Assembly: GCF_004522105.1 (NCBI RefSeq)
Contig: NZ_SPUJ01000004.1
Span: 186,001 to 250,000 of the forward strand
Length of the DNA: 64,000 bases
Direction: 5' to 3'
Origin: Nocardioides sp. 1609
GTDB taxonomy: Bacteria; Actinomycetota; Actinomycetes; Propionibacteriales; Nocardioidaceae
Shown: in pieces, positions 1 through 64,000 of the stretch
Layout: each line of letters opens with the position of its first letter
Numbering within the stretch: position 1 is the first letter of the stretch
Translations under genes and position numbers: made by a program
The notes under the pieces: model-generated
The model's input: the letters and a program-made list of their open reading frames with translations, nothing else
Databases searched by the model: none
What the model was told of the DNA's origin: nothing

Positions 1-2
1 CG

Positions 3-32
3 GCCGTGGACGCCGCCGTCGAGGCCGCCTGA
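3..32 (+). CDS. 3' end of a gene entering from the left edge (partial)
   Basis: An open frame enters from the left edge and ends at the TGA at 30-32, giving an alanine/acid-rich tail (AVDAAVEAA). Nine codons are too few to name a product. The GC-rich codon choice fits a real gene end, but it is not proven. Confidence 0.3.
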   Translation, partial: AVDAAVEAA

Positions 33-40
33 GCCGCGCC

Positions 41-54
41 CACCCCTGGGGGTG
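41..54. promoter_or_regulatory. Candidate operator, CACCC-N4-GGGTG copy A
   Basis: CACCCCTGGGGGTG is a 14-bp dyad (CACCCC and GGGGTG around TG). It matches the CACCC-N4-GGGTG pattern found at 1327-1340, 2685-2698 and 3503-3516. Here it lies 86 nt upstream of the SRPBCC gene start at 141. Binding by the nearby LuxR-type regulators is inferred. Confidence 0.35.
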
Positions 55-140
55 CGGACGTGGCGGTGGCATCCGGGACATGGTCGGAGGAGTCCAGTTG
101 TCACCGTGGTGTCGGACCAGGGAAGTCGGGGGGAGTCGTC

Positions 141-569
141 GTGCCGGTCGTGGAGCGCACGATCACCGTCGACCGACCGCTGCCCGCGGTGTGGGCGTTC
201 CTGTCCGACTTCACGACCACCGAGGAGTGGGACCCGCCGACGCTCTCGACCGAGCGGGTCAGCGGTGACGGCGGCGTCGGCACGACCTACCACAACGTCT
301 CGAAGTTCGACGGGCGCAGCACGGAGGTCGACTACGTCGTCACCGAGTACGTCGAGCACGAGCGGCTCCAGCTGCGCGGCAGGGCGGCGGGGCTGGCGCT
401 GCTCGACACCATCACCGTCGAGGACGTCCCCGGCGGCACCCGCGTGACCTACCAGGCGGTCTTCAGCCCGCGCCACGCCTCGTCGTCGGTGGTCCTCGAC
501 CGCGACGGGTTGATCGTGCTGGGGGACTTCGTGGCCGAGAGCCTGCTGGACTCCCTCGAGCACCTGTAG
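141..569 (+). CDS. SRPBCC (START/Bet v1-like) family protein
   Basis: A 142-residue single-domain protein. The opening VVERTITVDRPLPAVWAFLSDF with a following W/D/P-rich segment is the N-terminal strand-helix typical of SRPBCC polyketide-cyclase/START-like proteins, which bind hydrophobic ligands in a helix-grip cavity. An upstream in-frame ATG at 60 would add 27 low-complexity residues. GTG 141 was chosen because GGGGGAG sits at 129-135 and the family homology starts there. It is convergent with the LuxR-type regulator ending at 583. Ligand and role are unknown; the protein is probably cytosolic. The family assignment is fairly safe, the function open. Confidence 0.7.
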   Translation: MPVVERTITVDRPLPAVWAFLSDFTTTEEWDPPTLSTERVSGDGGVGTTYHNVSKFDGRSTEVDYVVTEYVEHERLQLRGRAAGLALLDTITVEDVPGGTRVTYQAVFSPRHASSSVVLDRDGLIVLGDFVAESLLDSLEHL

Positions 570-582
570 CCCGACCCGGGCC

Positions 583-1236
583 TCAGGAATCGAGGACGCG
601 CACCCGGTCGGGCTGGAAGCCGTGCTGCAGGCCCCAGACGACGGCCTGGGTGCGGCTCTCGACGCCGATCTTGCGGTAGAGCGTGCGGATGTGGGTCTTC
701 ACGGTGTTGATCCCGATGAACGCGTGCTCGGTGATGTCGTCGTTGCTGAGGCCCTGGCAGATCAGCGAGAGCACCTCGGACTCGCGCGGGCTCAGCCCGA
801 GGCGGTCACCGGGCCAGCGGCCGAGGACGTCGGCGGCCTGGGGCTCGTCGGGGGTTGCGCGAGCCGGGACCACCGTCTCGCCGGCGTGGACCCGCTCGAG
901 GGCCGTGACGAGCTCCTCGGCCGAGGAGCGCTTCGACACGAACCCGGCCGCCCCGGCCGCCACCGACGCCTCGACGAGGGTCGGGTCCTCGTCCCAGCTG
1001 AAGACCAGGACCCGGGCGCCGTCGCCGTCGTTCGCCGTCACCGGCCGGAGGCCGCGTTGCCGCTGGCCGAAGGTGTCCACCAGGACGACGTCGACGTCGC
1101 TGACCGCGCGGGTCCCGGCCGCCACCTCCACGACCCGGATCCGGTCACCGAACGGTGCGAGGGCCGCGGCGACGCCGACGACCACGATCTCGTAGTCGTT
1201 GACGACGGCGACGCGCACGGGCGCTGCACTGCTCAT
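583..1236 (-). CDS. LuxR-type response regulator 1 (orphan)
   Basis: A 217-residue two-domain regulator. The receiver-like half (residues 7-125) has ND at 13-14 in place of the usual acidic pair, a phospho-acceptor candidate D54 in VLVDTFG and K102 in SKRSS. The C-terminal LuxR/NarL helix-turn-helix contains LSPRESEVLSLICQGLSN and a TVKTHIRTLYRKIGV recognition helix. An upstream in-frame ATG would add 47 low-complexity residues, so ATG 1236 is preferred; CATCCT, a weak -10, lies 6 nt before it. It is divergent from the LLM oxidoreductase and clearly paralogous to the regulators at 2723 and 3559. No histidine kinase is adjacent. It may be phosphorylated by a distant kinase or act without phosphorylation. 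Confidence 0.88.
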   Translation of the reverse strand: MSSAAPVRVAVVNDYEIVVVGVAAALAPFGDRIRVVEVAAGTRAVSDVDVVLVDTFGQRQRGLRPVTANDGDGARVLVFSWDEDPTLVEASVAAGAAGFVSKRSSAEELVTALERVHAGETVVPARATPDEPQAADVLGRWPGDRLGLSPRESEVLSLICQGLSNDDITEHAFIGINTVKTHIRTLYRKIGVESRTQAVVWGLQHGFQPDRVRVLDS

Positions 1237-1326
1237 CTCCCGAGGATGCCAGAGCCCGGCCCCGCGCGCTGCCGATCCCGCCGGGGGTCGGTCCGGGCTC
1301 CCCGGGGGCCGGGGTCCGGCCGGAGT

Positions 1327-1340
1327 CATCCGCAGGGGTG
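1327..1340. promoter_or_regulatory. Candidate operator, copy B (LLM gene promoter)
   Basis: CATCCGCAGGGGTG lies between the divergent LuxR-type regulator 1 and the LLM oxidoreductase and differs at one base from copy C. It ends 23 nt before a -10-like GAGGGT (1364-1369), which itself ends 6 nt before the LLM start codon. The site would therefore overlap the -35 zone, as expected for an activator. Inferred from spacing only. Confidence 0.4.
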
Positions 1341-1375
1341 CTCCCCCAGCCGTCGACGGCGGTGAGGGTGGAGCC

Positions 1376-2368
1376 ATGACGAGATTCGGCTACACGTTGA
1401 TGACCGAGCAGAGCGGCCCCCGGGAGCTCGTCTCCTACGCGCGCGGCGCGGAGGAGGTCGGGTTCGACTTCGAGGTGTCGAGCGACCACTTCTCGCCCTG
1501 GCTGGTCGAGCAGGGGCACGCCCCGCACGCCTGGACGGTGCTCGGGGCGGTCGCCCAGGCGACCGAGCGGGTCGAGCTGATGACGTACGTGACCTGCCCG
1601 ACCATGCGCTACCACCCGGTCGTCGTCGCGCAGAAGTCCGCGACGCTCCAGCTGCTGGCCGAGGGGCGCTTCACCCTCGGCCTCGGGTCGGGCGAGAGCC
1701 TGAACGAGCACGTCGTGGGGGAGGGCTGGCCCGGGGTGGCGACCCGGCAGGCGATGCTCGTCGAGGCCATCGACATCATCCGGCGGCTGCACACCGGTGA
1801 GCTGGTCGACCACGACGGCGACTACTTCCGGGTCGAGTCCGCCCGGATCTGGGACCTGCCGGACGACGGCGTCGACCTCGCCGTCGCGGTCTCCGGCGAC
1901 CGCTCGATCGAGACCTTCGGACCCCTGGCCGACCACCTGGTCGCCGTCGAGCCGGACGCCTCGCTGATCGAGACCTGGAACGCCGTCGACGGGGCCCCGC
2001 GGATCGGGCCCGAGGGGCCCGGGCGCGCGATCGGGCAGATCCCGATCTGCTGGGCGCCCGACGCCGAGGGTGCGGACGCCGCCGTGAGGCTCGCCCACGA
2101 GCAGTTCCGCTGGTTCGCCGGCGGCTGGCCGGTCAACGCCGACCTGCCCACGCCCGCCGGCTTCGCGGGGGCGACGCAGTTCGTCCGCCCCGAGGACGTC
2201 GCCGAGTCGATCCCCTGCGGCCCCGACCTCGACGCGATCGTCGAGGCCGTCCAGGGCTTCGTGGACGCCGGGTTCACCGACGTCGCGCTGGTCCAGGTCG
2301 GCGACCAGTGGCAGCAGCGCTTCCTCGACGAGGCCGCCGGCCCGCTGCTGGAGAAGCTGCGGGCCTGA
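1376..2368 (+). CDS. LLM-class (F420-dependent) oxidoreductase
   Basis: A 330-residue TIM-barrel oxidoreductase of the luciferase-like monooxygenase superfamily, closest by eye to the F420-dependent glucose-6-phosphate-dehydrogenase-like group. Signatures are FGYTLMTEQ at the N-terminus, SSDHFSPWL after the second helix, VELMTYVTCPTMRYHP, and GRFTLGLGSGESLNEHVVG in the cofactor region. The partner would be deazaflavin F420 or FMN; the substrate cannot be read from sequence. ATG 1376 has GGTGGAG just upstream and also a -10-like GAGGGT 6 nt before it. It is divergent from the LuxR-type regulator at 583-1236, with the shared candidate operator between them. Confidence 0.87.
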   Translation: MTRFGYTLMTEQSGPRELVSYARGAEEVGFDFEVSSDHFSPWLVEQGHAPHAWTVLGAVAQATERVELMTYVTCPTMRYHPVVVAQKSATLQLLAEGRFTLGLGSGESLNEHVVGEGWPGVATRQAMLVEAIDIIRRLHTGELVDHDGDYFRVESARIWDLPDDGVDLAVAVSGDRSIETFGPLADHLVAVEPDASLIETWNAVDGAPRIGPEGPGRAIGQIPICWAPDAEGADAAVRLAHEQFRWFAGGWPVNADLPTPAGFAGATQFVRPEDVAESIPCGPDLDAIVEAVQGFVDAGFTDVALVQVGDQWQQRFLDEAAGPLLEKLRA

Positions 2369-2372
2369 CGGT

Positions 2373-2410
2373 CGTCCTCACACCGGCGTCCTCACACCGG
2401 CGTCCTCACA
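2373..2410. repeat. 14-nt tandem repeat, about 2.7 copies
   Basis: The unit CGTCCTCACACCGG runs at 2373-2386 and 2387-2400, then a partial copy from 2401. The last copy covers the stop codon of the DUF6458 gene. It fills the short gap between two convergent genes. It has no hairpin of note and may be a local slippage product. Confidence 0.7.
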
Positions 2411-2648
2411 TCTGGGTGTCGCGGCGCTCCTGCACGGTCTGCGAGCCGTCGGGGTGCGTGGTCGCGACCACGGACTTGCGCCGGCGGCTGCTGCTGAAGG
2501 TGATCGCGGTCAGCGCGATCACGGCGACGCCGACGGCGGCCATGATCCAGCCGACCGTGACGAGGTCGACCGCGTCGACGCTGTCCTTGACGGCGAGAGC
2601 GAGCACCAGGCCGACGACGAGGAGAAAAGCTCCGAATCCATATCCCAT
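2406..2648 (-). CDS. DUF6458 family small membrane protein
   Basis: An 80-residue protein with two membrane spans: MGYGFGAFLLVVGLVLALAV (residues 1-20) and a second at about 31-52 (VGWIMAAVGVAVIALTAI), followed by a basic cytosolic tail SSSRRRK and HPDGSQTV. Length, the MGxG start and the DxVDLxTVGWI signature match the DUF6458 family of actinobacterial inner-membrane proteins of unknown function. CATGGT ends 6 nt before the ATG, so the transcript may be leaderless. A copy of the candidate LuxR operator (2685-2698) lies 36 nt upstream, placing this gene in the presumed regulon of the neighbouring response regulators. Confidence 0.8.
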   Translation of the reverse strand: MGYGFGAFLLVVGLVLALAVKDSVDAVDLVTVGWIMAAVGVAVIALTAITFSSSRRRKSVVATTHPDGSQTVQERRDTQM

Positions 2649-2684
2649 CCGGCGACCATGACAGGGCAGGGGCCCACCCCGGTC

Positions 2685-2698
2685 CGCCTCTGCGGGTG
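2685..2698. promoter_or_regulatory. Candidate operator, copy D (DUF6458 promoter)
   Basis: On the minus strand this reads CACCCGCAGAGGCG, preceded by TT as in copy C (14 of 16 bases identical to 3501-3516). Its near end is 24 nt upstream of the -10-like CATGGT (2655-2660) of the DUF6458 gene, a geometry almost identical to copy B. Confidence 0.4.
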
Positions 2699-2722
2699 AA
2701 GAGGGCCCGGGTAAAGGACGGA

Positions 2723-3370
2723 TCAGGCCCGGGGGTGGCGCACGATCCGGGTCGGGACCGGCTCGAAGCCGTGCTCGACGCCCCAGAGCACGGCCTGGGT
2801 GCGGCTGTCGACACCGATCTTCCGGTACAGCGTGCGGATGTAGGTCTTGACGGTGTTCATGCCGATGAACGCCCGCTCCGTGATCTCCTGGTTGCTCAGC
2901 CCCTGGCAGATCAGGGCCAGCACCTCGGCCTCGCGGGCGCTGAGTCCGTGCTCGTCGCCCGGCCAGCGACCGAAGTCGTCCGTGCTCACCGTGTCCGGCT
3001 TCGGGACCACGCGGCGTCCGGCGTGCGCCGCCTCCAGGGCGGCCACGAGCTCGGCGCCGGAGAGGCCCTTGGACAGGTAGCCGGCGACCCCGGCGGCCAT
3101 GGCCCGCTCGACGAGGCGCGGGTCGGTGTTCCAGCTGAAGATGACGACCTGCCCGGCGGCGACGGCCCCGATCTTGTCGAGCGGGACGGCGTCGCCCTGC
3201 GGTTGTCCGAACGAGTCGTAGAGCACGAGGTCGACCGTGCTCTGGACCGGCGCCTTGGCGTCGAGCTCGACGACCTCGACGCGGTCGGCGAAGGGGTGCA
3301 GGACGGCGGCGATGCCCGCCACGACGATCTGGTAGTCGTTGACGATCGCGATGCGGAGCCGGCGTGCCAT
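2723..3370 (-). CDS. LuxR-type response regulator 2 (orphan)
   Basis: A 215-residue paralogue of the regulators at 583 and 3559. The receiver has ND at 11-12, the phospho-acceptor candidate D52 in LYDSFGQ and K101 in LSKGLSG. The C-terminal LuxR domain shows LSAREAEVLALICQGLSN, ITERAFIGMNTVKTYI and RKIGVDSRTQAVLWG. ATG 3370 is fixed by TACGAT (minus strand, 3377-3382) ending exactly 6 nt upstream, indicating a leaderless mRNA. The gene is divergent from regulator 3, with a candidate operator at 3503-3516 between them, and lies upstream of the DUF6458 gene on the same strand. No partner kinase is adjacent. Confidence 0.88.
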   Translation of the reverse strand: MARRLRIAIVNDYQIVVAGIAAVLHPFADRVEVVELDAKAPVQSTVDLVLYDSFGQPQGDAVPLDKIGAVAAGQVVIFSWNTDPRLVERAMAAGVAGYLSKGLSGAELVAALEAAHAGRRVVPKPDTVSTDDFGRWPGDEHGLSAREAEVLALICQGLSNQEITERAFIGMNTVKTYIRTLYRKIGVDSRTQAVLWGVEHGFEPVPTRIVRHPRA

Positions 3371-3376
3371 GGGGGC

Positions 3377-3382
3377 ATCGTA
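3377..3382 (-). promoter_or_regulatory. -10 TACGAT, leaderless promoter of response regulator 2
   Basis: TACGAT on the minus strand ends six bases before ATG 3370, so transcription would begin at or next to the start codon. There is no Shine-Dalgarno sequence. Confidence 0.5.
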
Positions 3383-3502
3383 GAGGCAGGGTCTGCCGTT
3401 CGGCGGGCCGCTGCCACCGGGCCGACCGGTCGTCGGGCGGACCCGCGGGGGCGGATCGAGGGTCCCGGTGGCGACGCCGCGCCCCGGGCGAGCACCCGTG
3501 TT

Positions 3503-3516
3503 CACCCGCAGGGGTG
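3503..3516. promoter_or_regulatory. Candidate operator, copy C (best copy)
   Basis: CACCCGCAGGGGTG, flanked as TTCACCCGCAGGGGTGAC, is the most symmetric copy of the shared motif. It ends 42 nt before the start of response regulator 3 and 30 nt before its -10-like TAGACC (3547-3552). It also lies in the divergent region of regulator 2, so it may serve both genes. Confidence 0.45.
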
Positions 3517-3558
3517 ACCGGGCGGGGGGCGGGTGCCGTTCTCCGATAGACCTGGGCC

Positions 3559-4197
3559 ATGACTTCCCCCGTGAGCAAGGTTGCGGTCGTGAGCCCCCTC
3601 GACGTCGTGTCGGCCGGGCTGACCGCCATGCTCTCCCACCACCCCGACCGGGTCGCGGTCGTCGAGCTGTCCACCGGCGTCGACGCCCACGACCCCGACG
3701 TGATCCTGTACGACGCCGTCGGTCTGCACCAGGGCGACGGTGCCGACCTCGAGTTCTACGTCAACTCGACCGTCTCCACCGTCCTCGTCGTCTCGCAGGA
3801 CCTGCGTCCCGACCTCGCCGCGCGTGCCCTGGCCCGCGGCGCCGACGGCTTCTTCTCCCTCGGCGTCGACGACGACGAGCTGCTCAGCGCGGTGCTCTCG
3901 GCCACGCCCGTCGGGGTCGGCGCCGCGACGACGTCCGGTGCGGTGGGGTCGACCGACGCCGAGGCCGTCGGCCACCGGCTCGGCCACGACGTCGGCCTCA
4001 CGCCGCGCGAGGTCGACGTGCTCACGCTGATCACCCAGGGCCTCAGCAACCAGGAGATCGCCGAGCGCAGCTACCTCAGCATCAACTCGGTGAAGACCTA
4101 CATCCGCAGCGCCTACCGCCGCATCGGCGTCTCCAGCCGCAGCCAGGCCGTCGTGTGGTGCCTGCAGCACGGCTTCTCCGCCGACCGGCCGGCCTAG
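3559..4197 (+). CDS. LuxR-type response regulator 3 with degenerate receiver
   Basis: A 212-residue third paralogue. The DNA-binding half is well kept (LTPREVDVLTLITQGLSN, SINSVKTYIRSAYRRIGV). The receiver half is altered: no acidic pair near residue 12 (VVSPLD), D52 retained in LYDAVG, and the conserved lysine replaced by L101 (FFSLGVD). In classic receivers that lysine contacts the phosphoryl group, so this copy probably does not switch by phosphorylation. TAGACC ends 6 nt before the ATG. It is divergent from regulator 2 and followed 67 nt later by a small membrane protein gene. Confidence 0.87.
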   Translation: MTSPVSKVAVVSPLDVVSAGLTAMLSHHPDRVAVVELSTGVDAHDPDVILYDAVGLHQGDGADLEFYVNSTVSTVLVVSQDLRPDLAARALARGADGFFSLGVDDDELLSAVLSATPVGVGAATTSGAVGSTDAEAVGHRLGHDVGLTPREVDVLTLITQGLSNQEIAERSYLSINSVKTYIRSAYRRIGVSSRSQAVVWCLQHGFSADRPA

Positions 4198-4264
4198 GTC
4201 CCCCGCCGCGGCCTGAGTACGACGACTCTGCCCCGCGGGCGGTAGGACGACCAGGCTCACGGCC

Positions 4265-4753
4265 ATGTCGTCCACCCGTGAGACCCGGCGCGTCCCTGAC
4301 GTCGTCGCTCCCCGTGCCCTCGCCGTCGCCACCTTCCTGCTCCCGGTGGCCGCGGTCGCCGTGCTGGCGTCCTGCCTCCTGCGGGCCGACGCGGCGCTGA
4401 CCGCGGGTGTCGACGACCTCGACCCGCTGTACGGGCTGACCACGCTGCTGGTCGTGGTCGGGGCCGTGGTGGTCGGGGCGGGCAACCTGGTGCTGGCCGC
4501 GCTCCACTGCTTCCGCCCCACCGTCGTGCTCTCGACCGGGGTCGCCGTCGCCGGCGCCGTCTGGACGGCCGCGACCGGGGTCTCCCTCGTCCTCCTCGTC
4601 ACCGTCGCCTCGGCCGCCGACCCCGCGCTCGAGGGGTCGCGCACGGCCGGCGACCAGGTCCCGTGGGCGGCCGCCGCCGTGGTCGTCGCGGTGCTCCCGC
4701 TGGCGGTCGCGCTGGTCGTGCACCGCGCCGCGCGCCGCGACACGATGTTCTGA
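4265..4753 (+). CDS. Hypothetical membrane protein, four predicted spans
   Basis: A 162-residue protein not recognised as a named family. Hydrophobic segments lie at about 16-38, 57-80, 85-115 and 131-153. A short charged N-terminus and a C-terminal HRAARRDTMF suggest both ends are cytosolic. It lies between response regulator 3 and rlmC on the same strand. rlmC has its own promoter at 4766. There is no catalytic motif. Confidence 0.7.
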   Translation: MSSTRETRRVPDVVAPRALAVATFLLPVAAVAVLASCLLRADAALTAGVDDLDPLYGLTTLLVVVGAVVVGAGNLVLAALHCFRPTVVLSTGVAVAGAVWTAATGVSLVLLVTVASAADPALEGSRTAGDQVPWAAAAVVVAVLPLAVALVVHRAARRDTMF

Positions 4754-4765
4754 GCAGCGACCGGT

Positions 4766-4771
4766 TACCGT
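4766..4771 (+). promoter_or_regulatory. -10 TACCGT, leaderless promoter of rlmC
   Basis: TACCGT is followed by six bases and then GTG 4778. It supports the GTG start, which also gives the family-typical N-terminal cysteine motif. Confidence 0.5.
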
Positions 4772-4777
4772 CACCGG

Positions 4778-5893
4778 GTGCGGTGCGGCTACTTCGAGGA
4801 CGGTCGGTGCGGCTCGTGCACCGAGCTCCGGACGCCGTACGACGCGCAGGTCGACGCGAAGGTCGAGCACTGCCGGCGCGTGCTGGGCGACCACCCGGGC
4901 CTCGCGTGGCTGCCACCGGTGGTGAGCCGGCCGAGCGGGTTCCGCAACAAGGCGAAGATGGTGGTCGGGGGCACGGCCGACCGGCCCACGCTCGGGATCC
5001 TCGACCCGCACGGCCGCGGCACCGACCTGCGCACCTGCGGGCTCTACTCGCCGCGGATGCACGCGCTGCTGCCCGCGCTCGCCGACCTGGTGGGCCGGGC
5101 CGGGCTGACGCCGTACGACGTCCCGACGCGCCGCGGCGAGCTCAAGCACCTGCTGGTGACCGAGTCGCCCGACGGCGAGCACCTGGTGCGGTTGGTGCTC
5201 CGCTCCACCGAGGGGCTGCCGCGGCTGCGCAAGCACCTGCCGGCGTTCCTCGCGGCGCGCCCGGACGTCGTCGTGGTCAGTGCCAACCTGCAGCCCGAGC
5301 ACAAGGCGGTGCTGGAGGGTGCCGAGGAGGTCGTGCTGACCGAGCGGTCGACGCTGCGGGTCGCCGTCAACGGCATCGCGCTGCACCTCGGTCCGCAGAG
5401 CTTCTTCCAGACCAACACCGAGGTCGCGGCGGCGCTCTACCGGCAGGCCGCGGCGTGGGCCGACGAGGTCGCCCCGGTCGACGTCCTCGACCTCTACTGC
5501 GGGGTCGGCGGCTTCGCCCTGCACCTCGCGGCGCCGGGCCGGCGGGTGCTCGGCGTCGAGGTGAGCGACCAGGCGGTCGCGAGCGCCACGACGACGGCCG
5601 CCGAGCTGGGCCTGCACGACGTCGCCTTCCTCGCGGGCGACGCGACGGCGCCGCCGGACTCCGCCGCGGACCTCGTGGTCCTCAACCCGCCGCGACGGGG
5701 CCTCGGACCCGGGCTGTGCGCGTGGCTCGAGCGCGCGCCGGCGCGGACGCTGATCTACTCCAGCTGCCGAGCGGAGTCCCTGGCCCGCGACCTCGCCGCG
5801 CTGCCGTCGTACGTCGCCGAGCGGGCGCGGGTGCTCGACATGTTCCCGCACACCGGGCACTACGAGGTCGCGGTGCTGCTGCGCCGCAGGTGA
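4778..5893 (+). CDS. rlmC: 23S rRNA (uracil(747)-C5)-methyltransferase RlmC (RumB)
   Basis: A 371-residue SAM-dependent RNA m5U methyltransferase. The four cluster cysteines are C3, C11, C14 (CGYFEDGRCGSC) and C87 (RTCGLYS), consistent with the [4Fe-4S] cluster of the RlmC/RlmD group. The SAM-binding motif is VLDLYCGVGGFALHLA. The catalytic nucleophile is C330 in IYSSCRAESLARDL and the base E363 in HTGHYEV. There is no N-terminal TRAM domain, as in RlmC and unlike RlmD. The GTG start reproduces the usual MxC start. It is convergent with selO, the two stop codons being 4 nt apart. Confidence 0.9.
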   Translation: MRCGYFEDGRCGSCTELRTPYDAQVDAKVEHCRRVLGDHPGLAWLPPVVSRPSGFRNKAKMVVGGTADRPTLGILDPHGRGTDLRTCGLYSPRMHALLPALADLVGRAGLTPYDVPTRRGELKHLLVTESPDGEHLVRLVLRSTEGLPRLRKHLPAFLAARPDVVVVSANLQPEHKAVLEGAEEVVLTERSTLRVAVNGIALHLGPQSFFQTNTEVAAALYRQAAAWADEVAPVDVLDLYCGVGGFALHLAAPGRRVLGVEVSDQAVASATTTAAELGLHDVAFLAGDATAPPDSAADLVVLNPPRRGLGPGLCAWLERAPARTLIYSSCRAESLARDLAALPSYVAERARVLDMFPHTGHYEVAVLLRRR

Positions 5894-5897
5894 GCGG

Positions 5898-7349
5898 TCA
5901 GGTGCCGCAGTAGGTCGTGTAGCCGCCGAACGAGTCGGGAGCGGGCTCGGCGTAGCGCTCGAACCCCGGCCGGTCCTCGAACGGGTGGGTGACGGCCTCG
6001 AGCAGTCGGCCGAACGGCTCGAGGTCGCCGTCCGTGGCGGCGACGAGCGCCTCCTCCACGAGGTGGTTGCGCGGGACGACGACGGGGTTGGTACGGCGCA
6101 TCAGCTCGGCGTCGGGGCCGAGTGCGAGCCAGCGGTCGAGCCAGGCGTCGACGCCGGCGAGGTCGACGACCAGGCTGCGGGCCGGCTCCCGGTCGCCGGT
6201 GCCGGCGGCGGTGGTGAGGGCACGGAAGAACGACGTGAGGTCGGGGTGGTTCTCCTGGAGCAGGCGCAGGAGGTCGTCGACCACCGGCTCGTCGGAGGCG
6301 GTGCCGGGCAGGCCGAGCTTGGCGCCGAGACCGGCGGACCAGGCGGCGGAGTACCGCCGGCGGAAGCCGCCGAGGGCGTCGGTCACCAGGGTCACGGCCT
6401 CGGCCTCGTCGTCGTGGACGAGCGGGAGCAGGGCCTCGCCGAGCCGGGCGAGGTTCCACTCCATGACGAGGGGCTGGTTGCCGTAGGCGTAGCGGCCCTG
6501 CTCGTCGATCGAGCTGAAGGTGGTCGTCGGGTCGAAGGACTCGAGGAACGCACAGGGGCCGTAGTCGATGGTCTCGCCGGAGATGGTGACGTTGTCGGTG
6601 TTCATCACACCGTGCACGAACCCGACCAGCATCCAACGCGCGACCAGGGACGCCTGGGCTGCGACGACGGCCTCGAACAGCGCGAGCGCGGGGTTGTCGG
6701 CGTCGGCGGCCCCGGGGTGGTGGCGGGCGATGGCGTGGTCGGCGAGGCGGCGCAGCAGGTCGGCGTCGTCGGTGGAGCGGGCGAGCTGGAAGCTCCCGAC
6801 GCGCAGGTGGCTGGCGGCGACCCGGGTCAGCACGGCGCCCGGCAGCGGCACCTCGCGCTGGACCCGGCGGCCGGTCGCGACGACGGCGAGGGAGCGGGTC
6901 GTCGGGATGCCGAGGGCGTGCATGGCCTCGCTGACGACGTACTCGCGCAGCATGGGGCCGACGACGGCACGCCCGTCGCCGCCGCGCGCGAACGGCGTCC
7001 GGCCGGAGCCCTTGAGGTGCAGGTCGCGCCGCTGCCGGGGGCCGCCGAGCTCGCCGAGCAGGAGGGCCCGGCCGTCGCCGAGCCGGGGCGAGTAGCCGCC
7101 GAACTGGTGGCCGGCGTAGGCCTGCGCGACGGGGGTCGCCCCCGCCGGCAGGGCGTTGCCGACGAGGAGCCGGACGCCGTCGTCGGTGCGCAACCACGCG
7201 GGGTCGAGGCCGAGCTCGACGGCGAGCGGCTGGTTGAGCACGAGCAGCCGGGGCTCGGGCGCCTCCTCGGCCCTCCAGGGCAACGCGAGCTCCGACAGCT
7301 CGGTCGCGAAGGTGTTGCCGAGCTCGAGCGACGGGGCGGAGATGCTCAC
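5898..7349 (-). CDS. selO: Protein adenylyltransferase SelO (YdiU/UPF0061)
   Basis: A 483-residue pseudokinase-fold enzyme of the SelO family, which transfers AMP from ATP to protein Ser/Thr/Tyr in redox stress responses. Visible signatures are [60 protein letters not shown] (metal and catalytic loop) and the terminal GGYTTYCGT. The C-terminal cysteine matches bacterial SelO; no selenocysteine is present. It lies 9 nt downstream of the epimerase gene on the same strand, so the two are almost certainly co-transcribed. Length fits the family. Confidence 0.93.
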
Positions 7350-7358
7350 GTGTCGAGG

Positions 7359-8342
7359 CTACGCGGCGCTGCGAACCCGGCCCGAGGATCGGCGGTCGCG
7401 GACGTCGCGCACCAGGGCGGCGGCCGCGTCGTCCCAGGTCGGGTGGTCGAACACGAAGCCGGCGTCGACGAGCCGTCCCGGGACGACCCGGCGGCTCTTG
7501 AGGAGCAGCTCGGTGTCGCTGCGCAGGGCGCGGGCGCCGAGCTCGGCCATCCACCGCGTCGCGGGGAGGGCGGGACGACGGCCCCACGCGTCCCGCAGCC
7601 CGCTCATCAGGTCGCGCTGGGGGAGCGGGTCCGGCGCCGCGAGGTTGACCGGGCCCTCGAGGTCGTCGCGGTCGAGGAGGAGCTGCACCGCGCGGCAGAA
7701 GTCGTCGCCGTGGATCCACGACACGTACTGCCCGCCGCCCGCCACGGGTCCCCCCAGCCCGAGCCGGGCCAGCCACAGGAGGTGGTCGAGGACGCCGCCC
7801 CGGTCGGGGGTCATCACCATCGCGGTGCGCAGCGCGACGCGCCGGGTCGCCGGAAGCGACGCCTCGGCCTGGGCGGCCTCCCAGCGCCGGGCGATCCGGA
7901 CGCTGTACTCCCAGTAGAGGGGGACGTCGGGCTCCTCGCCGCCGATCACGCCGGTCGCCTCGTCGTGCGCCGGCCCGCGGGTGTCGGCGTAGATGGTCGC
8001 GGTGCTCATCTGCAGCCAGACGCGGGGCGGGTGGGCCGCGGCCTCGATCGCCCGGCCGACGACCCGGGTGGACTCGACGCGCGAGTCCATCATCTCCCGC
8101 AGGTTCTCGTCGGTGTAGCGGCAGCTGACGGTGCGGCCGGCCAGGTTGACGACCGCGTCGGCGCCGTCGACCTCGCGGGCCCAGGGGCCCAGCGTCCGCC
8201 CGTCCCACCCGACGTGCCGGACTCCCTCCTCGAGGGGACCGGGGTGCCGGCTCAGGACGACGACCTCGTGCCCTGCCGTGACGAGTGCGCGGCGCAGGAC
8301 GCCGCCGACCTGGCCGGTGCCACCGGGGACCACGATCTTCAT
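7359..8342 (-). CDS. TIGR01777-type NAD-dependent epimerase/dehydratase
   Basis: A 327-residue extended SDR protein (SDR39U1-like). MKIVVPGGTGQVGGVLRRAL is the Rossmann nucleotide-binding segment. VVNLAGRTVSCRYTDENLREMMDSRVEST is characteristic of this subfamily, and the C-terminus (PALPATRWMAELGARALRSDTELLLKSRRVVPGRLVDAGF) is the DUF1731 region. The physiological substrate is not established for the family. ATG 8342 is set by TACGGT ending 6 nt upstream. A TTGAACATGTTCAA dyad lies just upstream of that, and selO follows 9 nt after the stop. Confidence 0.88.
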   Translation of the reverse strand: MKIVVPGGTGQVGGVLRRALVTAGHEVVVLSRHPGPLEEGVRHVGWDGRTLGPWAREVDGADAVVNLAGRTVSCRYTDENLREMMDSRVESTRVVGRAIEAAAHPPRVWLQMSTATIYADTRGPAHDEATGVIGGEEPDVPLYWEYSVRIARRWEAAQAEASLPATRRVALRTAMVMTPDRGGVLDHLLWLARLGLGGPVAGGGQYVSWIHGDDFCRAVQLLLDRDDLEGPVNLAAPDPLPQRDLMSGLRDAWGRRPALPATRWMAELGARALRSDTELLLKSRRVVPGRLVDAGFVFDHPTWDDAAAALVRDVRDRRSSGRVRSAA

Positions 8343-8348
8343 GACCCG

Positions 8349-8354
8349 ACCGTA
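8349..8354 (-). promoter_or_regulatory. -10 TACGGT, leaderless promoter of epimerase-selO operon
   Basis: TACGGT on the minus strand ends six bases from ATG 8342. The dyad at 8364-8377 lies 9 bp upstream of it, between the -10 and the -35 zone. Confidence 0.5.
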
Positions 8355-8363
8355 GGCGATGAT

Positions 8364-8377
8364 TTGAACATGTTCAA
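8364..8377. promoter_or_regulatory. 14-bp perfect palindrome, probable operator
   Basis: TTGAACATGTTCAA is a perfect palindrome in an AT-rich island within otherwise GC-rich DNA, inside the promoter of the epimerase-selO operon. A repressor bound here would block polymerase. The cognate regulator is not identified. The GTTCA/TGAAC half-sites resemble those around the XRE-TetR regulator at 11511, but in the opposite arrangement. Confidence 0.5.
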
Positions 8378-8390
8378 TTCAGTCCACGTC

Positions 8391-8482
8391 GTGAGGGATC
8401 CCCGTCGTCGGGGATCCCCGACGCCGGGGGTCGCGACGTCGGGGATCCGCCTCGTAGGGGATCCTCGACGTGGCGGACCCGC
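8391..8482. repeat. Cluster of GGGGATCC-containing inverted repeats
   Basis: 8396-8417 is a perfect hairpin (9-bp arms GGATCCCCG and CGGGGATCC, loop TCGT). Two more GGGGATCC copies follow to about 8464, set among CGACG repeats. It lies in the gap between the epimerase start (8342) and the OYE stop (8598). It could act as a terminator for the OYE transcript, which runs towards it, or be a REP-like element. No convincing gene was seen in 8343-8597. Confidence 0.55.
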
Positions 8483-8597
8483 ATGACGACGTCCATGACC
8501 CGTCCCCACCTCGTCGTCACGGTCGTCGACGTGCGCCTCGACGTCCTGCGGGCGCGCGGCACGCGGCCGACACGGCGCCAGCGGCGCCTGTGGAGGC

Positions 8598-9668
8598 TCA
8601 GGCCACGAAGTCGTCCCAGCCGGCAGCCAGGTAGTCGATGAACGACGGCGAGACCCGCTCGGCCGCGAGGTGCTCGCGCGAGACGGGCTGGGCCATGCTG
8701 ACGAACGTCGGGTGCGTGACGGCGCGGCGGGCGAAGTCGTGGTGGATGATCGCGCCGGTCCCGATCGTCACGAAGTCGGCGCCCCTGACCAGGCACCAGT
8801 CCGCGTCGGCGGCGCCGAGGACCTTGCCGGCGACGCCCACCCGGGCGCCGTGACGCGGGAGGTCCATGAAGTGGTCGATCAGGAGGGTGTCGTCCTCGGC
8901 GCCGTGCACCTGCTTGCGGACGTCCCAGAGCGACAGGTCGAGGTAGTCGACGAGGTCGTCGGCCATCAGCTGCGCCGCCAGCGACCTCGCCTCGTCGAGC
9001 ACGATGCCGAACCGCTCCGGGCTGAGCCGGACGCCGACCTGCAGCGTGGGCGTCGACTCCCGGATGCCGCGCAGCACCTCGAACAGGAAGCGGGAGCGTC
9101 CGGCCAGGTCGCCGCCGTACTCGTCGGTGCGGTGGTTCTTGCGGACGTCGAGGAACTGGGCCGCGAGGTAGCCGTGCGCCCCGTGCACCTCGACGCCGTC
9201 GAACCCGGCCCGCTCCGCCCGCCCGGCCGCTGCGACGAAGTCGGCCACGGCCTCGCGCACCTCCGCGGTGGTCAGGGCGCGGGCACCCTTGTCGGGGTCG
9301 TCCCACGGGGCGACGACCTGCTCGCCGGACACCGCGGCGTCGGCCCGGATCCCGCCGTGGTGCAGCTGCACCGACGACACCGTGCCGGTGGCGCGCAGGC
9401 CGTCGGCGAGCCGGGTCAGGCCGGGAAGGTGGGCGTCCTCGGAGATGCCGAGCTGGCCCGGCCACGGGTTGCCGGCGCGGGCGACGTACGCCGCGCAGGT
9501 CATCGTCAGGCCGAACCCGCCCTCGCCGCGGGCGACCAGCCACTCGTACTCGTCCTCGCCCAGGGTGCCGTCGAGGCTGCTCTGCTGGTTGGTCAGCGGC
9601 GCGAGCGCCAGCCGGTTCGCCCACGCGGAGCCGCGGTGGAAGGAGAGGGGATCGTCGAGACGGGTCAC
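8598..9668 (-). CDS. NADH:flavin oxidoreductase, Old Yellow Enzyme family
   Basis: A 356-residue single-domain FMN TIM barrel. Signatures are NRLALAPLTNQQS at the N-terminus, the substrate-binding HHGG segment in SVQLHHGGIRADA, AGFDGVEVHGAHGYLAAQFLD, and the FMN phosphate site near FVTIGTGAII. There is no C-terminal iron-sulfur/FAD domain, so it is a classic short ene-reductase type rather than a 2,4-dienoyl-CoA reductase. The GTG start is the first in frame after the upstream gap. It lies downstream of the acyl-CoA ligase at 9751 on the same strand (82-nt gap), suggesting a role in reducing unsaturated intermediates of that pathway. Confidence 0.88.
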   Translation of the reverse strand: MTRLDDPLSFHRGSAWANRLALAPLTNQQSSLDGTLGEDEYEWLVARGEGGFGLTMTCAAYVARAGNPWPGQLGISEDAHLPGLTRLADGLRATGTVSSVQLHHGGIRADAAVSGEQVVAPWDDPDKGARALTTAEVREAVADFVAAAGRAERAGFDGVEVHGAHGYLAAQFLDVRKNHRTDEYGGDLAGRSRFLFEVLRGIRESTPTLQVGVRLSPERFGIVLDEARSLAAQLMADDLVDYLDLSLWDVRKQVHGAEDDTLLIDHFMDLPRHGARVGVAGKVLGAADADWCLVRGADFVTIGTGAIIHHDFARRAVTHPTFVSMAQPVSREHLAAERVSPSFIDYLAAGWDDFVA

Positions 9669-9750
9669 CCGACCATGGTGGCGGAGCCGCCGGTGGGGGC
9701 CGCGGGCGCCCCGGCCACGCCCGTCGCCGACGCGGGTCGCCCGCGCACGG

Positions 9751-11364
9751 TCAGGCGCGGAGCTCGCGCCGGAGCACCTTGCCGGTGAGGGTGCGGGGCA
9801 GCCGCGCGACGAGCTCGATCTCGCGCGGGTACTTGAACGCCGCCATCCGCTCGCGGCAGTACCCGACGAGCTCGACCTCGCTCACCACGGCGTCCGGGCG
9901 GAGGGCCACGAACGCCTTGACCGACTCGCCGCGGTAGTCGTCGGGGATCCCGACCACGGCCACCTCCCGGACGGCGGGGTGGCCGGCGAGCACCTGCTCG
10001 ACCTCGCGGGGCCAGACCTTGTAGCCGGAGGCGTTGATCATGTCCGTGCGGCGGTCGACGACGTGGAACCAGCCGTCGGGCGACATGAAGCCGACGTCGC
10101 CGGTGTGCAGGGCGCCGTCCGGGAGCGACTCGGCGGAGGCCTCGGGGTTGCGCCAGTAGCCGATCGCCACCTGGGGCCCGGTCGTGACGAGCTCGCCGAT
10201 CTCGCCGACCGGCACGTCGCGACCGTGGTCGTCGACGACCCGGGTGACCGTGCCGAAGACCGGCAGGCCGACCGACAGCGAGCGGGTCGCCTCGTCGACC
10301 GGGGCCCGGACGCCGGGCGGCACGGCGTGCGAGGGGGAGGTGGTCTCGGTCTGTCCGTAGACGTTGTGGAGGTAGTGGCCCGTCGCCGCCTCGATCCGGT
10401 CGGCGACGGCCGGCTCGATGGGCGCCCCGCCGGAGGCGAGCACCCGGAACGAGGTGAAGTCCGCCGGCTCGGCACGGCCGTCGTCGACCAGGGCCAGGTA
10501 GGCCGTCACCGACGCCACGGCGAACGACGGCCGGTGGGTCCGGACCGCCGCGAGGACGACGTCCGGGGTGATCCGGTGGGTCAGCACGACGGGCGACCCG
10601 AGCAGCAGCGCCAGCACCACCCCGCCGACCAGGCCCGTGACGTGGAAGACCGGTGACAGCGCGAGGACGGGCTCACCCGGCGCGAGGCCGTACCAGTCGC
10701 GGTAGGTCTGCGCGCTGTGGGCGAGGTTCGCGTGCGTGAGCATCGCCGCCTTGGGGCGCCCGGTGGTGCCCGAGGTGTAGGCGAGGACGGCGACGTCATC
10801 GGGTCGCGGGCGGGCGGTCGGGGGCGGCGCCGCGCCGGTGGTCAGCACCGCGGCGAGGTCGAGGGTGTCGCCGGGCCCGCTCCGGTCGTCGTCCGGGCCG
10901 GCCACGGTGACGACCGTGTGCACGCCGAGGTCGCCGGGGGCCAGCACGGCGCGGGCGACGTCCTCGTAGAGGTCGGCGAGGACCAGCAGCGCGGCGGGCT
11001 CGCAGTCGCGCAGGGTCTGGTCGAGCTCGCGAGCGCGGAGCATCGGGCTCACCAGCGCGGCCGCCCCGCCGGCCTTCCACGCGGCGAGGAGGCCGACCAG
11101 GAACGCCGGGTCGTTCTGGACGCACAGGGCCAGCCGGTCGCCGCGCCGGAAGCCCCGCGCCACGAGCAGCGCGGCGAGGGCGTCGGAGCCGCGGTCGAGC
11201 CAGGCCCACGACAGCGAGGTACCGAGGTAGTGCGCCGCGGCGGCGTCGGGGACGGCGCCCACCGCGGCGGCGAGCATCGAGAGCCCGTCGGCGTGGTCCG
11301 GCACGAACGTCGCCGGGCGGCCGGGGGGGTAGTGCGCGAGCCAGGGGCGCGCGTCGTGCTCCAT
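9751..11364 (-). CDS. AMP-dependent acyl-CoA synthetase/ligase 1
   Basis: A 537-residue adenylate-forming enzyme. The P-loop-like motif A5 is AYTSGTTGRPKAAMLTH, the A8-type hinge is near GWFHVVDRRTDMINASGYKVWPREVE, and the terminal catalytic lysine is in LPRTLTGKVLRRELRA. It would activate a carboxylic acid to acyl-AMP and then acyl-CoA; the substrate is not readable. It is strongly similar to the ligase at 13494 through the C-terminal domain (DMINASGYKVWPREVE shared). GGGG lies upstream of ATG 11364. It is divergent from the XRE-TetR regulator, which probably controls it. Confidence 0.9.
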   Translation of the reverse strand: MEHDARPWLAHYPPGRPATFVPDHADGLSMLAAAVGAVPDAAAAHYLGTSLSWAWLDRGSDALAALLVARGFRRGDRLALCVQNDPAFLVGLLAAWKAGGAAALVSPMLRARELDQTLRDCEPAALLVLADLYEDVARAVLAPGDLGVHTVVTVAGPDDDRSGPGDTLDLAAVLTTGAAPPPTARPRPDDVAVLAYTSGTTGRPKAAMLTHANLAHSAQTYRDWYGLAPGEPVLALSPVFHVTGLVGGVVLALLLGSPVVLTHRITPDVVLAAVRTHRPSFAVASVTAYLALVDDGRAEPADFTSFRVLASGGAPIEPAVADRIEAATGHYLHNVYGQTETTSPSHAVPPGVRAPVDEATRSLSVGLPVFGTVTRVVDDHGRDVPVGEIGELVTTGPQVAIGYWRNPEASAESLPDGALHTGDVGFMSPDGWFHVVDRRTDMINASGYKVWPREVEQVLAGHPAVREVAVVGIPDDYRGESVKAFVALRPDAVVSEVELVGYCRERMAAFKYPREIELVARLPRTLTGKVLRRELRA

Positions 11365-11497
11365 CCGTTCCCCCTGGTCGTCGTCGCGTCTCGGGCACCC
11401 GTGCCCCGATTCTGCCCGACGTCCTGGCGGCGGGGGTGCGATCCTCCTCCGAGGTGCGCGTCGCCGCCGTCCGTGTCGCGACCACCCACGGCGGCCC

Positions 11498-11503
11498 TAG
11501 GAT
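11498..11503 (+). promoter_or_regulatory. -10 TAGGAT, leaderless promoter of XRE-TetR gene
   Basis: TAGGAT ends 7 nt before ATG 11511 and overlaps the operator dyad by position, supporting 11511 rather than the ATG at 11502 as start. Confidence 0.5.
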
Positions 11504-11520
11504 GTTCAGCATGACTGAAC
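11504..11520. promoter_or_regulatory. Operator dyad over the XRE-TetR start codon
   Basis: GTTCAG-CATGA-CTGAAC is a perfect 6-bp inverted repeat centred on the start codon of the regulator and directly downstream of its -10. This is a textbook place for autorepression. The same CTGAAC/GTTCAG half-sites recur in the promoter of the cyclase operon. Confidence 0.5.
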
Positions 11521-12359
11521 TCTCGGCGGACGACGAGCGGCACGCCGGTGCCGCGGTCCGGCAGGCGCGGCGGACCGCGGGCCTGACCCTGCGCGAGCTG
11601 GCCGACCGGGTCGGGGTCAGCGTCGGCACCATGAGCGCGGTCGAGAACGGCAAGGTCGGGCTCACCGTCGTCCGGCTCCGCCAGATCGCCGTGGTGCTCG
11701 ACGTCTCGCCCGCCCGGCTGCTCGCCCCGCCGGTCGGGACCGGGCCCGCGAGCCACCCGCCGGGCCACCGCGACTGGCGTGCGTTCCCGCCGCTCGCCCT
11801 CGATCCCGTGCTGGCCGCGGCCGTCAGCGTCTTCCGCGAGACCGGCTACCACGGGGCCACGATGCGGATGATCGCCGCGGCCGCCGACATCAGCATCGCC
11901 GGGATCTACCACCACCACCGCAGCAAGCAGAGCCTGCTGGTCGCACTCGTCGACCTGGTGATGGACGACCTGACCTGGCGCGTCAGCCGGGCGGGGGAGG
12001 AGGCGGAGACCCCCGCCGACAGGTTCGAGCGGATGGTCGAGGCGCTCGCGCTCTTCCACGCCGTGCGGGCCGACGCGGCGTTCATCGTGGCGACCGAGGT
12101 GCGCAGCCTCGAGGCCCCCGACCGTCGGCGCAACGCCGCTACCCGACGCCGCATCCAGGCCGCGCTCGACGGCGCCGCGGCCGGGGCCGTCGAGGACGGC
12201 ACGTTCGGGGTCGCGCTGCCCCACAACGCGGCCCGGGCGGTCGCCACCATGTGCATGGCGCTGCCCTACTGGTACTCGCCGGAGGGGTCGCAGCCACCCG
12301 CCGAGATCGCCGCGGAGTACGCCGGGATGGCGCGCGACCTGATGCGCCCGACCCGCTGA
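11511..12359 (+). CDS. XRE-TetR double-HTH transcriptional regulator
   Basis: A 282-residue protein with two DNA-binding domains. Residues 14-74 are an XRE/Cro-type helix-turn-helix (LTLRELADRVGVSVGTMSAVENGK...LARLL-like end). Residues about 98-145 are a TetR helix-turn-helix (VFRETGYHGATMRMIAAAADISIAGIYHHH), followed by a TetR-like ligand/dimer domain to the end. ATG 11511 is chosen from the -10 spacing. It sits between two acyl-CoA ligase units, divergent from one and upstream of the cyclase-ligase-thioesterase genes, so it is the likely local regulator. The inducer may be an acyl-CoA, as for many TetR regulators of lipid catabolism; that is inference. Confidence 0.85.
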   Translation: MTELSADDERHAGAAVRQARRTAGLTLRELADRVGVSVGTMSAVENGKVGLTVVRLRQIAVVLDVSPARLLAPPVGTGPASHPPGHRDWRAFPPLALDPVLAAAVSVFRETGYHGATMRMIAAAADISIAGIYHHHRSKQSLLVALVDLVMDDLTWRVSRAGEEAETPADRFERMVEALALFHAVRADAAFIVATEVRSLEAPDRRRNAATRRRIQAALDGAAAGAVEDGTFGVALPHNAARAVATMCMALPYWYSPEGSQPPAEIAAEYAGMARDLMRPTR

Positions 12360-12425
12360 GCCATCGGTCGACGTTCAGCCTCGCCGAACTCCGTCCCCGA
12401 CTCTGTCGACGGGCGAGAACGGGGG

Positions 12426-12454
12426 TTGACTACCGCTCGGATCGTTGTGACGCT
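12426..12454 (+). promoter_or_regulatory. Probable promoter of cyclase-ligase operon
   Basis: TTGACT at 12426-12431 and GACGCT at 12449-12454 are spaced 17 nt apart. Transcription would start near 12461, immediately before the CTGAAC half-site at 12462, leaving a leader of about 70 nt to ATG 12534. Confidence 0.4.
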
Positions 12455-12461
12455 CATCTCA

Positions 12462-12497
12462 CTGAACCCGTCAGAACGTTCGATCACCCTGGTTCAG
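12462..12497. promoter_or_regulatory. Operator candidate upstream of cyclase gene
   Basis: CTGAACC (12462-12468) and GGTTCAG (12491-12497) form a perfect 7-bp inverted repeat, with the palindrome GAACGTTC (12474-12481) between them. Half-sites match the dyad at 11504-11520, so the XRE-TetR protein may bind both. Confidence 0.45.
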
Positions 12498-12533
12498 CAC
12501 ACCCGCGCACCCGCCCGACGAAAGGCATGCTCG

Positions 12534-13487
12534 ATGACCGACGCACCCGACCTGACCGACCTCCTGGCCGACTCCCCGTCCAACTGGGGCAAGTGGGGCG
12601 ACGACGACGAGGTCGGCGCGCTGAACTACCTCGGTCCCGAGCAGGTCGTCGCCGCGGCGTCGCTGATCTCCAGCGGCAAGGTGTTCACGCTGCAGCGCCT
12701 GATCGGTGACCCGAAGGGCGACCCGGTGTGGCCGGGCCGCACCCCGGCCGAGCGCACCCAGATCCTCGACGAGTCGAGCTGGGACGGCGACGACGCACCC
12801 GCCTTCCCCGGCGGCCTGCACTACGCCGACGACAAGATCAACGCCTTCCTGCAGGGCTCCACCCAGTACGACGCCCTCGGCCACGTCTGGTACGGCGGGC
12901 AGATCTGGAACGGCTACGACGCCCGCACCACCATCGGCGGCCTCGACAAGGCCAGCATCCAGCCGATCGCCGAGAAGGGCGTCGTCGGGCGTGCGGTGCT
13001 GCTCGACATGGCGCGCTTCCGCGGCAAGCCGACCCTCGACGCGGCCGAGACCTACACCCACGAGGACCTCCTCGCCTGCGCCGAGGCCCAGGGTGTGGAG
13101 CTGCGCAAGCGCGACATCATCGTTATCCGCACCAACTACCTGCAGCTCTTCTTCGAGCTCGGCGACAAGTTCTACGAGGGCTTCTGCGAGCCGGGCCTCG
13201 TCTACAGCCCCGAGCTCGTGCAGTGGTTCGCCGACATGGAGATCCCCAACCTGGTGACCGACACGATCGCCAACGAGGTCACCTTCGACCCCAACAACGG
13301 CGTCGCCCTGGTCCTCCACAACGCGCTGATGCGCAACCTCGGGGTCACGCTGACCGAGATCGCCGACCTCGAGCAGCTGGCCGCCGACTGCGCCGAGGAC
13401 GGCGTCTACGAGTTCTTCTACGCCGCCGCCCCCCTCAAGGTGGCGCTCGGCAGCGGCTCCCCGGTCAACCCGATCGTCATCAAGTAG
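12534..13487 (+). CDS. Cyclase family protein (kynurenine formamidase-like fold)
   Basis: A 317-residue member of the metal-dependent cyclase/hydrolase family. The opening SPSNWGKWGDDDEVGALNYL is typical of the longer actinobacterial and proteobacterial cyclase-like proteins. The metal-site region reads STQYDALGHVWYGG (family pattern T-x-x-D-x-x-x-H). A C-terminal YEFFYAAAPLKV matches the family end. GAAAGG upstream supports ATG 12534 over an upstream in-frame ATG at 12426. It is followed 6 nt later by an acyl-CoA ligase, so the hydrolysed or ring-opened acid may pass to the ligase. The substrate is unknown. Confidence 0.82.
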   Translation: MTDAPDLTDLLADSPSNWGKWGDDDEVGALNYLGPEQVVAAASLISSGKVFTLQRLIGDPKGDPVWPGRTPAERTQILDESSWDGDDAPAFPGGLHYADDKINAFLQGSTQYDALGHVWYGGQIWNGYDARTTIGGLDKASIQPIAEKGVVGRAVLLDMARFRGKPTLDAAETYTHEDLLACAEAQGVELRKRDIIVIRTNYLQLFFELGDKFYEGFCEPGLVYSPELVQWFADMEIPNLVTDTIANEVTFDPNNGVALVLHNALMRNLGVTLTEIADLEQLAADCAEDGVYEFFYAAAPLKVALGSGSPVNPIVIK

Positions 13488-13493
13488 TCGCCC

Positions 13494-15149
13494 GTGAGCG
13501 TCTACGACGAACGCCCGTGGCTGTCGCTGTACGGCGACCTGCCACCCGACCTCGAGTCGGAGCACCCGAACGCCCTGGAGATGTTCCGGGCCGGGCTGGC
13601 CGCCGACCCGGACGGCGTCGCCGTCGTCTACTTCGACGGCACCCTGACCCGCCGCGAGCTCGACGCCCAGAGCGACGCGCTCGCGAGTGCCCTGCTGGCC
13701 GACGGCTTCCGGGCCGGCGAGCGGCTCGCGGTCTACCTGCAGAACGTGCCGCAGTTCGTGGTCTGCATGCTCGCCGCCTGGAAGGCCGGCGGCGTGCTGG
13801 TCTCGATCAACCCGATGAGCCGCGCCCGCGAGCTGTCCTACCTGCTGCAGGACTCGGGCGCGACCGTGCTGGTGGCGCTCGAGTCCCTGTACGACGAGGT
13901 CGGCCGTGACGTCGTCCCCGACACCGCGGTGCGCCTGGTGCTCACCACGAGCGAGCTGGACCACCAGACGCGCGACGACCCGCGGCTGTTCGCCGGCGTC
14001 ACCCGGCAGCGGCACGAGGGCACGACCGACCTCGCCGCGCTCGTCGAGCAGCACGCCGGCGAGGTGCCGCCGCCGGTCGGGCTGGCCGGCGACGACGTCG
14101 CGTTCCTGACCTACACCTCCGGCACCACCGGGGTGCCCAAGGGTGCGATGAACACCCACCGCAACGTCGTGTTCACCTCGCGGGTCTACCGCGAGTGGGC
14201 CCGGTTCCAGCGCGGCGGGTCGATCTTCGGCATCGCGCCGCTGTTCCACATCACCGGGCTGATCGGGCACATCGGCGTCAGCTTCGACGCGCCGGCGCCG
14301 CTGGTGCTGGCCTACCGCTTCGAGCCGAACGTCGTCCTCGACGCGCTCCTCGAGCACCGGCCCACCTACACCATCGGCGCGATCACCGCCTTCAACGCGC
14401 TGTTCAACGCCCCGGCGTTCACCAAGGACCACTTCTCGTCGTTCACCTCGACCTACTCGGGCGGGGCGGCCATCTCCCCGACGGCCGAGAAGGCCTTCCT
14501 GGCCGCGACCGGGCTGCAGGTCCACAACGCCTACGGGCTCACCGAGACGACGAGTCCGATGACCCTGACGCCGTTCGGGACGCCGTCGCCGGTCGACCCG
14601 ACCTCGGGCGCGCTCTCGGTCGGCACCCCGGTGCCGGGCACCATCGTGCGGATCCAGGACGAGGTGGGCCACGACGTGCCGCTCGGCGAGGTCGGCGAGA
14701 TCGTCGCCGACGGGCCCCAGGTGGTGGCCGGCTACTGGGGCAAGCCCGACGAGACGGCGGCGAACCTGCCCGGGGGAGCGCTGAGGAGCGGCGACGTGGG
14801 GTTCATGAACCCCGAGGGCTGGATCTTCATCGTCGACCGCAAGAAGGACATGATCAACGCCTCCGGCTACAAGGTCTGGCCGCGCGAGGTGGAGGACGTC
14901 CTGGCCGAGCACGCCGCCGTTCGCGAGGCGGCCGTGATCGGTGTCCCCGACGAGCGGCGCGGCGAGACCGTCAAGGCCTTCGTCAGCCTCAAGCCCGGCA
15001 CCAGCGCCACGCCGGAGGAGCTGGTCGCGCACTGCAAGGAGCGGATGGCCGCCTACAAGTACCCCCGCGAGGTGGTCGTCATCGACGAGCTCCCGAAGAC
15101 CGTCACCGGCAAGATCCTGCGCCGCGAGCTCCGGACCCGGGGCGTCTAG
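13494..15149 (+). CDS. AMP-dependent acyl-CoA synthetase/ligase 2
   Basis: A 551-residue adenylate-forming ligase, paralogue of the one at 9751. Motifs are TYTSGTTGVPKGAMNTHRN (A5/P-loop), YGLTETTSP, IVDRKKDMINASGYKVWPREVE, and the catalytic lysine in LPKTVTGKILRRELR. The GTG start at 13494 lies 6 nt after the cyclase stop, so the two are co-transcribed. Two related ligases on either side of one regulator suggest two related substrates or entry points of one catabolic route. Substrate specificity cannot be told. Confidence 0.9.
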   Translation: MSVYDERPWLSLYGDLPPDLESEHPNALEMFRAGLAADPDGVAVVYFDGTLTRRELDAQSDALASALLADGFRAGERLAVYLQNVPQFVVCMLAAWKAGGVLVSINPMSRARELSYLLQDSGATVLVALESLYDEVGRDVVPDTAVRLVLTTSELDHQTRDDPRLFAGVTRQRHEGTTDLAALVEQHAGEVPPPVGLAGDDVAFLTYTSGTTGVPKGAMNTHRNVVFTSRVYREWARFQRGGSIFGIAPLFHITGLIGHIGVSFDAPAPLVLAYRFEPNVVLDALLEHRPTYTIGAITAFNALFNAPAFTKDHFSSFTSTYSGGAAISPTAEKAFLAATGLQVHNAYGLTETTSPMTLTPFGTPSPVDPTSGALSVGTPVPGTIVRIQDEVGHDVPLGEVGEIVADGPQVVAGYWGKPDETAANLPGGALRSGDVGFMNPEGWIFIVDRKKDMINASGYKVWPREVEDVLAEHAAVREAAVIGVPDERRGETVKAFVSLKPGTSATPEELVAHCKERMAAYKYPREVVVIDELPKTVTGKILRRELRTRGV

Positions 15150-15187
15150 GGAGCGCCCCAGAGGGAGATCCGCCCGGCGGGGGTGGT

Positions 15188-15193
15188 TAACGT
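15188..15193 (+). promoter_or_regulatory. -10 TAACGT upstream of thioesterase
   Basis: TAACGT ends 7 nt before GTG 15201. This suggests an internal leaderless promoter and favours GTG 15201 over the in-frame GTG 15183. Confidence 0.4.
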
Positions 15194-15200
15194 CCGCCGG

Positions 15201-16073
15201 GTGGACCTCTCCTCCCTCTCGTTCTTCACCCTCGTCGAGCCGCCGGACGGCCCGGACGGCCCGCACGCCGCGGACGGCGCGCTCGCGCCGACCGACCTGG
15301 CCCGCAGCTCGTGGTCGCGCGAGCAGCTGCACGGCGTCGCGGTCAGCGGGGCCCTCGCGCGCACCGCCGAGCGGACCGTGGCCGCGCTCGGCCGGGACGA
15401 CCTGCGGCCGGCACGGCACACCGTCGACCTGTTCCGGCCCGCCCGGTTCGAGCCGTGCACCCTGACGGCCGAGGTGGTGCGCGAGAGCCCCCGGATCTGC
15501 CTGGTCGACGTCGCGCTGAGCCAGCACGGCGAGCGGGTCGCGCGGGCGTCCGTGCTGTTCCTCAAGGCGACCGAGTCGACCGACGCGGCGATCTGGGAGC
15601 CGGGCGACCGGCCCGGTCCGCCGCCCGTGGACGTCGCCCCGCCGACCGACCGCCCGGCGGTGCCGTTCCTGCGCAGCGACGCCGCGTGGTCCCAGGACTT
15701 CCGGCAGCACCAGAACGCCGGGCGGAAGATGTCGTGGAACGCCGCCGTCCCGGTGGTCGCCGGCGAGCGGTTGACGCCGTTCGAGGCGGCCGCGGCGACG
15801 GCGGACGGCGCCAGCCTGGTGCTCAACTGGGGCAGCGCCGGGGTGCAGCACATCAACACCGACGTCACGCTCGCGCTGGCCCGGCTGCCGCGCGGCACCG
15901 AGGTCGGGCTGGCCGCGCTCGACCGGGTCGAGGTCGAGGGGATCGCCGTCGGGACGGCGGCCGTCTTCGACCGGGAGGGCCCGATCGGCGAGGTCGTGGT
16001 GACCTCCCTGGTCAACGCGCGCCGGTCGATCAGCTTCGACCGCGAGGAGTACCGCGACCCGAACCGAGCCTGA
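15201..16073 (+). CDS. Acyl-CoA thioesterase-like protein (double hotdog)
   Basis: A 290-residue protein that looks like the TesB-like/DUF3857-independent thioesterase superfamily with two hotdog halves. WSREQLHGVAVSGALARTAERT is the first helix region, RPARHTVDLFRPARFEPCTLTAEVVRESPRICLVDV the first sheet, and WNAAVPVVAGERLTPFEAAAATADGASLVLNWG the second half. It would hydrolyse acyl-CoA. It is 51 nt downstream of ligase 2 on the same strand, and could balance CoA pools in the pathway. Start chosen from -10 spacing; 15183 is the alternative. Confidence 0.72.
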   Translation: MDLSSLSFFTLVEPPDGPDGPHAADGALAPTDLARSSWSREQLHGVAVSGALARTAERTVAALGRDDLRPARHTVDLFRPARFEPCTLTAEVVRESPRICLVDVALSQHGERVARASVLFLKATESTDAAIWEPGDRPGPPPVDVAPPTDRPAVPFLRSDAAWSQDFRQHQNAGRKMSWNAAVPVVAGERLTPFEAAAATADGASLVLNWGSAGVQHINTDVTLALARLPRGTEVGLAALDRVEVEGIAVGTAAVFDREGPIGEVVVTSLVNARRSISFDREEYRDPNRA

Positions 16074-16133
16074 GCCGCGACACGAAGACCCGAACCGGGT
16101 CGCGAGGAGCGCGCCGACCGCGGGCCCGACGCG

Positions 16134-16195
16134 TGCAATTGCCGAGGTTGGCTCGGTCTCGGCGCCGCGAGCCGAGCCAGCGTGGGCAATTGCAC
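16134..16195. terminator. Long imperfect hairpin between thioesterase and csoR
   Basis: The outer arms GTGCAATTGCC and GGCAATTGCAC are an 11-bp perfect inverted repeat; inside are TGGCTCGG and CCGAGCCA (8 bp) around a GC-rich loop. It follows the thioesterase stop by about 60 nt and precedes csoR by about 55 nt. It probably terminates the catabolic operon. The AATT-containing outer arms are unusual for a simple terminator in this DNA. Confidence 0.55.
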
Positions 16196-16224
16196 TGCTG
16201 GGCCGGTCCACGTCTTGCCTCGGG

Positions 16225-16244
16225 TACCCTAGGGGGGTAGGGTA
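16225..16244. promoter_or_regulatory. CsoR operator overlapping the csoR -10
   Basis: TACCCTAGGGGGGTAGGGTA is a perfect TACCCTA-N6-TAGGGTA dyad of the G-tract type bound by copper-sensing CsoR repressors. The right arm contains the -10 TAGGGT (16238-16243), which ends 7 nt before ATG 16251. Repressor binding would occlude the promoter and copper would release it. Confidence 0.75.
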
Positions 16245-16250
16245 ACAAGC

Positions 16251-16541
16251 ATGGACCACGGACCGGGCTACGCCAGCCACAAGGACGACTACCTCAAGCG
16301 GATGAAGCGCATCGAGGGTCAGGTGCGCGGCATCGAGCGGATGATCGAGAGCGACACCTACTGCATCGACATCCTCACGCAGGTCTCGGCCGCCACGAAG
16401 GCGCTGCAGGCCGTCGCGCTCGGGCTCGTCGACGAGCACATGGCGCACTGCGTCCTCGACGCCGCCAGGACCGGCGGGCCCGAGGCCGAGCAGAAGCTCA
16501 AGGAGGCGTCCGCGGCGATCGCGCGCCTCGTCCGGTCCTGA
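16251..16541 (+). CDS. csoR: Copper-sensing transcriptional repressor CsoR
   Basis: A 96-residue all-helical repressor of the DUF156 family. The Cu(I) ligands C38-H63-C67 are present (TYCID and DEHMAHCV), matching the C-H-C triad of mycobacterial CsoR, so copper rather than formaldehyde or nickel is the likely signal. The N-terminal helix DYLKRMKRIEGQVRGIERM is standard. It is first gene of the operon csoR-copZ-secreted protein-copA, with its own operator over the promoter. Length fits the family. Confidence 0.93.
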   Translation: MDHGPGYASHKDDYLKRMKRIEGQVRGIERMIESDTYCIDILTQVSAATKALQAVALGLVDEHMAHCVLDAARTGGPEAEQKLKEASAAIARLVRS

Positions 16542-16575
16542 CCCGGCCACCCACCGTCCCGAGAGGAACCACCCG

Positions 16576-16779
16576 ATGTCGACCACCACCTTTGCCGTCA
16601 CCGGCATGACCTGCCAGCACTGCGTCGCCTCGGTCACCGAGGAGCTCACCGAGGTCCCCGGCGTCACCGACGTCGCGGTCGACCTGGACACCGGCGCCGT
16701 GACCGTCACCAGCGACCAGCCCCTCCCCGACGGCGCCGTCCGCGCCGCCGTCGAGGAAGCGGGCTACACGCTCACATGA
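16576..16779 (+). CDS. copZ: Copper chaperone CopZ (heavy-metal-associated domain)
   Basis: A 67-residue ferredoxin-like HMA protein with the GMTCQHC metal motif (CxxC at residues 14 and 17). It would carry Cu(I) to the P-type ATPase encoded downstream and may deliver or remove copper from CsoR. GAGAGGAA lies just upstream of ATG 16576. It lies 34 nt after csoR. Cytosolic, no signal peptide. Confidence 0.93.
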   Translation: MSTTTFAVTGMTCQHCVASVTEELTEVPGVTDVAVDLDTGAVTVTSDQPLPDGAVRAAVEEAGYTLT

Positions 16780-16787
16780 CCACCCCA

Positions 16788-16834
16788 GGCCGTTCTCCGG
16801 TTCCCCCGCTCCGCTCCTCCGCCGGACAACGGCC
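16788..16834. terminator. Hairpin between copZ and the secreted protein gene
   Basis: GGCCGTT-CT-CCGG (16788-16800) pairs with CCGG-AC-AACGGCC (16822-16834), 11 pairs with one internal mismatch block. It lies between the copZ stop and ATG 16847 and has no T tract. It may attenuate transcription, so that copZ is made in excess over the membrane proteins. Confidence 0.4.
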
Positions 16835-16846
16835 CGGGGACCACGG

Positions 16847-17740
16847 ATGAGCACCCCGGTCCGGCTCGTGGTCTTCGCCCTCGGGCTGGTCGCCGTCTTC
16901 GCGGCGGCGGTCGGCATCGGCCGGGCCACCGGCCCGGTCGGCCCCGTCGGCCCGGCCGACGGTCGCGAGGTCGCCCACGCCGGCGCCCACGACACCGACA
17001 CCGACACCGACACCGACGAGCCCGGCCTCCCCGGTGGACTCGCGTCCAGCCTGGACGGCTACACGCTCGAGCTCGACCGCGCGACGCTGCGGCCCGGCAC
17101 CCGCGAGGTCGCCTTCCGGATCACCGACGAGGACGGCGACGCCGTCACCGACTACCGCGTCGAGCACGAGAAGCTGCTGCACCTGGTCGCCGTCCGCCGT
17201 GACGGTGCCGGCTACCAGCACGTCCATCCCGAGCTCGGCGCCGACGGCACCTGGCGGGTCCCGCTCGACCTGACCCCGTCCGCCTGGCGGCTCATCGCCG
17301 ACTTCACGCCGGAGGACGCCGGCGACGGGGCGGGGCTCGTCCTCGGTGTCGACCTGCTCGTGCCCGGACCGACCGACGTCGTGCCGGCCCCGCCGCTCAC
17401 CCGCACCGCGACCGTCGACGACTACACCGTGACCGTGACGGGCAGCCTCGTCGCCGGCGAGCACTCGACGCTCGAGCTCGCCGTCTCCCGGGACGGCGTC
17501 CCGGTGACCGACCTCCAGCCCTACCTCGGCGCGTACGGCCACCTCGTCGCCCTCCGCGAGGGCGACCTCGCCCACCTCCACGTGCACCCCGAGGAGGGAC
17601 CGAGCGGCCCCACCGTCGCCTTCACCGCCGAGGTGCCGAGCACCGGCCGCTACCGGCTCCACCTCGACTTCCAGCACGAGGGCGTCGTCCGCACCGCCTC
17701 CTTCGTGCTGTCGGCGGAGGCGAGCCATGACGACCACTGA
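16847..17740 (+). CDS. Membrane-anchored two-domain His protein of copper operon
   Basis: A 297-residue protein not matched to a named family. Residues 5-27 form a signal anchor, then a low-complexity [14 protein letters not shown] linker. The rest is an internal duplication: domain 1 (about 65-160) has [11 protein letters not shown]...YQHVHPE and domain 2 (about 190-285) GHLVALREG...AHLHVHPE. The conserved HLVA plus HVHPE histidines in each copy could bind metal outside the membrane. Position between copZ and copA, and a 14-nt overlap with copA, imply a role in extracytoplasmic copper handling. The function is inferred from context. Confidence 0.8.
16987..17018. repeat. Hexanucleotide repeat GACACC coding DTDTDTDT
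   Basis: Four to five in-frame GACACC units encode alternating Asp-Thr in the linker after the membrane anchor. Length changes by six bases would keep the frame, so this is a linker variation site rather than an on/off switch. Confidence 0.6.
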
Positions 17741-19976
17741 CCTCGCCATCACCGGCATGACCTGCGCCGCCTGCGCGAACCGGATCGAGCGCAAGCTGAA
17801 CAAGCTCGACGGCGTCGAGGCCACCGTCAACTACGCCACCGAGAAGGCCCGCGTCTCCCACGCCGACGGCGTCAGCACCGACGACCTGCTGCGCACCGTC
17901 GAGGCCGCCGGGTACGCCGCCACCCTGCCCGTCGTCCCGGCCCCGGGCGACGACGCCGGGACGGCGCGGGCCGCCGACCCGACCCGGAGCCTGCGCGACC
18001 GGGTGCTCGTCTCGGCCGTGCTGAGCATCCCGGTCGTCGCGATGGCGATGGTGCCGGCGCTGCAGGTCGACGGGTGGCAGTGGCTCTCGCTCACCCTGGC
18101 CGCGCCGGTCGTCGTGTGGGGCGCGCTGCCCTTCCACCGCGCCGCCTGGACCAACCTGCGCCACGGCGCGGCCACGATGGACACCCTCGTCTCGGTCGGC
18201 ACCCTCGCGGCGTTCGGCTGGTCGCTCTACGCGCTGCTCCTCGGCACCGCCGGCGAGATCGGCATGACGCACCCCTTCCGGTTCGTCATCGAGCGGGGCG
18301 ACGGCGCCGCGATGATCTACCTCGAGGCCGCCGCCGGCGTCACCACGCTCGTGCTCACCGGGCGCTACGTCGAGGCGCGGTCGAAGCGCCGCGCCGGCGC
18401 TGCGCTCCGGGCGCTGCTCGACCTCGGGGCCCACGACGTCGCCGTCCTGCCCGAGGGTCCCGACGGCCCCGAACGCCGGGTGCCGGCCGCCGACCTCGCG
18501 GTGGGCGAGCTGTTCGTCGTCCGGCCGGGGGAGAAGGTCGCCACCGACGGCGTCGTCACCGACGGCGGCTCGGCGGTCGACGCGTCGCTGCTGACCGGCG
18601 AGTCGGTGCCGGTCGAGGTCGGCGTCGGCGACGCCGTCGTCGGGGCGACGGTCAACGTCGGCGGGCGGCTCGTCGTCCGCGCGACCCGGGTCGGCTCCGA
18701 CACCCAGCTCGCCCAGATGGCGCGGCTCGTCGAGGACGCCCAGAACGGCAAGGCGGCCGCCCAGCGGCTCGCCGACCGGATCTCCGGCGTCTTCGTGCCC
18801 GTCGTCCTCGCGCTGGCCGCGGCCACCCTCGGGTTCTGGATCGGCACCGGCGCCGGCACCGCCGCCGCGGTGACCGCCGCGGTCGCCGTGCTGGTGATCG
18901 CCTGCCCGTGCGCGCTCGGGCTCGCGACGCCGACCGCGCTGCTCGTCGGCACCGGCCGCGGCGCCCAGCTCGGCATCCTGGTCAAGGGGCCGGAGGCGCT
19001 CGAACGGGCCCGCGCCGTCGACGTCGTGCTGCTCGACAAGACCGGCACGGTCACCACCGGCACGATGACGCTGCGCGACGTCGTCCCCGCCGCCGGGGAG
19101 GACGCCGAGCGCGTGCTGCGGCTCGCCGCCTCCCTCGAGCACGCCTCCGAGCACCCGGTGGCCCGCGCGGTCGCGGCCGGCGCCGGACCGGTCGGGGGCC
19201 TGGTGCCGGTGACGTCGTTCGCGAACGTCGAGGGTCTCGGCGTCACCGGCACCGTCGACGGGCTCGACGTGGTCGTCGGTCGGCCGTCGCTGCTGGCCGA
19301 CCGCGGCCTGCGGCTCGGGCCCGACCTCGAGGCCGCTCTCGACGACGCCCGCGCGCGCGGCGGCACCGCGGTCGCCGTGGGCTGGGACGGCGCCGCACGC
19401 GGCGTCCTCGTCGTCGCCGATGCCGTCAAGCCCGAGGCCGCGGAGGCGGTCCGCCGGCTGCGCGACCTCGGCCTGACTCCGGTGCTGCTCACCGGCGACC
19501 ACGAGACGGTCGCCCGGGCCGTCGCGGCCGACGTCGGGATCGACCCCGACAGCGTGGTGGCCGGGGTGCTGCCCGCCGGCAAGGTCGACGTCGTCCGCCG
19601 CTACCAGGACGCCGGCCGAGCGGTCGCGATGGTCGGCGACGGCGTCAACGACGCCGCCGCGCTCGCGCAGGCCGACCTCGGCATCGCCCTGGGCAGCGGC
19701 TCCGACGTCGCCATCGAGGCGAGCGACCTGACCCTGGTCCGCAGCGACCTGCGCGTCGTCGCGGACGCCGTCCGGCTCTCGCGGCGCACGCTCGCGACGA
19801 TCCGGGGCAACCTGTTCTGGGCGTTCGGCTACAACGTCGCCGCGATCCCGCTCGCCGCCCTCGGCCTGCTCAACCCGATGATCGCCGGCGCCGCGATGGC
19901 GTTCTCGTCGGTCTTCGTGGTGCTCAACAGCCTGCGGCTGCGCCGGTTCCGGGCGCAGGCCGGCGCCGCAGCGTAA
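17727..19976 (+). CDS. copA: Cu(I)-translocating P1B-type ATPase CopA
   Basis: A 749-residue copper exporter. The N-terminal HMA domain carries GMTCAAC (C13, C16). Eight membrane spans are expected. The intramembrane CPC is at 393-395 ([17 protein letters not shown]), the actuator TGES at 290-293, and the phosphorylated aspartate D437 in [14 protein letters not shown] and [12 protein letters not shown] are the ATP-domain motifs, and YN and MAFSS in the last two spans complete the Cu(I) (P1B-1) signature. It overlaps the upstream secreted-protein gene by 14 nt, so translation is coupled. Confidence 0.95.
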
Positions 19977-19979
19977 CCT
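19974..19979 (+). promoter_or_regulatory. -10 TAACCT, leaderless promoter of P450 gene
   Basis: TAACCT overlaps the copA stop codon and ends 7 nt before GTG 19987. The P450 may therefore be transcribed separately from the copper operon despite the 10-nt gap. Confidence 0.45.
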
Positions 19980-19986
19980 CACTTAT

Positions 19987-21318
19987 GTGACCGTCCGCGA
20001 GCTGCCGCCGATCCGACGCGAGGACCGGGGCCTGCCGGTCCTGGGCCGCGCCCTCGCCTACGCCCGTGACCCGCTCGCGCTGTTCGAGCGGCAGTGGGAG
20101 CACTACGGGCCGGTCGCGCCGCTGCGGGGGCTCGGCGGCACGTGGGTGATGCTGCTCGGCCCGGACGCCTGCCAGGCGGCGTTCCAGAACGGTGAGAAGG
20201 CCTTCGCCAACGGCCCGGCCTGGTCGCAGCTCGTCGGGCCGTTCTTCGACCGCGGCCTGATGCTCCTCGACTTCGACGAGCACCGGCTGCACCGGCGGAT
20301 CATGCAGGAGGCGTTCACCCGGCCGCGGCTGGAGGGGTACGCCGACGGCATGCACCCCGCGATCGAGCGGGGCCTCGCGACGTGGGCGCCGGCGCCCGGC
20401 TTCCGCTCGTACCCGGCGCTCAAGCAGCTGACCCTCGACATCGCCGCCGACATCTTCATGGGCGGTGCCGAGGACGCGACGCCCGAGGAGATGGAGCGGG
20501 TCAACCGCGCCTTCGTCGCCTGCGTGCAGGCCGCCGGTGCGCTGGTGCGCAAGGACCTGCCGCTGACCCGGTGGGGACGCGCCCACCGCGGCCGCGAGGT
20601 GCTCGAGGAGTGGCTGCGGCACTACCTGCCGTCGCGTCGGGCGCGGCTGACCGACGACCTGTTCTCCCAGCTGTGCCACATCGAGACCGCCGGGGGAGAG
20701 CGGTTCTCCGACGACGACGTCGTCAACCACATGATCTTCTTGATGATGGCCGCGCACGACACCTCGACGAGCACGCTCTCGACGATGCTGCAGCACCTCG
20801 GCCAGCACCCCGCCTGGCAGGAGCGGTGCCGCGCCGAGTCGGCGGCCCTCGGCGACCGGCCGAGCCTCGCCGAGCTCGACGGGCTCACCTCGCTCGAGCT
20901 GGTGATGAAGGAGTGCCTGCGGCTGCGCGCACCGGTGCCGGTCGTCGTGCGCCAGACCGTCAAGGACGTCGTCGTCGAGGGCGTGCGGATCCCGGCCGAC
21001 ACCTTCGTGATCGTGGCCGCCCAGTTCTCGCACCTGCGGCCGGACCTGTGGACCGACCCCACGGCGTTCGACCCCGAGCGGTTCTCCGACACCCGGCGCG
21101 AGGACCGCAGCCACCGCTTCGCGTGGGAGCCGTTCGGCGGCGGCGTCCACAAGTGCCTCGGGCTCTTCTTCGCGGGCATGGAGGTCAAGGCGGTCATGCA
21201 CCACCTGCTCCGCAGCCACGAGTGGAGCGTCGATCCGTCGTACGTCGCCCCGCTCAACAACCACTCCCTGCCGTTCCCCACCGACGGTCAGCCCGTCGAC
21301 CTCCGGAGACGACGCTGA
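19987..21318 (+). CDS. Cytochrome P450
   Basis: A 443-residue soluble P450. The I-helix oxygen-binding segment is AAHDTST at 255-261, the K-helix ExxR is E309-R312 (KECLRLR), and the heme-thiolate loop is FGGGVHKCLG with C390. No membrane anchor is visible; redox partners must come from elsewhere. The start is GTG, because the overlapping ATG is followed directly by a stop. By eye it resembles the sterol/CYP51-like actinobacterial group more than the macrolide CYP105/107 group, but the substrate is unknown. Its stop codon lies inside a 30-bp palindrome. Confidence 0.9.
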   Translation: MTVRELPPIRREDRGLPVLGRALAYARDPLALFERQWEHYGPVAPLRGLGGTWVMLLGPDACQAAFQNGEKAFANGPAWSQLVGPFFDRGLMLLDFDEHRLHRRIMQEAFTRPRLEGYADGMHPAIERGLATWAPAPGFRSYPALKQLTLDIAADIFMGGAEDATPEEMERVNRAFVACVQAAGALVRKDLPLTRWGRAHRGREVLEEWLRHYLPSRRARLTDDLFSQLCHIETAGGERFSDDDVVNHMIFLMMAAHDTSTSTLSTMLQHLGQHPAWQERCRAESAALGDRPSLAELDGLTSLELVMKECLRLRAPVPVVVRQTVKDVVVEGVRIPADTFVIVAAQFSHLRPDLWTDPTAFDPERFSDTRREDRSHRFAWEPFGGGVHKCLGLFFAGMEVKAVMHHLLRSHEWSVDPSYVAPLNNHSLPFPTDGQPVDLRRRR

Positions 21319-21344
21319 CCCGTCACCCATGGGTGACGGGTCAG
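21315..21344. terminator. 30-bp perfect palindrome after the P450 gene
   Basis: The arms CTGACCCGTCACCCA and TGGGTGACGGGTCAG are perfectly complementary with no loop, and the TGA at 21316-21318 is the P450 stop. It sits between convergent P450 and dps genes and probably acts as a terminator. It forms a pair with 21360-21385. Confidence 0.6.
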
Positions 21345-21359
21345 CGTGGAGTGCGAGGT

Positions 21360-21385
21360 GACCCGTCACCCTTGGGTGACGGGTC
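21360..21385. terminator. Second palindrome before the dps stop
   Basis: GACCCGTCACCC-TT-GGGTGACGGGTC, a 12-bp perfect stem almost identical in sequence to the palindrome at 21315. It lies 6 nt past the dps stop on the minus strand, so it would terminate dps while the other terminates the P450 gene. Confidence 0.6.
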
Positions 21386-21391
21386 GGTGGG

Positions 21392-21952
21392 TCACTCGGC
21401 AGCCGCGGCCGCGGCTTCCTCCTCGGAGCCGGCGCCGGCGGTGCTGAGCGCGCCGCTCTTGTCCTCGAGGTGGGCGCGGACGAACCAGTGGAACAGCTCG
21501 AGCTTGTCGGTCTGCCCGATGAGCATGTCCTGGCTGACGACGTCGAGCTCCTCGAGCTCCTTGATCGCGTCGCGGTAGCTGGTGATGACGCCCTGGTAGA
21601 CGAGGTCGAGGGCGCCGAGGTGCTCCTGGGTCGTCGCGCGACCGATGGAGTACTCCTCCCAGGTGCGCTCCTGGACCAGGACGCCGGGCGTGCCCTGCGG
21701 CGAGCCGCCGAGGGTCGCGATCCGCTCGGCGAGGGAGTCGCTGAACCCGCGGACCTCCTCGACCTGCGGGTCGATCATCTCGTGGACGGCGATGAAGTGC
21801 GGGCCCACCACGTTCCAGTGGACGTGCTTGAGGGTGAGGTGCAGGTCGTTGGTGGCGTGCAGACGCCCCTGCAGCAGTTCGACGACCCGCTCGGCGGCCT
21901 CGGTCGGGATGCCGGGGGTCGTGTAACGGAGCTTGCCGGTGCTAGTAGCCAT
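21392..21952 (-). CDS. dps: Dps-family DNA-binding ferritin-like protein
   Basis: A 186-residue four-helix-bundle protein. The intersubunit ferroxidase motif is visible: HLTLKHVHWNVVGPHFIAVHEMIDPQVEEVRGFSDSLAERI has the H, H, D and E positions, with GxPxGTPG following. It protects DNA and stores iron in starvation and oxidative stress. ATG 21952 is fixed by TACGTT ending 6 nt upstream. An Ala/Glu-rich C-terminal tail (AGSEEEAAAAAAE) replaces the Lys-rich tail of DNA-condensing Dps. It is divergent from the holin-like operon. Confidence 0.92.
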   Translation of the reverse strand: MATSTGKLRYTTPGIPTEAAERVVELLQGRLHATNDLHLTLKHVHWNVVGPHFIAVHEMIDPQVEEVRGFSDSLAERIATLGGSPQGTPGVLVQERTWEEYSIGRATTQEHLGALDLVYQGVITSYRDAIKELEELDVVSQDMLIGQTDKLELFHWFVRAHLEDKSGALSTAGAGSEEEAAAAAAE

Positions 21953-21958
21953 GCTTCG

Positions 21959-21964
21959 AACGTA
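21959..21964 (-). promoter_or_regulatory. -10 TACGTT, leaderless promoter of dps
   Basis: TACGTT on the minus strand lies six bases from ATG 21952. It rules in favour of this start over the upstream in-frame ATG at 21985. Confidence 0.5.
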
Positions 21965-22024
21965 GCCACGCGCGCGAAGGGGCACGTCACCGGAAGGGGT
22001 GGACCCCGTGGCCCGGGCCAGGCC

Positions 22025-22030
22025 TAGCGT
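22025..22030 (+). promoter_or_regulatory. -10 TAGCGT, leaderless promoter of holin-like operon
   Basis: TAGCGT ends 7 nt before ATG 22038. It supports this start over the in-frame ATG at 21999. Confidence 0.5.
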
Positions 22031-22037
22031 CGCTGCA

Positions 22038-22466
22038 ATGAGTGATCCCCAGCAGTCCGTCGGGCAGCCACCCCAGCCGGGTCAGCCCACGAGCACCGGT
22101 GAGCTGATCTCCCGGCTGTCGGACCAGTCGAGCCAGCTCATCCGCGACGAGATCCGGCTCGCCCAGGCCGAGACGGCGCAGAAGGTCAAGCACGGCGTCT
22201 CCGGCATCGCCGGCTTCGGCGTCGCCGGGGTGCTCGCGCTGTACGGCGTCCTCGGGCTGCTCGCGACCGCCGTCCTCGGGCTGGCCGAGGTGCTGCCCGC
22301 GTGGCTGTCGGCGCTGATCGTCTCGGTCGTCGTCCTCCTCGCCGCGGCGGCCGCCGCTCTGCTGGGCAAGAAGGAGATGGCCGAGGTCGGGGGAGTCGCC
22401 CCCACCCGCGCCGTCGAGGGCGTCAAGCAGGACGTCGAGACGCTGAAGGGCGGGCACCATGAGTGA
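22038..22466 (+). CDS. Phage holin family (DUF1469-like) membrane protein
   Basis: A 142-residue protein. A cytosolic amphipathic N-terminus (LISRLSDQSSQLIRDEIRLAQAE) leads into two membrane hairpin segments (about 55-80 and 85-110), then KKEMAEVGG and a charged tail. This is the actinobacterial holin superfamily III/DUF1469 pattern. In chromosomes these sit with DUF3618 and DUF4235 genes as here and are stress-related rather than lytic. It overlaps the DUF3618 gene by 8 nt. Confidence 0.85.
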   Translation: MSDPQQSVGQPPQPGQPTSTGELISRLSDQSSQLIRDEIRLAQAETAQKVKHGVSGIAGFGVAGVLALYGVLGLLATAVLGLAEVLPAWLSALIVSVVVLLAAAAAALLGKKEMAEVGGVAPTRAVEGVKQDVETLKGGHHE

Positions 22467-22668
22467 GTCCAACGACCCCGCGGCCATCCAGGCCGACATC
22501 GAGCGCACCCGCGCCGACTTCGCCGCGACCGTCGACCAGCTGACCGGCCGGCTCGAGGAGCGCAAGGCGCAGGCCAAGGACCTCGGGGTGAAGGTGGCCG
22601 CCGGCGGCGCCGCCGTCCTCCTCGTCCTGGTGGTCGTCCGCGTCGTCCGGTCGAGGAGGTCGTCGTGA
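22459..22668 (+). CDS. DUF3618 family protein
   Basis: A 69-residue protein. DPAAIQADIERTRADFAATVDQLTGRLEER is the DUF3618 helix, followed by one membrane span (AAVLLVLVVVRVV) and a short basic tail. It is the middle gene of a coupled three-gene operon, overlapping both neighbours (8 and 4 nt). Function unknown; probably an envelope-stress accessory protein. Confidence 0.88.
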   Translation: MSESNDPAAIQADIERTRADFAATVDQLTGRLEERKAQAKDLGVKVAAGGAAVLLVLVVVRVVRSRRSS

Positions 22669-22973
22669 GGCAGCAGCCGAAGGTCGAGGCGCAGGGCGGC
22701 AAGGCCGCCCGCGTGCTCTACAAGCCGTGGGGGATCGTGGGCAGCCTCGTCGCCGCCCTCATCGCCCGCCAGGTCTTCACCGTGGTGTGGACCAAGGTCG
22801 TGCCGGTCGATAGCGACGACCCTCCCAAGCCGCTCGAGTCGGAGTACTCCCTCGGCCAGGTCGTGCTCGCCGCCACCATCCAGGGCGCCATCTTCGCCGT
22901 CGTCAAGGCGCTCTTCCAGCGGGCCTCTGCGCGCGGTTTCCAGCGCTGGACCGGCGAGTGGCCGGGTGACTGA
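22665..22973 (+). CDS. DUF4235 family protein
   Basis: A 102-residue protein. KAARVLYKPWGIVGSLVAALIARQVF and VVLAATIQGAIFAVVKALFQRASARGFQRWTGEWPGD are the DUF4235 hallmarks, with two membrane-associated helices. GTG overlaps the previous stop (GTGA). It is the third gene in the holin-like/DUF3618/DUF4235 set. Function unknown. Confidence 0.88.
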   Translation: MRQQPKVEAQGGKAARVLYKPWGIVGSLVAALIARQVFTVVWTKVVPVDSDDPPKPLESEYSLGQVVLAATIQGAIFAVVKALFQRASARGFQRWTGEWPGD

Positions 22974-22996
22974 GGTCCTCCTGGCAGGCCTCCTGG

Positions 22997-23002
22997 TAGG
23001 CA
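22997..23002 (+). promoter_or_regulatory. -10 TAGGCA, possible leaderless promoter of PhoD-like gene
   Basis: TAGGCA(T) ends 7 nt before ATG 23010. It is a weaker match, lacking T in the last position of the hexamer. Confidence 0.35.
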
Positions 23003-23009
23003 TGGCCGC

Positions 23010-24707
23010 ATGACGTCCCTCGTGCTCGGTCCCCTCCTGCGGCACGTCGACGAGACGTCCGCGTCGATCTGGGTGGAGGTCGACGCCCCCGCCCGGGTGC
23101 GGGTGACGACCGAGGGCGGCCCGTCCGCCGAGTCGGCGACGTTCGCCGTGCACGGTCACCACTACGCGCTGGTCTGCCTCGACGGGCTCGAGCGCGGCCG
23201 GCGCTACCCGTACGCCGTGACCGTCGACGGCGAGGCGGTGTGGCCCGAGCCGGGGTCCGACCTGCCGCCGTCGGTGGTGCCGACGCTCGACCACCGCAAG
23301 CCCCTGCGACTCGCCTACGGCTCGTGCCGCACGTCGGTCGGCCACGACCGGGAGGGCAACGCGACCCACGGCGTCGACGCCCTGCGCGCCTTCGCGCTGC
23401 GCATGGCCGGCCTGACCGACGCGGGCAGCGACGACCCCGACCGCTCCCACGGTGGGGCGCCGCGCTGGCCCGACCTGGTGGCCTTCCTCGGCGACCAGGT
23501 CTACGCCGACGAGACGACGAAGGAGATGCAGGCCTTCATCGAGCAGCGTCGTGGTCTCGACAGCGAGCCCGGCGACGAGCTCAAGGACTACGAGGAGTAC
23601 GCCCACCTCTACCGGCTCGCCTGGTCGGACCCGGTCAACCGCTGGCTGCTGTCGACGCTGCCCAGCCTGATGATCTTCGACGACCACGACATCCGCGACG
23701 ACTGGAACACCTCGCGCGCCTGGAAGGACGAGATGGAGGCCACCTCGTGGTGGCACGACCGGATCGTCGGCGGCCTGGCGTCGTACTGGGTCTACCAGCA
23801 CCTCGGCAACATGACGCCGTCCGAGCGCGTGGAGGACGACATCTGGCAGCTGCTCCTCGAGCACGCCGACGAGCCGGGGTACGACGTCAGCGACGTCCTC
23901 GACGCGTTCGCCGACCGCGCCGACCAGGAGCCGACGTCGTACCGGTGGAGCTTCGTGCGCGACCTGGGCCCGCAGGCCCGCCTGGTCGTCGTCGACTCCC
24001 GGGCGGCGCGGGTGCTCGAGGACGACGACCGCAGCATCCTCGACGAGGAGGAGCTGGCCTGGCTCGACGGTCAGCTGCGCGGCGACGTCGACCACCTGCT
24101 CGTGGCGACCTCGCTGCCGTTCCTGCTGGCGCCGGGGCTGCACTACGTGGAGGCGTTCTCCGAGGCGCTCGCCGGTGGCGGGTGGGGACGGCGCCTCACC
24201 GGCTTCGGCGAGAAGGTCCGCCAGACCGTCGACCTCGAGCACTGGGCGGCGTTCCAGAAGGGGTTCGGCGAGGTCGCCCGGATGACGCTCGAGGTCGGCC
24301 GCGGCGAGCGCGGCCGCGCACCGGCGACGATCACCTTCCTCTCCGGCGACGTCCACCACAGCTACCTCTCGGCGGTGAAGCCGCTGCCCGGCGTGCGCAG
24401 CCGGATCCTGCAGGCGGTCTGCTCGCCGATCCGCAACCCGCTCTCGCGCAAGTGGCGCTTCGCCACCGCCGCCCTCTCCTACGGCGTCGCCGGCCCACTC
24501 GGCCACGTCGCGGCCCGGTCGGCGAAGGTGCCGGAGGCGCCGTTCTCGTGGCGCCTGGTCGAGGGGCCCTGGTTCGACAACAACCTGGCCGTCCTCGAGG
24601 TCCACGGCGAGGGGATCCGGCTCTGGTGGGCCACCGGCAAGGTCGAGGACGACGTCGACCGCCCGCGCCTGGTCCGCGTCTCCGACGTCTCGATCGACTG
24701 CCCCTGA
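23010..24707 (+). CDS. PhoD-like alkaline phosphatase/phosphodiesterase
   Basis: A 565-residue calcineurin-like metallophosphoesterase of the PhoD group. The N-terminal Ig-like part (LLRHVDETSASIWVEVDAP) is followed by the metal site: RLAYGSCRTS, FLGDQVYADE, LMIFDDHDIRDDWNTS, and the late FLSGDVHHSYL. There is no signal peptide, so unlike classical Tat-exported PhoD it is probably cytosolic. The substrate may be a phospho-diester or -monoester. It is followed by a 27-bp-stem hairpin. Confidence 0.87.
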   Translation: MTSLVLGPLLRHVDETSASIWVEVDAPARVRVTTEGGPSAESATFAVHGHHYALVCLDGLERGRRYPYAVTVDGEAVWPEPGSDLPPSVVPTLDHRKPLRLAYGSCRTSVGHDREGNATHGVDALRAFALRMAGLTDAGSDDPDRSHGGAPRWPDLVAFLGDQVYADETTKEMQAFIEQRRGLDSEPGDELKDYEEYAHLYRLAWSDPVNRWLLSTLPSLMIFDDHDIRDDWNTSRAWKDEMEATSWWHDRIVGGLASYWVYQHLGNMTPSERVEDDIWQLLLEHADEPGYDVSDVLDAFADRADQEPTSYRWSFVRDLGPQARLVVVDSRAARVLEDDDRSILDEEELAWLDGQLRGDVDHLLVATSLPFLLAPGLHYVEAFSEALAGGGWGRRLTGFGEKVRQTVDLEHWAAFQKGFGEVARMTLEVGRGERGRAPATITFLSGDVHHSYLSAVKPLPGVRSRILQAVCSPIRNPLSRKWRFATAALSYGVAGPLGHVAARSAKVPEAPFSWRLVEGPWFDNNLAVLEVHGEGIRLWWATGKVEDDVDRPRLVRVSDVSIDCP

Positions 24708-24732
24708 TCCCGGGGGTCGCGAGCGCCCGGGA

Positions 24733-24799
24733 GCGGTAGTCCCGGCCGTATGGGCCCCTCCACGGGCCGGTCAGGGGCCCATACGGCCGGGACTACCGC
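24733..24799. terminator. Bidirectional terminator with perfect 27-bp stem
   Basis: The left arm 24733-24759 and right arm 24773-24799 are perfectly complementary over 27 bp around a 13-nt loop. It lies between the convergent phosphatase (ends 24707) and nei2 (ends 24879) genes, as expected for a shared terminator. The stem is far longer than usual for an intrinsic terminator and lacks a T tract. Nothing else was seen in the rest of this gap. Confidence 0.7.
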
Positions 24800-24878
24800 A
24801 GCGGCGCGCGGACATGAAGCCCGAACGCGAGCAGGGCCTCGGCGACGGCCGGGCGAGCGGGACGGACGGGGCGGACGC

Positions 24879-25709
24879 TCACGCGGGCGGTCGTGGACGG
24901 CGCGTCTCGGGTCCCGGGCCGGGCTGGCAGTGCGGGCACCACCAGGTACGACGGTGGGCCGGGTCGTTCGGCAGCTCCGCGACCATCCGCACCTCGGTGC
25001 CGCACCGCAGGCACGGACGCCGCTGCCGGCCGGCGACCCAGTGGTCCTCGCCGCGGCGGCTGGAGCCGGTGGTCACCTGGTAGGCGCCGGGCACCAGGGC
25101 GGAGTGGCGCAGCGCCGTCGCGGCCCGGGCGACCAGCCGCTCGACGTCGACCGACCCGATCGGCGTCCAGGGGCTGACGCCGGCGAGGAAGGCGAGCTCG
25201 TTGACCCACAGGTTGCCGAGGCCGGCCATCCGGGTCTGGTCGAGCAGCGCCGAGACCACGGGCAGGGAGGGGTCCGAGCGCAGCCGGCGCGCGGCCTCGG
25301 CGGCGTCCCAGTCGTCGCGCAGCGGGTCGGGTCCGAGGTGGCCGACGATCGAGGCCTCCTCGGTCGTGGCCACCAGCGCGAGGTCGTGCAGCCGCAGTCC
25401 CCACGCCGTCGAGCCGGAGTCGAGCGCGAGCACCAGCCGGACCTCGTGCTGCAGCCGCCGCGGCAGCTGCTTGCCGGGGCCGGTGACCGACCACTCGCCG
25501 TCCATCCGCAGGTGGCTGTGCAGCGTGACGTCGCCGGAGAACCGGGTCAGCAGGTGCTTGCCGTGCGTGGCGTGCTCGAGGATCCGGCGCCCCGCGAGGT
25601 CCCGGGTGGCGAGCCTCGGGACCCGCAGGTCGGAGCGGACGACGGTGCGCCCGAGCAGCGAGCGGTCGAGCCGTCGCGCGAGCTTGTGGACGCTGTCGCC
25701 CTCGGGCAC
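24879..25709 (-). CDS. nei2: Fpg/Nei family DNA glycosylase (Nei2-like)
   Basis: A 276-residue base-excision-repair glycosylase/AP lyase. The N-terminal catalytic MPEGDSV (P1 after Met removal, E2) is of the Nei type rather than PELP of Fpg. HGKHLLTRF is the DNA-contact segment, RMAGLGNLWVNE the helix-two-turn-helix, and CLRCG...CPHC a four-cysteine zinc finger at the C-terminus. It would remove oxidised pyrimidines. GAGGAGG precedes the GTG start. It follows the SCO6745-like gene by 10 nt on the same strand. Confidence 0.88.
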   Translation of the reverse strand: MPEGDSVHKLARRLDRSLLGRTVVRSDLRVPRLATRDLAGRRILEHATHGKHLLTRFSGDVTLHSHLRMDGEWSVTGPGKQLPRRLQHEVRLVLALDSGSTAWGLRLHDLALVATTEEASIVGHLGPDPLRDDWDAAEAARRLRSDPSLPVVSALLDQTRMAGLGNLWVNELAFLAGVSPWTPIGSVDVERLVARAATALRHSALVPGAYQVTTGSSRRGEDHWVAGRQRRPCLRCGTEVRMVAELPNDPAHRRTWWCPHCQPGPGPETRRPRPPA

Positions 25710-25719
25710 GGGAGCCTCC

Positions 25720-26568
25720 TCAGGCGAAGACGCCGGCGGGGAACGCCCCGGCCTTGAGCGCGCGGATCACCAGCGGCTTGCCGATCGCCCCGAGCCGCTC
25801 GCGGCCGTCCTCGCCGAGGGTCGCCCACGGCGCGAGCGCCATCTGGTCGGTCGCGGCCTCCACCGAGGCGCGCTGGGCGAGGCCGGCCTCGGTGAGCGCG
25901 CCGTCGTCGTCCACCAGGCCGCGCCCGGCGAGCGCCGAGACGGCGCCGGCCCACTGCTCGTCGGACCAGCCGCGGGTCAGCTTCGCCGCGGGCTCGGTGA
26001 AGCCGGTGCCGGTCGCGGTGTGGGTCACCAGCGACTCCAGGCCGGTGAGCCCGTGCGAGAGCAGCGCCGCGACGTGCCCGTCGCCGCGGTACTCGCGCAG
26101 CAGGCTCAGCCCGTGCCACAGCGCGAGGTGCGGCTCGTCGGGCCAGTCGAGGTCGGCGTGCGCGGCGTACAGCGGACGGCCGGCGGGGTCGCACCCGGCG
26201 ACGGCGGCGCGGGTCAGGTCCGCGGCCTCGGCGACCTCGGGCGCGGCGATCGCCTCGTCGCCGAGGAGCCGGCGGTACGCCGCGTCGACCCCCCGGAACC
26301 GGGCGGCCACCACGTCGGCCGGGCTCGCGGCCTCCCAGACGGCCGGGACGAGCCTCGCGACCAGCGCCGGGTTGAAGACGAAGAACGTCGCCGTGACGGT
26401 GCCCGCGCCCACGGCACCCATCGGGGCCGAGCGCGACGCGAAGTACGTCGCCCGGCCCGTCCGGACGCCGAGCGCGACGAGCTCGGCGTCGACCTCCGGG
26501 GCGAAGTAGCAGAGGGCGTGCAGCGTCTCGAGGGTGCGGGCCGTGCGGCCGGCGGCGGTGGCGTCCAC
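25720..26568 (-). CDS. SCO6745 family protein (MarR-like winged helix)
   Basis: A 282-residue protein matching the actinobacterial SCO6745 family: TARTLETLHALCYFAPEVDAEL, YFASRSAPMGAVGAGTVTATFFVFNPALVARLVPAVW and WHGLSLLREYRGDGHVAALLSHGLTGLESL are typical. The C-terminal third (LTRGWSDEQWAGAVSALAGRGLVDDDGALTEAGLAQR) is a winged-helix segment as in MarR-like proteins. Biochemical role not established. GTG 26568 is supported by TAGACA ending 6 nt upstream. It is upstream of nei2 in an operon. Confidence 0.82.
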   Translation of the reverse strand: MDATAAGRTARTLETLHALCYFAPEVDAELVALGVRTGRATYFASRSAPMGAVGAGTVTATFFVFNPALVARLVPAVWEAASPADVVAARFRGVDAAYRRLLGDEAIAAPEVAEAADLTRAAVAGCDPAGRPLYAAHADLDWPDEPHLALWHGLSLLREYRGDGHVAALLSHGLTGLESLVTHTATGTGFTEPAAKLTRGWSDEQWAGAVSALAGRGLVDDDGALTEAGLAQRASVEAATDQMALAPWATLGEDGRERLGAIGKPLVIRALKAGAFPAGVFA

Positions 26569-26574
26569 GGTCCC

Positions 26575-26580
26575 TGTCTA
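26575..26580 (-). promoter_or_regulatory. -10 TAGACA, leaderless promoter of SCO6745-nei2 operon
   Basis: TAGACA on the minus strand ends six bases before GTG 26568. It lacks a T in the last hexamer position but has the exact spacing seen across the window. Confidence 0.4.
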
Positions 26581-26601
26581 CACGGGAGGGCCGGGCGCGG
26601 G

Positions 26602-26898
26602 TCACGTCACCCAGGACCAGGTGCCGACCGCGCCGGCGACGGCGAGCGCCGCGAGGTAGCCGAGCACCAGGCGGGTGTCACGCAGCACGCACCGCGACCG
26701 CTGGAGCCCGGCGCGCCACGCCCGCCAGTAGCCGCAGAAGCCGAGGACGGCGAAGCCGAGCAGGGCGACCGGTCCGAGGAGCCAGCCCAGCGCGGCGATC
26801 GTCGCGAACACGCACAGCCGCAGCGGGTCGTACGTCGCGGTGGACCCCGGCGAGGCGGTCGAGGTGGTCGGGCCGGTCGGGCCGGTCGGGGTGGTCAC
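26602..26898 (-). CDS. Small two-span membrane protein, last gene of radical SAM operon
   Basis: A 98-residue protein. A Thr/Pro/Gly-rich N-terminus (TPTGPTGPTTSTASPGS) is followed by TYDPLRLCVFATIAALGWLLGPVALLGFAVLGFCGYWRAWRAG (one long or two short membrane segments) and a last span at about 76-95. The arginine-rich loop RAWRAGLQRSR is probably cytosolic. The GTG start overlaps the radical SAM stop (GTGA), so translation is coupled. No known family recognised. It may anchor the enzyme to the membrane. Confidence 0.75.
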   Translation of the reverse strand: MTTPTGPTGPTTSTASPGSTATYDPLRLCVFATIAALGWLLGPVALLGFAVLGFCGYWRAWRAGLQRSRCVLRDTRLVLGYLAALAVAGAVGTWSWVT

Positions 26899-28484
26899 GG
26901 GAGGACCTCCAGCGGGTCGGGTCGCCCGGTCGCGGTCGACAGCCGGGTGCGGGAGAGCGGCGCCCACGCCTGGACGGCGCAGAACGGCGCGCACTGGTGC
27001 GCGGACGTCTCGGCGTTGACCGTCGCGACGTGCACGCAGCACTGGGTCAACCGCTCCTCGATCATCGTCGACATGTCCATGAACGGCTTGACCGTGATCC
27101 GGACGACGCGCTCGCCGAGCATCCTGCGCAGCCGCTTCCGCTGCCCGGGCAGCGCGGAGGACGCGAGCGTCGTGAGCGTGCCGATGCCGAGGTCGCAGTT
27201 CTCGCAGATGTCCTTCCAGACGGTGCCGATCGCCGGGTGCGACAGCGACGACTGCTCGCTCAGGAGGTCCAGCAGCGAGTCCTTGACGACCTTCCTCATC
27301 GTCGCCGGGATCGAGTCGTCGGCGATCCGGTTGGCCAGCACGTCGGGCTCGAGGTCGAGCCACTGCTTGAGCTTGTCGTGCCCGATCAGCGAGGTCAGCG
27401 AGCGCCAGGCGCCGGAGTCGTCGCGCAGCAGGTAGCCGACCGAGCAGCAGTGCGGGTGCGAGCACGGGAGGGCCGTGAGGTCGCGCCAGGTCACCTGGCC
27501 CGAGGTCTGCCCATCGAGCCGGGCGAGGACGCCGGTGTGCGTCAGCCGGTCGCTCGGGTCGATCCCCGACGAGCGGCCCGACCCGAACACGGGCTGGATC
27601 GTGACGCCGCCGACGTACGGCGTGTCGAGGCCGCGCTTGACGACGTGGCCGATCTCGTCGTCGTTGACCCCCAGGGCGGCGGTCATCGTGAGGGTCGTGA
27701 AGATGCCGGCGGCCGAGAGCCGGTCGAGCGCCCGGTCCTTGAAGCGCCGGATGTCGGCGCCGCGGTGGTGGGTCGAGGCCTGCGCCGACTCGCCGTCGAA
27801 CTGGAGGTAGACCTCGACGCGCTCGCGGTGCCGGGTCAGCAGGGCGAGCAGCTCGTCGTCCTGGGCGATCCGGAGGCCGTTGGTGTTGACGAGCACCCGC
27901 ACGACCGGGCGCCGGGCGACGGCGTCGAGCAGCTCGGCCAGGCGGGGGTACAGCGTGGGCTCACCGCCCGAGAGCATGAGCACGTCGATCCGGCCGTTCT
28001 CGCGGGACAGCCGGGTGTCGATCGAGGCGAGCACGGCCTCGAGCGGCGCCACCGACGACAGCGCCGGCGCCGACTCGGCGAAGCAGGTGGGGCAGCGCAG
28101 GTTGCAGTGGTCGGTGATGTCGGCGAGCAGGATGCAGGTGTGCTGGGTCTGCATCGCCGGCAGCCCGTCCGCGTAGGCCGCGGGCACCGGGGCGAAGTTG
28201 CCGGCCACGTCGGGCTGGTGCACCTTCGTGGGCGCCGTCCACTGCTCGAGGTAGGCGAGGATCTCGGGCGACTCGTCGTACAGCGTCGAGACGAGCCCGT
28301 GGTCGGGGCAGCCGCGCTCGAGCCAGACCCGGTCGTCGCGCACGGCGAGCCACCCGGAGAGCCGGCGCACGTCGGCGAGCGGCCGGTCGGGCACCTCCTC
28401 GTGGCAGTGCGGGCAGAAGGCGTTGACGTAGCGGTGGATCCGGTGGTCGCGCAGCGGCATCCCGGTGCCGGTGCCGGTGCTCAT
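26895..28484 (-). CDS. Tes-like radical SAM enzyme (MJ0619 / tetraether-synthase family)
   Basis: A 529-residue radical SAM protein with extra clusters. An N-terminal zinc-ribbon-like part has C24xxC27 and C59. The radical SAM motif is C127-x3-C131-x2-C134 in DHCNLRCPTCF, with LMLSGGEPTLYP following. Further Cys-rich segments are PCSHPHCCSVGYL, DICENCDLG and, near the C-terminus, QCCVHVAT (482-483) and QCAPFC (498, 502). This layout is that of archaeal Tes, which joins two lipid tails by C-C bond formation, and of MJ0619-type relatives. All genes of the operon overlap by 4 nt. A lipid substrate is supported by the adjacent Lgt-like gene; bacterial members are not functionally defined by this sequence. 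Confidence 0.78.
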   Translation of the reverse strand: MSTGTGTGMPLRDHRIHRYVNAFCPHCHEEVPDRPLADVRRLSGWLAVRDDRVWLERGCPDHGLVSTLYDESPEILAYLEQWTAPTKVHQPDVAGNFAPVPAAYADGLPAMQTQHTCILLADITDHCNLRCPTCFAESAPALSSVAPLEAVLASIDTRLSRENGRIDVLMLSGGEPTLYPRLAELLDAVARRPVVRVLVNTNGLRIAQDDELLALLTRHRERVEVYLQFDGESAQASTHHRGADIRRFKDRALDRLSAAGIFTTLTMTAALGVNDDEIGHVVKRGLDTPYVGGVTIQPVFGSGRSSGIDPSDRLTHTGVLARLDGQTSGQVTWRDLTALPCSHPHCCSVGYLLRDDSGAWRSLTSLIGHDKLKQWLDLEPDVLANRIADDSIPATMRKVVKDSLLDLLSEQSSLSHPAIGTVWKDICENCDLGIGTLTTLASSALPGQRKRLRRMLGERVVRITVKPFMDMSTMIEERLTQCCVHVATVNAETSAHQCAPFCAVQAWAPLSRTRLSTATGRPDPLEVLP

Positions 28485-28846
28485 GCGGCCGCGTGCGAGT
28501 TGCTGAGGGCCGCGATCAGGGCGACGCAGGCCCCGCCGACGACGATCGCCACGATCGCCCAGCCGATCAGGATCCCGATGCCCCACGGCCGGGTGGCGGC
28601 GGAGAACATCAGCCCGATCGCGACGAGGGGCACCACCGCGATGGCGACGAAGACCGGCGTGATGGTGTCGCCGGACGCGGCCAGGCCGACGACCGGTGCG
28701 ATGACCGACGCGACCCCACCGATCAGGGTCCCGAGGATGATCTGCGGCGCCCGCGACCGCTTCGGGGGCGGGCCGTAGCCGTAGCCGCCCGGCGGTAGCC
28801 CGGGTGGTCCGGGTGGTCCGGGTGGTGGTGGCGGGAGGTAGCTCAT
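28481..28846 (-). CDS. Proline-rich small membrane protein of radical SAM operon
   Basis: A 121-residue protein. The N-terminus (PPPPPGPPGPPG, then GGYGYGPPPKRSR) is a Pro/Gly cytosolic tail typical of actinobacterial membrane proteins. Three hydrophobic segments follow at about 37-59, 63-82 and 90-113. Start and stop overlap both neighbours by ATGA junctions, so it is stoichiometrically coupled to the Lgt-like and radical SAM proteins. Resembles DUF4190-like proteins in layout only. Function unknown. Confidence 0.75.
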   Translation of the reverse strand: MSYLPPPPPGPPGPPGLPPGGYGYGPPPKRSRAPQIILGTLIGGVASVIAPVVGLAASGDTITPVFVAIAVVPLVAIGLMFSAATRPWGIGILIGWAIVAIVVGGACVALIAALSNSHAAA

Positions 28847-29621
28847 CGGGTCCTCGCTGGTTCGAGTCGGTAGACGCCCTTGCGGGCCTGGACGACGATC
28901 CGGGCCGCCACCAGCGGCACCGTCAGGAGCAGGAACAGCTGGGGTCGGGTGAGGCCCATCCACGCGACCTCGTTGCCGCGGACGAGCTCGACCAGGAACC
29001 GGAAGACGCCGTAGCCGAGCAGGTAGAAGGTCAGCGTCTCGCCGGGGGAGACCAGCCGGTGCCGCAGCCAGCACCAGATCACGACGAACGCGGCGGCCTG
29101 GAAGGCGATCTCGTAGAGGAACGACGGGTGCAGGGGGACGCCGGCGGGTGCGCCGAGCCGCGCGGCCGCGTCGGCGTCCAGACGGATCCCGAACGCGGTG
29201 TGGGTGGGGGTGCCGGGCAGCTCGGTGAGGAAGCAGCCGACGCGGCCGATCGCCATCCCAGCGCGACGGCGGGGGCGAACAGGTCACCGGTGCGCTCGCG
29301 GTAGCCGACGATGCGCTTCGCGACGTGCACGCCGATCCAGGCGCCGAACAGCCCGCCGAGGATGCTGCGGTTGCCGTAGAGCCACTGCTCGGCGAGCGAG
29401 GCGTTGGCGCGCAGGTCGAGGTGCTGCAGCCAGGGTCCGAGCCGCATCAGGATCGCGCCGCCGACCAGCGCGCCGAGGACGACGTACCAGATGCGCTCGT
29501 CGGTCTGCCCGCGCCGGCGGGCCTCGACCACGAAGACGACGACGGCCGCGAGCACGCCCAATCCCACGAAGAGCGCGTGGGTCGGGATCGGGATCCCGAG
29601 GAGGTCGATGTCCGGCAGCAT
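28843..29621 (-). pseudogene. Lgt (prolipoprotein diacylglyceryl transferase) paralogue split by a frameshift
   Basis: Two frames join into one Lgt-like protein of about 258 residues. The first (from ATG 29621) has MLPDIDLLGIPIPTHALFV and runs to GDLFAPAVALG. The second begins MAIGRVGCFLTELPG and has LHPSFLYEIAFQ, both Lgt signature segments, and ends at 28843. The break is at about 29257, where GCGCTGGGATGGCG lacks one base relative to an in-frame ALGMAIGR reading. It may be a real mutation, a sequencing or assembly error in the G run, or a recoding site. The 3' frame has its own ATG (29256). Lgt moves diacylglycerol from phosphatidylglycerol to lipoproteins; a copy beside a radical SAM gene suggests another lipid substrate. 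Confidence 0.75.
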
Positions 29622-29677
29622 CGGCTAGAGCATCGCACTCCGGACGCCCTTCCGCAGCCGACCCGGCCCGGCCCGGC

Positions 29678-30946
29678 TCAGGCGGGGACCTTCGCGGCCG
29701 GCGCGAGGGTGACCTCCGCCTCGGCCCGCCACACCGCCGGCCGCGGCACCGCCCGCACCGTCGCGCTGAGCGTCGGGATCAGCGCGGTGACGGCGACCAG
29801 CGCGCCGAGGACGACGACCGCGCCGGTGCCGCCCAGCAGCGCCAGCGACGTCCCGGCGACGACGGGGGCCAGCGGCATCGCCGACATCGAGGCGAACTGG
29901 CTGAACGACTGGGCCCGTCCGACCAGCTCGGACGGCGTCACGGCGAGCCGGTAGGCACCCATGCCGGCGTTGCCCGCGGGGTTGAGGAGCAGGGTGAACG
30001 CGAGGGTGGCCGCGACCACGACGGGGCTGTTCCAGAGGGCCAGGGGCACGAGGACCGGCAGGAAGCTCCACGCGATGGTGATCGTGAGCCATCCGGTCGC
30101 GAACCGCTCCATGATCCACGGGGCCAGCACGGCGCCGAGGATCCCGGCCGCGCCGGCCGTGGTCTCGACCAGGCCGAGGTGGACCGGGTCGACGCCGTCC
30201 TCGATCAGGCGGAGCACGGCCACGAAGAACAGGGCGTTGACGACGAGGTTGGTCAGCGCCGACCAGCACAGCAGCGTGCGGAAGAGGGGGTGGCCGAGCA
30301 CGAAGCGGGCCCCGGCACCGAGGTCGTCGCGCACCCGCCGCCGCGGGCCGTCGTAGGGCGTGGGCGACAGGTCGGTCCGGATCCGGCCGAGCAGCACCCA
30401 CGAGACGGCGTAGGTGACGGCGTCCGCGGCGAACGGCGCCCACCGCGCCGCGGCGTACAGCGCGCCGCCGAGCGGTGCGCCGAGCAGCCCGGCGACGTGC
30501 TCGCGGGCCTGGTTCTGCGCGAGCGCGGTCGGCAGGTCGTCGCGCGGGACGACGGTGCGCACCGCGGACGTCTCCGAGGGAGCGAACGCGCCGGCGCAGA
30601 CGCCGGAGAGCAGCGCGACGACGAGCAGGTGCGCCGTCGTGAGGTGCCCGGCGATGCCGGCCGCCGCGAGCGAGGCGTAGAGCAGGACGCCGGCGCCGCT
30701 CGCCGTCCGCATCACGAGCCGGCGGTCGACCCGGTCGGCGACCACCCCCGCGGGGAGCAGGGTGCCGGCCAGGCCCAGCAGGTGCAGCGCCTCGGCCAGC
30801 GCGGCCGTCAGGGCCGAGCCGGTCAGCGCGTAGGCGAGCAGCGGGAACACGAACATGCTCATCCGGCTCCCGAGCGTGGACGCCGTCTGGCCGATCCACA
30901 GCGCGGTGAAGTCGTGGTTGCGGGCGAGGCTGCGGTAGCTGGACAC
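29678..30946 (-). CDS. MFS transporter (multidrug/macrolide efflux type)
   Basis: A 422-residue, 12-span major facilitator. HDFTALWIGQTASTLGSRMSMFVFPLLAYALTGSA is span 1, VADRVDRRLVMRT the motif-A loop, and a GAPLGGALY segment is in span 5. It resembles the macrolide-efflux/DHA3-like group. GTG 30946 is preferred because TATGGT ends 6 nt upstream; an ATG at 30982 falls inside the operator. It is divergent from an ArsR-type regulator, which is likely its repressor. It is 56 nt upstream of the Lgt-like gene on the same strand, so read-through into that operon is possible. Confidence 0.87.
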   Translation of the reverse strand: MSSYRSLARNHDFTALWIGQTASTLGSRMSMFVFPLLAYALTGSALTAALAEALHLLGLAGTLLPAGVVADRVDRRLVMRTASGAGVLLYASLAAAGIAGHLTTAHLLVVALLSGVCAGAFAPSETSAVRTVVPRDDLPTALAQNQAREHVAGLLGAPLGGALYAAARWAPFAADAVTYAVSWVLLGRIRTDLSPTPYDGPRRRVRDDLGAGARFVLGHPLFRTLLCWSALTNLVVNALFFVAVLRLIEDGVDPVHLGLVETTAGAAGILGAVLAPWIMERFATGWLTITIAWSFLPVLVPLALWNSPVVVAATLAFTLLLNPAGNAGMGAYRLAVTPSELVGRAQSFSQFASMSAMPLAPVVAGTSLALLGGTGAVVVLGALVAVTALIPTLSATVRAVPRPAVWRAEAEVTLAPAAKVPA

Positions 30947-30950
30947 ATCC

Positions 30951-30964
30951 GCACCATATGGTGC
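30951..30964. promoter_or_regulatory. Palindrome over the MFS -10
   Basis: GCACCATATGGTGC is a perfect 14-bp palindrome containing the MFS -10 TATGGT (minus strand, 30953-30958). A repressor here would shut off the transporter gene. Confidence 0.5.
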
Positions 30965-30985
30965 GCAATAGATGTTGCGCAATAG
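30962..30985. promoter_or_regulatory. Second operator in the MFS/ArsR divergent region
   Basis: TGCGCAA-N6-TTGCGCA (30962-30981) is a perfect inverted repeat; TGCGCAATAG also repeats directly at 30962 and 30976. It lies between the two divergent -10 elements and is probably bound by the ArsR-type protein. Confidence 0.5.
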
Positions 30986-31002
30986 TTCGTGCGGAACCTG
31001 GT

Positions 31003-31008
31003 TATGCT
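31003..31008 (+). promoter_or_regulatory. -10 TATGCT, leaderless promoter of ArsR-type gene
   Basis: TATGCT is followed by six bases and ATG 31015, selecting this start over the in-frame ATG at 30958. Confidence 0.5.
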
Positions 31009-31014
31009 GCGCGC

Positions 31015-31620
31015 ATGCCCGAGCCGCTCCCGTCGAACGTCGCCCACGACCCGCAGGTGTTGCGCGCGATCACCCATCCGGTGCGCAACCGGATCCTGTC
31101 CGAGCTCGACGCGCAGGGCTCGCTGCGAGCCGCCGACATCGCCCGCGAGCTCGACATCCCGGCCAACCAGGCGAGCTTCCACCTGCGCCAGCTGGCGAAG
31201 TACGGCCTCGTCGAGGAGGACCCGGACGCCGCCCGTGACAGGCGTGACCGGGTCTGGCGTGCGACGGGCACCGTGAACATCGACATCGAGGACCTCCAGG
31301 CAGGCCCGGGCGGCCCGGCCGCGGCCAGGGTCTTCCGCCGCAACGCCGCGAGCTGGGGACACCACGTCGTGGCGAGCGCGTATGCCGAGAAGCGCGAGCC
31401 CGGCATCCACCGCAGCGTCACCGACAGCGCGCTCCGGCTCACCGCCGCCGAGGCGGGCGTCCTCACCGAGGAGCTCCTCCAGGTGGTCGAGCGGTGGAGC
31501 GAGCGCACCCGCCTCGACACCGGTGACGGGGCCGGTGACGACAGCGGGGAGGCGCGCCGCACCTACCTCTACTTCGCGACCCTCCAGCCCTACCCAGAGC
31601 GCCCGGGCGGCACGCCGTAG
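31015..31620 (+). CDS. ArsR-family winged-helix regulator
   Basis: A 201-residue regulator. The N-terminal winged helix (VLRAITHPVRNRILSELDAQGSLRAADIARELDIPANQASFHLRQLAKYGLVEE) is of the ArsR/helix-turn-helix_20 type, without the metal-binding cysteines of arsenic sensors. The C-terminal half is an extended domain with AASWGHHVVASAYAEKREPGIHRSVTDSALRLT, as in the larger ArsR-like proteins paired with MFS genes. It is divergent from the MFS gene with dyads between, so it is a likely local repressor. It is followed by the SCP-family gene after 11 nt. Confidence 0.85.
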   Translation: MPEPLPSNVAHDPQVLRAITHPVRNRILSELDAQGSLRAADIARELDIPANQASFHLRQLAKYGLVEEDPDAARDRRDRVWRATGTVNIDIEDLQAGPGGPAAARVFRRNAASWGHHVVASAYAEKREPGIHRSVTDSALRLTAAEAGVLTEELLQVVERWSERTRLDTGDGAGDDSGEARRTYLYFATLQPYPERPGGTP

Positions 31621-31631
31621 CCTCGGTCGAC

Positions 31632-31991
31632 GTGGCCGCCCGACTCCGTCCTGCCGATCCTGCCCTCGTGCGCGAGGCCTCCGAGCGCGTCGCCGCCGGC
31701 ACCCACGAGCGGGCCGACCTCAAGCTGCTGGTGAAGCACTACCTCGCGGTGCTCGAGGACCGGGCGCCCGGCCACTCGGTCGAGGTCCGGGTGCCGCCGT
31801 ACGCCGCCGTCCAGGTGATCGAGGGGGTCCGTCACACCCGCGGCACCCCGCCCGCGGTCGTCGAGACCGACGCCCTGACGTGGATCGCGCTCGCGACGGG
31901 CGCGCTGGCCTGGATCGACGCCCTCACCGACGCCCGCGCCTCGGCCTCCGGCGAGCGCACCGACCTGACGCCGTACCTCCCGCTGACCTGA
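31632..31991 (+). CDS. SCP-3 family protein (bacterial sterol-carrier-like)
   Basis: A 119-residue protein of the actinobacterial SCP orthologue family: LKLLVKHYLAVLEDRAPGHSVEVRVPPYAAVQVIEGVRHTRGTPPAVVETDALTWIALATG is its hallmark. The fold suggests lipid binding; function is not known. TAGCCT lies 8 nt before GTG 31632. In Streptomyces the orthologue sits next to purF; here purF is about 5.9 kb away with four genes between. Confidence 0.85.
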   Translation: MAARLRPADPALVREASERVAAGTHERADLKLLVKHYLAVLEDRAPGHSVEVRVPPYAAVQVIEGVRHTRGTPPAVVETDALTWIALATGALAWIDALTDARASASGERTDLTPYLPLT

Positions 31992-32020
31992 GCCGGGCGG
32001 CAGCGGGAGGTCAGCGGGAG
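31977..32020. terminator. Hairpin between SCP gene and hypothetical gene
   Basis: CTCCCGCTGACCT (31977-31989) pairs with AGGTCAGCGGGAG (32008-32020), 13 bp, across the SCP stop. The right arm is part of an 11-nt direct repeat (CAGCGGGAGGT, 32001 onward, nearly three copies) that runs into the end of the convergent gene. Confidence 0.55.
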
Positions 32021-32021
32021 G

Positions 32022-32933
32022 TCAGCGGGAGATGGTGAAGGTGCTGCACCCGCCGTCGGTCACCTCGCCGGTCAGCGAGTCGACGGTCGCGTCGGGGACG
32101 TCGGCGCGCAGACCGACGAATCCATAGCCGTCGGGCTGGTCGAGCCACTCGGTACCGGCCAGGACCAGCTCGCCGTCGGCGATGGTGCCCTCCATCAGGA
32201 AGGCGCCGTTCGGCACGTCGGGGCCGTTCCGGGTCGGGCCGAACTCGAAGACCGCCTGGACGCCGTCGCCGTCGCCGAGGGAGGCCATCGTCAGGTTGAG
32301 CTTCGTCGTGCCCTGGGGGCACCGGTAGGTGCCCGTCCACGAGCCGCCGATCTCCATCGCCTCGAGGCTGGGCCCGGCCGGGGCGGACGGGTCGGGCGCC
32401 GACGGTGCCGAGGACGAGGGGGCGGGCGACGTCGGCGCGGGCGGGCTGGTCGCCGGCGCGGGCTCGGCGTCGGTCGGCTCGCTGCTCGGGTCGGGTGCGC
32501 TCGAGGACGTGTTCGGGTCGCCGGCCTTCTCGTCGTCGCCGTCGCCGTTGGCCAGGACGAACGCGGTGAGACTGCCGCCGACGAGCACGATCGCCAGCAC
32601 CGCCGCGGCGATGATCCACGGCAGCTTGGACCGACCGCCGGGGCTCGGCTGGTAGCCGCCGGGGCCACCCGGCGGGTAGCCACCGGGCGGTCCGCCCTGC
32701 CACCCCGGGCCGGGCTGCTGCGACGGCCAGCCCGCCGGGGCGCCTGACGGCGGGGGGCCGTACCCGGGGCCGGGCGGCGGCCCTGACGGAGGACCGGACG
32801 GGGGCCCTGACGGGGGACCGGAGGGCGGGCCGGACGGGGGACCGGAGGGCGGCGGGGGCGGCTTGCCCGGACCGCCGGGTCGGCCCACCTGCGTCTCGGC
32901 AGAGTGCGGGTCCTCCGGGGGGCGCTGCGACAT
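32022..32933 (-). CDS. Proline-rich single-span membrane protein with extracytoplasmic domain
   Basis: A 303-residue hypothetical protein. The cytosolic N-terminus is a GPPSGPPS-type repeat tract and Gly/Pro/Tyr segment (residues about 20-95). A membrane span follows (LPWIIAAAVLAIVLVGGSLTAFVLA, about 105-129), then a Ser/Pro/Ala/Asp-rich linker. The globular C-terminus (IGGSWTGTYRCPQGTTKLNLTM...CSTFTISR) is a lipocalin/META-like small beta domain with two cysteines that may form a disulfide. CTGGAG before ATG 32933 supports the start. Function unknown. Confidence 0.8.
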   Translation of the reverse strand: MSQRPPEDPHSAETQVGRPGGPGKPPPPPSGPPSGPPSGPPSGPPSGPPSGPPPGPGYGPPPSGAPAGWPSQQPGPGWQGGPPGGYPPGGPGGYQPSPGGRSKLPWIIAAAVLAIVLVGGSLTAFVLANGDGDDEKAGDPNTSSSAPDPSSEPTDAEPAPATSPPAPTSPAPSSSAPSAPDPSAPAGPSLEAMEIGGSWTGTYRCPQGTTKLNLTMASLGDGDGVQAVFEFGPTRNGPDVPNGAFLMEGTIADGELVLAGTEWLDQPDGYGFVGLRADVPDATVDSLTGEVTDGGCSTFTISR

Positions 32934-33010
32934 CGGGGCTCCAGCAGGTGTCGACGACGGGGGTCGCAGCGCATCATGCCCGGCCGCGCGGTCCTTCACG
33001 CCCGCCGGTC

Positions 33011-33016
33011 TAGATT
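33011..33016 (+). promoter_or_regulatory. -10 TAGATT, leaderless promoter of M20 peptidase gene
   Basis: TAGATT ends 7 nt before ATG 33024, selecting that start over the in-frame ATG at 32904. Confidence 0.5.
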
Positions 33017-33023
33017 GGCCGGC

Positions 33024-34385
33024 ATGACTGCTGCGAGCGACGCCATCCGTGCCCAGGTGACCGACCTCATGCCGGGCATCCGGCGCGACCTTGAGGACCT
33101 CGTGCGGATCGAGTCGGTCAGCGCCGACCCGGCGCGGGCGGGCGAGGTGCAGCGCAGCGCCGAGGCCGTGGCCGCGCTCTTCCGAGCCGAGCGGTTCGCC
33201 AGCGTCGACATCGTCTCGGCCGAGGGCGGTGCCCCGGCCGTCATCGCGCACAAGCCCGGTCCGGACGGCGCGCCGACGGTGCTGCTCTACGCCCACCACG
33301 ACGTCCAGCCCGAGAACGACCACGCCGACTGGGACAGCCCGCCGTTCGAGCCGACCGAGCGGGGCGAGCGCCTGTACGCCCGGGGCGCCGCCGACGACAA
33401 GGCCGGCATCGCCGCCCACCTCGGCGCGCTGCGCGTGTTCGAGGCCCTGGGCGACGGTCAGCTCCCGGTGAGCGTCACGATGTTCATCGAGGGCGAGGAG
33501 GAGGTCGGCTCCGAGACCCTCCCGGCCCTGCTGGCCGAGCACCAGGAGGCGCTGCGCGCCGACGTGATCGTGATCGCCGACTCCGGCAACTGGGACATCG
33601 GCGAGCCGGCGCTGACCACCAGCCTGCGCGGTCTCGTGCGGGTCGACGTGGAGGTCCGCACCCTCACCCACGCCGTGCACTCCGGCATGTGGGGCGGCCT
33701 CGTGCCCGACGGGATCATGGCGCTGACCCGCCTCCTCTCCTCACTCTACGACGACGAGGGCGCCCTGGCGATCGAGGGCCTGCACCACGGCCCGGCGGCC
33801 GACGTCGAGTACCCCGAGGTGCGCCTGCGCGCCGAGAGCGGCGCGGCGCCCGGCGTCGACTGGATCGGCCGCGGTCCGGTCGTGGAGCGGCTGTGGACCC
33901 AGCCGGCGCTCACCATCACCGGCCTCGACGCCCCTCGGGTCGACGGCGCCAGCAACACCCTCACGCCGGCCGCCCGGGCCCGGCTCAGCCTGCGCATCGC
34001 CCCCGGCGACACCACCGAGAACGCCCTCGCCCGGCTGACGGCCCACCTGGAGCAGCACGTCCCCTGGGGCGCCGGCCTGACCGTCACGACCGTCGACACG
34101 GGTGAGGCGACCTCGATCGACGCCACCGGCCCCGCCTACGACGCCGCGCGCGCGGCGTTCACCGAGGCCTGGGACGGCACCGAGCCGGTCGACATGGGCG
34201 TCGGCGGCTCCATCCCGTTCATCGCCGAGTTCCTCGAGGCGTTCCCCGAGGCCAGCGTGCTCGTCACGGGGGTCGAGGACCCCGACACCCGTGCCCACGG
34301 CGCCAACGAGGGGCTGCACCTCGCGGAGTTCGAGAGGGTCGTGCTGGCCGAGGCGTTCCTGCTGCGCAACCTCGGCGCGTTGTAG
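33024..34385 (+). CDS. M20 family dipeptidase/metallopeptidase
   Basis: A 453-residue two-zinc peptidase. The metal ligands are visible in LLYAHHDVQP (H and D), GAADDKAGIA (bridging D), FIEGEEEVGS (base E and ligand E), VIADSG, and the late ligand H in DTRAHGANEGLHL. The dimerisation lid is in the middle (VRTLTHAVHSGMWGG). It resembles actinobacterial CNDP-like dipeptidases. It would hydrolyse di/tripeptides in the cytosol. It is divergent from the Pro-rich membrane protein gene. Confidence 0.9.
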   Translation: MTAASDAIRAQVTDLMPGIRRDLEDLVRIESVSADPARAGEVQRSAEAVAALFRAERFASVDIVSAEGGAPAVIAHKPGPDGAPTVLLYAHHDVQPENDHADWDSPPFEPTERGERLYARGAADDKAGIAAHLGALRVFEALGDGQLPVSVTMFIEGEEEVGSETLPALLAEHQEALRADVIVIADSGNWDIGEPALTTSLRGLVRVDVEVRTLTHAVHSGMWGGLVPDGIMALTRLLSSLYDDEGALAIEGLHHGPAADVEYPEVRLRAESGAAPGVDWIGRGPVVERLWTQPALTITGLDAPRVDGASNTLTPAARARLSLRIAPGDTTENALARLTAHLEQHVPWGAGLTVTTVDTGEATSIDATGPAYDAARAAFTEAWDGTEPVDMGVGGSIPFIAEFLEAFPEASVLVTGVEDPDTRAHGANEGLHLAEFERVVLAEAFLLRNLGAL

Positions 34386-34457
34386 GCGGTCCCGTCGGCG
34401 CGGCGGCGACCCGCCGTCCGGGTGTGGTCGATTACCGGACTTTCTGTACTTGGTCGC

Positions 34458-34463
34458 TAGGAT
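34458..34463 (+). promoter_or_regulatory. -10 TAGGAT, leaderless promoter of FAD protein gene
   Basis: TAGGAT is followed by six bases and ATG 34470. The surrounding 35 nt is AT-rich for this DNA. No Shine-Dalgarno is present. Confidence 0.5.
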
Positions 34464-34469
34464 TACGCC

Positions 34470-35903
34470 ATGTCTGTCGCGCCACTCCAGGTCCCGTCCC
34501 CCACGCAGGACTCCCGGTCCGTCCACCGGACGGCGATCATCGGGGGCGGGGCCAGCGGCGTCCTGACCGCGATCCAGCTGCTCTCCAGCAGCGACAACCC
34601 GCACCTGCGGGTCGAGATCCACGAGGCCAGCGGGATCGTCGGGCGGGGCATCGCCTACGGCACCAACGACCCGCACCACCTGCTGAACGTCCGCTCGCGC
34701 CACATGAGCGCGTTCGCCGACGTCCCCTCGGACCTCATCGACTGGGCCCGCGCCACCGGCCGCAGCCAGGACCCGCAGGCGTTCCTCCCGCGGCTCGACT
34801 TCGCGACCTACCTCCAGGACCGGCTCGCCTCCGTCGCCGACTACCGGCTGAGCATCCGCGCCGGCCGGGTCGACGACGTCGTCCCGCACACCGACAGCCA
34901 CGGGGCCGGCTTCGACATCCACGCCCAGGACGTCGTCACCCATGCCGACAGCGTCGTCCTCGCCTACGGCAACCGCCGCCCCCAGCCGCTGGTGATCGAC
35001 GGCGACGCCCTCCCGGCGGCGCCCTGGCACCTGGCCGACCCGTGGAACCTCGCCGGGCTCCGGATGCTGCCCGACGACGCGACGATCGTCGTCGTCGGCA
35101 CCGGCCTGACCGCGGTCGACACCGTCATCACCCTCCTCGAGGAGGGCCCGGGCCGCCGGGTCGTCATGGTGAGCCGCAACGGGCTCCTCCCGCACCAGCA
35201 CGTCGCGCAGCTGTCGACCGCGTGGGTCCAGCCCGTGCCCGAGGGTCCGCTGACCGCCGACCTGCTCGCCGAGCACGTGGCCGAGCAGGTCGCGGCGGCC
35301 GCCGCCCAGGGTGTCGGCTGGCGGGCCGTCGTCGACGGCCTGCGCGCCGCGACGCCGTCGCTGTGGAAGCGGCTGCCGATCGAGGAGCGACGCCGGTTCC
35401 TGGCCGTGCACGCCCGCGAGTGGGAGACCCGACGGCACCGGATGGCGCCCGAGGTCGCCCAGCGGATCCGCGCCTACGCCGACGACGGCCGCCTCAGCGT
35501 GCTCGGCGGCGGCCTCGTCTCGATCGCCGACCGCGGCGCCACCTGCCAGGTGCGGGTCGCCGGCGTCGACACCGCGCTCGTCGCCGGCGCGGTGGTCAAC
35601 TGCACCGGCCCGTCGACCGACATCACCCGCAGCGACGACCCGCTGCTGCTCGCGCTCCGCGAGCGCGGCCTGGTCCGCCCCGACCCGCTGCTGCTCGGCA
35701 TCGACACCACCGACGAGGGCCGCCTCATCGGTGACGACGGCACCGTGGCCCCGGGCCTGTTCGCCGTCGGCCCGCCGCGCAAGGGCACCCTGTGGGAGTC
35801 GACCGCGATCCCGGAGATCCGGGGTCAGGCCGCCGACGTCGCCCGCGGCATCCTCGGCCTGACCGGGGCCCGTCGCGTCGACACCGCAGGCGCCCCCGTC
35901 TGA
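34470..35903 (+). CDS. FAD/NAD(P)-binding protein (PF13454-type)
   Basis: A 477-residue flavoprotein-like oxidoreductase. The N-terminal dinucleotide fold is AIIGGGASGVLTAIQLL (22-38) and a second Rossmann motif is VVVGTGLTAVDTVITLLEEG. GIAYGTNDPHHLLNVRSRHMSAFAD is the family-specific segment of the FAD-NAD(P)-binding domain proteins related to HcaD/YdhS. The C-terminal GLFAVGPPRKGTLWESTAIPEIRGQA closes the fold. Substrate is unknown; some relatives act in siderophore-like or peroxide responses. It is convergent with the histidine kinase gene (18 nt apart). Confidence 0.83.
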   Translation: MSVAPLQVPSPTQDSRSVHRTAIIGGGASGVLTAIQLLSSSDNPHLRVEIHEASGIVGRGIAYGTNDPHHLLNVRSRHMSAFADVPSDLIDWARATGRSQDPQAFLPRLDFATYLQDRLASVADYRLSIRAGRVDDVVPHTDSHGAGFDIHAQDVVTHADSVVLAYGNRRPQPLVIDGDALPAAPWHLADPWNLAGLRMLPDDATIVVVGTGLTAVDTVITLLEEGPGRRVVMVSRNGLLPHQHVAQLSTAWVQPVPEGPLTADLLAEHVAEQVAAAAAQGVGWRAVVDGLRAATPSLWKRLPIEERRRFLAVHAREWETRRHRMAPEVAQRIRAYADDGRLSVLGGGLVSIADRGATCQVRVAGVDTALVAGAVVNCTGPSTDITRSDDPLLLALRERGLVRPDPLLLGIDTTDEGRLIGDDGTVAPGLFAVGPPRKGTLWESTAIPEIRGQAADVARGILGLTGARRVDTAGAPV

Positions 35904-35921
35904 CCCGTCGGCCGGGATCCG

Positions 35922-37694
35922 TCACGCAGCGTCGGGCCGGGGGAGGAAGACCCGGAACGTGCTGCCCTCGCCGAGCCGGGACTCGACCTGGATCCGGCCG
36001 CCGTGCCGCTCGATGACCCGGGCACTGATGGTCAGTCCGAGGCCCGTGCCGGGCTGGGCCACGGCGTCGGGGTTGGTGGAGCGGAAGAACTCGGTGAACA
36101 GCCGCTGCTGGTCCTCGGGGGAGATCCCGATGCCCTCGTCGACCACCGCGAGCTCGACGAGGTCGGCGTGCTCGACGACGCGCACGGTGATGGCGCCGCC
36201 CCGCGGCGTGTACTTCACGGCGTTGCTCACCAGGTTGGTCAGCACCCGCTCGAGGTCCGTCGGGGAGCAGCACGCGAGGACCGGGTGCTCGGGCGTGTCG
36301 ACGCGGACGTCGAGGTCGCGCCGGGTCGCGACGGTCCGGAGCAGCTCGAGGGCGCCGTCGACCAACGGGCGCACGTCCATCACCTCCGACGGCACCGCCG
36401 CCTCGGGGTCCTCGACCTCCGACAGCTCGAGCAGGCTGTCGACCAGTCGGCCCATCCGGCGCGCGGCCCGGTCCAGCGCGCCGAGGGAGCGCCGTCCGGT
36501 GCTGCTCAGGCTGGTGTCGCCCTCGAGGATCTCGACGTACCCGGACACGGCGGTCAGGGGGTTCTTCAGCTCGTGCGACACCGTCGACAGCACCTGCGAC
36601 TTGTAGGCCGCCAACCGGCGCAGCTCGCCGACGAGGCGCTGCTCACGGGCCAGGTTGCGGGAGTTCACCACGGCCTGGCCGATGTCTCGCGCGATGTCGA
36701 GCGCGCCGGCCCGCTCGTCGGGGCTCCACCGCATGGTGGGGTCCTTGCGGCCGAGCACGAGGTGGCCGAGGTTGGCGTGTCCCGCTCCGAGCGGCACGAC
36801 CATCGCGCTGCCCAGGCCGAGCAGCTCGAGCGCCTCGGTCAGCCGGGCGTGCTCCTGGTCGTCGAGGAGCGGGTCGCGCTCGATCTCCGGTCCGCTCAGC
36901 AGCACCTGCTGCTCGGCCCAGCAGCGCCGCGCGATCGCGCGGATGGTCTCCTTCAGCTCGTGGGGCAGCCCGGACGACGGCGAGCCGGCCCCCGGGAGCT
37001 CCGGCGTCGAGTAGGTGCGGATCTCGAGGTAGTCGGCCCGCATGCCCTCGAGCAGCGGGTCCCGGCAGTCGTCGAGCACGCTTTCCAGGTCGTCCTGGGA
37101 CGTCGCGAACCGGACGACGCGGCGGGCGGCGTCCGCCAGCCGGATCCGCTCGGCGAGCTCCTCGCGCTCGACGGCCATCCGCAGGGTGCGCTCGGCCTGC
37201 GCGGCGTACCGCTCGAGCAGGTGGCGCTGGGTGACGTCGGGACGGCGGCCGGAGATCGGGACGTCGATCGACAGCACGCCGATGAGCCGGCCGCCGGCGT
37301 CGTACAGCGGCGCCAGGAGCAGGTCGAGCGGGTGCCAGGCGTCGACGGCGTCCACCGGCTCGATGTCGGGGATCCACCCGACCGCGGTGTCGCCCTCCTC
37401 GAGCCGGTCGTGCGGCACGAAGCGGAAGCGGCCCCAGTCGTCGGCGCGCTCGAGCTCGGGCAGCACGAGCGCGATCGGCGTCGCGACCCCGGCCATCGCG
37501 TCGGTGGCCTCGTTGCTGCCCTCGACCGAGATGGAGTACATGTGCTCGCCCACGACCACGCTGATGATCGCGATCTCGAACCCCACCATCTCCGCCACCG
37601 AGGCCGCGACCAGCGCCATGGCGTCGCGGGAGCCGACGTCGGACCACGTGGTGACGTCGAGGCGCGCGGGAGAACGGGGGAGGCCGTCCGGCAC
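35922..37694 (-). CDS. GAF-domain sensor histidine kinase (orphan)
   Basis: A 590-residue soluble kinase. Two GAF-like sensor domains lie at about 20-175 and 185-345. The dimerisation box has H374 in STVSHELKNPLTAVSGYVEIL. The ATPase domain shows N (TNLVSNAVKYTPRGG), G1 (VVDEGIGISPED), F and G2 (GTGLGLTISARVIERHGG). There is no membrane segment, so the signal is cytosolic. GTG start follows CAGGAT by 6 nt. No response regulator is adjacent; the orphan LuxR regulators at 0-4 kb are far away. The cognate partner is unknown. Confidence 0.9.
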   Translation of the reverse strand: MPDGLPRSPARLDVTTWSDVGSRDAMALVAASVAEMVGFEIAIISVVVGEHMYSISVEGSNEATDAMAGVATPIALVLPELERADDWGRFRFVPHDRLEEGDTAVGWIPDIEPVDAVDAWHPLDLLLAPLYDAGGRLIGVLSIDVPISGRRPDVTQRHLLERYAAQAERTLRMAVEREELAERIRLADAARRVVRFATSQDDLESVLDDCRDPLLEGMRADYLEIRTYSTPELPGAGSPSSGLPHELKETIRAIARRCWAEQQVLLSGPEIERDPLLDDQEHARLTEALELLGLGSAMVVPLGAGHANLGHLVLGRKDPTMRWSPDERAGALDIARDIGQAVVNSRNLAREQRLVGELRRLAAYKSQVLSTVSHELKNPLTAVSGYVEILEGDTSLSSTGRRSLGALDRAARRMGRLVDSLLELSEVEDPEAAVPSEVMDVRPLVDGALELLRTVATRRDLDVRVDTPEHPVLACCSPTDLERVLTNLVSNAVKYTPRGGAITVRVVEHADLVELAVVDEGIGISPEDQQRLFTEFFRSTNPDAVAQPGTGLGLTISARVIERHGGRIQVESRLGEGSTFRVFLPRPDAA

Positions 37695-37833
37695 GGGGGG
37701 ATCCTGAGGGGAGTGGGAGGGGCGGGGCCCCTCCAGGGTACGGGCGGGTGCGGCATCCGTCCCCCGGCTTCACCCCTTCGTCCCCCGGCCTCACCCCTCC
37801 GTCGCCGTTGGGGGCCTCGGCGGCCGACTCGAC

Positions 37834-37839
37834 TACGAT
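37834..37839 (+). promoter_or_regulatory. -10 TACGAT upstream of purF
   Basis: TACGAT is followed by six bases and GTG 37846, matching the leaderless pattern. A GGAGG at 37842-37846 could alternatively serve as Shine-Dalgarno for ATG 37855; the two readings conflict, since a start of transcription at 37846 would remove it. Confidence 0.4.
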
Positions 37840-37845
37840 GCGGAG

Positions 37846-39396
37846 GTGCCCTTCATGAGCAGTCAAGGCTCCAGGCCCGGCGGCGACGGCCGCCTCACGG
37901 CAGCACTCGACCCGCACGACCAGGGACCGCAGGACGCCTGCGGCGTCTTCGGCGTCTGGGCCCCGGGTGAGGACGTCTCGAAGCTGACCTACTTCGGCCT
38001 CTACGCCCTCCAGCACCGCGGTCAGGAGTCGGCCGGCATCGCGGTGAGCAACGGCCGCCAGATCCTGGTCTACAAGGACATGGGGCTCGTCTCCCAGGTC
38101 TTCGACGAGACGACGCTGGCCTCGCTCAAGGGCCACCTGGCCATCGGCCACGCCCGCTACTCGACCACCGGTGCGAGCACCTGGCAGAACGCGCAGCCGA
38201 CGTTCCGCCCGACCGCCGACGGCTCCATCGCCCTCGGCCACAACGGCAACCTCATCAACACCCACGAGCTGCGCGAGATGGTCGAGGCGCTTCCGGGCCC
38301 CGACGACGAGCTCGACCTGCACACCCGCCCGGTCGAGGTCTCGACCAACGACACCGGCCTGGTCACCGCGCTGCTCGCCCACCACCCCGACACCTCGCTC
38401 GAGCAGCGGGCGCTCGAGGTGCTGCCGCTGCTGCGCGGCGCGTTCTGCTTCGTGTGGATGAACGAGAACACCCTGTACGCAGCCCGCGACCCGCAGGGCA
38501 TCCGCCCGCTCGTGCTCGGCCGTCTCGACCGGGGCTGGGTCGTGGCCAGCGAGGACGCCGCACTGGCGACGATCGGCGCCAGCGTCGTGCGCGAGGTCGA
38601 GCCCGGCGAGATGATCGTCATCGACGAGAACGGCCTGCGCTCGCACCGCTTCGCCGAGCCGGCCCGCAAGGGCTGCGTGTTCGAGTACGTCTACCTCGCC
38701 CGCCCCGACGCCACGATCAGCGGACGCAGCGTGCACGAGTCGCGGGTGGAGATGGGGCGCCAGCTGGCCCGCGAGTTCCCCGTCGACGCCGACCTCGTCA
38801 TCCCGGTGCCCGAGTCCGGCACGCCGGCCGCGGCCGGGTACGCCGAGGAGTCCGGCATCCCGTTCGGCCAGGGCTTCGTGAAGAACGCCTACGTCGGGCG
38901 CACCTTCATCCAGCCGAGCCAGACCCTGCGCCAGCTCGGCATCCGGCTGAAGCTCAACGCCCTCGACCACATGATCCGCGGGAAGCGGATCGTCGTCGTC
39001 GACGACTCCATCGTCCGGGGCAACACCCAGCGGGCGCAGGTGCGGATGCTGCGCGAGGCCGGCGCTGCCGAGGTGCACGTGCGGATCTCGAGCCCGCCGG
39101 TGAAGTGGCCGTGCTTCTACGGCATCGACTTCGCCACCCGTGCCGAGCTGATCGCCAACGGGCTCAGCCCCGAGGAGATCGCGGCCAGCATCGGCGCCGA
39201 CAGCCTCGGCTACATCTCCCTCGACGGGATGATCGACTCGACCAAGCAGCCGGCCTCCCAGCTGTGCCAGGCGTGCTTCACCGGCGAGTACCCGGTCGAG
39301 CTGCCCGACGAGAGCCTGCTCGGCAAGCACCTGCTGGAGACGTCGATCGCCTCGCCGACGCACGGCAAGGCGCTCCCCGTGCTCAACAACCCGTGA
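37846..39396 (+). CDS. purF: Amidophosphoribosyltransferase PurF
   Basis: A 516-residue enzyme (513 from ATG 37855) for the first step of purine synthesis, PRPP plus glutamine to phosphoribosylamine. The N-terminal nucleophile is C32 in DACGVFGVW, exposed after propeptide removal. The glutaminase domain has GHARYSTTG and GHNGNLIN. The PRPP loop is VVDDSIVRGNTQRAQVRMLREAGA. It is of the Bacillus-type with cluster cysteines (PVKWPCFYGIDF and LCQACFTGEYP). It precedes purM by 28 nt. Start choice is between leaderless GTG 37846 and ATG 37855 with GGAGG. Confidence 0.95.
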   Translation: MPFMSSQGSRPGGDGRLTAALDPHDQGPQDACGVFGVWAPGEDVSKLTYFGLYALQHRGQESAGIAVSNGRQILVYKDMGLVSQVFDETTLASLKGHLAIGHARYSTTGASTWQNAQPTFRPTADGSIALGHNGNLINTHELREMVEALPGPDDELDLHTRPVEVSTNDTGLVTALLAHHPDTSLEQRALEVLPLLRGAFCFVWMNENTLYAARDPQGIRPLVLGRLDRGWVVASEDAALATIGASVVREVEPGEMIVIDENGLRSHRFAEPARKGCVFEYVYLARPDATISGRSVHESRVEMGRQLAREFPVDADLVIPVPESGTPAAAGYAEESGIPFGQGFVKNAYVGRTFIQPSQTLRQLGIRLKLNALDHMIRGKRIVVVDDSIVRGNTQRAQVRMLREAGAAEVHVRISSPPVKWPCFYGIDFATRAELIANGLSPEEIAASIGADSLGYISLDGMIDSTKQPASQLCQACFTGEYPVELPDESLLGKHLLETSIASPTHGKALPVLNNP

Positions 39397-39424
39397 CCGA
39401 CCCCACGACCCGAACGGACCGACG

Positions 39425-40489
39425 TTGACCGAGCAGAACGCCTACGCCCGCGCCGGCGTCGACATCGAGGCCGCCGACACCGCGATCGAGCTGATGCGGG
39501 CCTCGGTGGCCAAGGCCTCCCGGCCCGAGGTGATCGGCGGGCTCGGCGGCTTCGCCGGGTTGTTCGACGCCACCGCGCTGACCCGGTACACCCGCCCGCT
39601 GCTCGCGACCTCCACCGACGGCGTCGGCACCAAGGTCGCGATCGCCCAGGCGATGGACAAGCACGACACCATCGGCTTCGACCTCGTCGGCATGGTCGTC
39701 GACGACCTCGTGGTCTGCGGTGCCGAGCCGCTCTTCATGACCGACTACATCGCCACCGGCCGGGTCGTCCCCGAGCGGATCGCCGCGATCGTCAAGGGCA
39801 TCGCCGAGGCCTGCGTCGAGGCCGGCTGCGCGCTCGTGGGCGGCGAGACCGCCGAGCACCCCGGGCTGCTCGCGCCCGACGAGTACGACGTCGCCGGCGC
39901 CGCGACCGGGGTGGTCGAGGCCGACCGCCTGCTCGGCCCGGGCCGGGTCCGACCCGGCGACGCCGTCATCGCGATGGCGTCCTCCGGCCTGCACTCGAAC
40001 GGCTACTCGCTCGTGCGCCAGGTGCTGCTGGCCGACGCCGGCTGGTCGCTCGACCGCGACGTCCCCGAGCTCGGCCGGACCCTCGGCGAGGAGCTCCTCG
40101 AGCCGACCACGATCTACGCCAAGCACTGCCTGGCGCTGGCCGACCAGGTCGAGCTCCACGCGTTGTCCCACGTGACCGGTGGCGGCCTCGCGGCCAACCT
40201 GGCGCGGGTGCTGCCGGCCGAGCTGCGCGCGAGCGTCGAGCGGGCCACCTGGAACCCGCAGCCGATCTTCGACGTCGTCCGCCAGGTGGGCTCGCTGAGC
40301 CAGGCCGACCTCGAGATGACGCTGAACTGCGGCGTCGGGATGGTCGCCGTCTGCCCGCCCGACTCGGTCGAGCCGGCCCTCCACCTGCTCGACGGACTGG
40401 GCGTCCGCGCGTGGGTCGCGGGCCAGGTCGACGTCGACCCCGAGCAGTCCGCGACCGTGCGGCTGGTAGGTCAGCACCCCGGCTGGTAG
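39425..40489 (+). CDS. purM: Phosphoribosylformylglycinamidine cyclo-ligase PurM (AIR synthetase)
   Basis: A 354-residue ATP-dependent cyclase of purine synthesis. AYARAGVDIEAADTAIELM starts the fold. STDGVGTKVAIAQAMDKHDTIGFDLVGMVVDDLVVCGAEPLFMTDYIATG and GCALVGGETAEHPG are the canonical segments. The Gly-rich VTGGGLAANLARVLP is the phosphate loop. The TTG start is the only initiator before the conserved YARAGVD. Cotranscribed with purF. Confidence 0.95.
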   Translation: MTEQNAYARAGVDIEAADTAIELMRASVAKASRPEVIGGLGGFAGLFDATALTRYTRPLLATSTDGVGTKVAIAQAMDKHDTIGFDLVGMVVDDLVVCGAEPLFMTDYIATGRVVPERIAAIVKGIAEACVEAGCALVGGETAEHPGLLAPDEYDVAGAATGVVEADRLLGPGRVRPGDAVIAMASSGLHSNGYSLVRQVLLADAGWSLDRDVPELGRTLGEELLEPTTIYAKHCLALADQVELHALSHVTGGGLAANLARVLPAELRASVERATWNPQPIFDVVRQVGSLSQADLEMTLNCGVGMVAVCPPDSVEPALHLLDGLGVRAWVAGQVDVDPEQSATVRLVGQHPGW

Positions 40490-40522
40490 GAATTCGTCGT
40501 CCGAACGTGATCCCGGCGTGCC

Positions 40523-40548
40523 GGAACAGACAGCGAACAGGTAGCGTT
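40523..40548 (+). promoter_or_regulatory. SigR/SigH-like promoter candidate upstream of DUF3073
   Basis: GGAAC (40523-40527), 18 nt, then GTT (40546-40548) matches the actinobacterial thiol-stress ECF consensus GGAA-N18-GTT. TAGCGT (40542-40547) overlapping it could be a housekeeping -10. Either gives a leader of about 70 nt before ATG 40624. Confidence 0.35.
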
Positions 40549-40623
40549 GCCCCCACGAGATCCTGTTGAGAGAGTCCGGGACGCCATCGGCGCCCGGCCA
40601 AGTGTGCGAGGGGGCTGGACCCT

Positions 40624-40812
40624 ATGGGCCGCGGCCGAGCGAAAGCCAAGCAGACGAAGGTCGCGCGCGACCTGAAGTACCGGACGCATGAGACGGACTT
40701 CGGGGCGCTGGCCAAGGAGTTGCACGGTGAACCCGACGACGTCGACCCGGTCGACCCGGTCGAGGAGCCAGATGAGTGGTCGGGCTACGCGCCCGACCGC
40801 TCGCGCGATTGA
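40624..40812 (+). CDS. DUF3073 family small protein
   Basis: A 62-residue acidic/basic protein. MGRGRAKAKQTKVARDLKYRTHETDFGALAKELHG is the DUF3073 signature, followed by an acidic DDVDPVDPVEEPDEW tail. It follows purM as in Streptomyces. GAGGGGG lies 8 nt before ATG 40624. Function unknown; small cytosolic, likely nucleic-acid or ribosome associated by charge, which is inference only. Confidence 0.9.
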   Translation: MGRGRAKAKQTKVARDLKYRTHETDFGALAKELHGEPDDVDPVDPVEEPDEWSGYAPDRSRD

Positions 40813-40827
40813 CGCACGCACGCATCG

Positions 40828-40854
40828 ACGCCCGGGGCCCTGAGCCCCGGGCGT
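40828..40854. terminator. Terminator hairpin after DUF3073
   Basis: ACGCCCGGGGC and GCCCCGGGCGT form an 11-bp perfect stem with a 5-nt loop, 15 nt past the DUF3073 stop and before the convergent vdh gene. A second small palindrome, GTGACGTGTCAC (40853-40864), follows. Confidence 0.65.
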
Positions 40855-40958
40855 GACGTGTCACGCCTCGGCGCGTGGGACCGGCGTGCCGTGCGCCCGC
40901 GCGCGGTCGGTGGACCGCGCCCGGGCGACGTCCGGCTCGGTGGGCCCGGTCGGTCCGG

Positions 40959-42059
40959 TCAGGGCAGCCAGATCCCGCGCAGCCGGCCGACCTCGCGCAT
41001 CCGGCGCTCGGCGAGCCGGTCGGCGGCGGTGGCGGGCGGGACACCGTCGGAGGCGGCCAGCTCGAGGACCGCGCGGGTGGTGTCGTAGATGCGGGCGGCG
41101 CGCTGCTGGGCGCGCTCGAAGGAGAACCCCTCGAGCTCGTCGGCGACCTGGATGAGGCCGCCGGCGTTCACGCAGTAGTCGGGGGCGTAGACGACACCGC
41201 GGTCGGCGAGGGTCTTCTCGACGCCGGGGTGGGCGAGCTGGTTGTTGGCAGCGCCGCAGACCACCCGGGCCGAGAGCACGTCGACGACCTCGTCGCTCAG
41301 CGCGTGGCCGAGGGCGCACGGTGCGTAGACGTCGAGGGGCGAGGCGACCAGCGCCTCGGTCGACTCCGCCACCCGGACGCCGGGGTGCTCGTCGCGGACC
41401 CGGTCGAGCGCCCCGTCCCAGACGTCGGTGACGACCACCGAGGCGCCGGCCTCCACGAGGTGGCCGACGAGGTGCCGCCCGACCTTGCCGACGCCGGAGA
41501 CGCCGACGACGCGACCCTCGAGCGCGCCGGTGCCCCAGGCCGCCTCGGCGGCGGCGATCATGCCACGGAAGACGCCGAAGGCCGTGAGCACCGAGCTGTC
41601 ACCGGCGCCGCCGTGGGCGACGGTGCGACCGGTGACGTGGCGCGACTCGCGGGCGACGTGGTCCATGTCCTCGGAGAAGGTGCCGACGTCGCACGCCGTC
41701 AGGTAGCGCCCCGACAGCGACTCCACGAACCGGCCGTAGGCCCGCAGCAGGGCCTCGCTCTTCAGCGTGGCGGGGTCGCCGATGATGACGGCCTTGCCGC
41801 CGCCCAGGTCGAGCCCGGCGAGCGCGGCCTTGTAGGACATCCCGCGGGAGAGGTCGAGGACGTCGGCGACGGCGTCGGCCGTCGTCGCGTACGGGTGGAA
41901 GCGGGTGCCGCCCAGGGCGGGGCCGAGCGTGGTCGAGTGGATCGCGACGATGGCGCGCAGCCCGGTGGCGGGGTCGTTGCAGAAGACGACCTGCTCGTGC
42001 TCGGCGCCCAGGTCGAGGACGTCGACGGGCGGGGCTGGCGGGGACGACGTGACTGACAT
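40959..42059 (-). CDS. vdh: Leu/Val-type amino acid dehydrogenase (valine dehydrogenase)
   Basis: A 366-residue Glu/Leu/Phe/Val dehydrogenase. The substrate-binding part has [15 protein letters not shown] and [24 protein letters not shown] (catalytic Lys). The catalytic Asp is in [15 protein letters not shown]. The NAD motif is [23 protein letters not shown]. It would deaminate branched-chain amino acids to keto acids. Position next to DUF3073/purM matches Streptomyces vdh. Its promoter region holds a CCCGCAGGGGTG sequence (42115-42126) resembling the candidate LuxR operator. Confidence 0.9.
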
Positions 42060-42191
42060 GGGTGGTGTCCGTTCGGTTCGGTACGACGGTCACCGGATGA
42101 GGCGACCTGGGCGGCCCGCAGGGGTGGCGCGGACCACACCACCCTAGGACACGGGCCGCGGACCCGCGGCACGTCGAGCGTCGCGGCGGTG

Positions 42192-45100
42192 TCAGGGTGC
42201 GGGCGGACGACGGCCGGGGAGGTCGACCCCGACGAGCGCCTCGACGCCGAGGACGACGGCGTGGCGCAGCGCCTGGAGCAGCGCGTCGGCGTGGTCGAGC
42301 GAGCCGTCGCGGGCGGCCTGCTCGAGGTCCTCGGCGGTGGCGCCGACCCGTCGCAGGCCCAGGTTGAGCGCGCTGCCCCGCAGCTGGTGGGCGCTCTGCG
42401 CGGTGCCCTCGGCGTCGCGGTCGGCGACGGCGCGCCCGAGCTGGTCCATGGACTGGTCGATGCGCGCCAGGAACGACATCCGGCCGCGCTCGAAGAAGCT
42501 GACGCCGTCCTTGACCAGCTCGTCGAGCAGCTCCACCCGGCCCACGTCCAGGACGTCGCCGTCGTCCGGGGGCGTCACCGCCCCGGTGGCGGCGGGGAGG
42601 GCCGCCTCGTCCTGGGGCACGCTCGGATCGGTGCGCGTCGCCACCGCCCGGGCGAGGGCGACGGCCAGCCGGGCCGGGTCGACCGGCTTGGTCAGGAAGT
42701 CGTCCATCCCGGCGGCCAGGCACCGGTCGCGCTCGCCGGGCAGGGCCGAGGCGGTCATCGCGATGATCGGTACCCGGCGGCCGGTCTCCACGGCGCGGAC
42801 GGCGCGGGTGGCGCCGAAGCCGTCGAGGCGCGGCATCCGGCAGTCCATCAGGACGACGTCGAAGGCGTGGCCCGGACGCAGCGCGATGACCGCCTCCTCG
42901 CCGTTGTCGACGGCGGCCACCGTGCACCCGAGGTTCTCCAGGACGCCGATTGCGACGAGCTGGTTGACGGCGTTGTCCTCGACGACCAGCACGTGCAGGC
43001 CCAGGCTGGGGGCCGGGCCCCCGGGCCGGACGGCGGGGGACGGTCGCCGCCTCCGGACCCGGGCGGGGGCGACCCCGTCGTCGCCGGCGTCGCCGGTGTC
43101 CGTGACCGCGTCGAGCAGGTCCTCGCGGAGCGCGGCGACGCGGATCGGCTTGGCCGTCACCGTGCGGAAGCCGGCCTGGCGTGCCGTCGCGAGGTCGGCA
43201 CTGCCGTCGGCCGCGACGAGGACGAGGGCGACGTCGGCGAGGTCGGGGTCGAGCGTGATCCGGTTCCCGAGCGCGAGCCCGTCGGTGCCCGGCATGTCGA
43301 GGTCGACCACGGCGAGGTCGAACGGCGTCTCGTCGGCCGCCGCCGCGGCGAGCGTCCCGATCGCGTCGGTCGTCGAGCCGACGACGACAGGGGACAGCTC
43401 CCACTCGGCGAGCTGACGGGCCAGGAACGCCGCCGCGGTCGGGTTGTCGTCGACGACGAGGACCTTGCGCCGGCGCAGCGGCCGGACGGGCGGCAGGGCG
43501 GTGTCGGCCCCCGGTGGAGCCGTCCGGAGCCGGACGTTGAACCAGAACACGCTGCCCTCGCCGGGGGTGCTCCGCACGCCGATCTCGCCGTGCATCGTCG
43601 TGACCAGCCGGCGGGAGATCGTCAGCCCGAGTCCCGTGCCGCCGTGCTTGCGGGTGGTCGACAGGTCGGCCTGGGTGAAGGCGTCGAACAGCCCCTCGAC
43701 GTCGGCGGGCGCGATGCCGACCCCGGTGTCGCGCACCTCCACCTGCAGGACGACGTGGTCGTCGTGCTCGTCGTGCTCGGCGAGGTCGTCGTGCTCGTCG
43801 GGGGCGAGGCGGGTCACCTCGATGACCACGGTGCCGGTGTCGGTGAACTTCACCGCGTTCGAGCCGAGGTTCGCGATCACCTGGCCGAGCCGCACCGGGT
43901 CGCCCAGCAGCGTCCGGGGCACCCCGGGCCCGTAGCCCGCGACCAGGTCGAGCCCCTTGGCCAGCGCCGGTGCGGCGAGGAGCCCGACGGTCTCGTCGAC
44001 CAGGGCGCGGAGGTCGAACTCGGTGACCTCGAGCTCGAGCTTGCCGGACTCGACCTTGGACAGGTCGAGGACGTCGTCGATCAGGGCCAGCAGCGTGAGG
44101 CCCGCGCTGCGGACGCCCTGCGCGTAGCGCTGCTGCTGGTCGTCGAGGGCGGTGCCGAGCAGGAGGTCGTTGAGCCCGATGACGCCGTTCATCGGCGTGC
44201 GGATCTCGTGGCTCATCACGGCCAGGAACTCCGACTTCATCCGGGAGGCGGCCATCGCGTCGTCGTGGGCGCCGGCGAGCCGGGCCGCGGCCCGCTCGCG
44301 CTCGGCGACCCAGCCGAGCTGGTCGCTGCTCTGCCGCACCAGGGACAGGGTGGCCGCACTCGGTGTCTCGGTGTCGGTGAGGAGCTGGTAGACGTAGACG
44401 ACCTCGTCGTCGGTGACCACGGGGACCGACAGGATGCCCGTGCCGGGACGACCCGGAAGCGGTGCCACCTCGGGTCGACCGCTGCGCAGGGCAGCCTCCG
44501 CCAGGGCCGCGTCGGCGGCCGGGAGGTCGGGCCCGAACGGTTCCGGGAGCCGCTGCTGGACGAGCGCGCCGTCGGGGGTGACCGCGAAGAGCCCGACCGT
44601 GCGCCACCGGCTCAGGTCGACCAGCTCGCGGTGGGACTCGACGATCGCCTCGGCCACGGTCGCGGACCGGTTGGCGGCGGCGGCGAGCCGCTGCAGGATC
44701 TCCACGCGCCGGGTGGCCTCGCCGACGGCGTGGTCGGCGGCCCGCAGGGCGGTGATGTCCTGGCTCGTTCCCGTGGCCCGGACGACGGCGCCGTCCTCGT
44801 CGCGCTCGAGCACGCCGAAGTTGCGGATCCAGTGCTCGGCGCCGTCGGCGGTGGTGACCCGGCCCTCCCAGGAGAAGTCGTCGGAGTGGGCGAGCGCGTC
44901 GAGGATGACGGTGCGGCCGTGCTCGGCGTCCTCGGGGTGGAACGCCGACAGCCCCGCCTCCCAGCTCCCGCCGAACGACCCCGGGTCGACGGCGAGGATC
45001 TCGAAGAGCTCGTCGGAGAAGGTGACCAGGTTGCGCGGCAGCTCCCACGTCCAGCCGCCGAGCCGGGCCATCCGGCCGGCGGTCGCGAGCTGTTCCTCCC

Positions 45101-45509
45101 GCAGCCGCAGCTCCTCCAGGAGCCGGCGCCGTTCGGTGTACTCGGTGAGCCGGTGCAGGTAGGTGCCGGGGGCGCCGGGGACCGGCGCCCAGCTGACGAG
45201 CGTCCAGACGGGGGTGCCGTCGCGCCGGACCAGCCGGACCTCCTCGTTCTCGGCCCCGGCGTGGCCGTCGCGCATCTTCTGCAGGTGCCGCTCGAGGTCC
45301 GTGCGCCCCTGGGCGTCCACGAGGTCGTGCAGGGAGAGCCCGAGCAGCTCGTCGAGGGGGTATCCGACGAGGTCGGCGAGACGCTGGTTGGCGTAGCGGG
45401 TCACGCCGTCGGTCCCGAGCAGCCAGAGGCTGTCCGGTGTCGCGTCGACCATGCTGCGCAGCAGCGCGTCGTCCGGCCCGGGCGGCATCCCATCCATCCG
45501 GGACATCAT
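42192..45509 (-). CDS. Hybrid sensor histidine kinase (PAS-PAS-GAF-HK-REC-REC-HPt)
   Basis: A 1105-residue soluble phosphorelay protein. Domains in order: PAS (about 15-125), PAS (about 140-255), GAF (about 265-405), HisKA with H434 in VMSHEIRTPMNGVIGL, HATPase (NLGSNAVKFTDTGTV, DTGVGIAPAD, GTGLGLTISRRL), a first REC (KVLVVDDNP...AVVDLDMPG), a second REC (VLVVEDNAVN...VLMDCRMPRLDG...TKPVDPARL) and a C-terminal HPt with H1041 in SAHQLRGSALN. All relay residues appear intact. GGAG precedes ATG 45509. It has no output domain and no adjacent regulator, so phosphate must leave via HPt to an unlinked regulator. It is upstream of vdh on the same strand (132-nt gap). Confidence 0.92.
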   Translation of the reverse strand: MMSRMDGMPPGPDDALLRSMVDATPDSLWLLGTDGVTRYANQRLADLVGYPLDELLGLSLHDLVDAQGRTDLERHLQKMRDGHAGAENEEVRLVRRDGTPVWTLVSWAPVPGAPGTYLHRLTEYTERRRLLEELRLREEQLATAGRMARLGGWTWELPRNLVTFSDELFEILAVDPGSFGGSWEAGLSAFHPEDAEHGRTVILDALAHSDDFSWEGRVTTADGAEHWIRNFGVLERDEDGAVVRATGTSQDITALRAADHAVGEATRRVEILQRLAAAANRSATVAEAIVESHRELVDLSRWRTVGLFAVTPDGALVQQRLPEPFGPDLPAADAALAEAALRSGRPEVAPLPGRPGTGILSVPVVTDDEVVYVYQLLTDTETPSAATLSLVRQSSDQLGWVAERERAAARLAGAHDDAMAASRMKSEFLAVMSHEIRTPMNGVIGLNDLLLGTALDDQQQRYAQGVRSAGLTLLALIDDVLDLSKVESGKLELEVTEFDLRALVDETVGLLAAPALAKGLDLVAGYGPGVPRTLLGDPVRLGQVIANLGSNAVKFTDTGTVVIEVTRLAPDEHDDLAEHDEHDDHVVLQVEVRDTGVGIAPADVEGLFDAFTQADLSTTRKHGGTGLGLTISRRLVTTMHGEIGVRSTPGEGSVFWFNVRLRTAPPGADTALPPVRPLRRRKVLVVDDNPTAAAFLARQLAEWELSPVVVGSTTDAIGTLAAAAADETPFDLAVVDLDMPGTDGLALGNRITLDPDLADVALVLVAADGSADLATARQAGFRTVTAKPIRVAALREDLLDAVTDTGDAGDDGVAPARVRRRRPSPAVRPGGPAPSLGLHVLVVEDNAVNQLVAIGVLENLGCTVAAVDNGEEAVIALRPGHAFDVVLMDCRMPRLDGFGATRAVRAVETGRRVPIIAMTASALPGERDRCLAAGMDDFLTKPVDPARLAVALARAVATRTDPSVPQDEAALPAATGAVTPPDDGDVLDVGRVELLDELVKDGVSFFERGRMSFLARIDQSMDQLGRAVADRDAEGTAQSAHQLRGSALNLGLRRVGATAEDLEQAARDGSLDHADALLQALRHAVVLGVEALVGVDLPGRRPPAP

Positions 45510-45563
45510 CGCTGCTCCGGGCCGCCGTGTCTCGCTCCCGGGCAGAAGGGCGGCGGAACGACG

Positions 45564-45594
45564 GAAGCCGGCCCCGCGTGGCGGGACCGGCTTC
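45564..45594. terminator. Terminator hairpin between HU and the hybrid kinase
   Basis: A 14-bp arm pair (45564-45577 and 45581-45594) with one mismatch and a GTG loop. It lies 24 nt past the HU stop on the minus strand, and separates HU from the kinase gene downstream. Confidence 0.65.
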
Positions 45595-45617
45595 GGACGT
45601 GGTGCGTGGTGCGTGGG

Positions 45618-45896
45618 TCAGCTGCCGGAGACAGCCTTCTTCAGCGCGGACCCGGCCTTGAAGGCGGGAGCGGTGCTCGCGGCGATGTCGATGGCCTCGC
45701 CGGTCTGCGGGTTGCGACCCTGGCGGGCGGAGCGCTCGCGGGTCTCGAAGGTGCCGAAGCCGGGCAGGGTGACCTTGTCGCCCTTGGCCAGGGCGCCGGT
45801 GATGGCGTCAAGGACGGCGGTGAGGGCCTGGTCGGCCTGGGCGCCGCTGAGGCCGGTCTCGGTCGCGATGGCCTCACGGAGCTCGGTGCGGTTCAT
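45618..45896 (-). CDS. hup: HU-family histone-like DNA-binding protein
   Basis: A 92-residue HU/IHF-fold protein: MNRTELREAIATETGLSGAQADQALTAVLDAI, the beta-arm GDKVTLPGFGTFETRERSARQGRNPQTGEAIDI and the closing PAFKAGSALKKAV. It lacks the long Lys/Ala/Pro tail of mycobacterial HupB and is the short form. It compacts DNA. GAGAGGAC lies upstream of the ATG. Confidence 0.93.
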   Translation of the reverse strand: MNRTELREAIATETGLSGAQADQALTAVLDAITGALAKGDKVTLPGFGTFETRERSARQGRNPQTGEAIDIAASTAPAFKAGSALKKAVSGS

Positions 45897-46040
45897 GGGA
45901 GTTACTCGTCCTCTCGGTGGTGGTCAGGGGTGCGGACCCCAGGGAAGTGAGGTCACGCAGCAGCCGACCGTAGCGCAGTCCGGGTGGCCACCGGGCCACC
46001 AGGGCCGGTAGCGCGGGCCCCGGGGCCGCTGCCGGCACCC

Positions 46041-46202
46041 TCAGCGGGGGAGCAGACCCTGGGCCAGGAAGCACGCGACGGTGAGCGCCAGGATCGCCAT
46101 CATGGCGAGGATCGCGACCAGGTCGTGGTCGAGGTCGGCGCGTCGCCGGGGGTCGGCCGCGTGGTGCTCGTGGTGGCTCGTGTCGTGGTGCAGTGCGCTC
46201 AT
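46041..46202 (-). CDS. Small His-rich single-span membrane protein
   Basis: A 53-residue protein. The N-terminus SALHHDTSHHEHHAADPRRRADLDHD has seven histidines before one membrane span (LVAILAMMAILALTVACFLAQGLL, about 28-51). GGGAG lies 8 nt before ATG 46202. Upstream is an AT-rich stretch (46223-46256), the likely promoter. Not a recognised family. The His cluster may bind a divalent metal. Evidence is the start, the Shine-Dalgarno and the charged-then-hydrophobic pattern; too short for certainty. Confidence 0.6.
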   Translation of the reverse strand: MSALHHDTSHHEHHAADPRRRADLDHDLVAILAMMAILALTVACFLAQGLLPR

Positions 46203-46222
46203 CGTGGGGCTCCCGTGGCCGT

Positions 46223-46256
46223 CAATGACTAGTGAGATACTAGGGATACTACGCGA
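46223..46256 (-). promoter_or_regulatory. AT-rich promoter region with ACTAG/ATACTA repeats
   Basis: The stretch contains ACTAGTGAGATACTAG and GATACTA units, unlike the GC-rich surroundings. On the minus strand TAGTAT can act as a -10 for the small His-rich gene. The repeats suggest a regulator site. Confidence 0.4.
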
Positions 46257-47553
46257 GAACGACGCGCTGCACCACCAGGTCCCCGTGGGTGCCGTAGCCG
46301 AGCAGTGGTCCGCCGGCCGGGGTGCCGTCGAAGCCCACCACGACCGGACCCTCCGACGTCGGCACGAGGGTCGGCCACGGGATGTTGGTGGGGTAGTCGG
46401 CGTCGAGCGTGCCCCGCTGGCGCAGGTCGAGGTCGTAGACCGGGTAGCCCGCCCGCCGTCCGCGGGGGTTGTCACGGCCGTCGGAGGCCAGCACCGCCCA
46501 CTCCTCGCCGAGGCGGGTCAGCGTCGGTCCCTCGGTGGCGGTGCGGTCGGTGGCCGCGGCGCGCAGCCGCAGCCGGTCGAGGTCGGGCCCCTGGGCCAGC
46601 ACCGGGTGGAAGGAGAAGAACCGCCGCGCACTCACGTACGCCGCCAGCCAGCCGCCCTCGGTGCGCACCAGGTGCGGGTCCCAGCGGCCCACGGAGTCGA
46701 GCCCGTCGACCGGGAGGTCGAGCGGGACGGTGTCGAGCACGTGGTGACCGCGCAGGAGGTCGCCGTCCGCCGCCGCCCCGGTCGCCAGCGTCGTGGTCAC
46801 CCGCGGGTGGGTGCGCTTGTCGAAGTCGCCCCACGTGCTGGTCGCGACCAGCCACCGGTCGGCGTCGCGCACCAGGTGGGTGGCGTGGTCGCCGAACGTC
46901 CCGGGCCGGTCCGCGCGGCGGAAGAACAGGTCGGCGCGGTGCTCCAGCTCGAGCCGCAGCGGGTCGAGGGCCCACACCGAGGTGTGACCGGTCCGGAAGC
47001 CGCCCGGCCCGGCGCTGGTCGCGGTGAGCAGCACCCGGTCGCCGTCGAGGTACGCCGTCCCGTCGGCGTGGGTGACCGCGCGGACGTCGCGGAACCCGAG
47101 CTGGCCGAAGGTGCCGGTGCGCTCGCCCTCGGCCGTCAGCGCGGCCAGCCACGCCTCGTCGTGCACGTCGGGCGCGCCGGGCAGCAGCGTCAGGTCGACC
47201 ACCGCGCGGGCGACCCACGCCCCGGCCTCGCGCACGAACGCGGACACGAACGGGCCGGTGAGGGCGACCGCCAGGCTGGTGGGCGACTCGGCGCGCCCGT
47301 GCCGGCGGCTGACGTGCCGGCTGACCCCGCCGGTGGGGCCACCGACCTCCAGGGCGACGACGGCGCCGTCCCAGGTCGCGCGCAGCGTCGTTCCGCCGGA
47401 GCGGAGGACGACGTCGGCCGGCACCGGGCGACCGGCGCCCAGGTCGCGCTCGGCGGCGACGTACGGTGCGGGCCCGACCCGGGTGCCGGGCTGGACGACG
47501 TCCACGGGGCGCAGGCGGGCGGCGGTGCGGAAGGCCGGGAGAGGAGCGGGCAC
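46249..47553 (-). CDS. Hypothetical protein, beta-propeller-like (glycosidase-like fold)
   Basis: A 434-residue protein with no signal peptide. Repeated W/D-rich strands (DADRWLVATSTWGDF, GRWDPHLVRTEGGWLAAYVSARRFFSFHP, LGEEWAVLASDGRDNPRGRRAGYPVYDLDLRQ) resemble five-blade propeller proteins such as GH43/GH130-like enzymes, but I see no secure catalytic triad. GTG 47553 is supported by TAGGCT ending 6 nt upstream. Function unknown. It is 31 nt downstream of the LTA-synthase-like gene on the same strand, which hints at envelope glycan work. Confidence 0.65.
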   Translation of the reverse strand: MPAPLPAFRTAARLRPVDVVQPGTRVGPAPYVAAERDLGAGRPVPADVVLRSGGTTLRATWDGAVVALEVGGPTGGVSRHVSRRHGRAESPTSLAVALTGPFVSAFVREAGAWVARAVVDLTLLPGAPDVHDEAWLAALTAEGERTGTFGQLGFRDVRAVTHADGTAYLDGDRVLLTATSAGPGGFRTGHTSVWALDPLRLELEHRADLFFRRADRPGTFGDHATHLVRDADRWLVATSTWGDFDKRTHPRVTTTLATGAAADGDLLRGHHVLDTVPLDLPVDGLDSVGRWDPHLVRTEGGWLAAYVSARRFFSFHPVLAQGPDLDRLRLRAAATDRTATEGPTLTRLGEEWAVLASDGRDNPRGRRAGYPVYDLDLRQRGTLDADYPTNIPWPTLVPTSEGPVVVGFDGTPAGGPLLGYGTHGDLVVQRVVLA

Positions 47554-47559
47554 CCGGCG

Positions 47560-47565
47560 AGCCTA
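47560..47565 (-). promoter_or_regulatory. -10 TAGGCT, leaderless promoter of the propeller-like gene
   Basis: TAGGCT on the minus strand ends six bases before GTG 47553. Confidence 0.45.
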
Positions 47566-47584
47566 GGGCGGGTCGGTGCGCCGG

Positions 47585-49624
47585 TCAGCGCATCGAGCCG
47601 GGCCACATCCGCTCGACGGAGTAGCGGTCGCCGATCGAGAAGTCGTACTGCACGAGCCGCATGTCCTCGAGGAGCCGCTTGCCCTTGGGTGGCAGGTCGT
47701 CCTCGGTGATCTCCTGGCCCTCGGGGGAGAGCATCCGGCCCTGCTCGAGCGCGCTGACGTAGGTGCGGAGGCGGTTGAGCAGCACGTAGTAGGGCGGGAG
47801 CGGTGCGCCGACCATGTCGTAGAGCATCGGCAGGAACTGCGTGGGGCTGCTCTGCGGGAGCTGCTGCTTCGGCGTCCCGGCGCTGTCCCAGAGGAAGAAC
47901 GGCGTCGTGTAGAGCGCGAGGCCGGGGTTCTGGTCGGCGATCGAGGAGTCGTAGATGCCGGGCTGGTGGTCGCCGTAGAACACCACGACGGTGCGCTCCT
48001 TGGACCGCTTCATCCGGGTGAGGAACTCGGCGACGGCGTCGTCGGTGTGGCTCAGCCCGCGGGCGTAGTTGGAGATCCGGTCGGCCTGGTCGCCGTCGAC
48101 GCCGGTGACCGGGATCGGGTCGTCGTAGTTGCCGTCGACCGGGATGTGGTTCTGCATGGTGACGAGGTTGACCATCAGCGGCTCGTCGGCCTCGTCGATC
48201 TGCTGGGCGACCTCGTCGAAGGCCGACTTGTCGGAGATGAACTCGTTGTCGTCGATCTTGTCGGTCTCGGTCATCGTCGTGTCGTGGATGAACTCGTCGA
48301 AGCCGAGGGTCTCGTAGACCTTGTCACGCTTGTAGAACGACGTGAGGTAGGGGTGCACCGCGATCGGCGTGTGGCCGTGCGCGCCGAACCAGCCCACCGC
48401 CGAGGGGTACTGGTCGTAGTCGGAGACGAGCATCTGGTACGGCGTGCTGAGCTGCGGCTCGAAGAGCCCGATCGACTCGCCGGTCAGCGTCTCGAACTCC
48501 ATGTTGGCCGTGCCGCCGCCGAGGAGCTGGGCCATCATCGTGCCGGAGCTGCCCTCGCGCATGAGCTTGCGGATCTTCGGGATCGGGTCGCGGGCGAGCT
48601 CGAAGCCCTGCAGCTGGGTCGGGTCGGTGAAGGACTCGCTCAGCACGACGACGACGTTGGCGTCGTCGAGGGACCCGGTGCGCTTGCGGTTGATCCGGGC
48701 CGCGGCCCGCTCGTAGCGGGTCGCGACGGCGTCCATGGTCTCCTCGGAGTAGGTCTCCGGGGTCTTCATGGCGACGGTCGGCATGTTGGACAGGAAGCCG
48801 CCGACGAAGCCGTTGGCGAGGTAGTTGTTGCGCTGGTTCCAGTACTTCCACTCGTGGTCGCCGACCTCGTAGAGCCCGCGCAGCGGGTTGCCCGGGTCGT
48901 TGAAGTTGGCGGTGTTCTGAATCGTGCCGACCGCGAGGGTCACCAGGACCGCACGCACCCCCACCGCGACGAGCTGCTTGCGCATGGTCAGGTGGTGCGG
49001 CCAGATTCGCGGCATCCGGGGCTCGAAGCGGCGCCCCAGGAGCCAGGCGACGACGACGAGGCAGACCAGCCCGATCCCCGCGACCACCAGCGTGCCGACC
49101 GAGACCTGGGTGAGCAGGAAGCTCGGCTCCCGCAGGAAGTCGACGTCGCTCGGGTAGACCGGCTCCGAGCGGAGCCCCAGCTTGACCCGGTTGGCGGCGG
49201 CGAGCGTGATGGTGCCCGCCGCGACGATGCCGAGGGAGAGGATCACCCGGTTGGTCAGGCCGATGACGGCCGCCAGGATGACCCAGATGACGACGCTGTC
49301 GAGGACGTAGCTGAGGCCGTCGACGAAGGTCGAGTGCCACCAGTAGGACTCCTCGCCGATCAGCCCCGACAGCTCCAGCACCAGGGCGCAGGCCATCGCG
49401 CCGAGCCAGGACACCCGCAGCGCCCACAGCAGCGACTGCCACGGGTTGTAGGCCGGGCGCGCGTCGGCCGCGTCGGTCGTCCCGACCGGCTCGTCGACGA
49501 GCTGCTCCGACAAGGTGACCTGCTTCCGCGGCGACGTGGTGAGCCGCGAGAGGTGCGGCCGGCTGGACGCCCATCGTAGAAGACACGACGTCCTGCGTTC
49601 ATTTCCCTTTCGCCTGCCCGTCAA
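47585..49624 (-). CDS. LTA synthase-family sulfatase (phosphoglycerol transferase-like)
   Basis: Up to 679 residues. Four or five membrane spans lie at about 65-85, 95-125, 125-150, 175-200 and 212-235, then an extracytoplasmic alkaline-phosphatase-type domain. Metal and catalytic sites are NVVVVLSESFTD (metal E), GGGTANMEFETLTG (nucleophile T), HTPIAVHPY and FYGDHQPG. It would transfer phosphoglycerol, or a similar group, onto envelope glycan or lipid. The frame starts at TTG 49624; the first 37 residues are basic and unlike the family, and TTG 49513 is an alternative. -10-like TACGAT lies at 49573-49578. Confidence 0.85.
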   Translation of the reverse strand: MTGRRKGNERRTSCLLRWASSRPHLSRLTTSPRKQVTLSEQLVDEPVGTTDAADARPAYNPWQSLLWALRVSWLGAMACALVLELSGLIGEESYWWHSTFVDGLSYVLDSVVIWVILAAVIGLTNRVILSLGIVAAGTITLAAANRVKLGLRSEPVYPSDVDFLREPSFLLTQVSVGTLVVAGIGLVCLVVVAWLLGRRFEPRMPRIWPHHLTMRKQLVAVGVRAVLVTLAVGTIQNTANFNDPGNPLRGLYEVGDHEWKYWNQRNNYLANGFVGGFLSNMPTVAMKTPETYSEETMDAVATRYERAAARINRKRTGSLDDANVVVVLSESFTDPTQLQGFELARDPIPKIRKLMREGSSGTMMAQLLGGGTANMEFETLTGESIGLFEPQLSTPYQMLVSDYDQYPSAVGWFGAHGHTPIAVHPYLTSFYKRDKVYETLGFDEFIHDTTMTETDKIDDNEFISDKSAFDEVAQQIDEADEPLMVNLVTMQNHIPVDGNYDDPIPVTGVDGDQADRISNYARGLSHTDDAVAEFLTRMKRSKERTVVVFYGDHQPGIYDSSIADQNPGLALYTTPFFLWDSAGTPKQQLPQSSPTQFLPMLYDMVGAPLPPYYVLLNRLRTYVSALEQGRMLSPEGQEITEDDLPPKGKRLLEDMRLVQYDFSIGDRYSVERMWPGSMR

Positions 49625-49693
49625 ACTCCGGCGAGCGCTGAGCGTGGCCCGGTGACGGACCTCACGTCGCTCCGGCCGGCCCCGCGGGCCCGG

Positions 49694-52600
49694 TCAGCGG
49701 GCCACGAACCGGATGACCTGCACCTGCTTGCTGCCCTGGAGACGGACGCCGAGGCGGTGGGAGGCGACGTTGGCGGGCAGCCGGGAGGTGGTGGTGAAGA
49801 GGAACAGGCCCTCGCGCACGCTCTCCGCGACCATCACGGGGCCGGGGGTCCAGCCGCCGCCCTTGCGCGGCAGCATCAGCTGCGGCTTCCGGCGCGTGCT
49901 GGTCGCCGCGATGCGCACCGTCGAGCGGGGCTTGACGGCGAACCGGCTGCCCCGCAGCGGGGCACCGACGACCCACTCCTTGAGCTGGCGGTAGGGCACC
50001 GTGACGACCGTCCGGTTGCCGGCGCGGTCGGTGGCGGTCGCGACGAGCTCGCGGGTGTCGCGCCCGGTGACGACCGTCCTGGTCACGCAGCCCACGAGGC
50101 CGGACAGGGCGTCGGAGGCGACGCAGCGCCCGCGCGGCGGGACGTCGCGGTAGTCGGCGTTGCGGGTGACGCCCTGGATCACCGGCACCGGGCCGGTCTT
50201 GTCGATGTCGATCCCCCCGACCGTCACGGTGGCCCGGCCGCCGTTCGTGGCCCGGACGGTCTCGGTGTGCGACTGCCCGGCCGCGTCGGCGGAGAAGACG
50301 TGCGGCGACGGGCACGGGGCGGCGAGCTCCGCGCCGGCCGGTCGCGTGCACTCGTAGCGGATGGTGACGTTCGTCCGCTGCCAGCCGGAGGCGCCGCCGG
50401 GCGTCGCCCTGATCGTGGGCAGCGCCCGCCGCAGCGTGCCGGTCTGACCGGCCCGGGTGCCGTCGCCGGCGTACGACGCCTGGACGACGACGTCGGCGGT
50501 CGGGTCGAGCGTGTTGTCGATCCGGGCGACGCCGGAGGCCAGCGTCGCGGTGCCGAGGGTCGCGCCGCCGACGATCCGGAACACCACGCTGCCGGTCGCC
50601 GTGCCGGCCGCCGCGCGCTGGGGCGAGACGGTCGCCCGCACGGCGTCCGCGGTGATCACCAGCTCGACGTCGACCGGGGCGGGGGCGACCGTGGAGGACC
50701 CGGTCGCGTCGCTGCCCGCGTAGAGCGGCTCCGAGGTCCCGGTCGGCACGAACACGGCCCGGACGGCCGTGTCGCCCGCGGAGGTCGGGACCCACGAGAG
50801 GGTCGCGCGGCCGCCCACCACGGGCACCGGGTCGCCGACGGGCAGCCCGGACGCGCTGAACTGCACGGTGCCGCCCGCGGGCGCCGCGCCCGGCACGGGG
50901 AGCACGGACGTGACGGTGGCGGTCAGGTCGGTGGGTGCGCCGACGGTGGCGCCGGCCGGCACCAGCACGGCGACGCTGGTCGCGTTCCTCTCGACGGCGA
51001 CCGTGGCCCCGAGGGTGGGCGCCGCCGCGTAGTAGTCGTCGCCCGGCTGGGAGAACGTGATCGTGCAGGCGCCGACGGCGCTGTAGGTGACGACGGCGCC
51101 GGCCGCGGTGCACGACGCGGACGTCGGCGTGACGACGACGGGCAGCCCGGCGGAGCTCTCGGCGAACGGGTAGGTCCAGGAGGTCAGCACCTTGGCCGGC
51201 GTGGGCGGCACCACCTGCGTGATCGTCTGGGCGTGCTTGCGGACGAGCACCTGGTACGAGGTGGTGCTGCCGGCGAACGTCACCGGGTCGCTCGGCACGA
51301 ACGTCGCGGTCACGGTGTAGCTGCCGAACCGGGTGAACGAGACGTCGGTGGAGGCCGCACCGCTCTCCGCCACGACGCGGGCCAGCTCGACCGGACCGGG
51401 CGGGTCGACCGGGTCGGTCGAGACCCGGGTGCGGGTGAACACGACGGTGCCGGCGAGCGCGCCGGGGTCGAGGACGTCGCCGCTGAGCCGGCCGGTCAGC
51501 GTGGCCGGGATCGTGAGGGCGGGGTCCTGGAACGTGGTGCCCGGGCGGGTGACGAGGGTCGAGGCGGCGCTCGGCAGCGCGATCGCGGTCGGGTTGCGCA
51601 GCACCCCGATCGTGCGGGAGACGGTCGTCGCCGGGAGCCAGTCGGGCGAGGCGGCACCCTCGGGGGCCTCGACCACGCCCAGCGTCACCGTGCAGGTGCC
51701 CTCGGCCTCGAGGTGCACGACCGTGCCGTCCCAGCGACACACGGCGGGGGTGGCCACGTCCACGGCCACCTCGGCTCCGGCCGGGCCGTGGGTGACGACC
51801 GCGGCCGGGGTCCACCCGTCGCCGACGTACTGCTGGTCGGCGGGCGGGTCCGCGGAGGAGAAGGTCTGGGTGCCGGCGTCGACGGCGACGGTGACGGGGG
51901 TGGCGATGCTGTCGGCGAAGGCGTTGTCGTCGTCCGGCGCGAACGTCGCGGTCGCCTCGACCGGGCCTCGCGAGGTCGGCGTCCACGTGGTGCTCGCGGT
52001 GCCGTCGGGGTGGGGGACCGTGACGGCGTCGGGCTGGCCCGCGACGGCGATCGCGTAGTCACCGGGGACGGCCGCGCCGGCCAGCGAGGACGCCGTCGCG
52101 CGGGCGGTCACGGTGACCGGCGTGCCGACCCGCGGCGACCCGCTGACGCTCAGCGTCACCGTGGTCGGGGCGCGGTCGACGGTGAACGAGACGACCCGGT
52201 CGGCGGCGAGGTAGTCGTCGTCGCCGTCCTGGTGGAAGGTCACCGTGCACAGGGTCGGCGAGGTGAGGTAGACCTCGGGCGCGGCCGTCGTGCCGCGCAG
52301 CGTGCAGCCGCCGGACGCCTCGACGACGACCGGGTTGCCGGAGCCGCCGCCGGTCGGTGCGGGGAACCAGCTGCCGTCGACGTAGTCGGGCCCGGTCCGT
52401 GGCGTGACGTCGATGTCCTGGCCGGCCCGGCCGACGGTGAGGGACGTCGGGCTGACCTGGCGCAGGGGCTGGGGCTGACCGGCAGCGGGAGCGACGTAGG
52501 GAGCGACCTCGTAGACGCGGCTGTCGGTGGGGGCGAACTCGTGCCAGACCTGGTAGCTGCCCGCGCGCACCGGGGTGGCGGAGAGGAAGCGGCCGCTGCC

Positions 52601-55600
52601 GAACCACGCGGTCGTGGGGTTGGCGGTCTGCGCCAGCGTCGTGGCGGTCCCGCCCGCGACCCGGTCGATGCCGATCGCGCCGGTGCCGGCGATCTTGAGG
52701 TTGCTCCCGCCCGTGCCCTCGCCGCGGGCGAACGCCTCGGCGCGGACCTCGAGCTCGCGGTCGACGGCCAGGTCCGTGACGACCTCGCCGTCCACCGGGC
52801 TGACCGGGGTGACGCGCAGCGTGACCGTGACCTGGATCCGGTCGACGGTGACGAGGATCGACACCGGGGTGGCGGCGGAGTACTTGGTGGGCACCGCGGC
52901 CTGCGTGGCCTGGAGCTCGCAGGTGCCCTCGCGGTCGAAGGTCACCACGCCGGCGGAGACCGAGCAGTACACCGAGGCGGCCGGCACCGTGGCGAGCACG
53001 ATCGGCTGGGTCGCGTTGGTGCTGGTCAGGGTCGGCGTCCACGTCTTCGTGACCCGGCCGGGATCCGGCTTCGCCGGGGCGGCGCCGAGGGTGACGACCT
53101 GCTTGGCGAGCGCGACCGTGATCGACGCCGTGCGGCCGGTGAAGGACTCGTGCCGCGTGGTCGCGGCCGTGAACGTCACCACGATGTCCTGCGGGCCGGC
53201 CGCGGTCGGGGTGTAGGTCAGCGTCGCCCGCCCGGTGACCGGGTCGAAGGACTGCTGGGAGGCCGGGAACCCGGCGACGACGGCGGTGCCGGTGCCGAGC
53301 ACCACGTCGGCCGACGCGGCGGGCTGGAGGGCGTCGTACAGCTGGACGACGACGGTCGTGAGGACGCCGAACTCGGGGGCGGCGGGCGTGGTCGTCACCG
53401 CGATCCGGACGGGGCGGCTGGTGACCGCGACCGTGCGCTCCACCGCGGGAGCGGCCTGGTAGTTCCCGTCGCCGGCCTGGGTCACGCTCACCGTGCAGGT
53501 GCCGGGGGCCGGGACCGTGAAGGTGACCACGAGGCCCGCGACCGTGCACGAGCCGCTGGGCACGATCGTGACCGCGCCGGACGACGGGCCGCGTGCCGCC
53601 AGCGGCTCCCACGTCTGACCGACGTACGCCGGGCTGGGGGCGGTCCCCACGGTCACCGACTGCGGCGCCTTCGCCACCACCAGCGGTCGGGTGGTCGTCC
53701 CGGCCGCGTGGGTGGGGGTGGCCGTGTACGTGGCCGAGATCGTGAACGAGCCGACCGGGACCGAGGTCAGCCGGCGCGTGGCCGCGCCGAGGGCGGGACC
53801 GGTCGAGGCGTAGGTGACGGCCTCGGGGTCGCCGGTCATCGGGGCGTCGACGGCGATCGTGCCGGAGCCGGGGAGCCGGGCACCGGTGAGGGTGTCGGTC
53901 GCCACGACGGTGACCGTGACGGTGTCGCCGTAGACCGGGGCCGTCTCGTCGACCGTCGCGGTCAGCGTGACCGGGCGGCGGACCACCTGGAAGGAGTGCT
54001 CGAGGTGGGCGGCCTCGTGGGTGGCTCCCTCGGCCTGGTCGGCGTAGACCGTGCAGGTGCCGCCGGCCACGAGGGTGACGGTCGTGCCGCTGACGGTGCA
54101 GACGGCGGCGTCCGCGGTGGTGATCACCAGGGGCTGGGGCGAGGCGCCCTTGACCGCGCCGGTGACCCACGTGCGCCCGGCGTAGGCCGGGCTCGGGACG
54201 GCCCCGGTGTTCCAGGTGATCGGGGAGGAGGCCTTGGCGACGGTGATCGTGCCGGTGCCGGTGGCGGTGGCGTACTTCTTGGCCACCCCGTTGAACGTCG
54301 CGACGGCCGAGACGCTGCCGACGGTGCCGGCGGTGAAGGTGCGCGTGTAGGTGCCGCCGGTCCAGGTCACCGTGGCGGGGCTCGGGTTGGCGACGCCGGT
54401 GATCGTCATCGAGCCGGTGCCACCGGTGACCAGGTCGCCGCTGGCGCGGTCGCGGACGGTGGCGGTCACGGTCACGGTGCTGCCGAAGACCGGAGCGGCC
54501 GGGCTGGAGGTGACGACGACGTCGACCGGCGCGGTCGCGGCGGTGACGGACCTCGTCACGGCGCTCGCCGCGGCGTAGAGCGAGGTGCCGGGGTGGCTGG
54601 CCCGGAGGGTGCAGGTGTCGGTGGTGAGGAACGTGACGTCGTTGCCCGAGACGGTGCACGACGACGTGGTCTGCGAGGTCAGCACCGGCGTCAGGCCCGA
54701 GTCGGACGGCGTCAGGGTGGCGGCGTCGGTCCAGGTGCGGCCGACGACCAGGTCGGCGGCCGGCGGGGTGGGGATGGACGCCGTCAGCGCGGCCCTGCCG
54801 ACCACGACGTCGTACGACGCGGCGGCCACCGACGCCCACACGCCGGTGTCGGTGGGCACGAAGTCGGCCCGGGCGACGTAGGTGCGCACGCCCGGGGCCT
54901 CGAACTCGCGGGTCGCCCGGCCGTCGACCCAGGTGGCGTCGGCCGGCGCGGCGGCGTCGACGTCGACGATCTCGATGTGCCCGGACCCGGGGACGACCTC
55001 GTCGGTCACGCTGTCGCGGGCCTGCGCGGTCACCTTGACGAGGTCGCGGTAGCGGGGCCCGACCGGCGCGACCGACCACGAGATCTCGACGGTGCGGGCG
55101 TCGACGTCCATCGTGGCGGTCGCGGAGTCGGCGTCGTACAGGGTGCCGGCGGGGACCGAGGCGGTGACCTCGCACGCGCCGGCGCGGTCGAGACGCACGC
55201 TGGTGCCGTTCGCCCGCACGGTGCAGGCGTCGGCGTCGCTGACCTCGAGCGTGACGTCCTCGTCGCCGTCCTGGGTGACCACGGGCGTCCAGGTGCCCCG
55301 CACCACCGAGGACGCGGTCGGCTGCGCGATCGACAGGGCGGGGTCGGCCAGGCCGACGGCGATCGTCTCGTCGTCCTGGGCGGCGTCGTCCTCGGTGTCG
55401 GCCTCGACCGTCGCGCGGACGGTGCAGTCGCCGGGCTCGAGCAGCGACACGTCGACCCCGTTGGCGGCGATGCTGCAGACCACGGGGGTCCTCGACGTCA
55501 GCTCGACGCTCGACGTGCCGGCGCCGGTGACGACCGGCGTCCAGGTCCCGAGCGCGCGGAAGGAGCCGGTGGGCGCGGTGATGGCGAAGGTGCGCGGCCG

Positions 55601-56230
55601 GCGGACCCGGTAGGTCGCGGCGGCGGTGCCGACGGCGTACGTGGTGTCACCGGGGACGGTGGCGGTGACGGCGCAGTCGCCGGGTCCGACGAGCGTGACG
55701 CTGCTGCCGTCCGCCGCAGCGGTGCAGACCGCCGCCGGGGTGCTGCCGACCGCGTAGCTGATCGGCGTGCCGGTCGACGGCGTGGTGATCGGTGGCGACC
55801 ACGGCGTGGCGCTGACCTGCTGCGCGGCCGTCGTCGGGGTCGTGAACGCCGGCGACTGCGGGCGCCGGACCTGGAAGGTCTTGCTGGCGGTGCCGACCTC
55901 GTAGGTGGCGTCGCCGGGGACGGTGGCGGTCACGGCGCAGCTGCCCGGCGCGACAAGGGTGATCGTGCGCCGGTCGGTGGGCGTGGTGCAGGCGCCGGCC
56001 GGGGTCGCGACGACCGAGAAGGTGATCGGGGTCCCGGACGACGGCGTGGTGACGGCCGGGGTCCACGGGGTCGCGCTGACCAGCCGCGGGGTCGCTGCGG
56101 AGTCGGTGAGCACCGGGGTCTGCGGGGTCGCCGCGACCGCCGGCACCGCGGTGGCCGCCGTGGTGACGAGCGCGCCGACGAGCGCCGCCGTCAGGACCGT
56201 CGTCAGGCGCCGGGGCGCGGCCGGCCTCAC
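49694..56230 (-). CDS. Secreted giant Ig-like repeat protein (2178 aa)
   Basis: Begins with a Sec signal peptide (PRRLTTVLTAALVGALVTTAATAVPAVAA) and then some 15-20 bacterial Ig-like repeats of about 85-110 residues. Typical repeat marks are CTVxATxxGDxxYxxA, and YVGxxWxPxxT between units; each unit has a Cys (GSCAVTATVPGD, DCTVRATV). The last 250 residues differ: RYECTRPAGAELAAPCPSPHVFSADAAGQSH and RAGNRTVVTVPYRQLKEWV (chitobiase/Big-like ends). No LPXTG or membrane anchor at the C-terminus. GTG overlaps the previous stop (GTGA), so it is coupled to the 2061-residue protein. Probably an extracellular adhesin or scaffold. Confidence 0.85.
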   Translation of the reverse strand: MRPAAPRRLTTVLTAALVGALVTTAATAVPAVAATPQTPVLTDSAATPRLVSATPWTPAVTTPSSGTPITFSVVATPAGACTTPTDRRTITLVAPGSCAVTATVPGDATYEVGTASKTFQVRRPQSPAFTTPTTAAQQVSATPWSPPITTPSTGTPISYAVGSTPAAVCTAAADGSSVTLVGPGDCAVTATVPGDTTYAVGTAAATYRVRRPRTFAITAPTGSFRALGTWTPVVTGAGTSSVELTSRTPVVCSIAANGVDVSLLEPGDCTVRATVEADTEDDAAQDDETIAVGLADPALSIAQPTASSVVRGTWTPVVTQDGDEDVTLEVSDADACTVRANGTSVRLDRAGACEVTASVPAGTLYDADSATATMDVDARTVEISWSVAPVGPRYRDLVKVTAQARDSVTDEVVPGSGHIEIVDVDAAAPADATWVDGRATREFEAPGVRTYVARADFVPTDTGVWASVAAASYDVVVGRAALTASIPTPPAADLVVGRTWTDAATLTPSDSGLTPVLTSQTTSSCTVSGNDVTFLTTDTCTLRASHPGTSLYAAASAVTRSVTAATAPVDVVVTSSPAAPVFGSTVTVTATVRDRASGDLVTGGTGSMTITGVANPSPATVTWTGGTYTRTFTAGTVGSVSAVATFNGVAKKYATATGTGTITVAKASSPITWNTGAVPSPAYAGRTWVTGAVKGASPQPLVITTADAAVCTVSGTTVTLVAGGTCTVYADQAEGATHEAAHLEHSFQVVRRPVTLTATVDETAPVYGDTVTVTVVATDTLTGARLPGSGTIAVDAPMTGDPEAVTYASTGPALGAATRRLTSVPVGSFTISATYTATPTHAAGTTTRPLVVAKAPQSVTVGTAPSPAYVGQTWEPLAARGPSSGAVTIVPSGSCTVAGLVVTFTVPAPGTCTVSVTQAGDGNYQAAPAVERTVAVTSRPVRIAVTTTPAAPEFGVLTTVVVQLYDALQPAASADVVLGTGTAVVAGFPASQQSFDPVTGRATLTYTPTAAGPQDIVVTFTAATTRHESFTGRTASITVALAKQVVTLGAAPAKPDPGRVTKTWTPTLTSTNATQPIVLATVPAASVYCSVSAGVVTFDREGTCELQATQAAVPTKYSAATPVSILVTVDRIQVTVTLRVTPVSPVDGEVVTDLAVDRELEVRAEAFARGEGTGGSNLKIAGTGAIGIDRVAGGTATTLAQTANPTTAWFGSGRFLSATPVRAGSYQVWHEFAPTDSRVYEVAPYVAPAAGQPQPLRQVSPTSLTVGRAGQDIDVTPRTGPDYVDGSWFPAPTGGGSGNPVVVEASGGCTLRGTTAAPEVYLTSPTLCTVTFHQDGDDDYLAADRVVSFTVDRAPTTVTLSVSGSPRVGTPVTVTARATASSLAGAAVPGDYAIAVAGQPDAVTVPHPDGTASTTWTPTSRGPVEATATFAPDDDNAFADSIATPVTVAVDAGTQTFSSADPPADQQYVGDGWTPAAVVTHGPAGAEVAVDVATPAVCRWDGTVVHLEAEGTCTVTLGVVEAPEGAASPDWLPATTVSRTIGVLRNPTAIALPSAASTLVTRPGTTFQDPALTIPATLTGRLSGDVLDPGALAGTVVFTRTRVSTDPVDPPGPVELARVVAESGAASTDVSFTRFGSYTVTATFVPSDPVTFAGSTTSYQVLVRKHAQTITQVVPPTPAKVLTSWTYPFAESSAGLPVVVTPTSASCTAAGAVVTYSAVGACTITFSQPGDDYYAAAPTLGATVAVERNATSVAVLVPAGATVGAPTDLTATVTSVLPVPGAAPAGGTVQFSASGLPVGDPVPVVGGRATLSWVPTSAGDTAVRAVFVPTGTSEPLYAGSDATGSSTVAPAPVDVELVITADAVRATVSPQRAAAGTATGSVVFRIVGGATLGTATLASGVARIDNTLDPTADVVVQASYAGDGTRAGQTGTLRRALPTIRATPGGASGWQRTNVTIRYECTRPAGAELAAPCPSPHVFSADAAGQSHTETVRATNGGRATVTVGGIDIDKTGPVPVIQGVTRNADYRDVPPRGRCVASDALSGLVGCVTRTVVTGRDTRELVATATDRAGNRTVVTVPYRQLKEWVVGAPLRGSRFAVKPRSTVRIAATSTRRKPQLMLPRKGGGWTPGPVMVAESVREGLFLFTTTSRLPANVASHRLGVRLQGSKQVQVIRFVAR

Positions 56231-59200
56231 GGGGTGAGCTCCCCGTCGGTCCCGTCACTGCCGTCGGTGCCGGTCCCGGTGCCGTCATCGGCGTCCGGGT
56301 CGGGCTCGGGGTCCGGGTCGGGAGCGGGGTCCGGGTCGGGCACGGGGTCGGCCGGTGCGGGTCGCAGGGTGACCGTGGTCGGGCCGGTGACGGTGACCTG
56401 GACGGAGTCGGGGCCGTCGGCCCAGTCGCCCTCGAAGAGCCAGGCGCCGTGGGGGAGCGTGAAGACGACCTGTCCGGAGGCGTCGGCAGTGAGGAGGGCG
56501 GGGCTCGGTGCGACGCCGTCCTGCCCGGTGCCGGGCGAGACCTGGACGGTCGCGACGTCGCCGGCGGTGAACCCGTCGATCCGCACGGTGACCTCGAACG
56601 TCGACTCGGCCAGGGCGAGGACGACCGGGGACGCCGTCGGCACGCTCACCGAGGACGTCGTGACCGGCCACCAGGCGTCGGGGACGCCGGCGAGGACCGG
56701 GGTGACGTCGTACTGGCCGGGCGGCACCCAGAGCTCGCCGCCGGCCGTGACCGGGGTCGGGACGGTGCGGTCGAACCCGCCGCCGTTGGTGCGGACGAGC
56801 CGCAGGGACGTCGTGGGCTCGGGGTGGCCGTCCCAGGCGTCGGCGCTGAGCGTGTAGGCGAACCGGTCGGCCTCGACCTCGTAGGCCAGGACGACGCGCT
56901 CCTCGGAGGTGCCGTCGGGCACCCGGACGACGGTCGTGCCGGCGGCCCCGGCCGGGCAGTCCGCCGTCGTGCCGGTGCCGGTGGGACCGCTCACGGTGCC
57001 GAGGTGCCCGGCGCCCTGCGTGAGGGTCACCTGGTAGCAGCCGGAGCGGACCTGCTGGAAGGAGCCGGTGCCGGCCGCACTGAGGGTGAGGTCGAGCTCG
57101 GGGCTGACCGTGCCGCCGATCGGGTCGAGGGTGAGCTCGGTGCCGGACAGGTTCTCCGCGGCACCGGCGCTCGAGGTCAGGGTCACGTCGAGGAAGCGGC
57201 GGGTCGGGACCAGCGCGTGGTCGAGCTGCATCGCGACGCTGCTCGGGAAGCTCGTCTCGGGCGAGGAGGACGTCTCGAAGCCGGGCTTGGCGAAAGTGAC
57301 GACGTACCGGCCGGTCGGCACGTCCTCGATCTGGTAGGTGCCGTCGGCGGCGCTGACGGTGGCGGTCAGCGGCTGGCCGTCGGTGCCGCGGGCGGGGGCG
57401 TCGTCGGGGCAGAACGTCGCGGCGCGGTCGGTGCAGGTGAGGGTGACGGTGGCGCCGCCGGCGAAGTCACCGGCGTCGGAGTCGGAGCCGCCGACGGTGA
57501 CGACGCCCTCGATCGAGGCCTCGGTGCGCTCGACGGTGACGGTGTCCTCCTGCTGGGGGTCGCCGGGCACCAGGACGGTGTCCTGGGTGGTGCGGATGAT
57601 CGTCGGTCCGGTCACCACGATGGTCCAGGTGCCGGGGACGACGGCGCCGAAGACGTAGCGCGGGTCGGCGGTGCCGCTCCCCACCAGCGTGGCGGTGGGG
57701 TCGCCGGCGGTGGGGACCTCGTCGTCGTTCTGGGTCAGGCGGACGACGACGCTCGCGTCGTCGACGGTCGCCACGGCGTCCTTCACCGTGAGGGAGAGCG
57801 CGACCGCGGTGGCGTAGACGTCGACGTCGGCGGTCTGGACGCCGCGCCCGACCTGCACGACCCGACCACGCACGCCGGCGGCGTTCGTCCGCTGGTCGAA
57901 GCCGGGGACCGCGGCGGTGAGCACCCACGTGCCCTCGGCGAGGCCGGACCGGCCGACCTGGTTGGTGCCGGTGAGGACGAACGCGCCGTCCTCGTCGGTG
58001 GTGGCGGTGAAGACCTCGCCGGGTGCCTCGGAGACCGCCGTGCACCCCCCCGCGACCGGGTTCGTGCACAGCGCGGCGGTGACCACGACGTCCTCGGGGT
58101 GGCGGACCTCGCTGGAGGTGCCGCCCTGCACGCCGAGGTGGGCCAGGACGTCGCCGCTGATGGTGCCGAGCCGGGTGAGGATCAGGTCGCAGCGGGTGGT
58201 GCCGCCGGGCTCGACGGTGACCCGGGTCGGGTCGGGCACGTCCTTGCAGTCGAGACGGACCTCGTCGGCGGAGTTCTGGACCAGCCGGGTGGTGTCGTGG
58301 GCGTAGCCGGCGGCCCGCACGGCGAACTGGGTGCGGGTGTCGGTGCCCGGCACGACCTGGTCGTAGGTCACGACGTTGCCGGTCGGGCTCAGCTCGAAGG
58401 AGTCCGCGGCGCCGTCGACGATGCGTCGGACGACCGCGCCGTTGACGGCCTCGCCGTCGCGGCCCTTCAGGGTGAGCTCGATCTCGCCGAGCTTCCGCAG
58501 CTCCACGTCGTCGTCGAAGGCGCAGCCGCCACCGACCTCGCAGACCAGGTCGCCGGTGAAGGGGACGTAGCCGTCGAGCTCGATGGTGACCGGGTAGGTG
58601 CCCGGGATGGCGCGGCCGACGGGCAGCGCGTTGCCGCGGGCGTCGTTGCCCTGGTCGTCCCACTGGAGGACGCCGCGCGCCGGGTCGAGCGGGTCCGCGA
58701 CCAGTCGGGCGGTCACGGTGCGGCCGTTGGGGACGTCGTCGACGGTGACGGTGACGGGCATGGTGAACGGCGAGGTGGTGCCCGGCGGGGTGACGGTCAC
58801 GTCGACGTCGACGTCGACCGGTGCCGGGGCGAGCTCGATGGTGTTGACGGCGCCCACGACGAGCCGCTCCTTGGTGCGCCGGTAGGGCTCCCAGCCCCGG
58901 GACTCGCCGCTGACCACGATCTCGTTCATCGTGTCGGTGAGGAAGCGCATCACGGTCCGGTTCGTGTCGTTCCAGCCGGTCGTGCAGCCGTAGAGCGGCG
59001 GCGCCTCCCGAGCCTCGACGGCGAAGCACCCGTCGCTGCCGGTGACCGGCTCGGTGACGCTGTAGGCGGGCACGCCCTCGTCCGAGAACGAGGTGGCCCC
59101 GCGCAGGCGCACCGGGATGTCGCTCAGGGGCACGAGCGCGCCGTCGAGGCGGCCGACGACCCGGCCGACGAAGTTCGGGATCGGGTCGATGAGGGCCAGC

Positions 59201-62200
59201 CGCAGCGGCAGCACCTGGTTGTACGCGACCGTGGCCTCCTCGGTGCCGCTGTAGGCGCCGCTGGTGCCGGTGACGTTGTAGGTGCCCGGCTGGACCTGGT
59301 AGATCCGGGTGACGCCGGGGTCCGGCTCCTCCTCCTGCTGGTAGCCCGGCGGCGCCGGCGCGAGGCTCAGCGTCGGACGCGGGTCGCTCGGCACGAGCCG
59401 GTCGGTCGGGTCGACCTCGCCGTCGCCGGGGACCGGCTCGGGCTGCAACGACGTCACGACGATCTGGCCGAGCCGGTTGAGGACCGGGTTGTACTGCTCG
59501 GCGCCGCCGTCGAGCAGCAGCGTGCCGGACCGGGAGACGACGTACTCGGGGTCGGCCGGGACCACCGTGAGCGTGTAGGCCCCGGTCCGCGGGGCCTCGA
59601 TGGTGAACCGGTCGTCGGCCCCGATGGCCGCGCACCAGCGGGTCCGGCCCGGCTGGGCGCCGACCTGGTAGAACGCGCCGGGCAGGCAGGCGTCCACGTC
59701 GGCCTGGGCGGCGGCGTCGTTCGCGGTGCCGGCCGCCACCGCGGCGGTGCAGTCGGGCAGCGCGCCGGCGGCGCCGTCGACCTGCATCCACACGCAGGTG
59801 ACCGGCACCGGCTGGTTCGGCTGCGGGTCCAGGGCCTCGAGGTCCGCGCCGACCAGCGGCGCGAGGCTGACCCGGCCGGTGACCGAGGGGACCGCCGTCA
59901 GCTCGGCGACGGGGGCGGTGACGTTGCTGCGCTCGGCCACCTGGACGTCGAGCGACTTCGGGAGGTAGCCGGGGGCCTCGATGAGCACGGTGTAGAGCCC
60001 GGGCGCGATGCCGCAGGTGCGGCCGGCGGTGATGGCCTCCTCGCAGAGGTCGTCGGCGGGGTCGGGCAGCGTGTAGGCGTCCTCGGGACCGAAGCGGGTG
60101 GTGAACTCCTCCGGGTCGGCGGCGCCGTTGCCGTTCTCGTCGAGCGTGGCGGCCAGGCAGCCCTCCGGGTCCACCGGCCGGCCGTCGTCGCAGGTCCGGA
60201 TCGGCTCGGCGGTCGCGACGTCGACGACGGTGCCCCGGATGGTCGAGGTCTGGGGCAGGACGCCGTCGGCGACCGGCTCCATGACGAGGTCGACCCGCTT
60301 CTCGCCCCCGGCGGTGACCCGGACGGTGAGCTGGCGCGAGACGTAGCCGAAGTACTCGGCCGTGAGCGAGTAGACGCCCGGCTCGACCCCGGTGAACACG
60401 TAGGAGGAGGTGTCCTTGCCGGACGAGCTCGTCGTCTTGTAGGTGGCCTCGTTGTTGGTGAGGACCAGCCCGGTCGCGCGCAGCGGGACCCCGGAGGACA
60501 CCGGCTCGCGGGCCCGGCCGCGGGCGTCCACGGGGGTGGCCGTGGGCTTGTCGGCGATCGTCACGTCGCCCACGAGCCGGCCCGACGAGCTGAGCAGGAG
60601 CGTCGAGATGGGGTCGGGACGCCGTCCTGGCACCAGGTCGACCTGCCGGCTCTCGGACTGGAAGCCGGGCGCGCTGATCGTGACGGTGTAGCTGCCGGGG
60701 ACCGGCACGCCGGAGAGGAAGAACTTGCCCTGGGGCTGCTCGGTGAGCGTGGTGGCGGTGCGGACGTTGCCCTCGCCGTCGCTGACCGACACGGTGGCGC
60801 CGAGCAGCGGCCCCTTCGACCCGTCGGGCAGGTAGCGCTTGACCTTGCCGGTGAGCAGGGCGACGCCGGGGGTGAGGGTGAGGTCGACGGTGCGGGTCTC
60901 CTCGGGGTCGACCCGCACCGAGGTCGCCTCGCTGCTCATGTCGTGGCGCGTCGCGATGACGACGTAGGTGCTCGGCGTGGAGAGGCCGGTGATCGACCAG
61001 GCGCCGACGTTGCCCTGCGAGTTGCTGCTCGTCGTGACGGTGTTGATGCCGTCGGTGATGGTGACCTGGGCGCCGCCGACGGGCCCGTCCGGGCCCGAGA
61101 TACGGCCCTGGAGGGCGCCGCTGCCGGGCACCATCTCGACCTCGAGCGGCTCCTTGGCGGCCTCGCTGGCGCTGTTCACCACGAAGCGCTGGGTCTGGTA
61201 GCCCGGCTTCGACATGGTCAACAGGTAGTAGCCGGGGCTGCGGACGTCCTGGAAGGCCCACGCGCCGTTCTCTGGGGTGGTCTTGGTGCGGGCGTCGCTC
61301 TCGCTCGGGAGCGCCGCGACGGCGGCCGAGGCGAGCCGCTTGCCTTCGCCGGCGACGTCGTCCTCGGACACGCCGACGGTGCGCACACCCTGCTGCATCG
61401 ACTCGTCGACGAGGGCCTTCGACTCCAGGCGGACCGTCACGCCAGCGGGGGCCTCGCCCAGCATCGTGCCGCTGATCAGGCCGGGTCCGCCGGCCGCGGC
61501 GGGCGCCGCGCCGGCGCCGCCGTCGGCACCGCCGTCCTCGCCGCCCGAGCCGCCGTCGCTGCCGCCGTCCTCGCCGCCGTCCTCGCCGTCGGTGGTGGCG
61601 CCGGCCGTCGTGGCCTCGTCGGAGGACGACGAGATCTTCTCCGACAGCATCGGGACGAGGGTGAGCGCCGCCGCCGCCCAGACCGCGAGGACCGCGACCA
61701 GCGCGACGGCCTTGAGGGCCCACGGGCCCAGCAGCGCGCGCTGGTGCAGGGTGCCGACGGTGTGCCGCACGGAGTCGGCGGCGTTCGCCGTCACCGCGAA
61801 CGCCGCGCGCGAGCCGTAGCCGGCCATCCGGGGGCGGTTCATCCGGGCGCGCGCGCCGATGCGGACCTCGCCCTGGGCGGGCACCGTCACGCGCTGCCGG
61901 CGCAGCTTGACGTAGCCGATCGAGGGGTTGGTGACGCTGAGCCCGACGTCGGTGGCCACGCTGCCGCCGTTGCGGACGACGACGGTGAAGCGGGCCTTGG
62001 CGACCGCGGACGGCTCGGCCGGCTCGAGCGAGACCGACAGGGTCGTGCGCGGGTTGACGAGGAGGGTCGTCTCGGCGAGACCGGGTCGGCTGCCGTCGGT
62101 GAGACCGGTCGCGGGGTCGAGCGCCTGGACGGTGACGACGAGCGGGTACGACGCGGGCAGCGTGCCCTGCGGCGGGTGCAGGGCGACGGTGAGCTCCTGC

Positions 62201-62412
62201 GACGCCCCGGGACCGAGCGTCGTGGTGCGCTGCGGCGGGCCGACGACCCAGCCGGGGTCGACGCCGAGCGGGGTGACGGTCAGGACGCGCGGGGAGGCGG
62301 CGGTGTTGGTCACCGTCACCGGCACCGCGAGCTCGACGCCGGCCGCCGTCCGGAGCACCGGTGCGGTGGTGACGCCCGGCGGGAGCGGGGCGTGGGGGAC
62401 GTGGTCAGCCAT
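56227..62412 (-). CDS. Giant membrane protein with carboxypeptidase-regulatory-like repeats (2061 aa)
   Basis: No signal peptide. Residues 1-225 form Ig-like domains (VELAVPVTVTNTAASPRVLTV, AKARFTVVVRNGGSVATDVGLSV), predicted cytosolic. One membrane span lies at about 231-256, followed by an acidic Gly/Asp linker (DGEDGGEDGGSDGG, 270-300). The remainder is about 15 carboxypeptidase-regulatory-like beta domains (patterns YxVxISAPGF, GSYTVTI, PGTYPVTIELDGYVPF, TGRYVVTFAKPGF). The C-terminus is Pro/Asp-rich (PVPDPDPAPDPDPEPDPDADD). It overlaps the upstream gene by 8 nt and the downstream gene by 3 nt. Function is unknown; compare membrane proteins near actinobacterial contractile-injection loci. 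Confidence 0.83.
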   Translation of the reverse strand: MADHVPHAPLPPGVTTAPVLRTAAGVELAVPVTVTNTAASPRVLTVTPLGVDPGWVVGPPQRTTTLGPGASQELTVALHPPQGTLPASYPLVVTVQALDPATGLTDGSRPGLAETTLLVNPRTTLSVSLEPAEPSAVAKARFTVVVRNGGSVATDVGLSVTNPSIGYVKLRRQRVTVPAQGEVRIGARARMNRPRMAGYGSRAAFAVTANAADSVRHTVGTLHQRALLGPWALKAVALVAVLAVWAAAALTLVPMLSEKISSSSDEATTAGATTDGEDGGEDGGSDGGSGGEDGGADGGAGAAPAAAGGPGLISGTMLGEAPAGVTVRLESKALVDESMQQGVRTVGVSEDDVAGEGKRLASAAVAALPSESDARTKTTPENGAWAFQDVRSPGYYLLTMSKPGYQTQRFVVNSASEAAKEPLEVEMVPGSGALQGRISGPDGPVGGAQVTITDGINTVTTSSNSQGNVGAWSITGLSTPSTYVVIATRHDMSSEATSVRVDPEETRTVDLTLTPGVALLTGKVKRYLPDGSKGPLLGATVSVSDGEGNVRTATTLTEQPQGKFFLSGVPVPGSYTVTISAPGFQSESRQVDLVPGRRPDPISTLLLSSSGRLVGDVTIADKPTATPVDARGRAREPVSSGVPLRATGLVLTNNEATYKTTSSSGKDTSSYVFTGVEPGVYSLTAEYFGYVSRQLTVRVTAGGEKRVDLVMEPVADGVLPQTSTIRGTVVDVATAEPIRTCDDGRPVDPEGCLAATLDENGNGAADPEEFTTRFGPEDAYTLPDPADDLCEEAITAGRTCGIAPGLYTVLIEAPGYLPKSLDVQVAERSNVTAPVAELTAVPSVTGRVSLAPLVGADLEALDPQPNQPVPVTCVWMQVDGAAGALPDCTAAVAAGTANDAAAQADVDACLPGAFYQVGAQPGRTRWCAAIGADDRFTIEAPRTGAYTLTVVPADPEYVVSRSGTLLLDGGAEQYNPVLNRLGQIVVTSLQPEPVPGDGEVDPTDRLVPSDPRPTLSLAPAPPGYQQEEEPDPGVTRIYQVQPGTYNVTGTSGAYSGTEEATVAYNQVLPLRLALIDPIPNFVGRVVGRLDGALVPLSDIPVRLRGATSFSDEGVPAYSVTEPVTGSDGCFAVEAREAPPLYGCTTGWNDTNRTVMRFLTDTMNEIVVSGESRGWEPYRRTKERLVVGAVNTIELAPAPVDVDVDVTVTPPGTTSPFTMPVTVTVDDVPNGRTVTARLVADPLDPARGVLQWDDQGNDARGNALPVGRAIPGTYPVTIELDGYVPFTGDLVCEVGGGCAFDDDVELRKLGEIELTLKGRDGEAVNGAVVRRIVDGAADSFELSPTGNVVTYDQVVPGTDTRTQFAVRAAGYAHDTTRLVQNSADEVRLDCKDVPDPTRVTVEPGGTTRCDLILTRLGTISGDVLAHLGVQGGTSSEVRHPEDVVVTAALCTNPVAGGCTAVSEAPGEVFTATTDEDGAFVLTGTNQVGRSGLAEGTWVLTAAVPGFDQRTNAAGVRGRVVQVGRGVQTADVDVYATAVALSLTVKDAVATVDDASVVVRLTQNDDEVPTAGDPTATLVGSGTADPRYVFGAVVPGTWTIVVTGPTIIRTTQDTVLVPGDPQQEDTVTVERTEASIEGVVTVGGSDSDAGDFAGGATVTLTCTDRAATFCPDDAPARGTDGQPLTATVSAADGTYQIEDVPTGRYVVTFAKPGFETSSSPETSFPSSVAMQLDHALVPTRRFLDVTLTSSAGAAENLSGTELTLDPIGGTVSPELDLTLSAAGTGSFQQVRSGCYQVTLTQGAGHLGTVSGPTGTGTTADCPAGAAGTTVVRVPDGTSEERVVLAYEVEADRFAYTLSADAWDGHPEPTTSLRLVRTNGGGFDRTVPTPVTAGGELWVPPGQYDVTPVLAGVPDAWWPVTTSSVSVPTASPVVLALAESTFEVTVRIDGFTAGDVATVQVSPGTGQDGVAPSPALLTADASGQVVFTLPHGAWLFEGDWADGPDSVQVTVTGPTTVTLRPAPADPVPDPDPAPDPDPEPDPDADDGTGTGTDGSDGTDGELTP

Positions 62413-64000
62413 CGGAACGCACCTGGAAGTCCTTGGTCTGGGGCTCGCTGCGGTTGACCTCGGCCCGAGCGGTCGCCAGGGGCGCGCCTCCGCTGGTGCG
62501 TCGGACCTGGATCACGTAGGTCTGCGGAGCATCGATGTCGAGGAACTCGTAGTAGGCGCACATGTTCTCGGGACACCCCCGGCCGCGGAGCTCCTTCATC
62601 ACCACGGTGGTGGTGAGGTAGGTCTGGCTGGGGTACTCGGAGGAGCGGTAGAGCTCGACGACCCACCCGGCGCGGGCGTTGGTGATCACGCCGCTCAGCG
62701 ACGCCGGCGGATCGAGCCTGAGGTTGCGCTCGTACTCCTGGCCGGCCTCGACGGTGAGGGTCTCCGTCGTGGGGGTGACGCCGCTGCGGCTGGTCTGCAG
62801 CGTGTAGGTGCCCGGGGGCACGGCGTCGAAGCGGTAGTCGCCGGCCGAGGCGGCCGGGACCGAGGCCGCGACCACGCTGTAGGTCGCGGTGTTGGAGATC
62901 AGCTGGACGACGGTCTCGCCGGCCGGCTGGGCCGCGACCCCGCGCGTCGGCGACTGGGTCACCTTGCCGAAGACGACGGCGGTCGAGGCCTGCAGGCGCA
63001 CGGTGATGACGCCGTTGACGACGGCGCTGTTCTCGGCGTCGGCGGAGACGTTGCCCTCGCCGTCGAGCGCGACGGCGACCGTCTGCGACTCGAGGTCGGC
63101 GCGCGAGAAGGTGATCGTGTAGTCGCCGGGCAGGGGGAGGCCGGAGGCCTTCCAGTTGGTGCCGGGGCTGGTCGGGCAGGCCGGCCCGGCCGAGTCGTCG
63201 GACTGGGTGGCGGTCTGCACCGTCTGGCTGCCGTCGGTGACGGTGACGGTGACGTCGGGCGCGGGCAGGTCGTCGAGGACCGAGATCACCTTGCCGCAGA
63301 GCTCGCCGGAGGACTTGTCGAGGTTGACCGCGACGCCGGTGAGGCGCTGACCCTCGCCGAGCGCGACGGTCAGGGTCTGGGAGGCGTAGCCGTCCTGGCT
63401 CACGACGAGGGTGAACGCGGCCGGGGTCGGCAGGCCGCGCAGGGTGAAGTCGCCGCCGTCGGTGCCGGTCTGCGACGTCGTGGTCACCGACGTCTGCCCG
63501 ACGGTGGCCGTGATCGTGGCGCCCTCGACCTTCTGGGTCGCGGACGTGACGGTGCCGCTGATGACGCCGTCGCCCTGGCGCAGCGTGATCTCGACGTCCT
63601 CGCGCTCCTCGCCGGCGCTGACGTCGATGCGCTGGGTGGAGGTGGCGTACCCCTCCTTCTCCACGACCAGGTCGTAGGTCTGCGGCGAGGGGACGTCGGT
63701 GAGCGAGAACGTGCCGTCGTCGCCGATCGGCACCGAGGTCACCGTCGCGCCCTCGGAGGCGACGTCGACCGACGGGTTGTCGACGCCGTCGGCCGGGATG
63801 GGCGCGTTGGCGCCCGCCCCGGCGCCGGTCGCGTCGAGCGGCGCCTTGAGGGTGAGCGTGGCGTTCGAGACGTCGGCGCCGACGACCGTGCCGCTGATCG
63901 AGGCCGGGACGCCGCCGAGGTCGACGTCCAGCGAGAGCTGCTGGCCGCCGGACTCGACGGTCACGGTCTGGCCGTCGGCGGCGTCGAGCGCCGTCGGATA
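62405..64000 (-). CDS. Carboxypeptidase-regulatory-like repeat protein, N-terminus beyond window (partial)
   Basis: At least 531 residues; the frame stays open to the right edge. It has four to five repeats of the carboxypeptidase-regulatory type: VPSPQTYDLVVEKEGYATSTQRIDV, TPAAFTLVVSQDGYASQTLTV, LPGDYTITFSRADLESQTV and PPGTYTLQTSRSGVTPTTETLTV, each joined by SGxVxxAT-like strands. The C-terminus (QTYVIQVRRTSGGAPLATARAEV) is a final strand pair. It would be the first visible gene of the operon with the 2061- and 2178-residue proteins. The GTG at 63964 is an internal valine. Confidence 0.8.
   Translation of the reverse strand, partial: YPTALDAADGQTVTVESGGQQLSLDVDLGGVPASISGTVVGADVSNATLTLKAPLDATGAGAGANAPIPADGVDNPSVDVASEGATVTSVPIGDDGTFSLTDVPSPQTYDLVVEKEGYATSTQRIDVSAGEEREDVEITLRQGDGVISGTVTSATQKVEGATITATVGQTSVTTTSQTGTDGGDFTLRGLPTPAAFTLVVSQDGYASQTLTVALGEGQRLTGVAVNLDKSSGELCGKVISVLDDLPAPDVTVTVTDGSQTVQTATQSDDSAGPACPTSPGTNWKASGLPLPGDYTITFSRADLESQTVAVALDGEGNVSADAENSAVVNGVITVRLQASTAVVFGKVTQSPTRGVAAQPAGETVVQLISNTATYSVVAASVPAASAGDYRFDAVPPGTYTLQTSRSGVTPTTETLTVEAGQEYERNLRLDPPASLSGVITNARAGWVVELYRSSEYPSQTYLTTTVVMKELRGRGCPENMCAYYEFLDIDAPQTYVIQVRRTSGGAPLATARAEVNRSEPQTKDFQVRSDG

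Follow-up and report, generated by a model that had tools for sequence, protein, structure and literature searches.

A radical SAM enzyme with the fold of archaeal tetraether synthase (Tes) and a diverged relative of the lipoprotein-lipidating enzyme Lgt co-occur across genomes and stay adjacent, together with two small membrane proteins. The cassette that they form, which occurs in numerous soil actinobacteria, was characterized in a 64,000-nucleotide stretch of the Nocardioides sp. 1609 genome (contig NZ_SPUJ01000004.1, positions 186,001 to 250,000; here called the window). The gene association is strong, and the chemistry is what we infer from it. On balance the cassette is likely a lipid-modifying system, and there is good reason to expect its substrate to be a lipid or a lipid-linked molecule.

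The cassette comprises four minus-strand genes, which in transcription order encode an Lgt-like protein (LgtL; 28843..29621), a membrane protein with a Pro-rich N-terminus and three hydrophobic segments (p family, assigned by a family HMM; 28481..28846), a Tes-like radical SAM enzyme of 529 amino acids (assigned by Pfam, NCBIfam and PDB matches; 26895..28484) and a small membrane protein with two hydrophobic segments (s family, present in 79 of 80 fetched loci; 26602..26898). An initial annotation of the sequence had described four overlap-joined genes on one strand, and these are present with four-base stop/start overlaps at all three junctions (ATGA, ATGA and GTGA, in order). At the first junction, the TGA stop of the Lgt-like gene (28845-28843) shares bases with the start codon ATG of the p gene (28846); at the second, the p stop (28483-28481) does so with the ATG of the radical SAM gene (28484); and at the third, the radical SAM stop (26897-26895) with the GTG of the s gene (26898). 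A gene for an HTH_67 family protein (25720-26568; 345 bits) lies directly downstream and is not kept alongside the cassette, and an MFS gene (29678-30982) adjoins it. In both same-genus carriers the MFS gene and the cassette are on different contigs, so the cassette is probably sited differently among related genomes. By neighbourhood clustering, the HTH_67, glycosylase and MFS genes that flank the cassette in the window are not members of it. The same clustering found no other conserved genes around the cassette, a conserved methyltransferase included; only antisense or lineage-specific ORFs recurred besides the cassette genes.

In the window, the reading frame of the Lgt-like gene is interrupted. 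A one-base frameshift near 29,255-29,265, missed in the initial annotation, splits it into an N-terminal ORF (29079-29621) and a C-terminal ORF (28843-29256). Both halves are well conserved and LgtL is a single ORF in the 78 fetched cassettes whose flanks are long enough; the frameshift could reflect either a genuine mutation or an error in the assembly. The assignment as an Lgt paralogue itself stands. Both parts exceeded the cut-off of Pfam LGT (PF01790; 24.9 bits), the C-terminal part with 71.9 bits and the N-terminal part with 25.9, and an intact relative scored 103.9 bits. The predicted LgtL model matched E. coli Lgt (5AZB) with a Z score of 13.9 over 225 residues. With the NCBIfam Lgt equivalog model (TIGR00544), the intact relative scored 64.8 bits, below the cut-off of 118.9.

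The residues kept and lost in LgtL indicate how its function may have changed. R143, Y235, R239, E243 and R246, for which the roles in Lgt, including phosphatidylglycerol binding, have been described (PMC4728403, PMC13251419), were invariant in 23 LgtL sequences. Of the essential set Y26, R143, N146 and R239, only the two arginines are kept: Y26 is replaced by His and N146 by Cys in all 23 proteins, and both residues are essential in E. coli Lgt (PMC13251419). The same two replacements have been reported in MSMEG_5408, the second Lgt homologue of M. smegmatis, which is presumed to have low Lgt activity (PMC13251419). The source genome (4.83 Mb) encodes a separate, ordinary Lgt. H103 of Lgt was considered as an informative residue and dropped, as the ordinary Lgt of the genome also lacks it. 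Given the Y26H and N146C replacements, LgtL is probably not an ordinary lipoprotein-lipidating enzyme; its conserved residues suggest that it probably binds phosphatidylglycerol and serves a different acceptor.

The radical SAM enzyme is genuinely related to archaeal tetraether synthase but forms a clade of its own. Pfam detected Zn_ribbon_HMPTM (43 bits) and Radical_SAM (69 bits) domains, in agreement with the N-terminal zinc ribbon and the C127/C131/C134 motif recognized in the initial annotation. That annotation had also called for HMM and structure comparison with Tes and MJ0619-like proteins, and the best PDB match by sequence and by fold was indeed MJ0619/Tes (7TOL), with E values of 2.7e-28 for the sequence search and 2.9e-39 for the profile search. 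Foldseek matched the predicted model to 7TOL with an E value of 2e-19, and VIA-align superimposed 392 residues (Z 19.4, rmsd 4.5; next family Z 14.7). The AlphaFold model was moderate (mean pLDDT 63, pTM 0.69; weak at the N-terminus, the radical SAM motif and the C-terminus), so the statement about the fold leans on the sequence match as well. Homology to Tes did not extend to membership: the enzyme scored 149.3 bits with the NCBIfam Tes model (NF045702), against a cut-off of 450, and its intact relatives scored 146-151 bits. The top family score was to TrsS (NF045646), with 200.7 bits against a cut-off of 490. In the tree, the cassette enzymes formed one clade (support 100/100), separate from TrsS-like enzymes and from Tes. 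A profile scan found no relatives in viral contigs.

The cysteine map shows some features of Tes kept and others lost. The rubredoxin-like CX2C...CX2H motif (C24/C27/C59/H62) and the radical SAM CX3CX2C motif (C127/C131/C134) are kept. C-terminal cysteines are found at positions 341, 346, 427, 430, 482, 483, 498 and 502, and C346, C482, C483 and C502 align with Tes C338, C455, C456 and C470; thus four of the five C-terminal Tes cysteines are kept. The Tes [Fe4S4]N ligands C73/C77/C80 are replaced by V100, D106 and P109, and none of the 11 cassette enzymes aligned has Cys at these positions. Tes Met439 corresponds to K466 and Tes Tyr459 to V486. Both Tes residues are conserved across 1000 archaeal homologues, and the M439A and Y459F/L mutants stay active (PMC9433317). 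C117, C341 and C430 are common to the cassette enzyme and TrsS-like enzymes and are absent from Tes, while C427, C498 and, mostly, C347 are specific to the cassette clade. The initial claim of a Tes-like enzyme therefore holds for homology and fold and not for Tes proper, whose score and specific residues are lacking.

The small membrane proteins are the other two parts of the cassette. The s protein carries DPLRLC and ARRxGLxRSxCxLxDTR motifs with two Cys that are invariant in 79 of 79 sequences; it has no lipobox, and its hydrophobic segment comes after the Cys. In the five cassettes of probable mycobacterial origin that were examined, the family HMM detected no s. The p protein matched no NCBIfam family and no Pfam family above cut-off. 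An impression from BLAST that it was not conserved was ruled out by a family HMM, which detected p near most cassettes. At control loci, the family HMMs found no s and gave p matches of at most 20 bits.

The initial annotation had proposed a neighbourhood survey and made its reading depend on conserved linkage of the radical SAM and Lgt-like genes; the linkage is conserved. Among the best 80 of 372 relatives, the Lgt-like gene was near 78 and s near 79, and the two relatives without an Lgt-like gene were both at contig ends. Every ortholog with enough flank thus had the Lgt-like gene nearby, and a linkage that recurs across all testable orthologs is clearly more than chance. Family HMMs resolved several gene orders (R, radical SAM gene; L, Lgt-like gene): R-s-L-p in 38 loci, L-R-s-p in 21, L-p-R-s in eight, including the window, and p-L-R-s in six, the remainder being partial. 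On the tree, the position of the Lgt-like gene switched once and the full gene order changed at least 10 times. Pairwise identities of the radical SAM and Lgt-like proteins were correlated (r=0.92).

Co-occurrence was equally tight. Across the phylum, both orthologs were present in the same 10 of 396 genomes, the source genome included; besides the source genome, LgtL was found in 9/9 radical SAM carriers and in 0/387 others, and the Lgt-like score fell from 241 to 129 bits at the next match (229 and 207 bits for the two halves in the source genome). In a genus that, judged by similarity, is probably Mycobacterium, about a quarter of the genomes (50 of 198) encoded the radical SAM ortholog, and in all 50 the Lgt-like gene preceded it on the same strand at a distance of 103-873 bases. 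Three genomes of this genus had LgtL only: one copy lies at a contig edge, another in a genome that is 70% complete, and the third is degenerate. Fisher P values for these co-occurrences are descriptive, as they ignore shared ancestry. Within the genus of the source genome, the cassette was patchy, occurring in two of 58 other genomes at non-syntenic locations. It was also found on Mycobacterium avium and M. branderi plasmids (L161 7228-10548 and L162 5355-8548), where s was not detected. On a Persicobacter plasmid (Bacteroidota; L165 5277-7395), an overlap joins a Tes-like radical SAM gene to an Lgt-like gene whose product has the same Y26H and N146C replacements; s and p were not found beside this pair. 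The Persicobacter enzyme branches with the cassette clade (support 84/93, long branch). No Lgt-like gene was present beside the other Tes-like enzymes of the phylum or those of haloarchaeal plasmids. The initial annotation could match the pathway to none it knew in actinobacteria, and no published radical SAM-Lgt pair was found in the literature covered, which lies mostly outside subscription journals.

A lipid substrate is favoured because Tes is by far the best match as a homologue and in fold, because four C-terminal Tes cysteines are retained, and because the partner has the Lgt fold and phosphatidylglycerol-binding residues. The co-occurrence and parallel divergence of the two proteins, the persistence of four families together through about ten order changes, the pairing of both enzymes on a Bacteroidota plasmid and the existence of a bacterial tail-coupling enzyme, Mss, point in the same direction. 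The loss of the [Fe4S4]N cysteines, Met439 and Tyr459, a TrsS score above the Tes score in an enzyme whose TrsS-like relatives adjoin methyltransferases rather than lipid genes, and the moderate quality of the fold model (pLDDT 63) weaken it.

If the cassette modifies lipids, the small proteins would hold the radical SAM enzyme at the membrane, where SAM would be cleaved at the CX3CX2C cluster and hydrogen abstracted from an unactivated acyl-tail position of a phospholipid or diacylglyceryl-linked substrate. In Tes, a sulfur of the C-terminal cluster bonds to the first tail and so stores its radical, and the second tail is then coupled (PMC9433317); the C-terminal Cys-rich cluster domain of the cassette enzyme would capture the tail radical similarly, and the outcome would be either a C-C bond between two tails or some other tail modification. 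The radical-forming parts and a Cys-rich C-terminal domain are present with a different ligand set, so Tes-like coupling is possible. For LgtL, the conserved arginines would provide phosphatidylglycerol binding, and the protein would add a diacylglyceryl unit to that product or take one from it, with an acceptor other than an ordinary prolipoprotein. No PF06050 protein, which we take as a proxy for a Ger/PlsA-type ether enzyme, was found in the source genome; for this reason a coupled product would probably be ester-linked, and Ger-type ether lipids are not expected. Tail-to-tail coupling specifically is a tentative proposal. The full proposal, in which aerobic actinobacteria, many mycobacteria included, use radical chemistry to couple lipid tails on a diacylglyceryl unit that a transferase derived from Lgt handles, and so make an undescribed membrane-spanning lipid or lipid anchor, is more speculative.

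Other activities could be assigned to the same genes. The radical SAM enzyme might modify a peptide or a small membrane protein, such as s, that LgtL then lipidates. In favour of this, s is a small protein with two invariant Cys, peptide maturation is common among radical SAM enzymes, and a peptide natural product made via the lipoprotein pathway is known (PMC12636315). However, the absence of a lipobox and the placement of the hydrophobic segment after the Cys do not suit a substrate of this kind, the five probably mycobacterial cassettes yielded no s match, and the match to Tes is far above those to peptide maturases by both sequence and fold; we regard such maturation as unlikely. TrsS-like chemistry on a small molecule or other non-lipid substrate, which further bacterial enzymes of the superfamily may also use, with LgtL as a mere membrane partner, would explain why TrsS outscores Tes (201 vs. 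149 bits) and why C117, C341 and C430 are common with TrsS-like enzymes and not with Tes. It is a distinctly unlikely explanation for an enzyme that falls 290 bits under the TrsS cut-off, has no methyltransferase in its conserved neighbourhood, unlike TrsS-like relatives, and lacks the [Fe4S4]N-type Cys common in that group.

Coincidence, that is, unrelated genes co-travelling on mobile DNA, would fit the patchy distribution (2/58 same-genus genomes besides the source), the plasmid occurrences and the non-syntenic locations. Four families that stay together despite order changes, with no other gene conserved nearby, and a near perfect Lgt/radical SAM co-occurrence in two surveys make it highly improbable.

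Modification of a lipid thus remains the preferred reading. Bacterial Tes homologues have repeatedly been listed in genomes, without proven function (PMC8941075, PMC11868695), and the fixed pairing with a diacylglyceryl transferase relative provides a strong lipid hypothesis for one clade of culturable bacteria. If true, it would mean new membrane-lipid chemistry for actinobacteria, would give a function to diverged Lgt paralogues and would bear on which organisms produce the membrane-spanning lipids that serve as climate proxies. The initial interpretation captured a true, conserved association and pointed in the right direction, while its use of Tes as a label overstated membership and the frameshift escaped it.

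Among known systems, Tes (GDGT-MAS; MJ0619, 7TOL) shares with the cassette enzyme its fold over nearly the full length, the rubredoxin-like CxxC...CxxH, the CX3CX2C motif and four C-terminal Cys. The cassette enzyme differs in being bacterial, about 20% identical and adjacent to an Lgt paralogue, in lacking the [Fe4S4]N Cys, in having Lys for Met439 and Val for Tyr459, and in its extra Cys at 341, 427, 430 and 498. A methyltransferase neighbour (TrsM) is taken here as a defining trait of TrsS. The cassette enzyme has C117, C341 and C430 in common with TrsS (NF045646) and with the TrsS-like enzymes found in actinobacteria and haloarchaea, along with a large part of the C-terminal Cys pattern; its score is 290 bits below the TrsS cut-off, several TrsS-like relatives adjoin methyltransferases whereas the cassette has no conserved one, and most actinobacterial TrsS-like enzymes keep the [Fe4S4]N-type Cys that cassette enzymes lack. 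TrsS-like genes on Mycolicibacterium and haloarchaeal plasmids (L164 5977-8345; L166-L169) adjoin methyltransferases. The two of them that were scanned reached 283 and 324 bits with the Tes model. From these scores, some of the Tes homologues in the literature may belong to the TrsS-like kind. Mss of Thermotoga and Bacillota, a radical SAM lipid-tail coupling enzyme confirmed via E. coli expression (PMC11604127), was compared by description only: it joins fatty-acid tails and is reported to have a Tes-like architecture, but the producers studied are anaerobes, and no Lgt link was found for Mss in the text covered (PMC13274423). LgtL has the Lgt fold and keeps R143, Y235, R239, E243 and R246, but falls below the NCBIfam Lgt cut-off with two residues essential in E. 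coli Lgt replaced; in these replacements, Y26H and N146C, it resembles M. smegmatis MSMEG_5408 as reported (PMC13251419).
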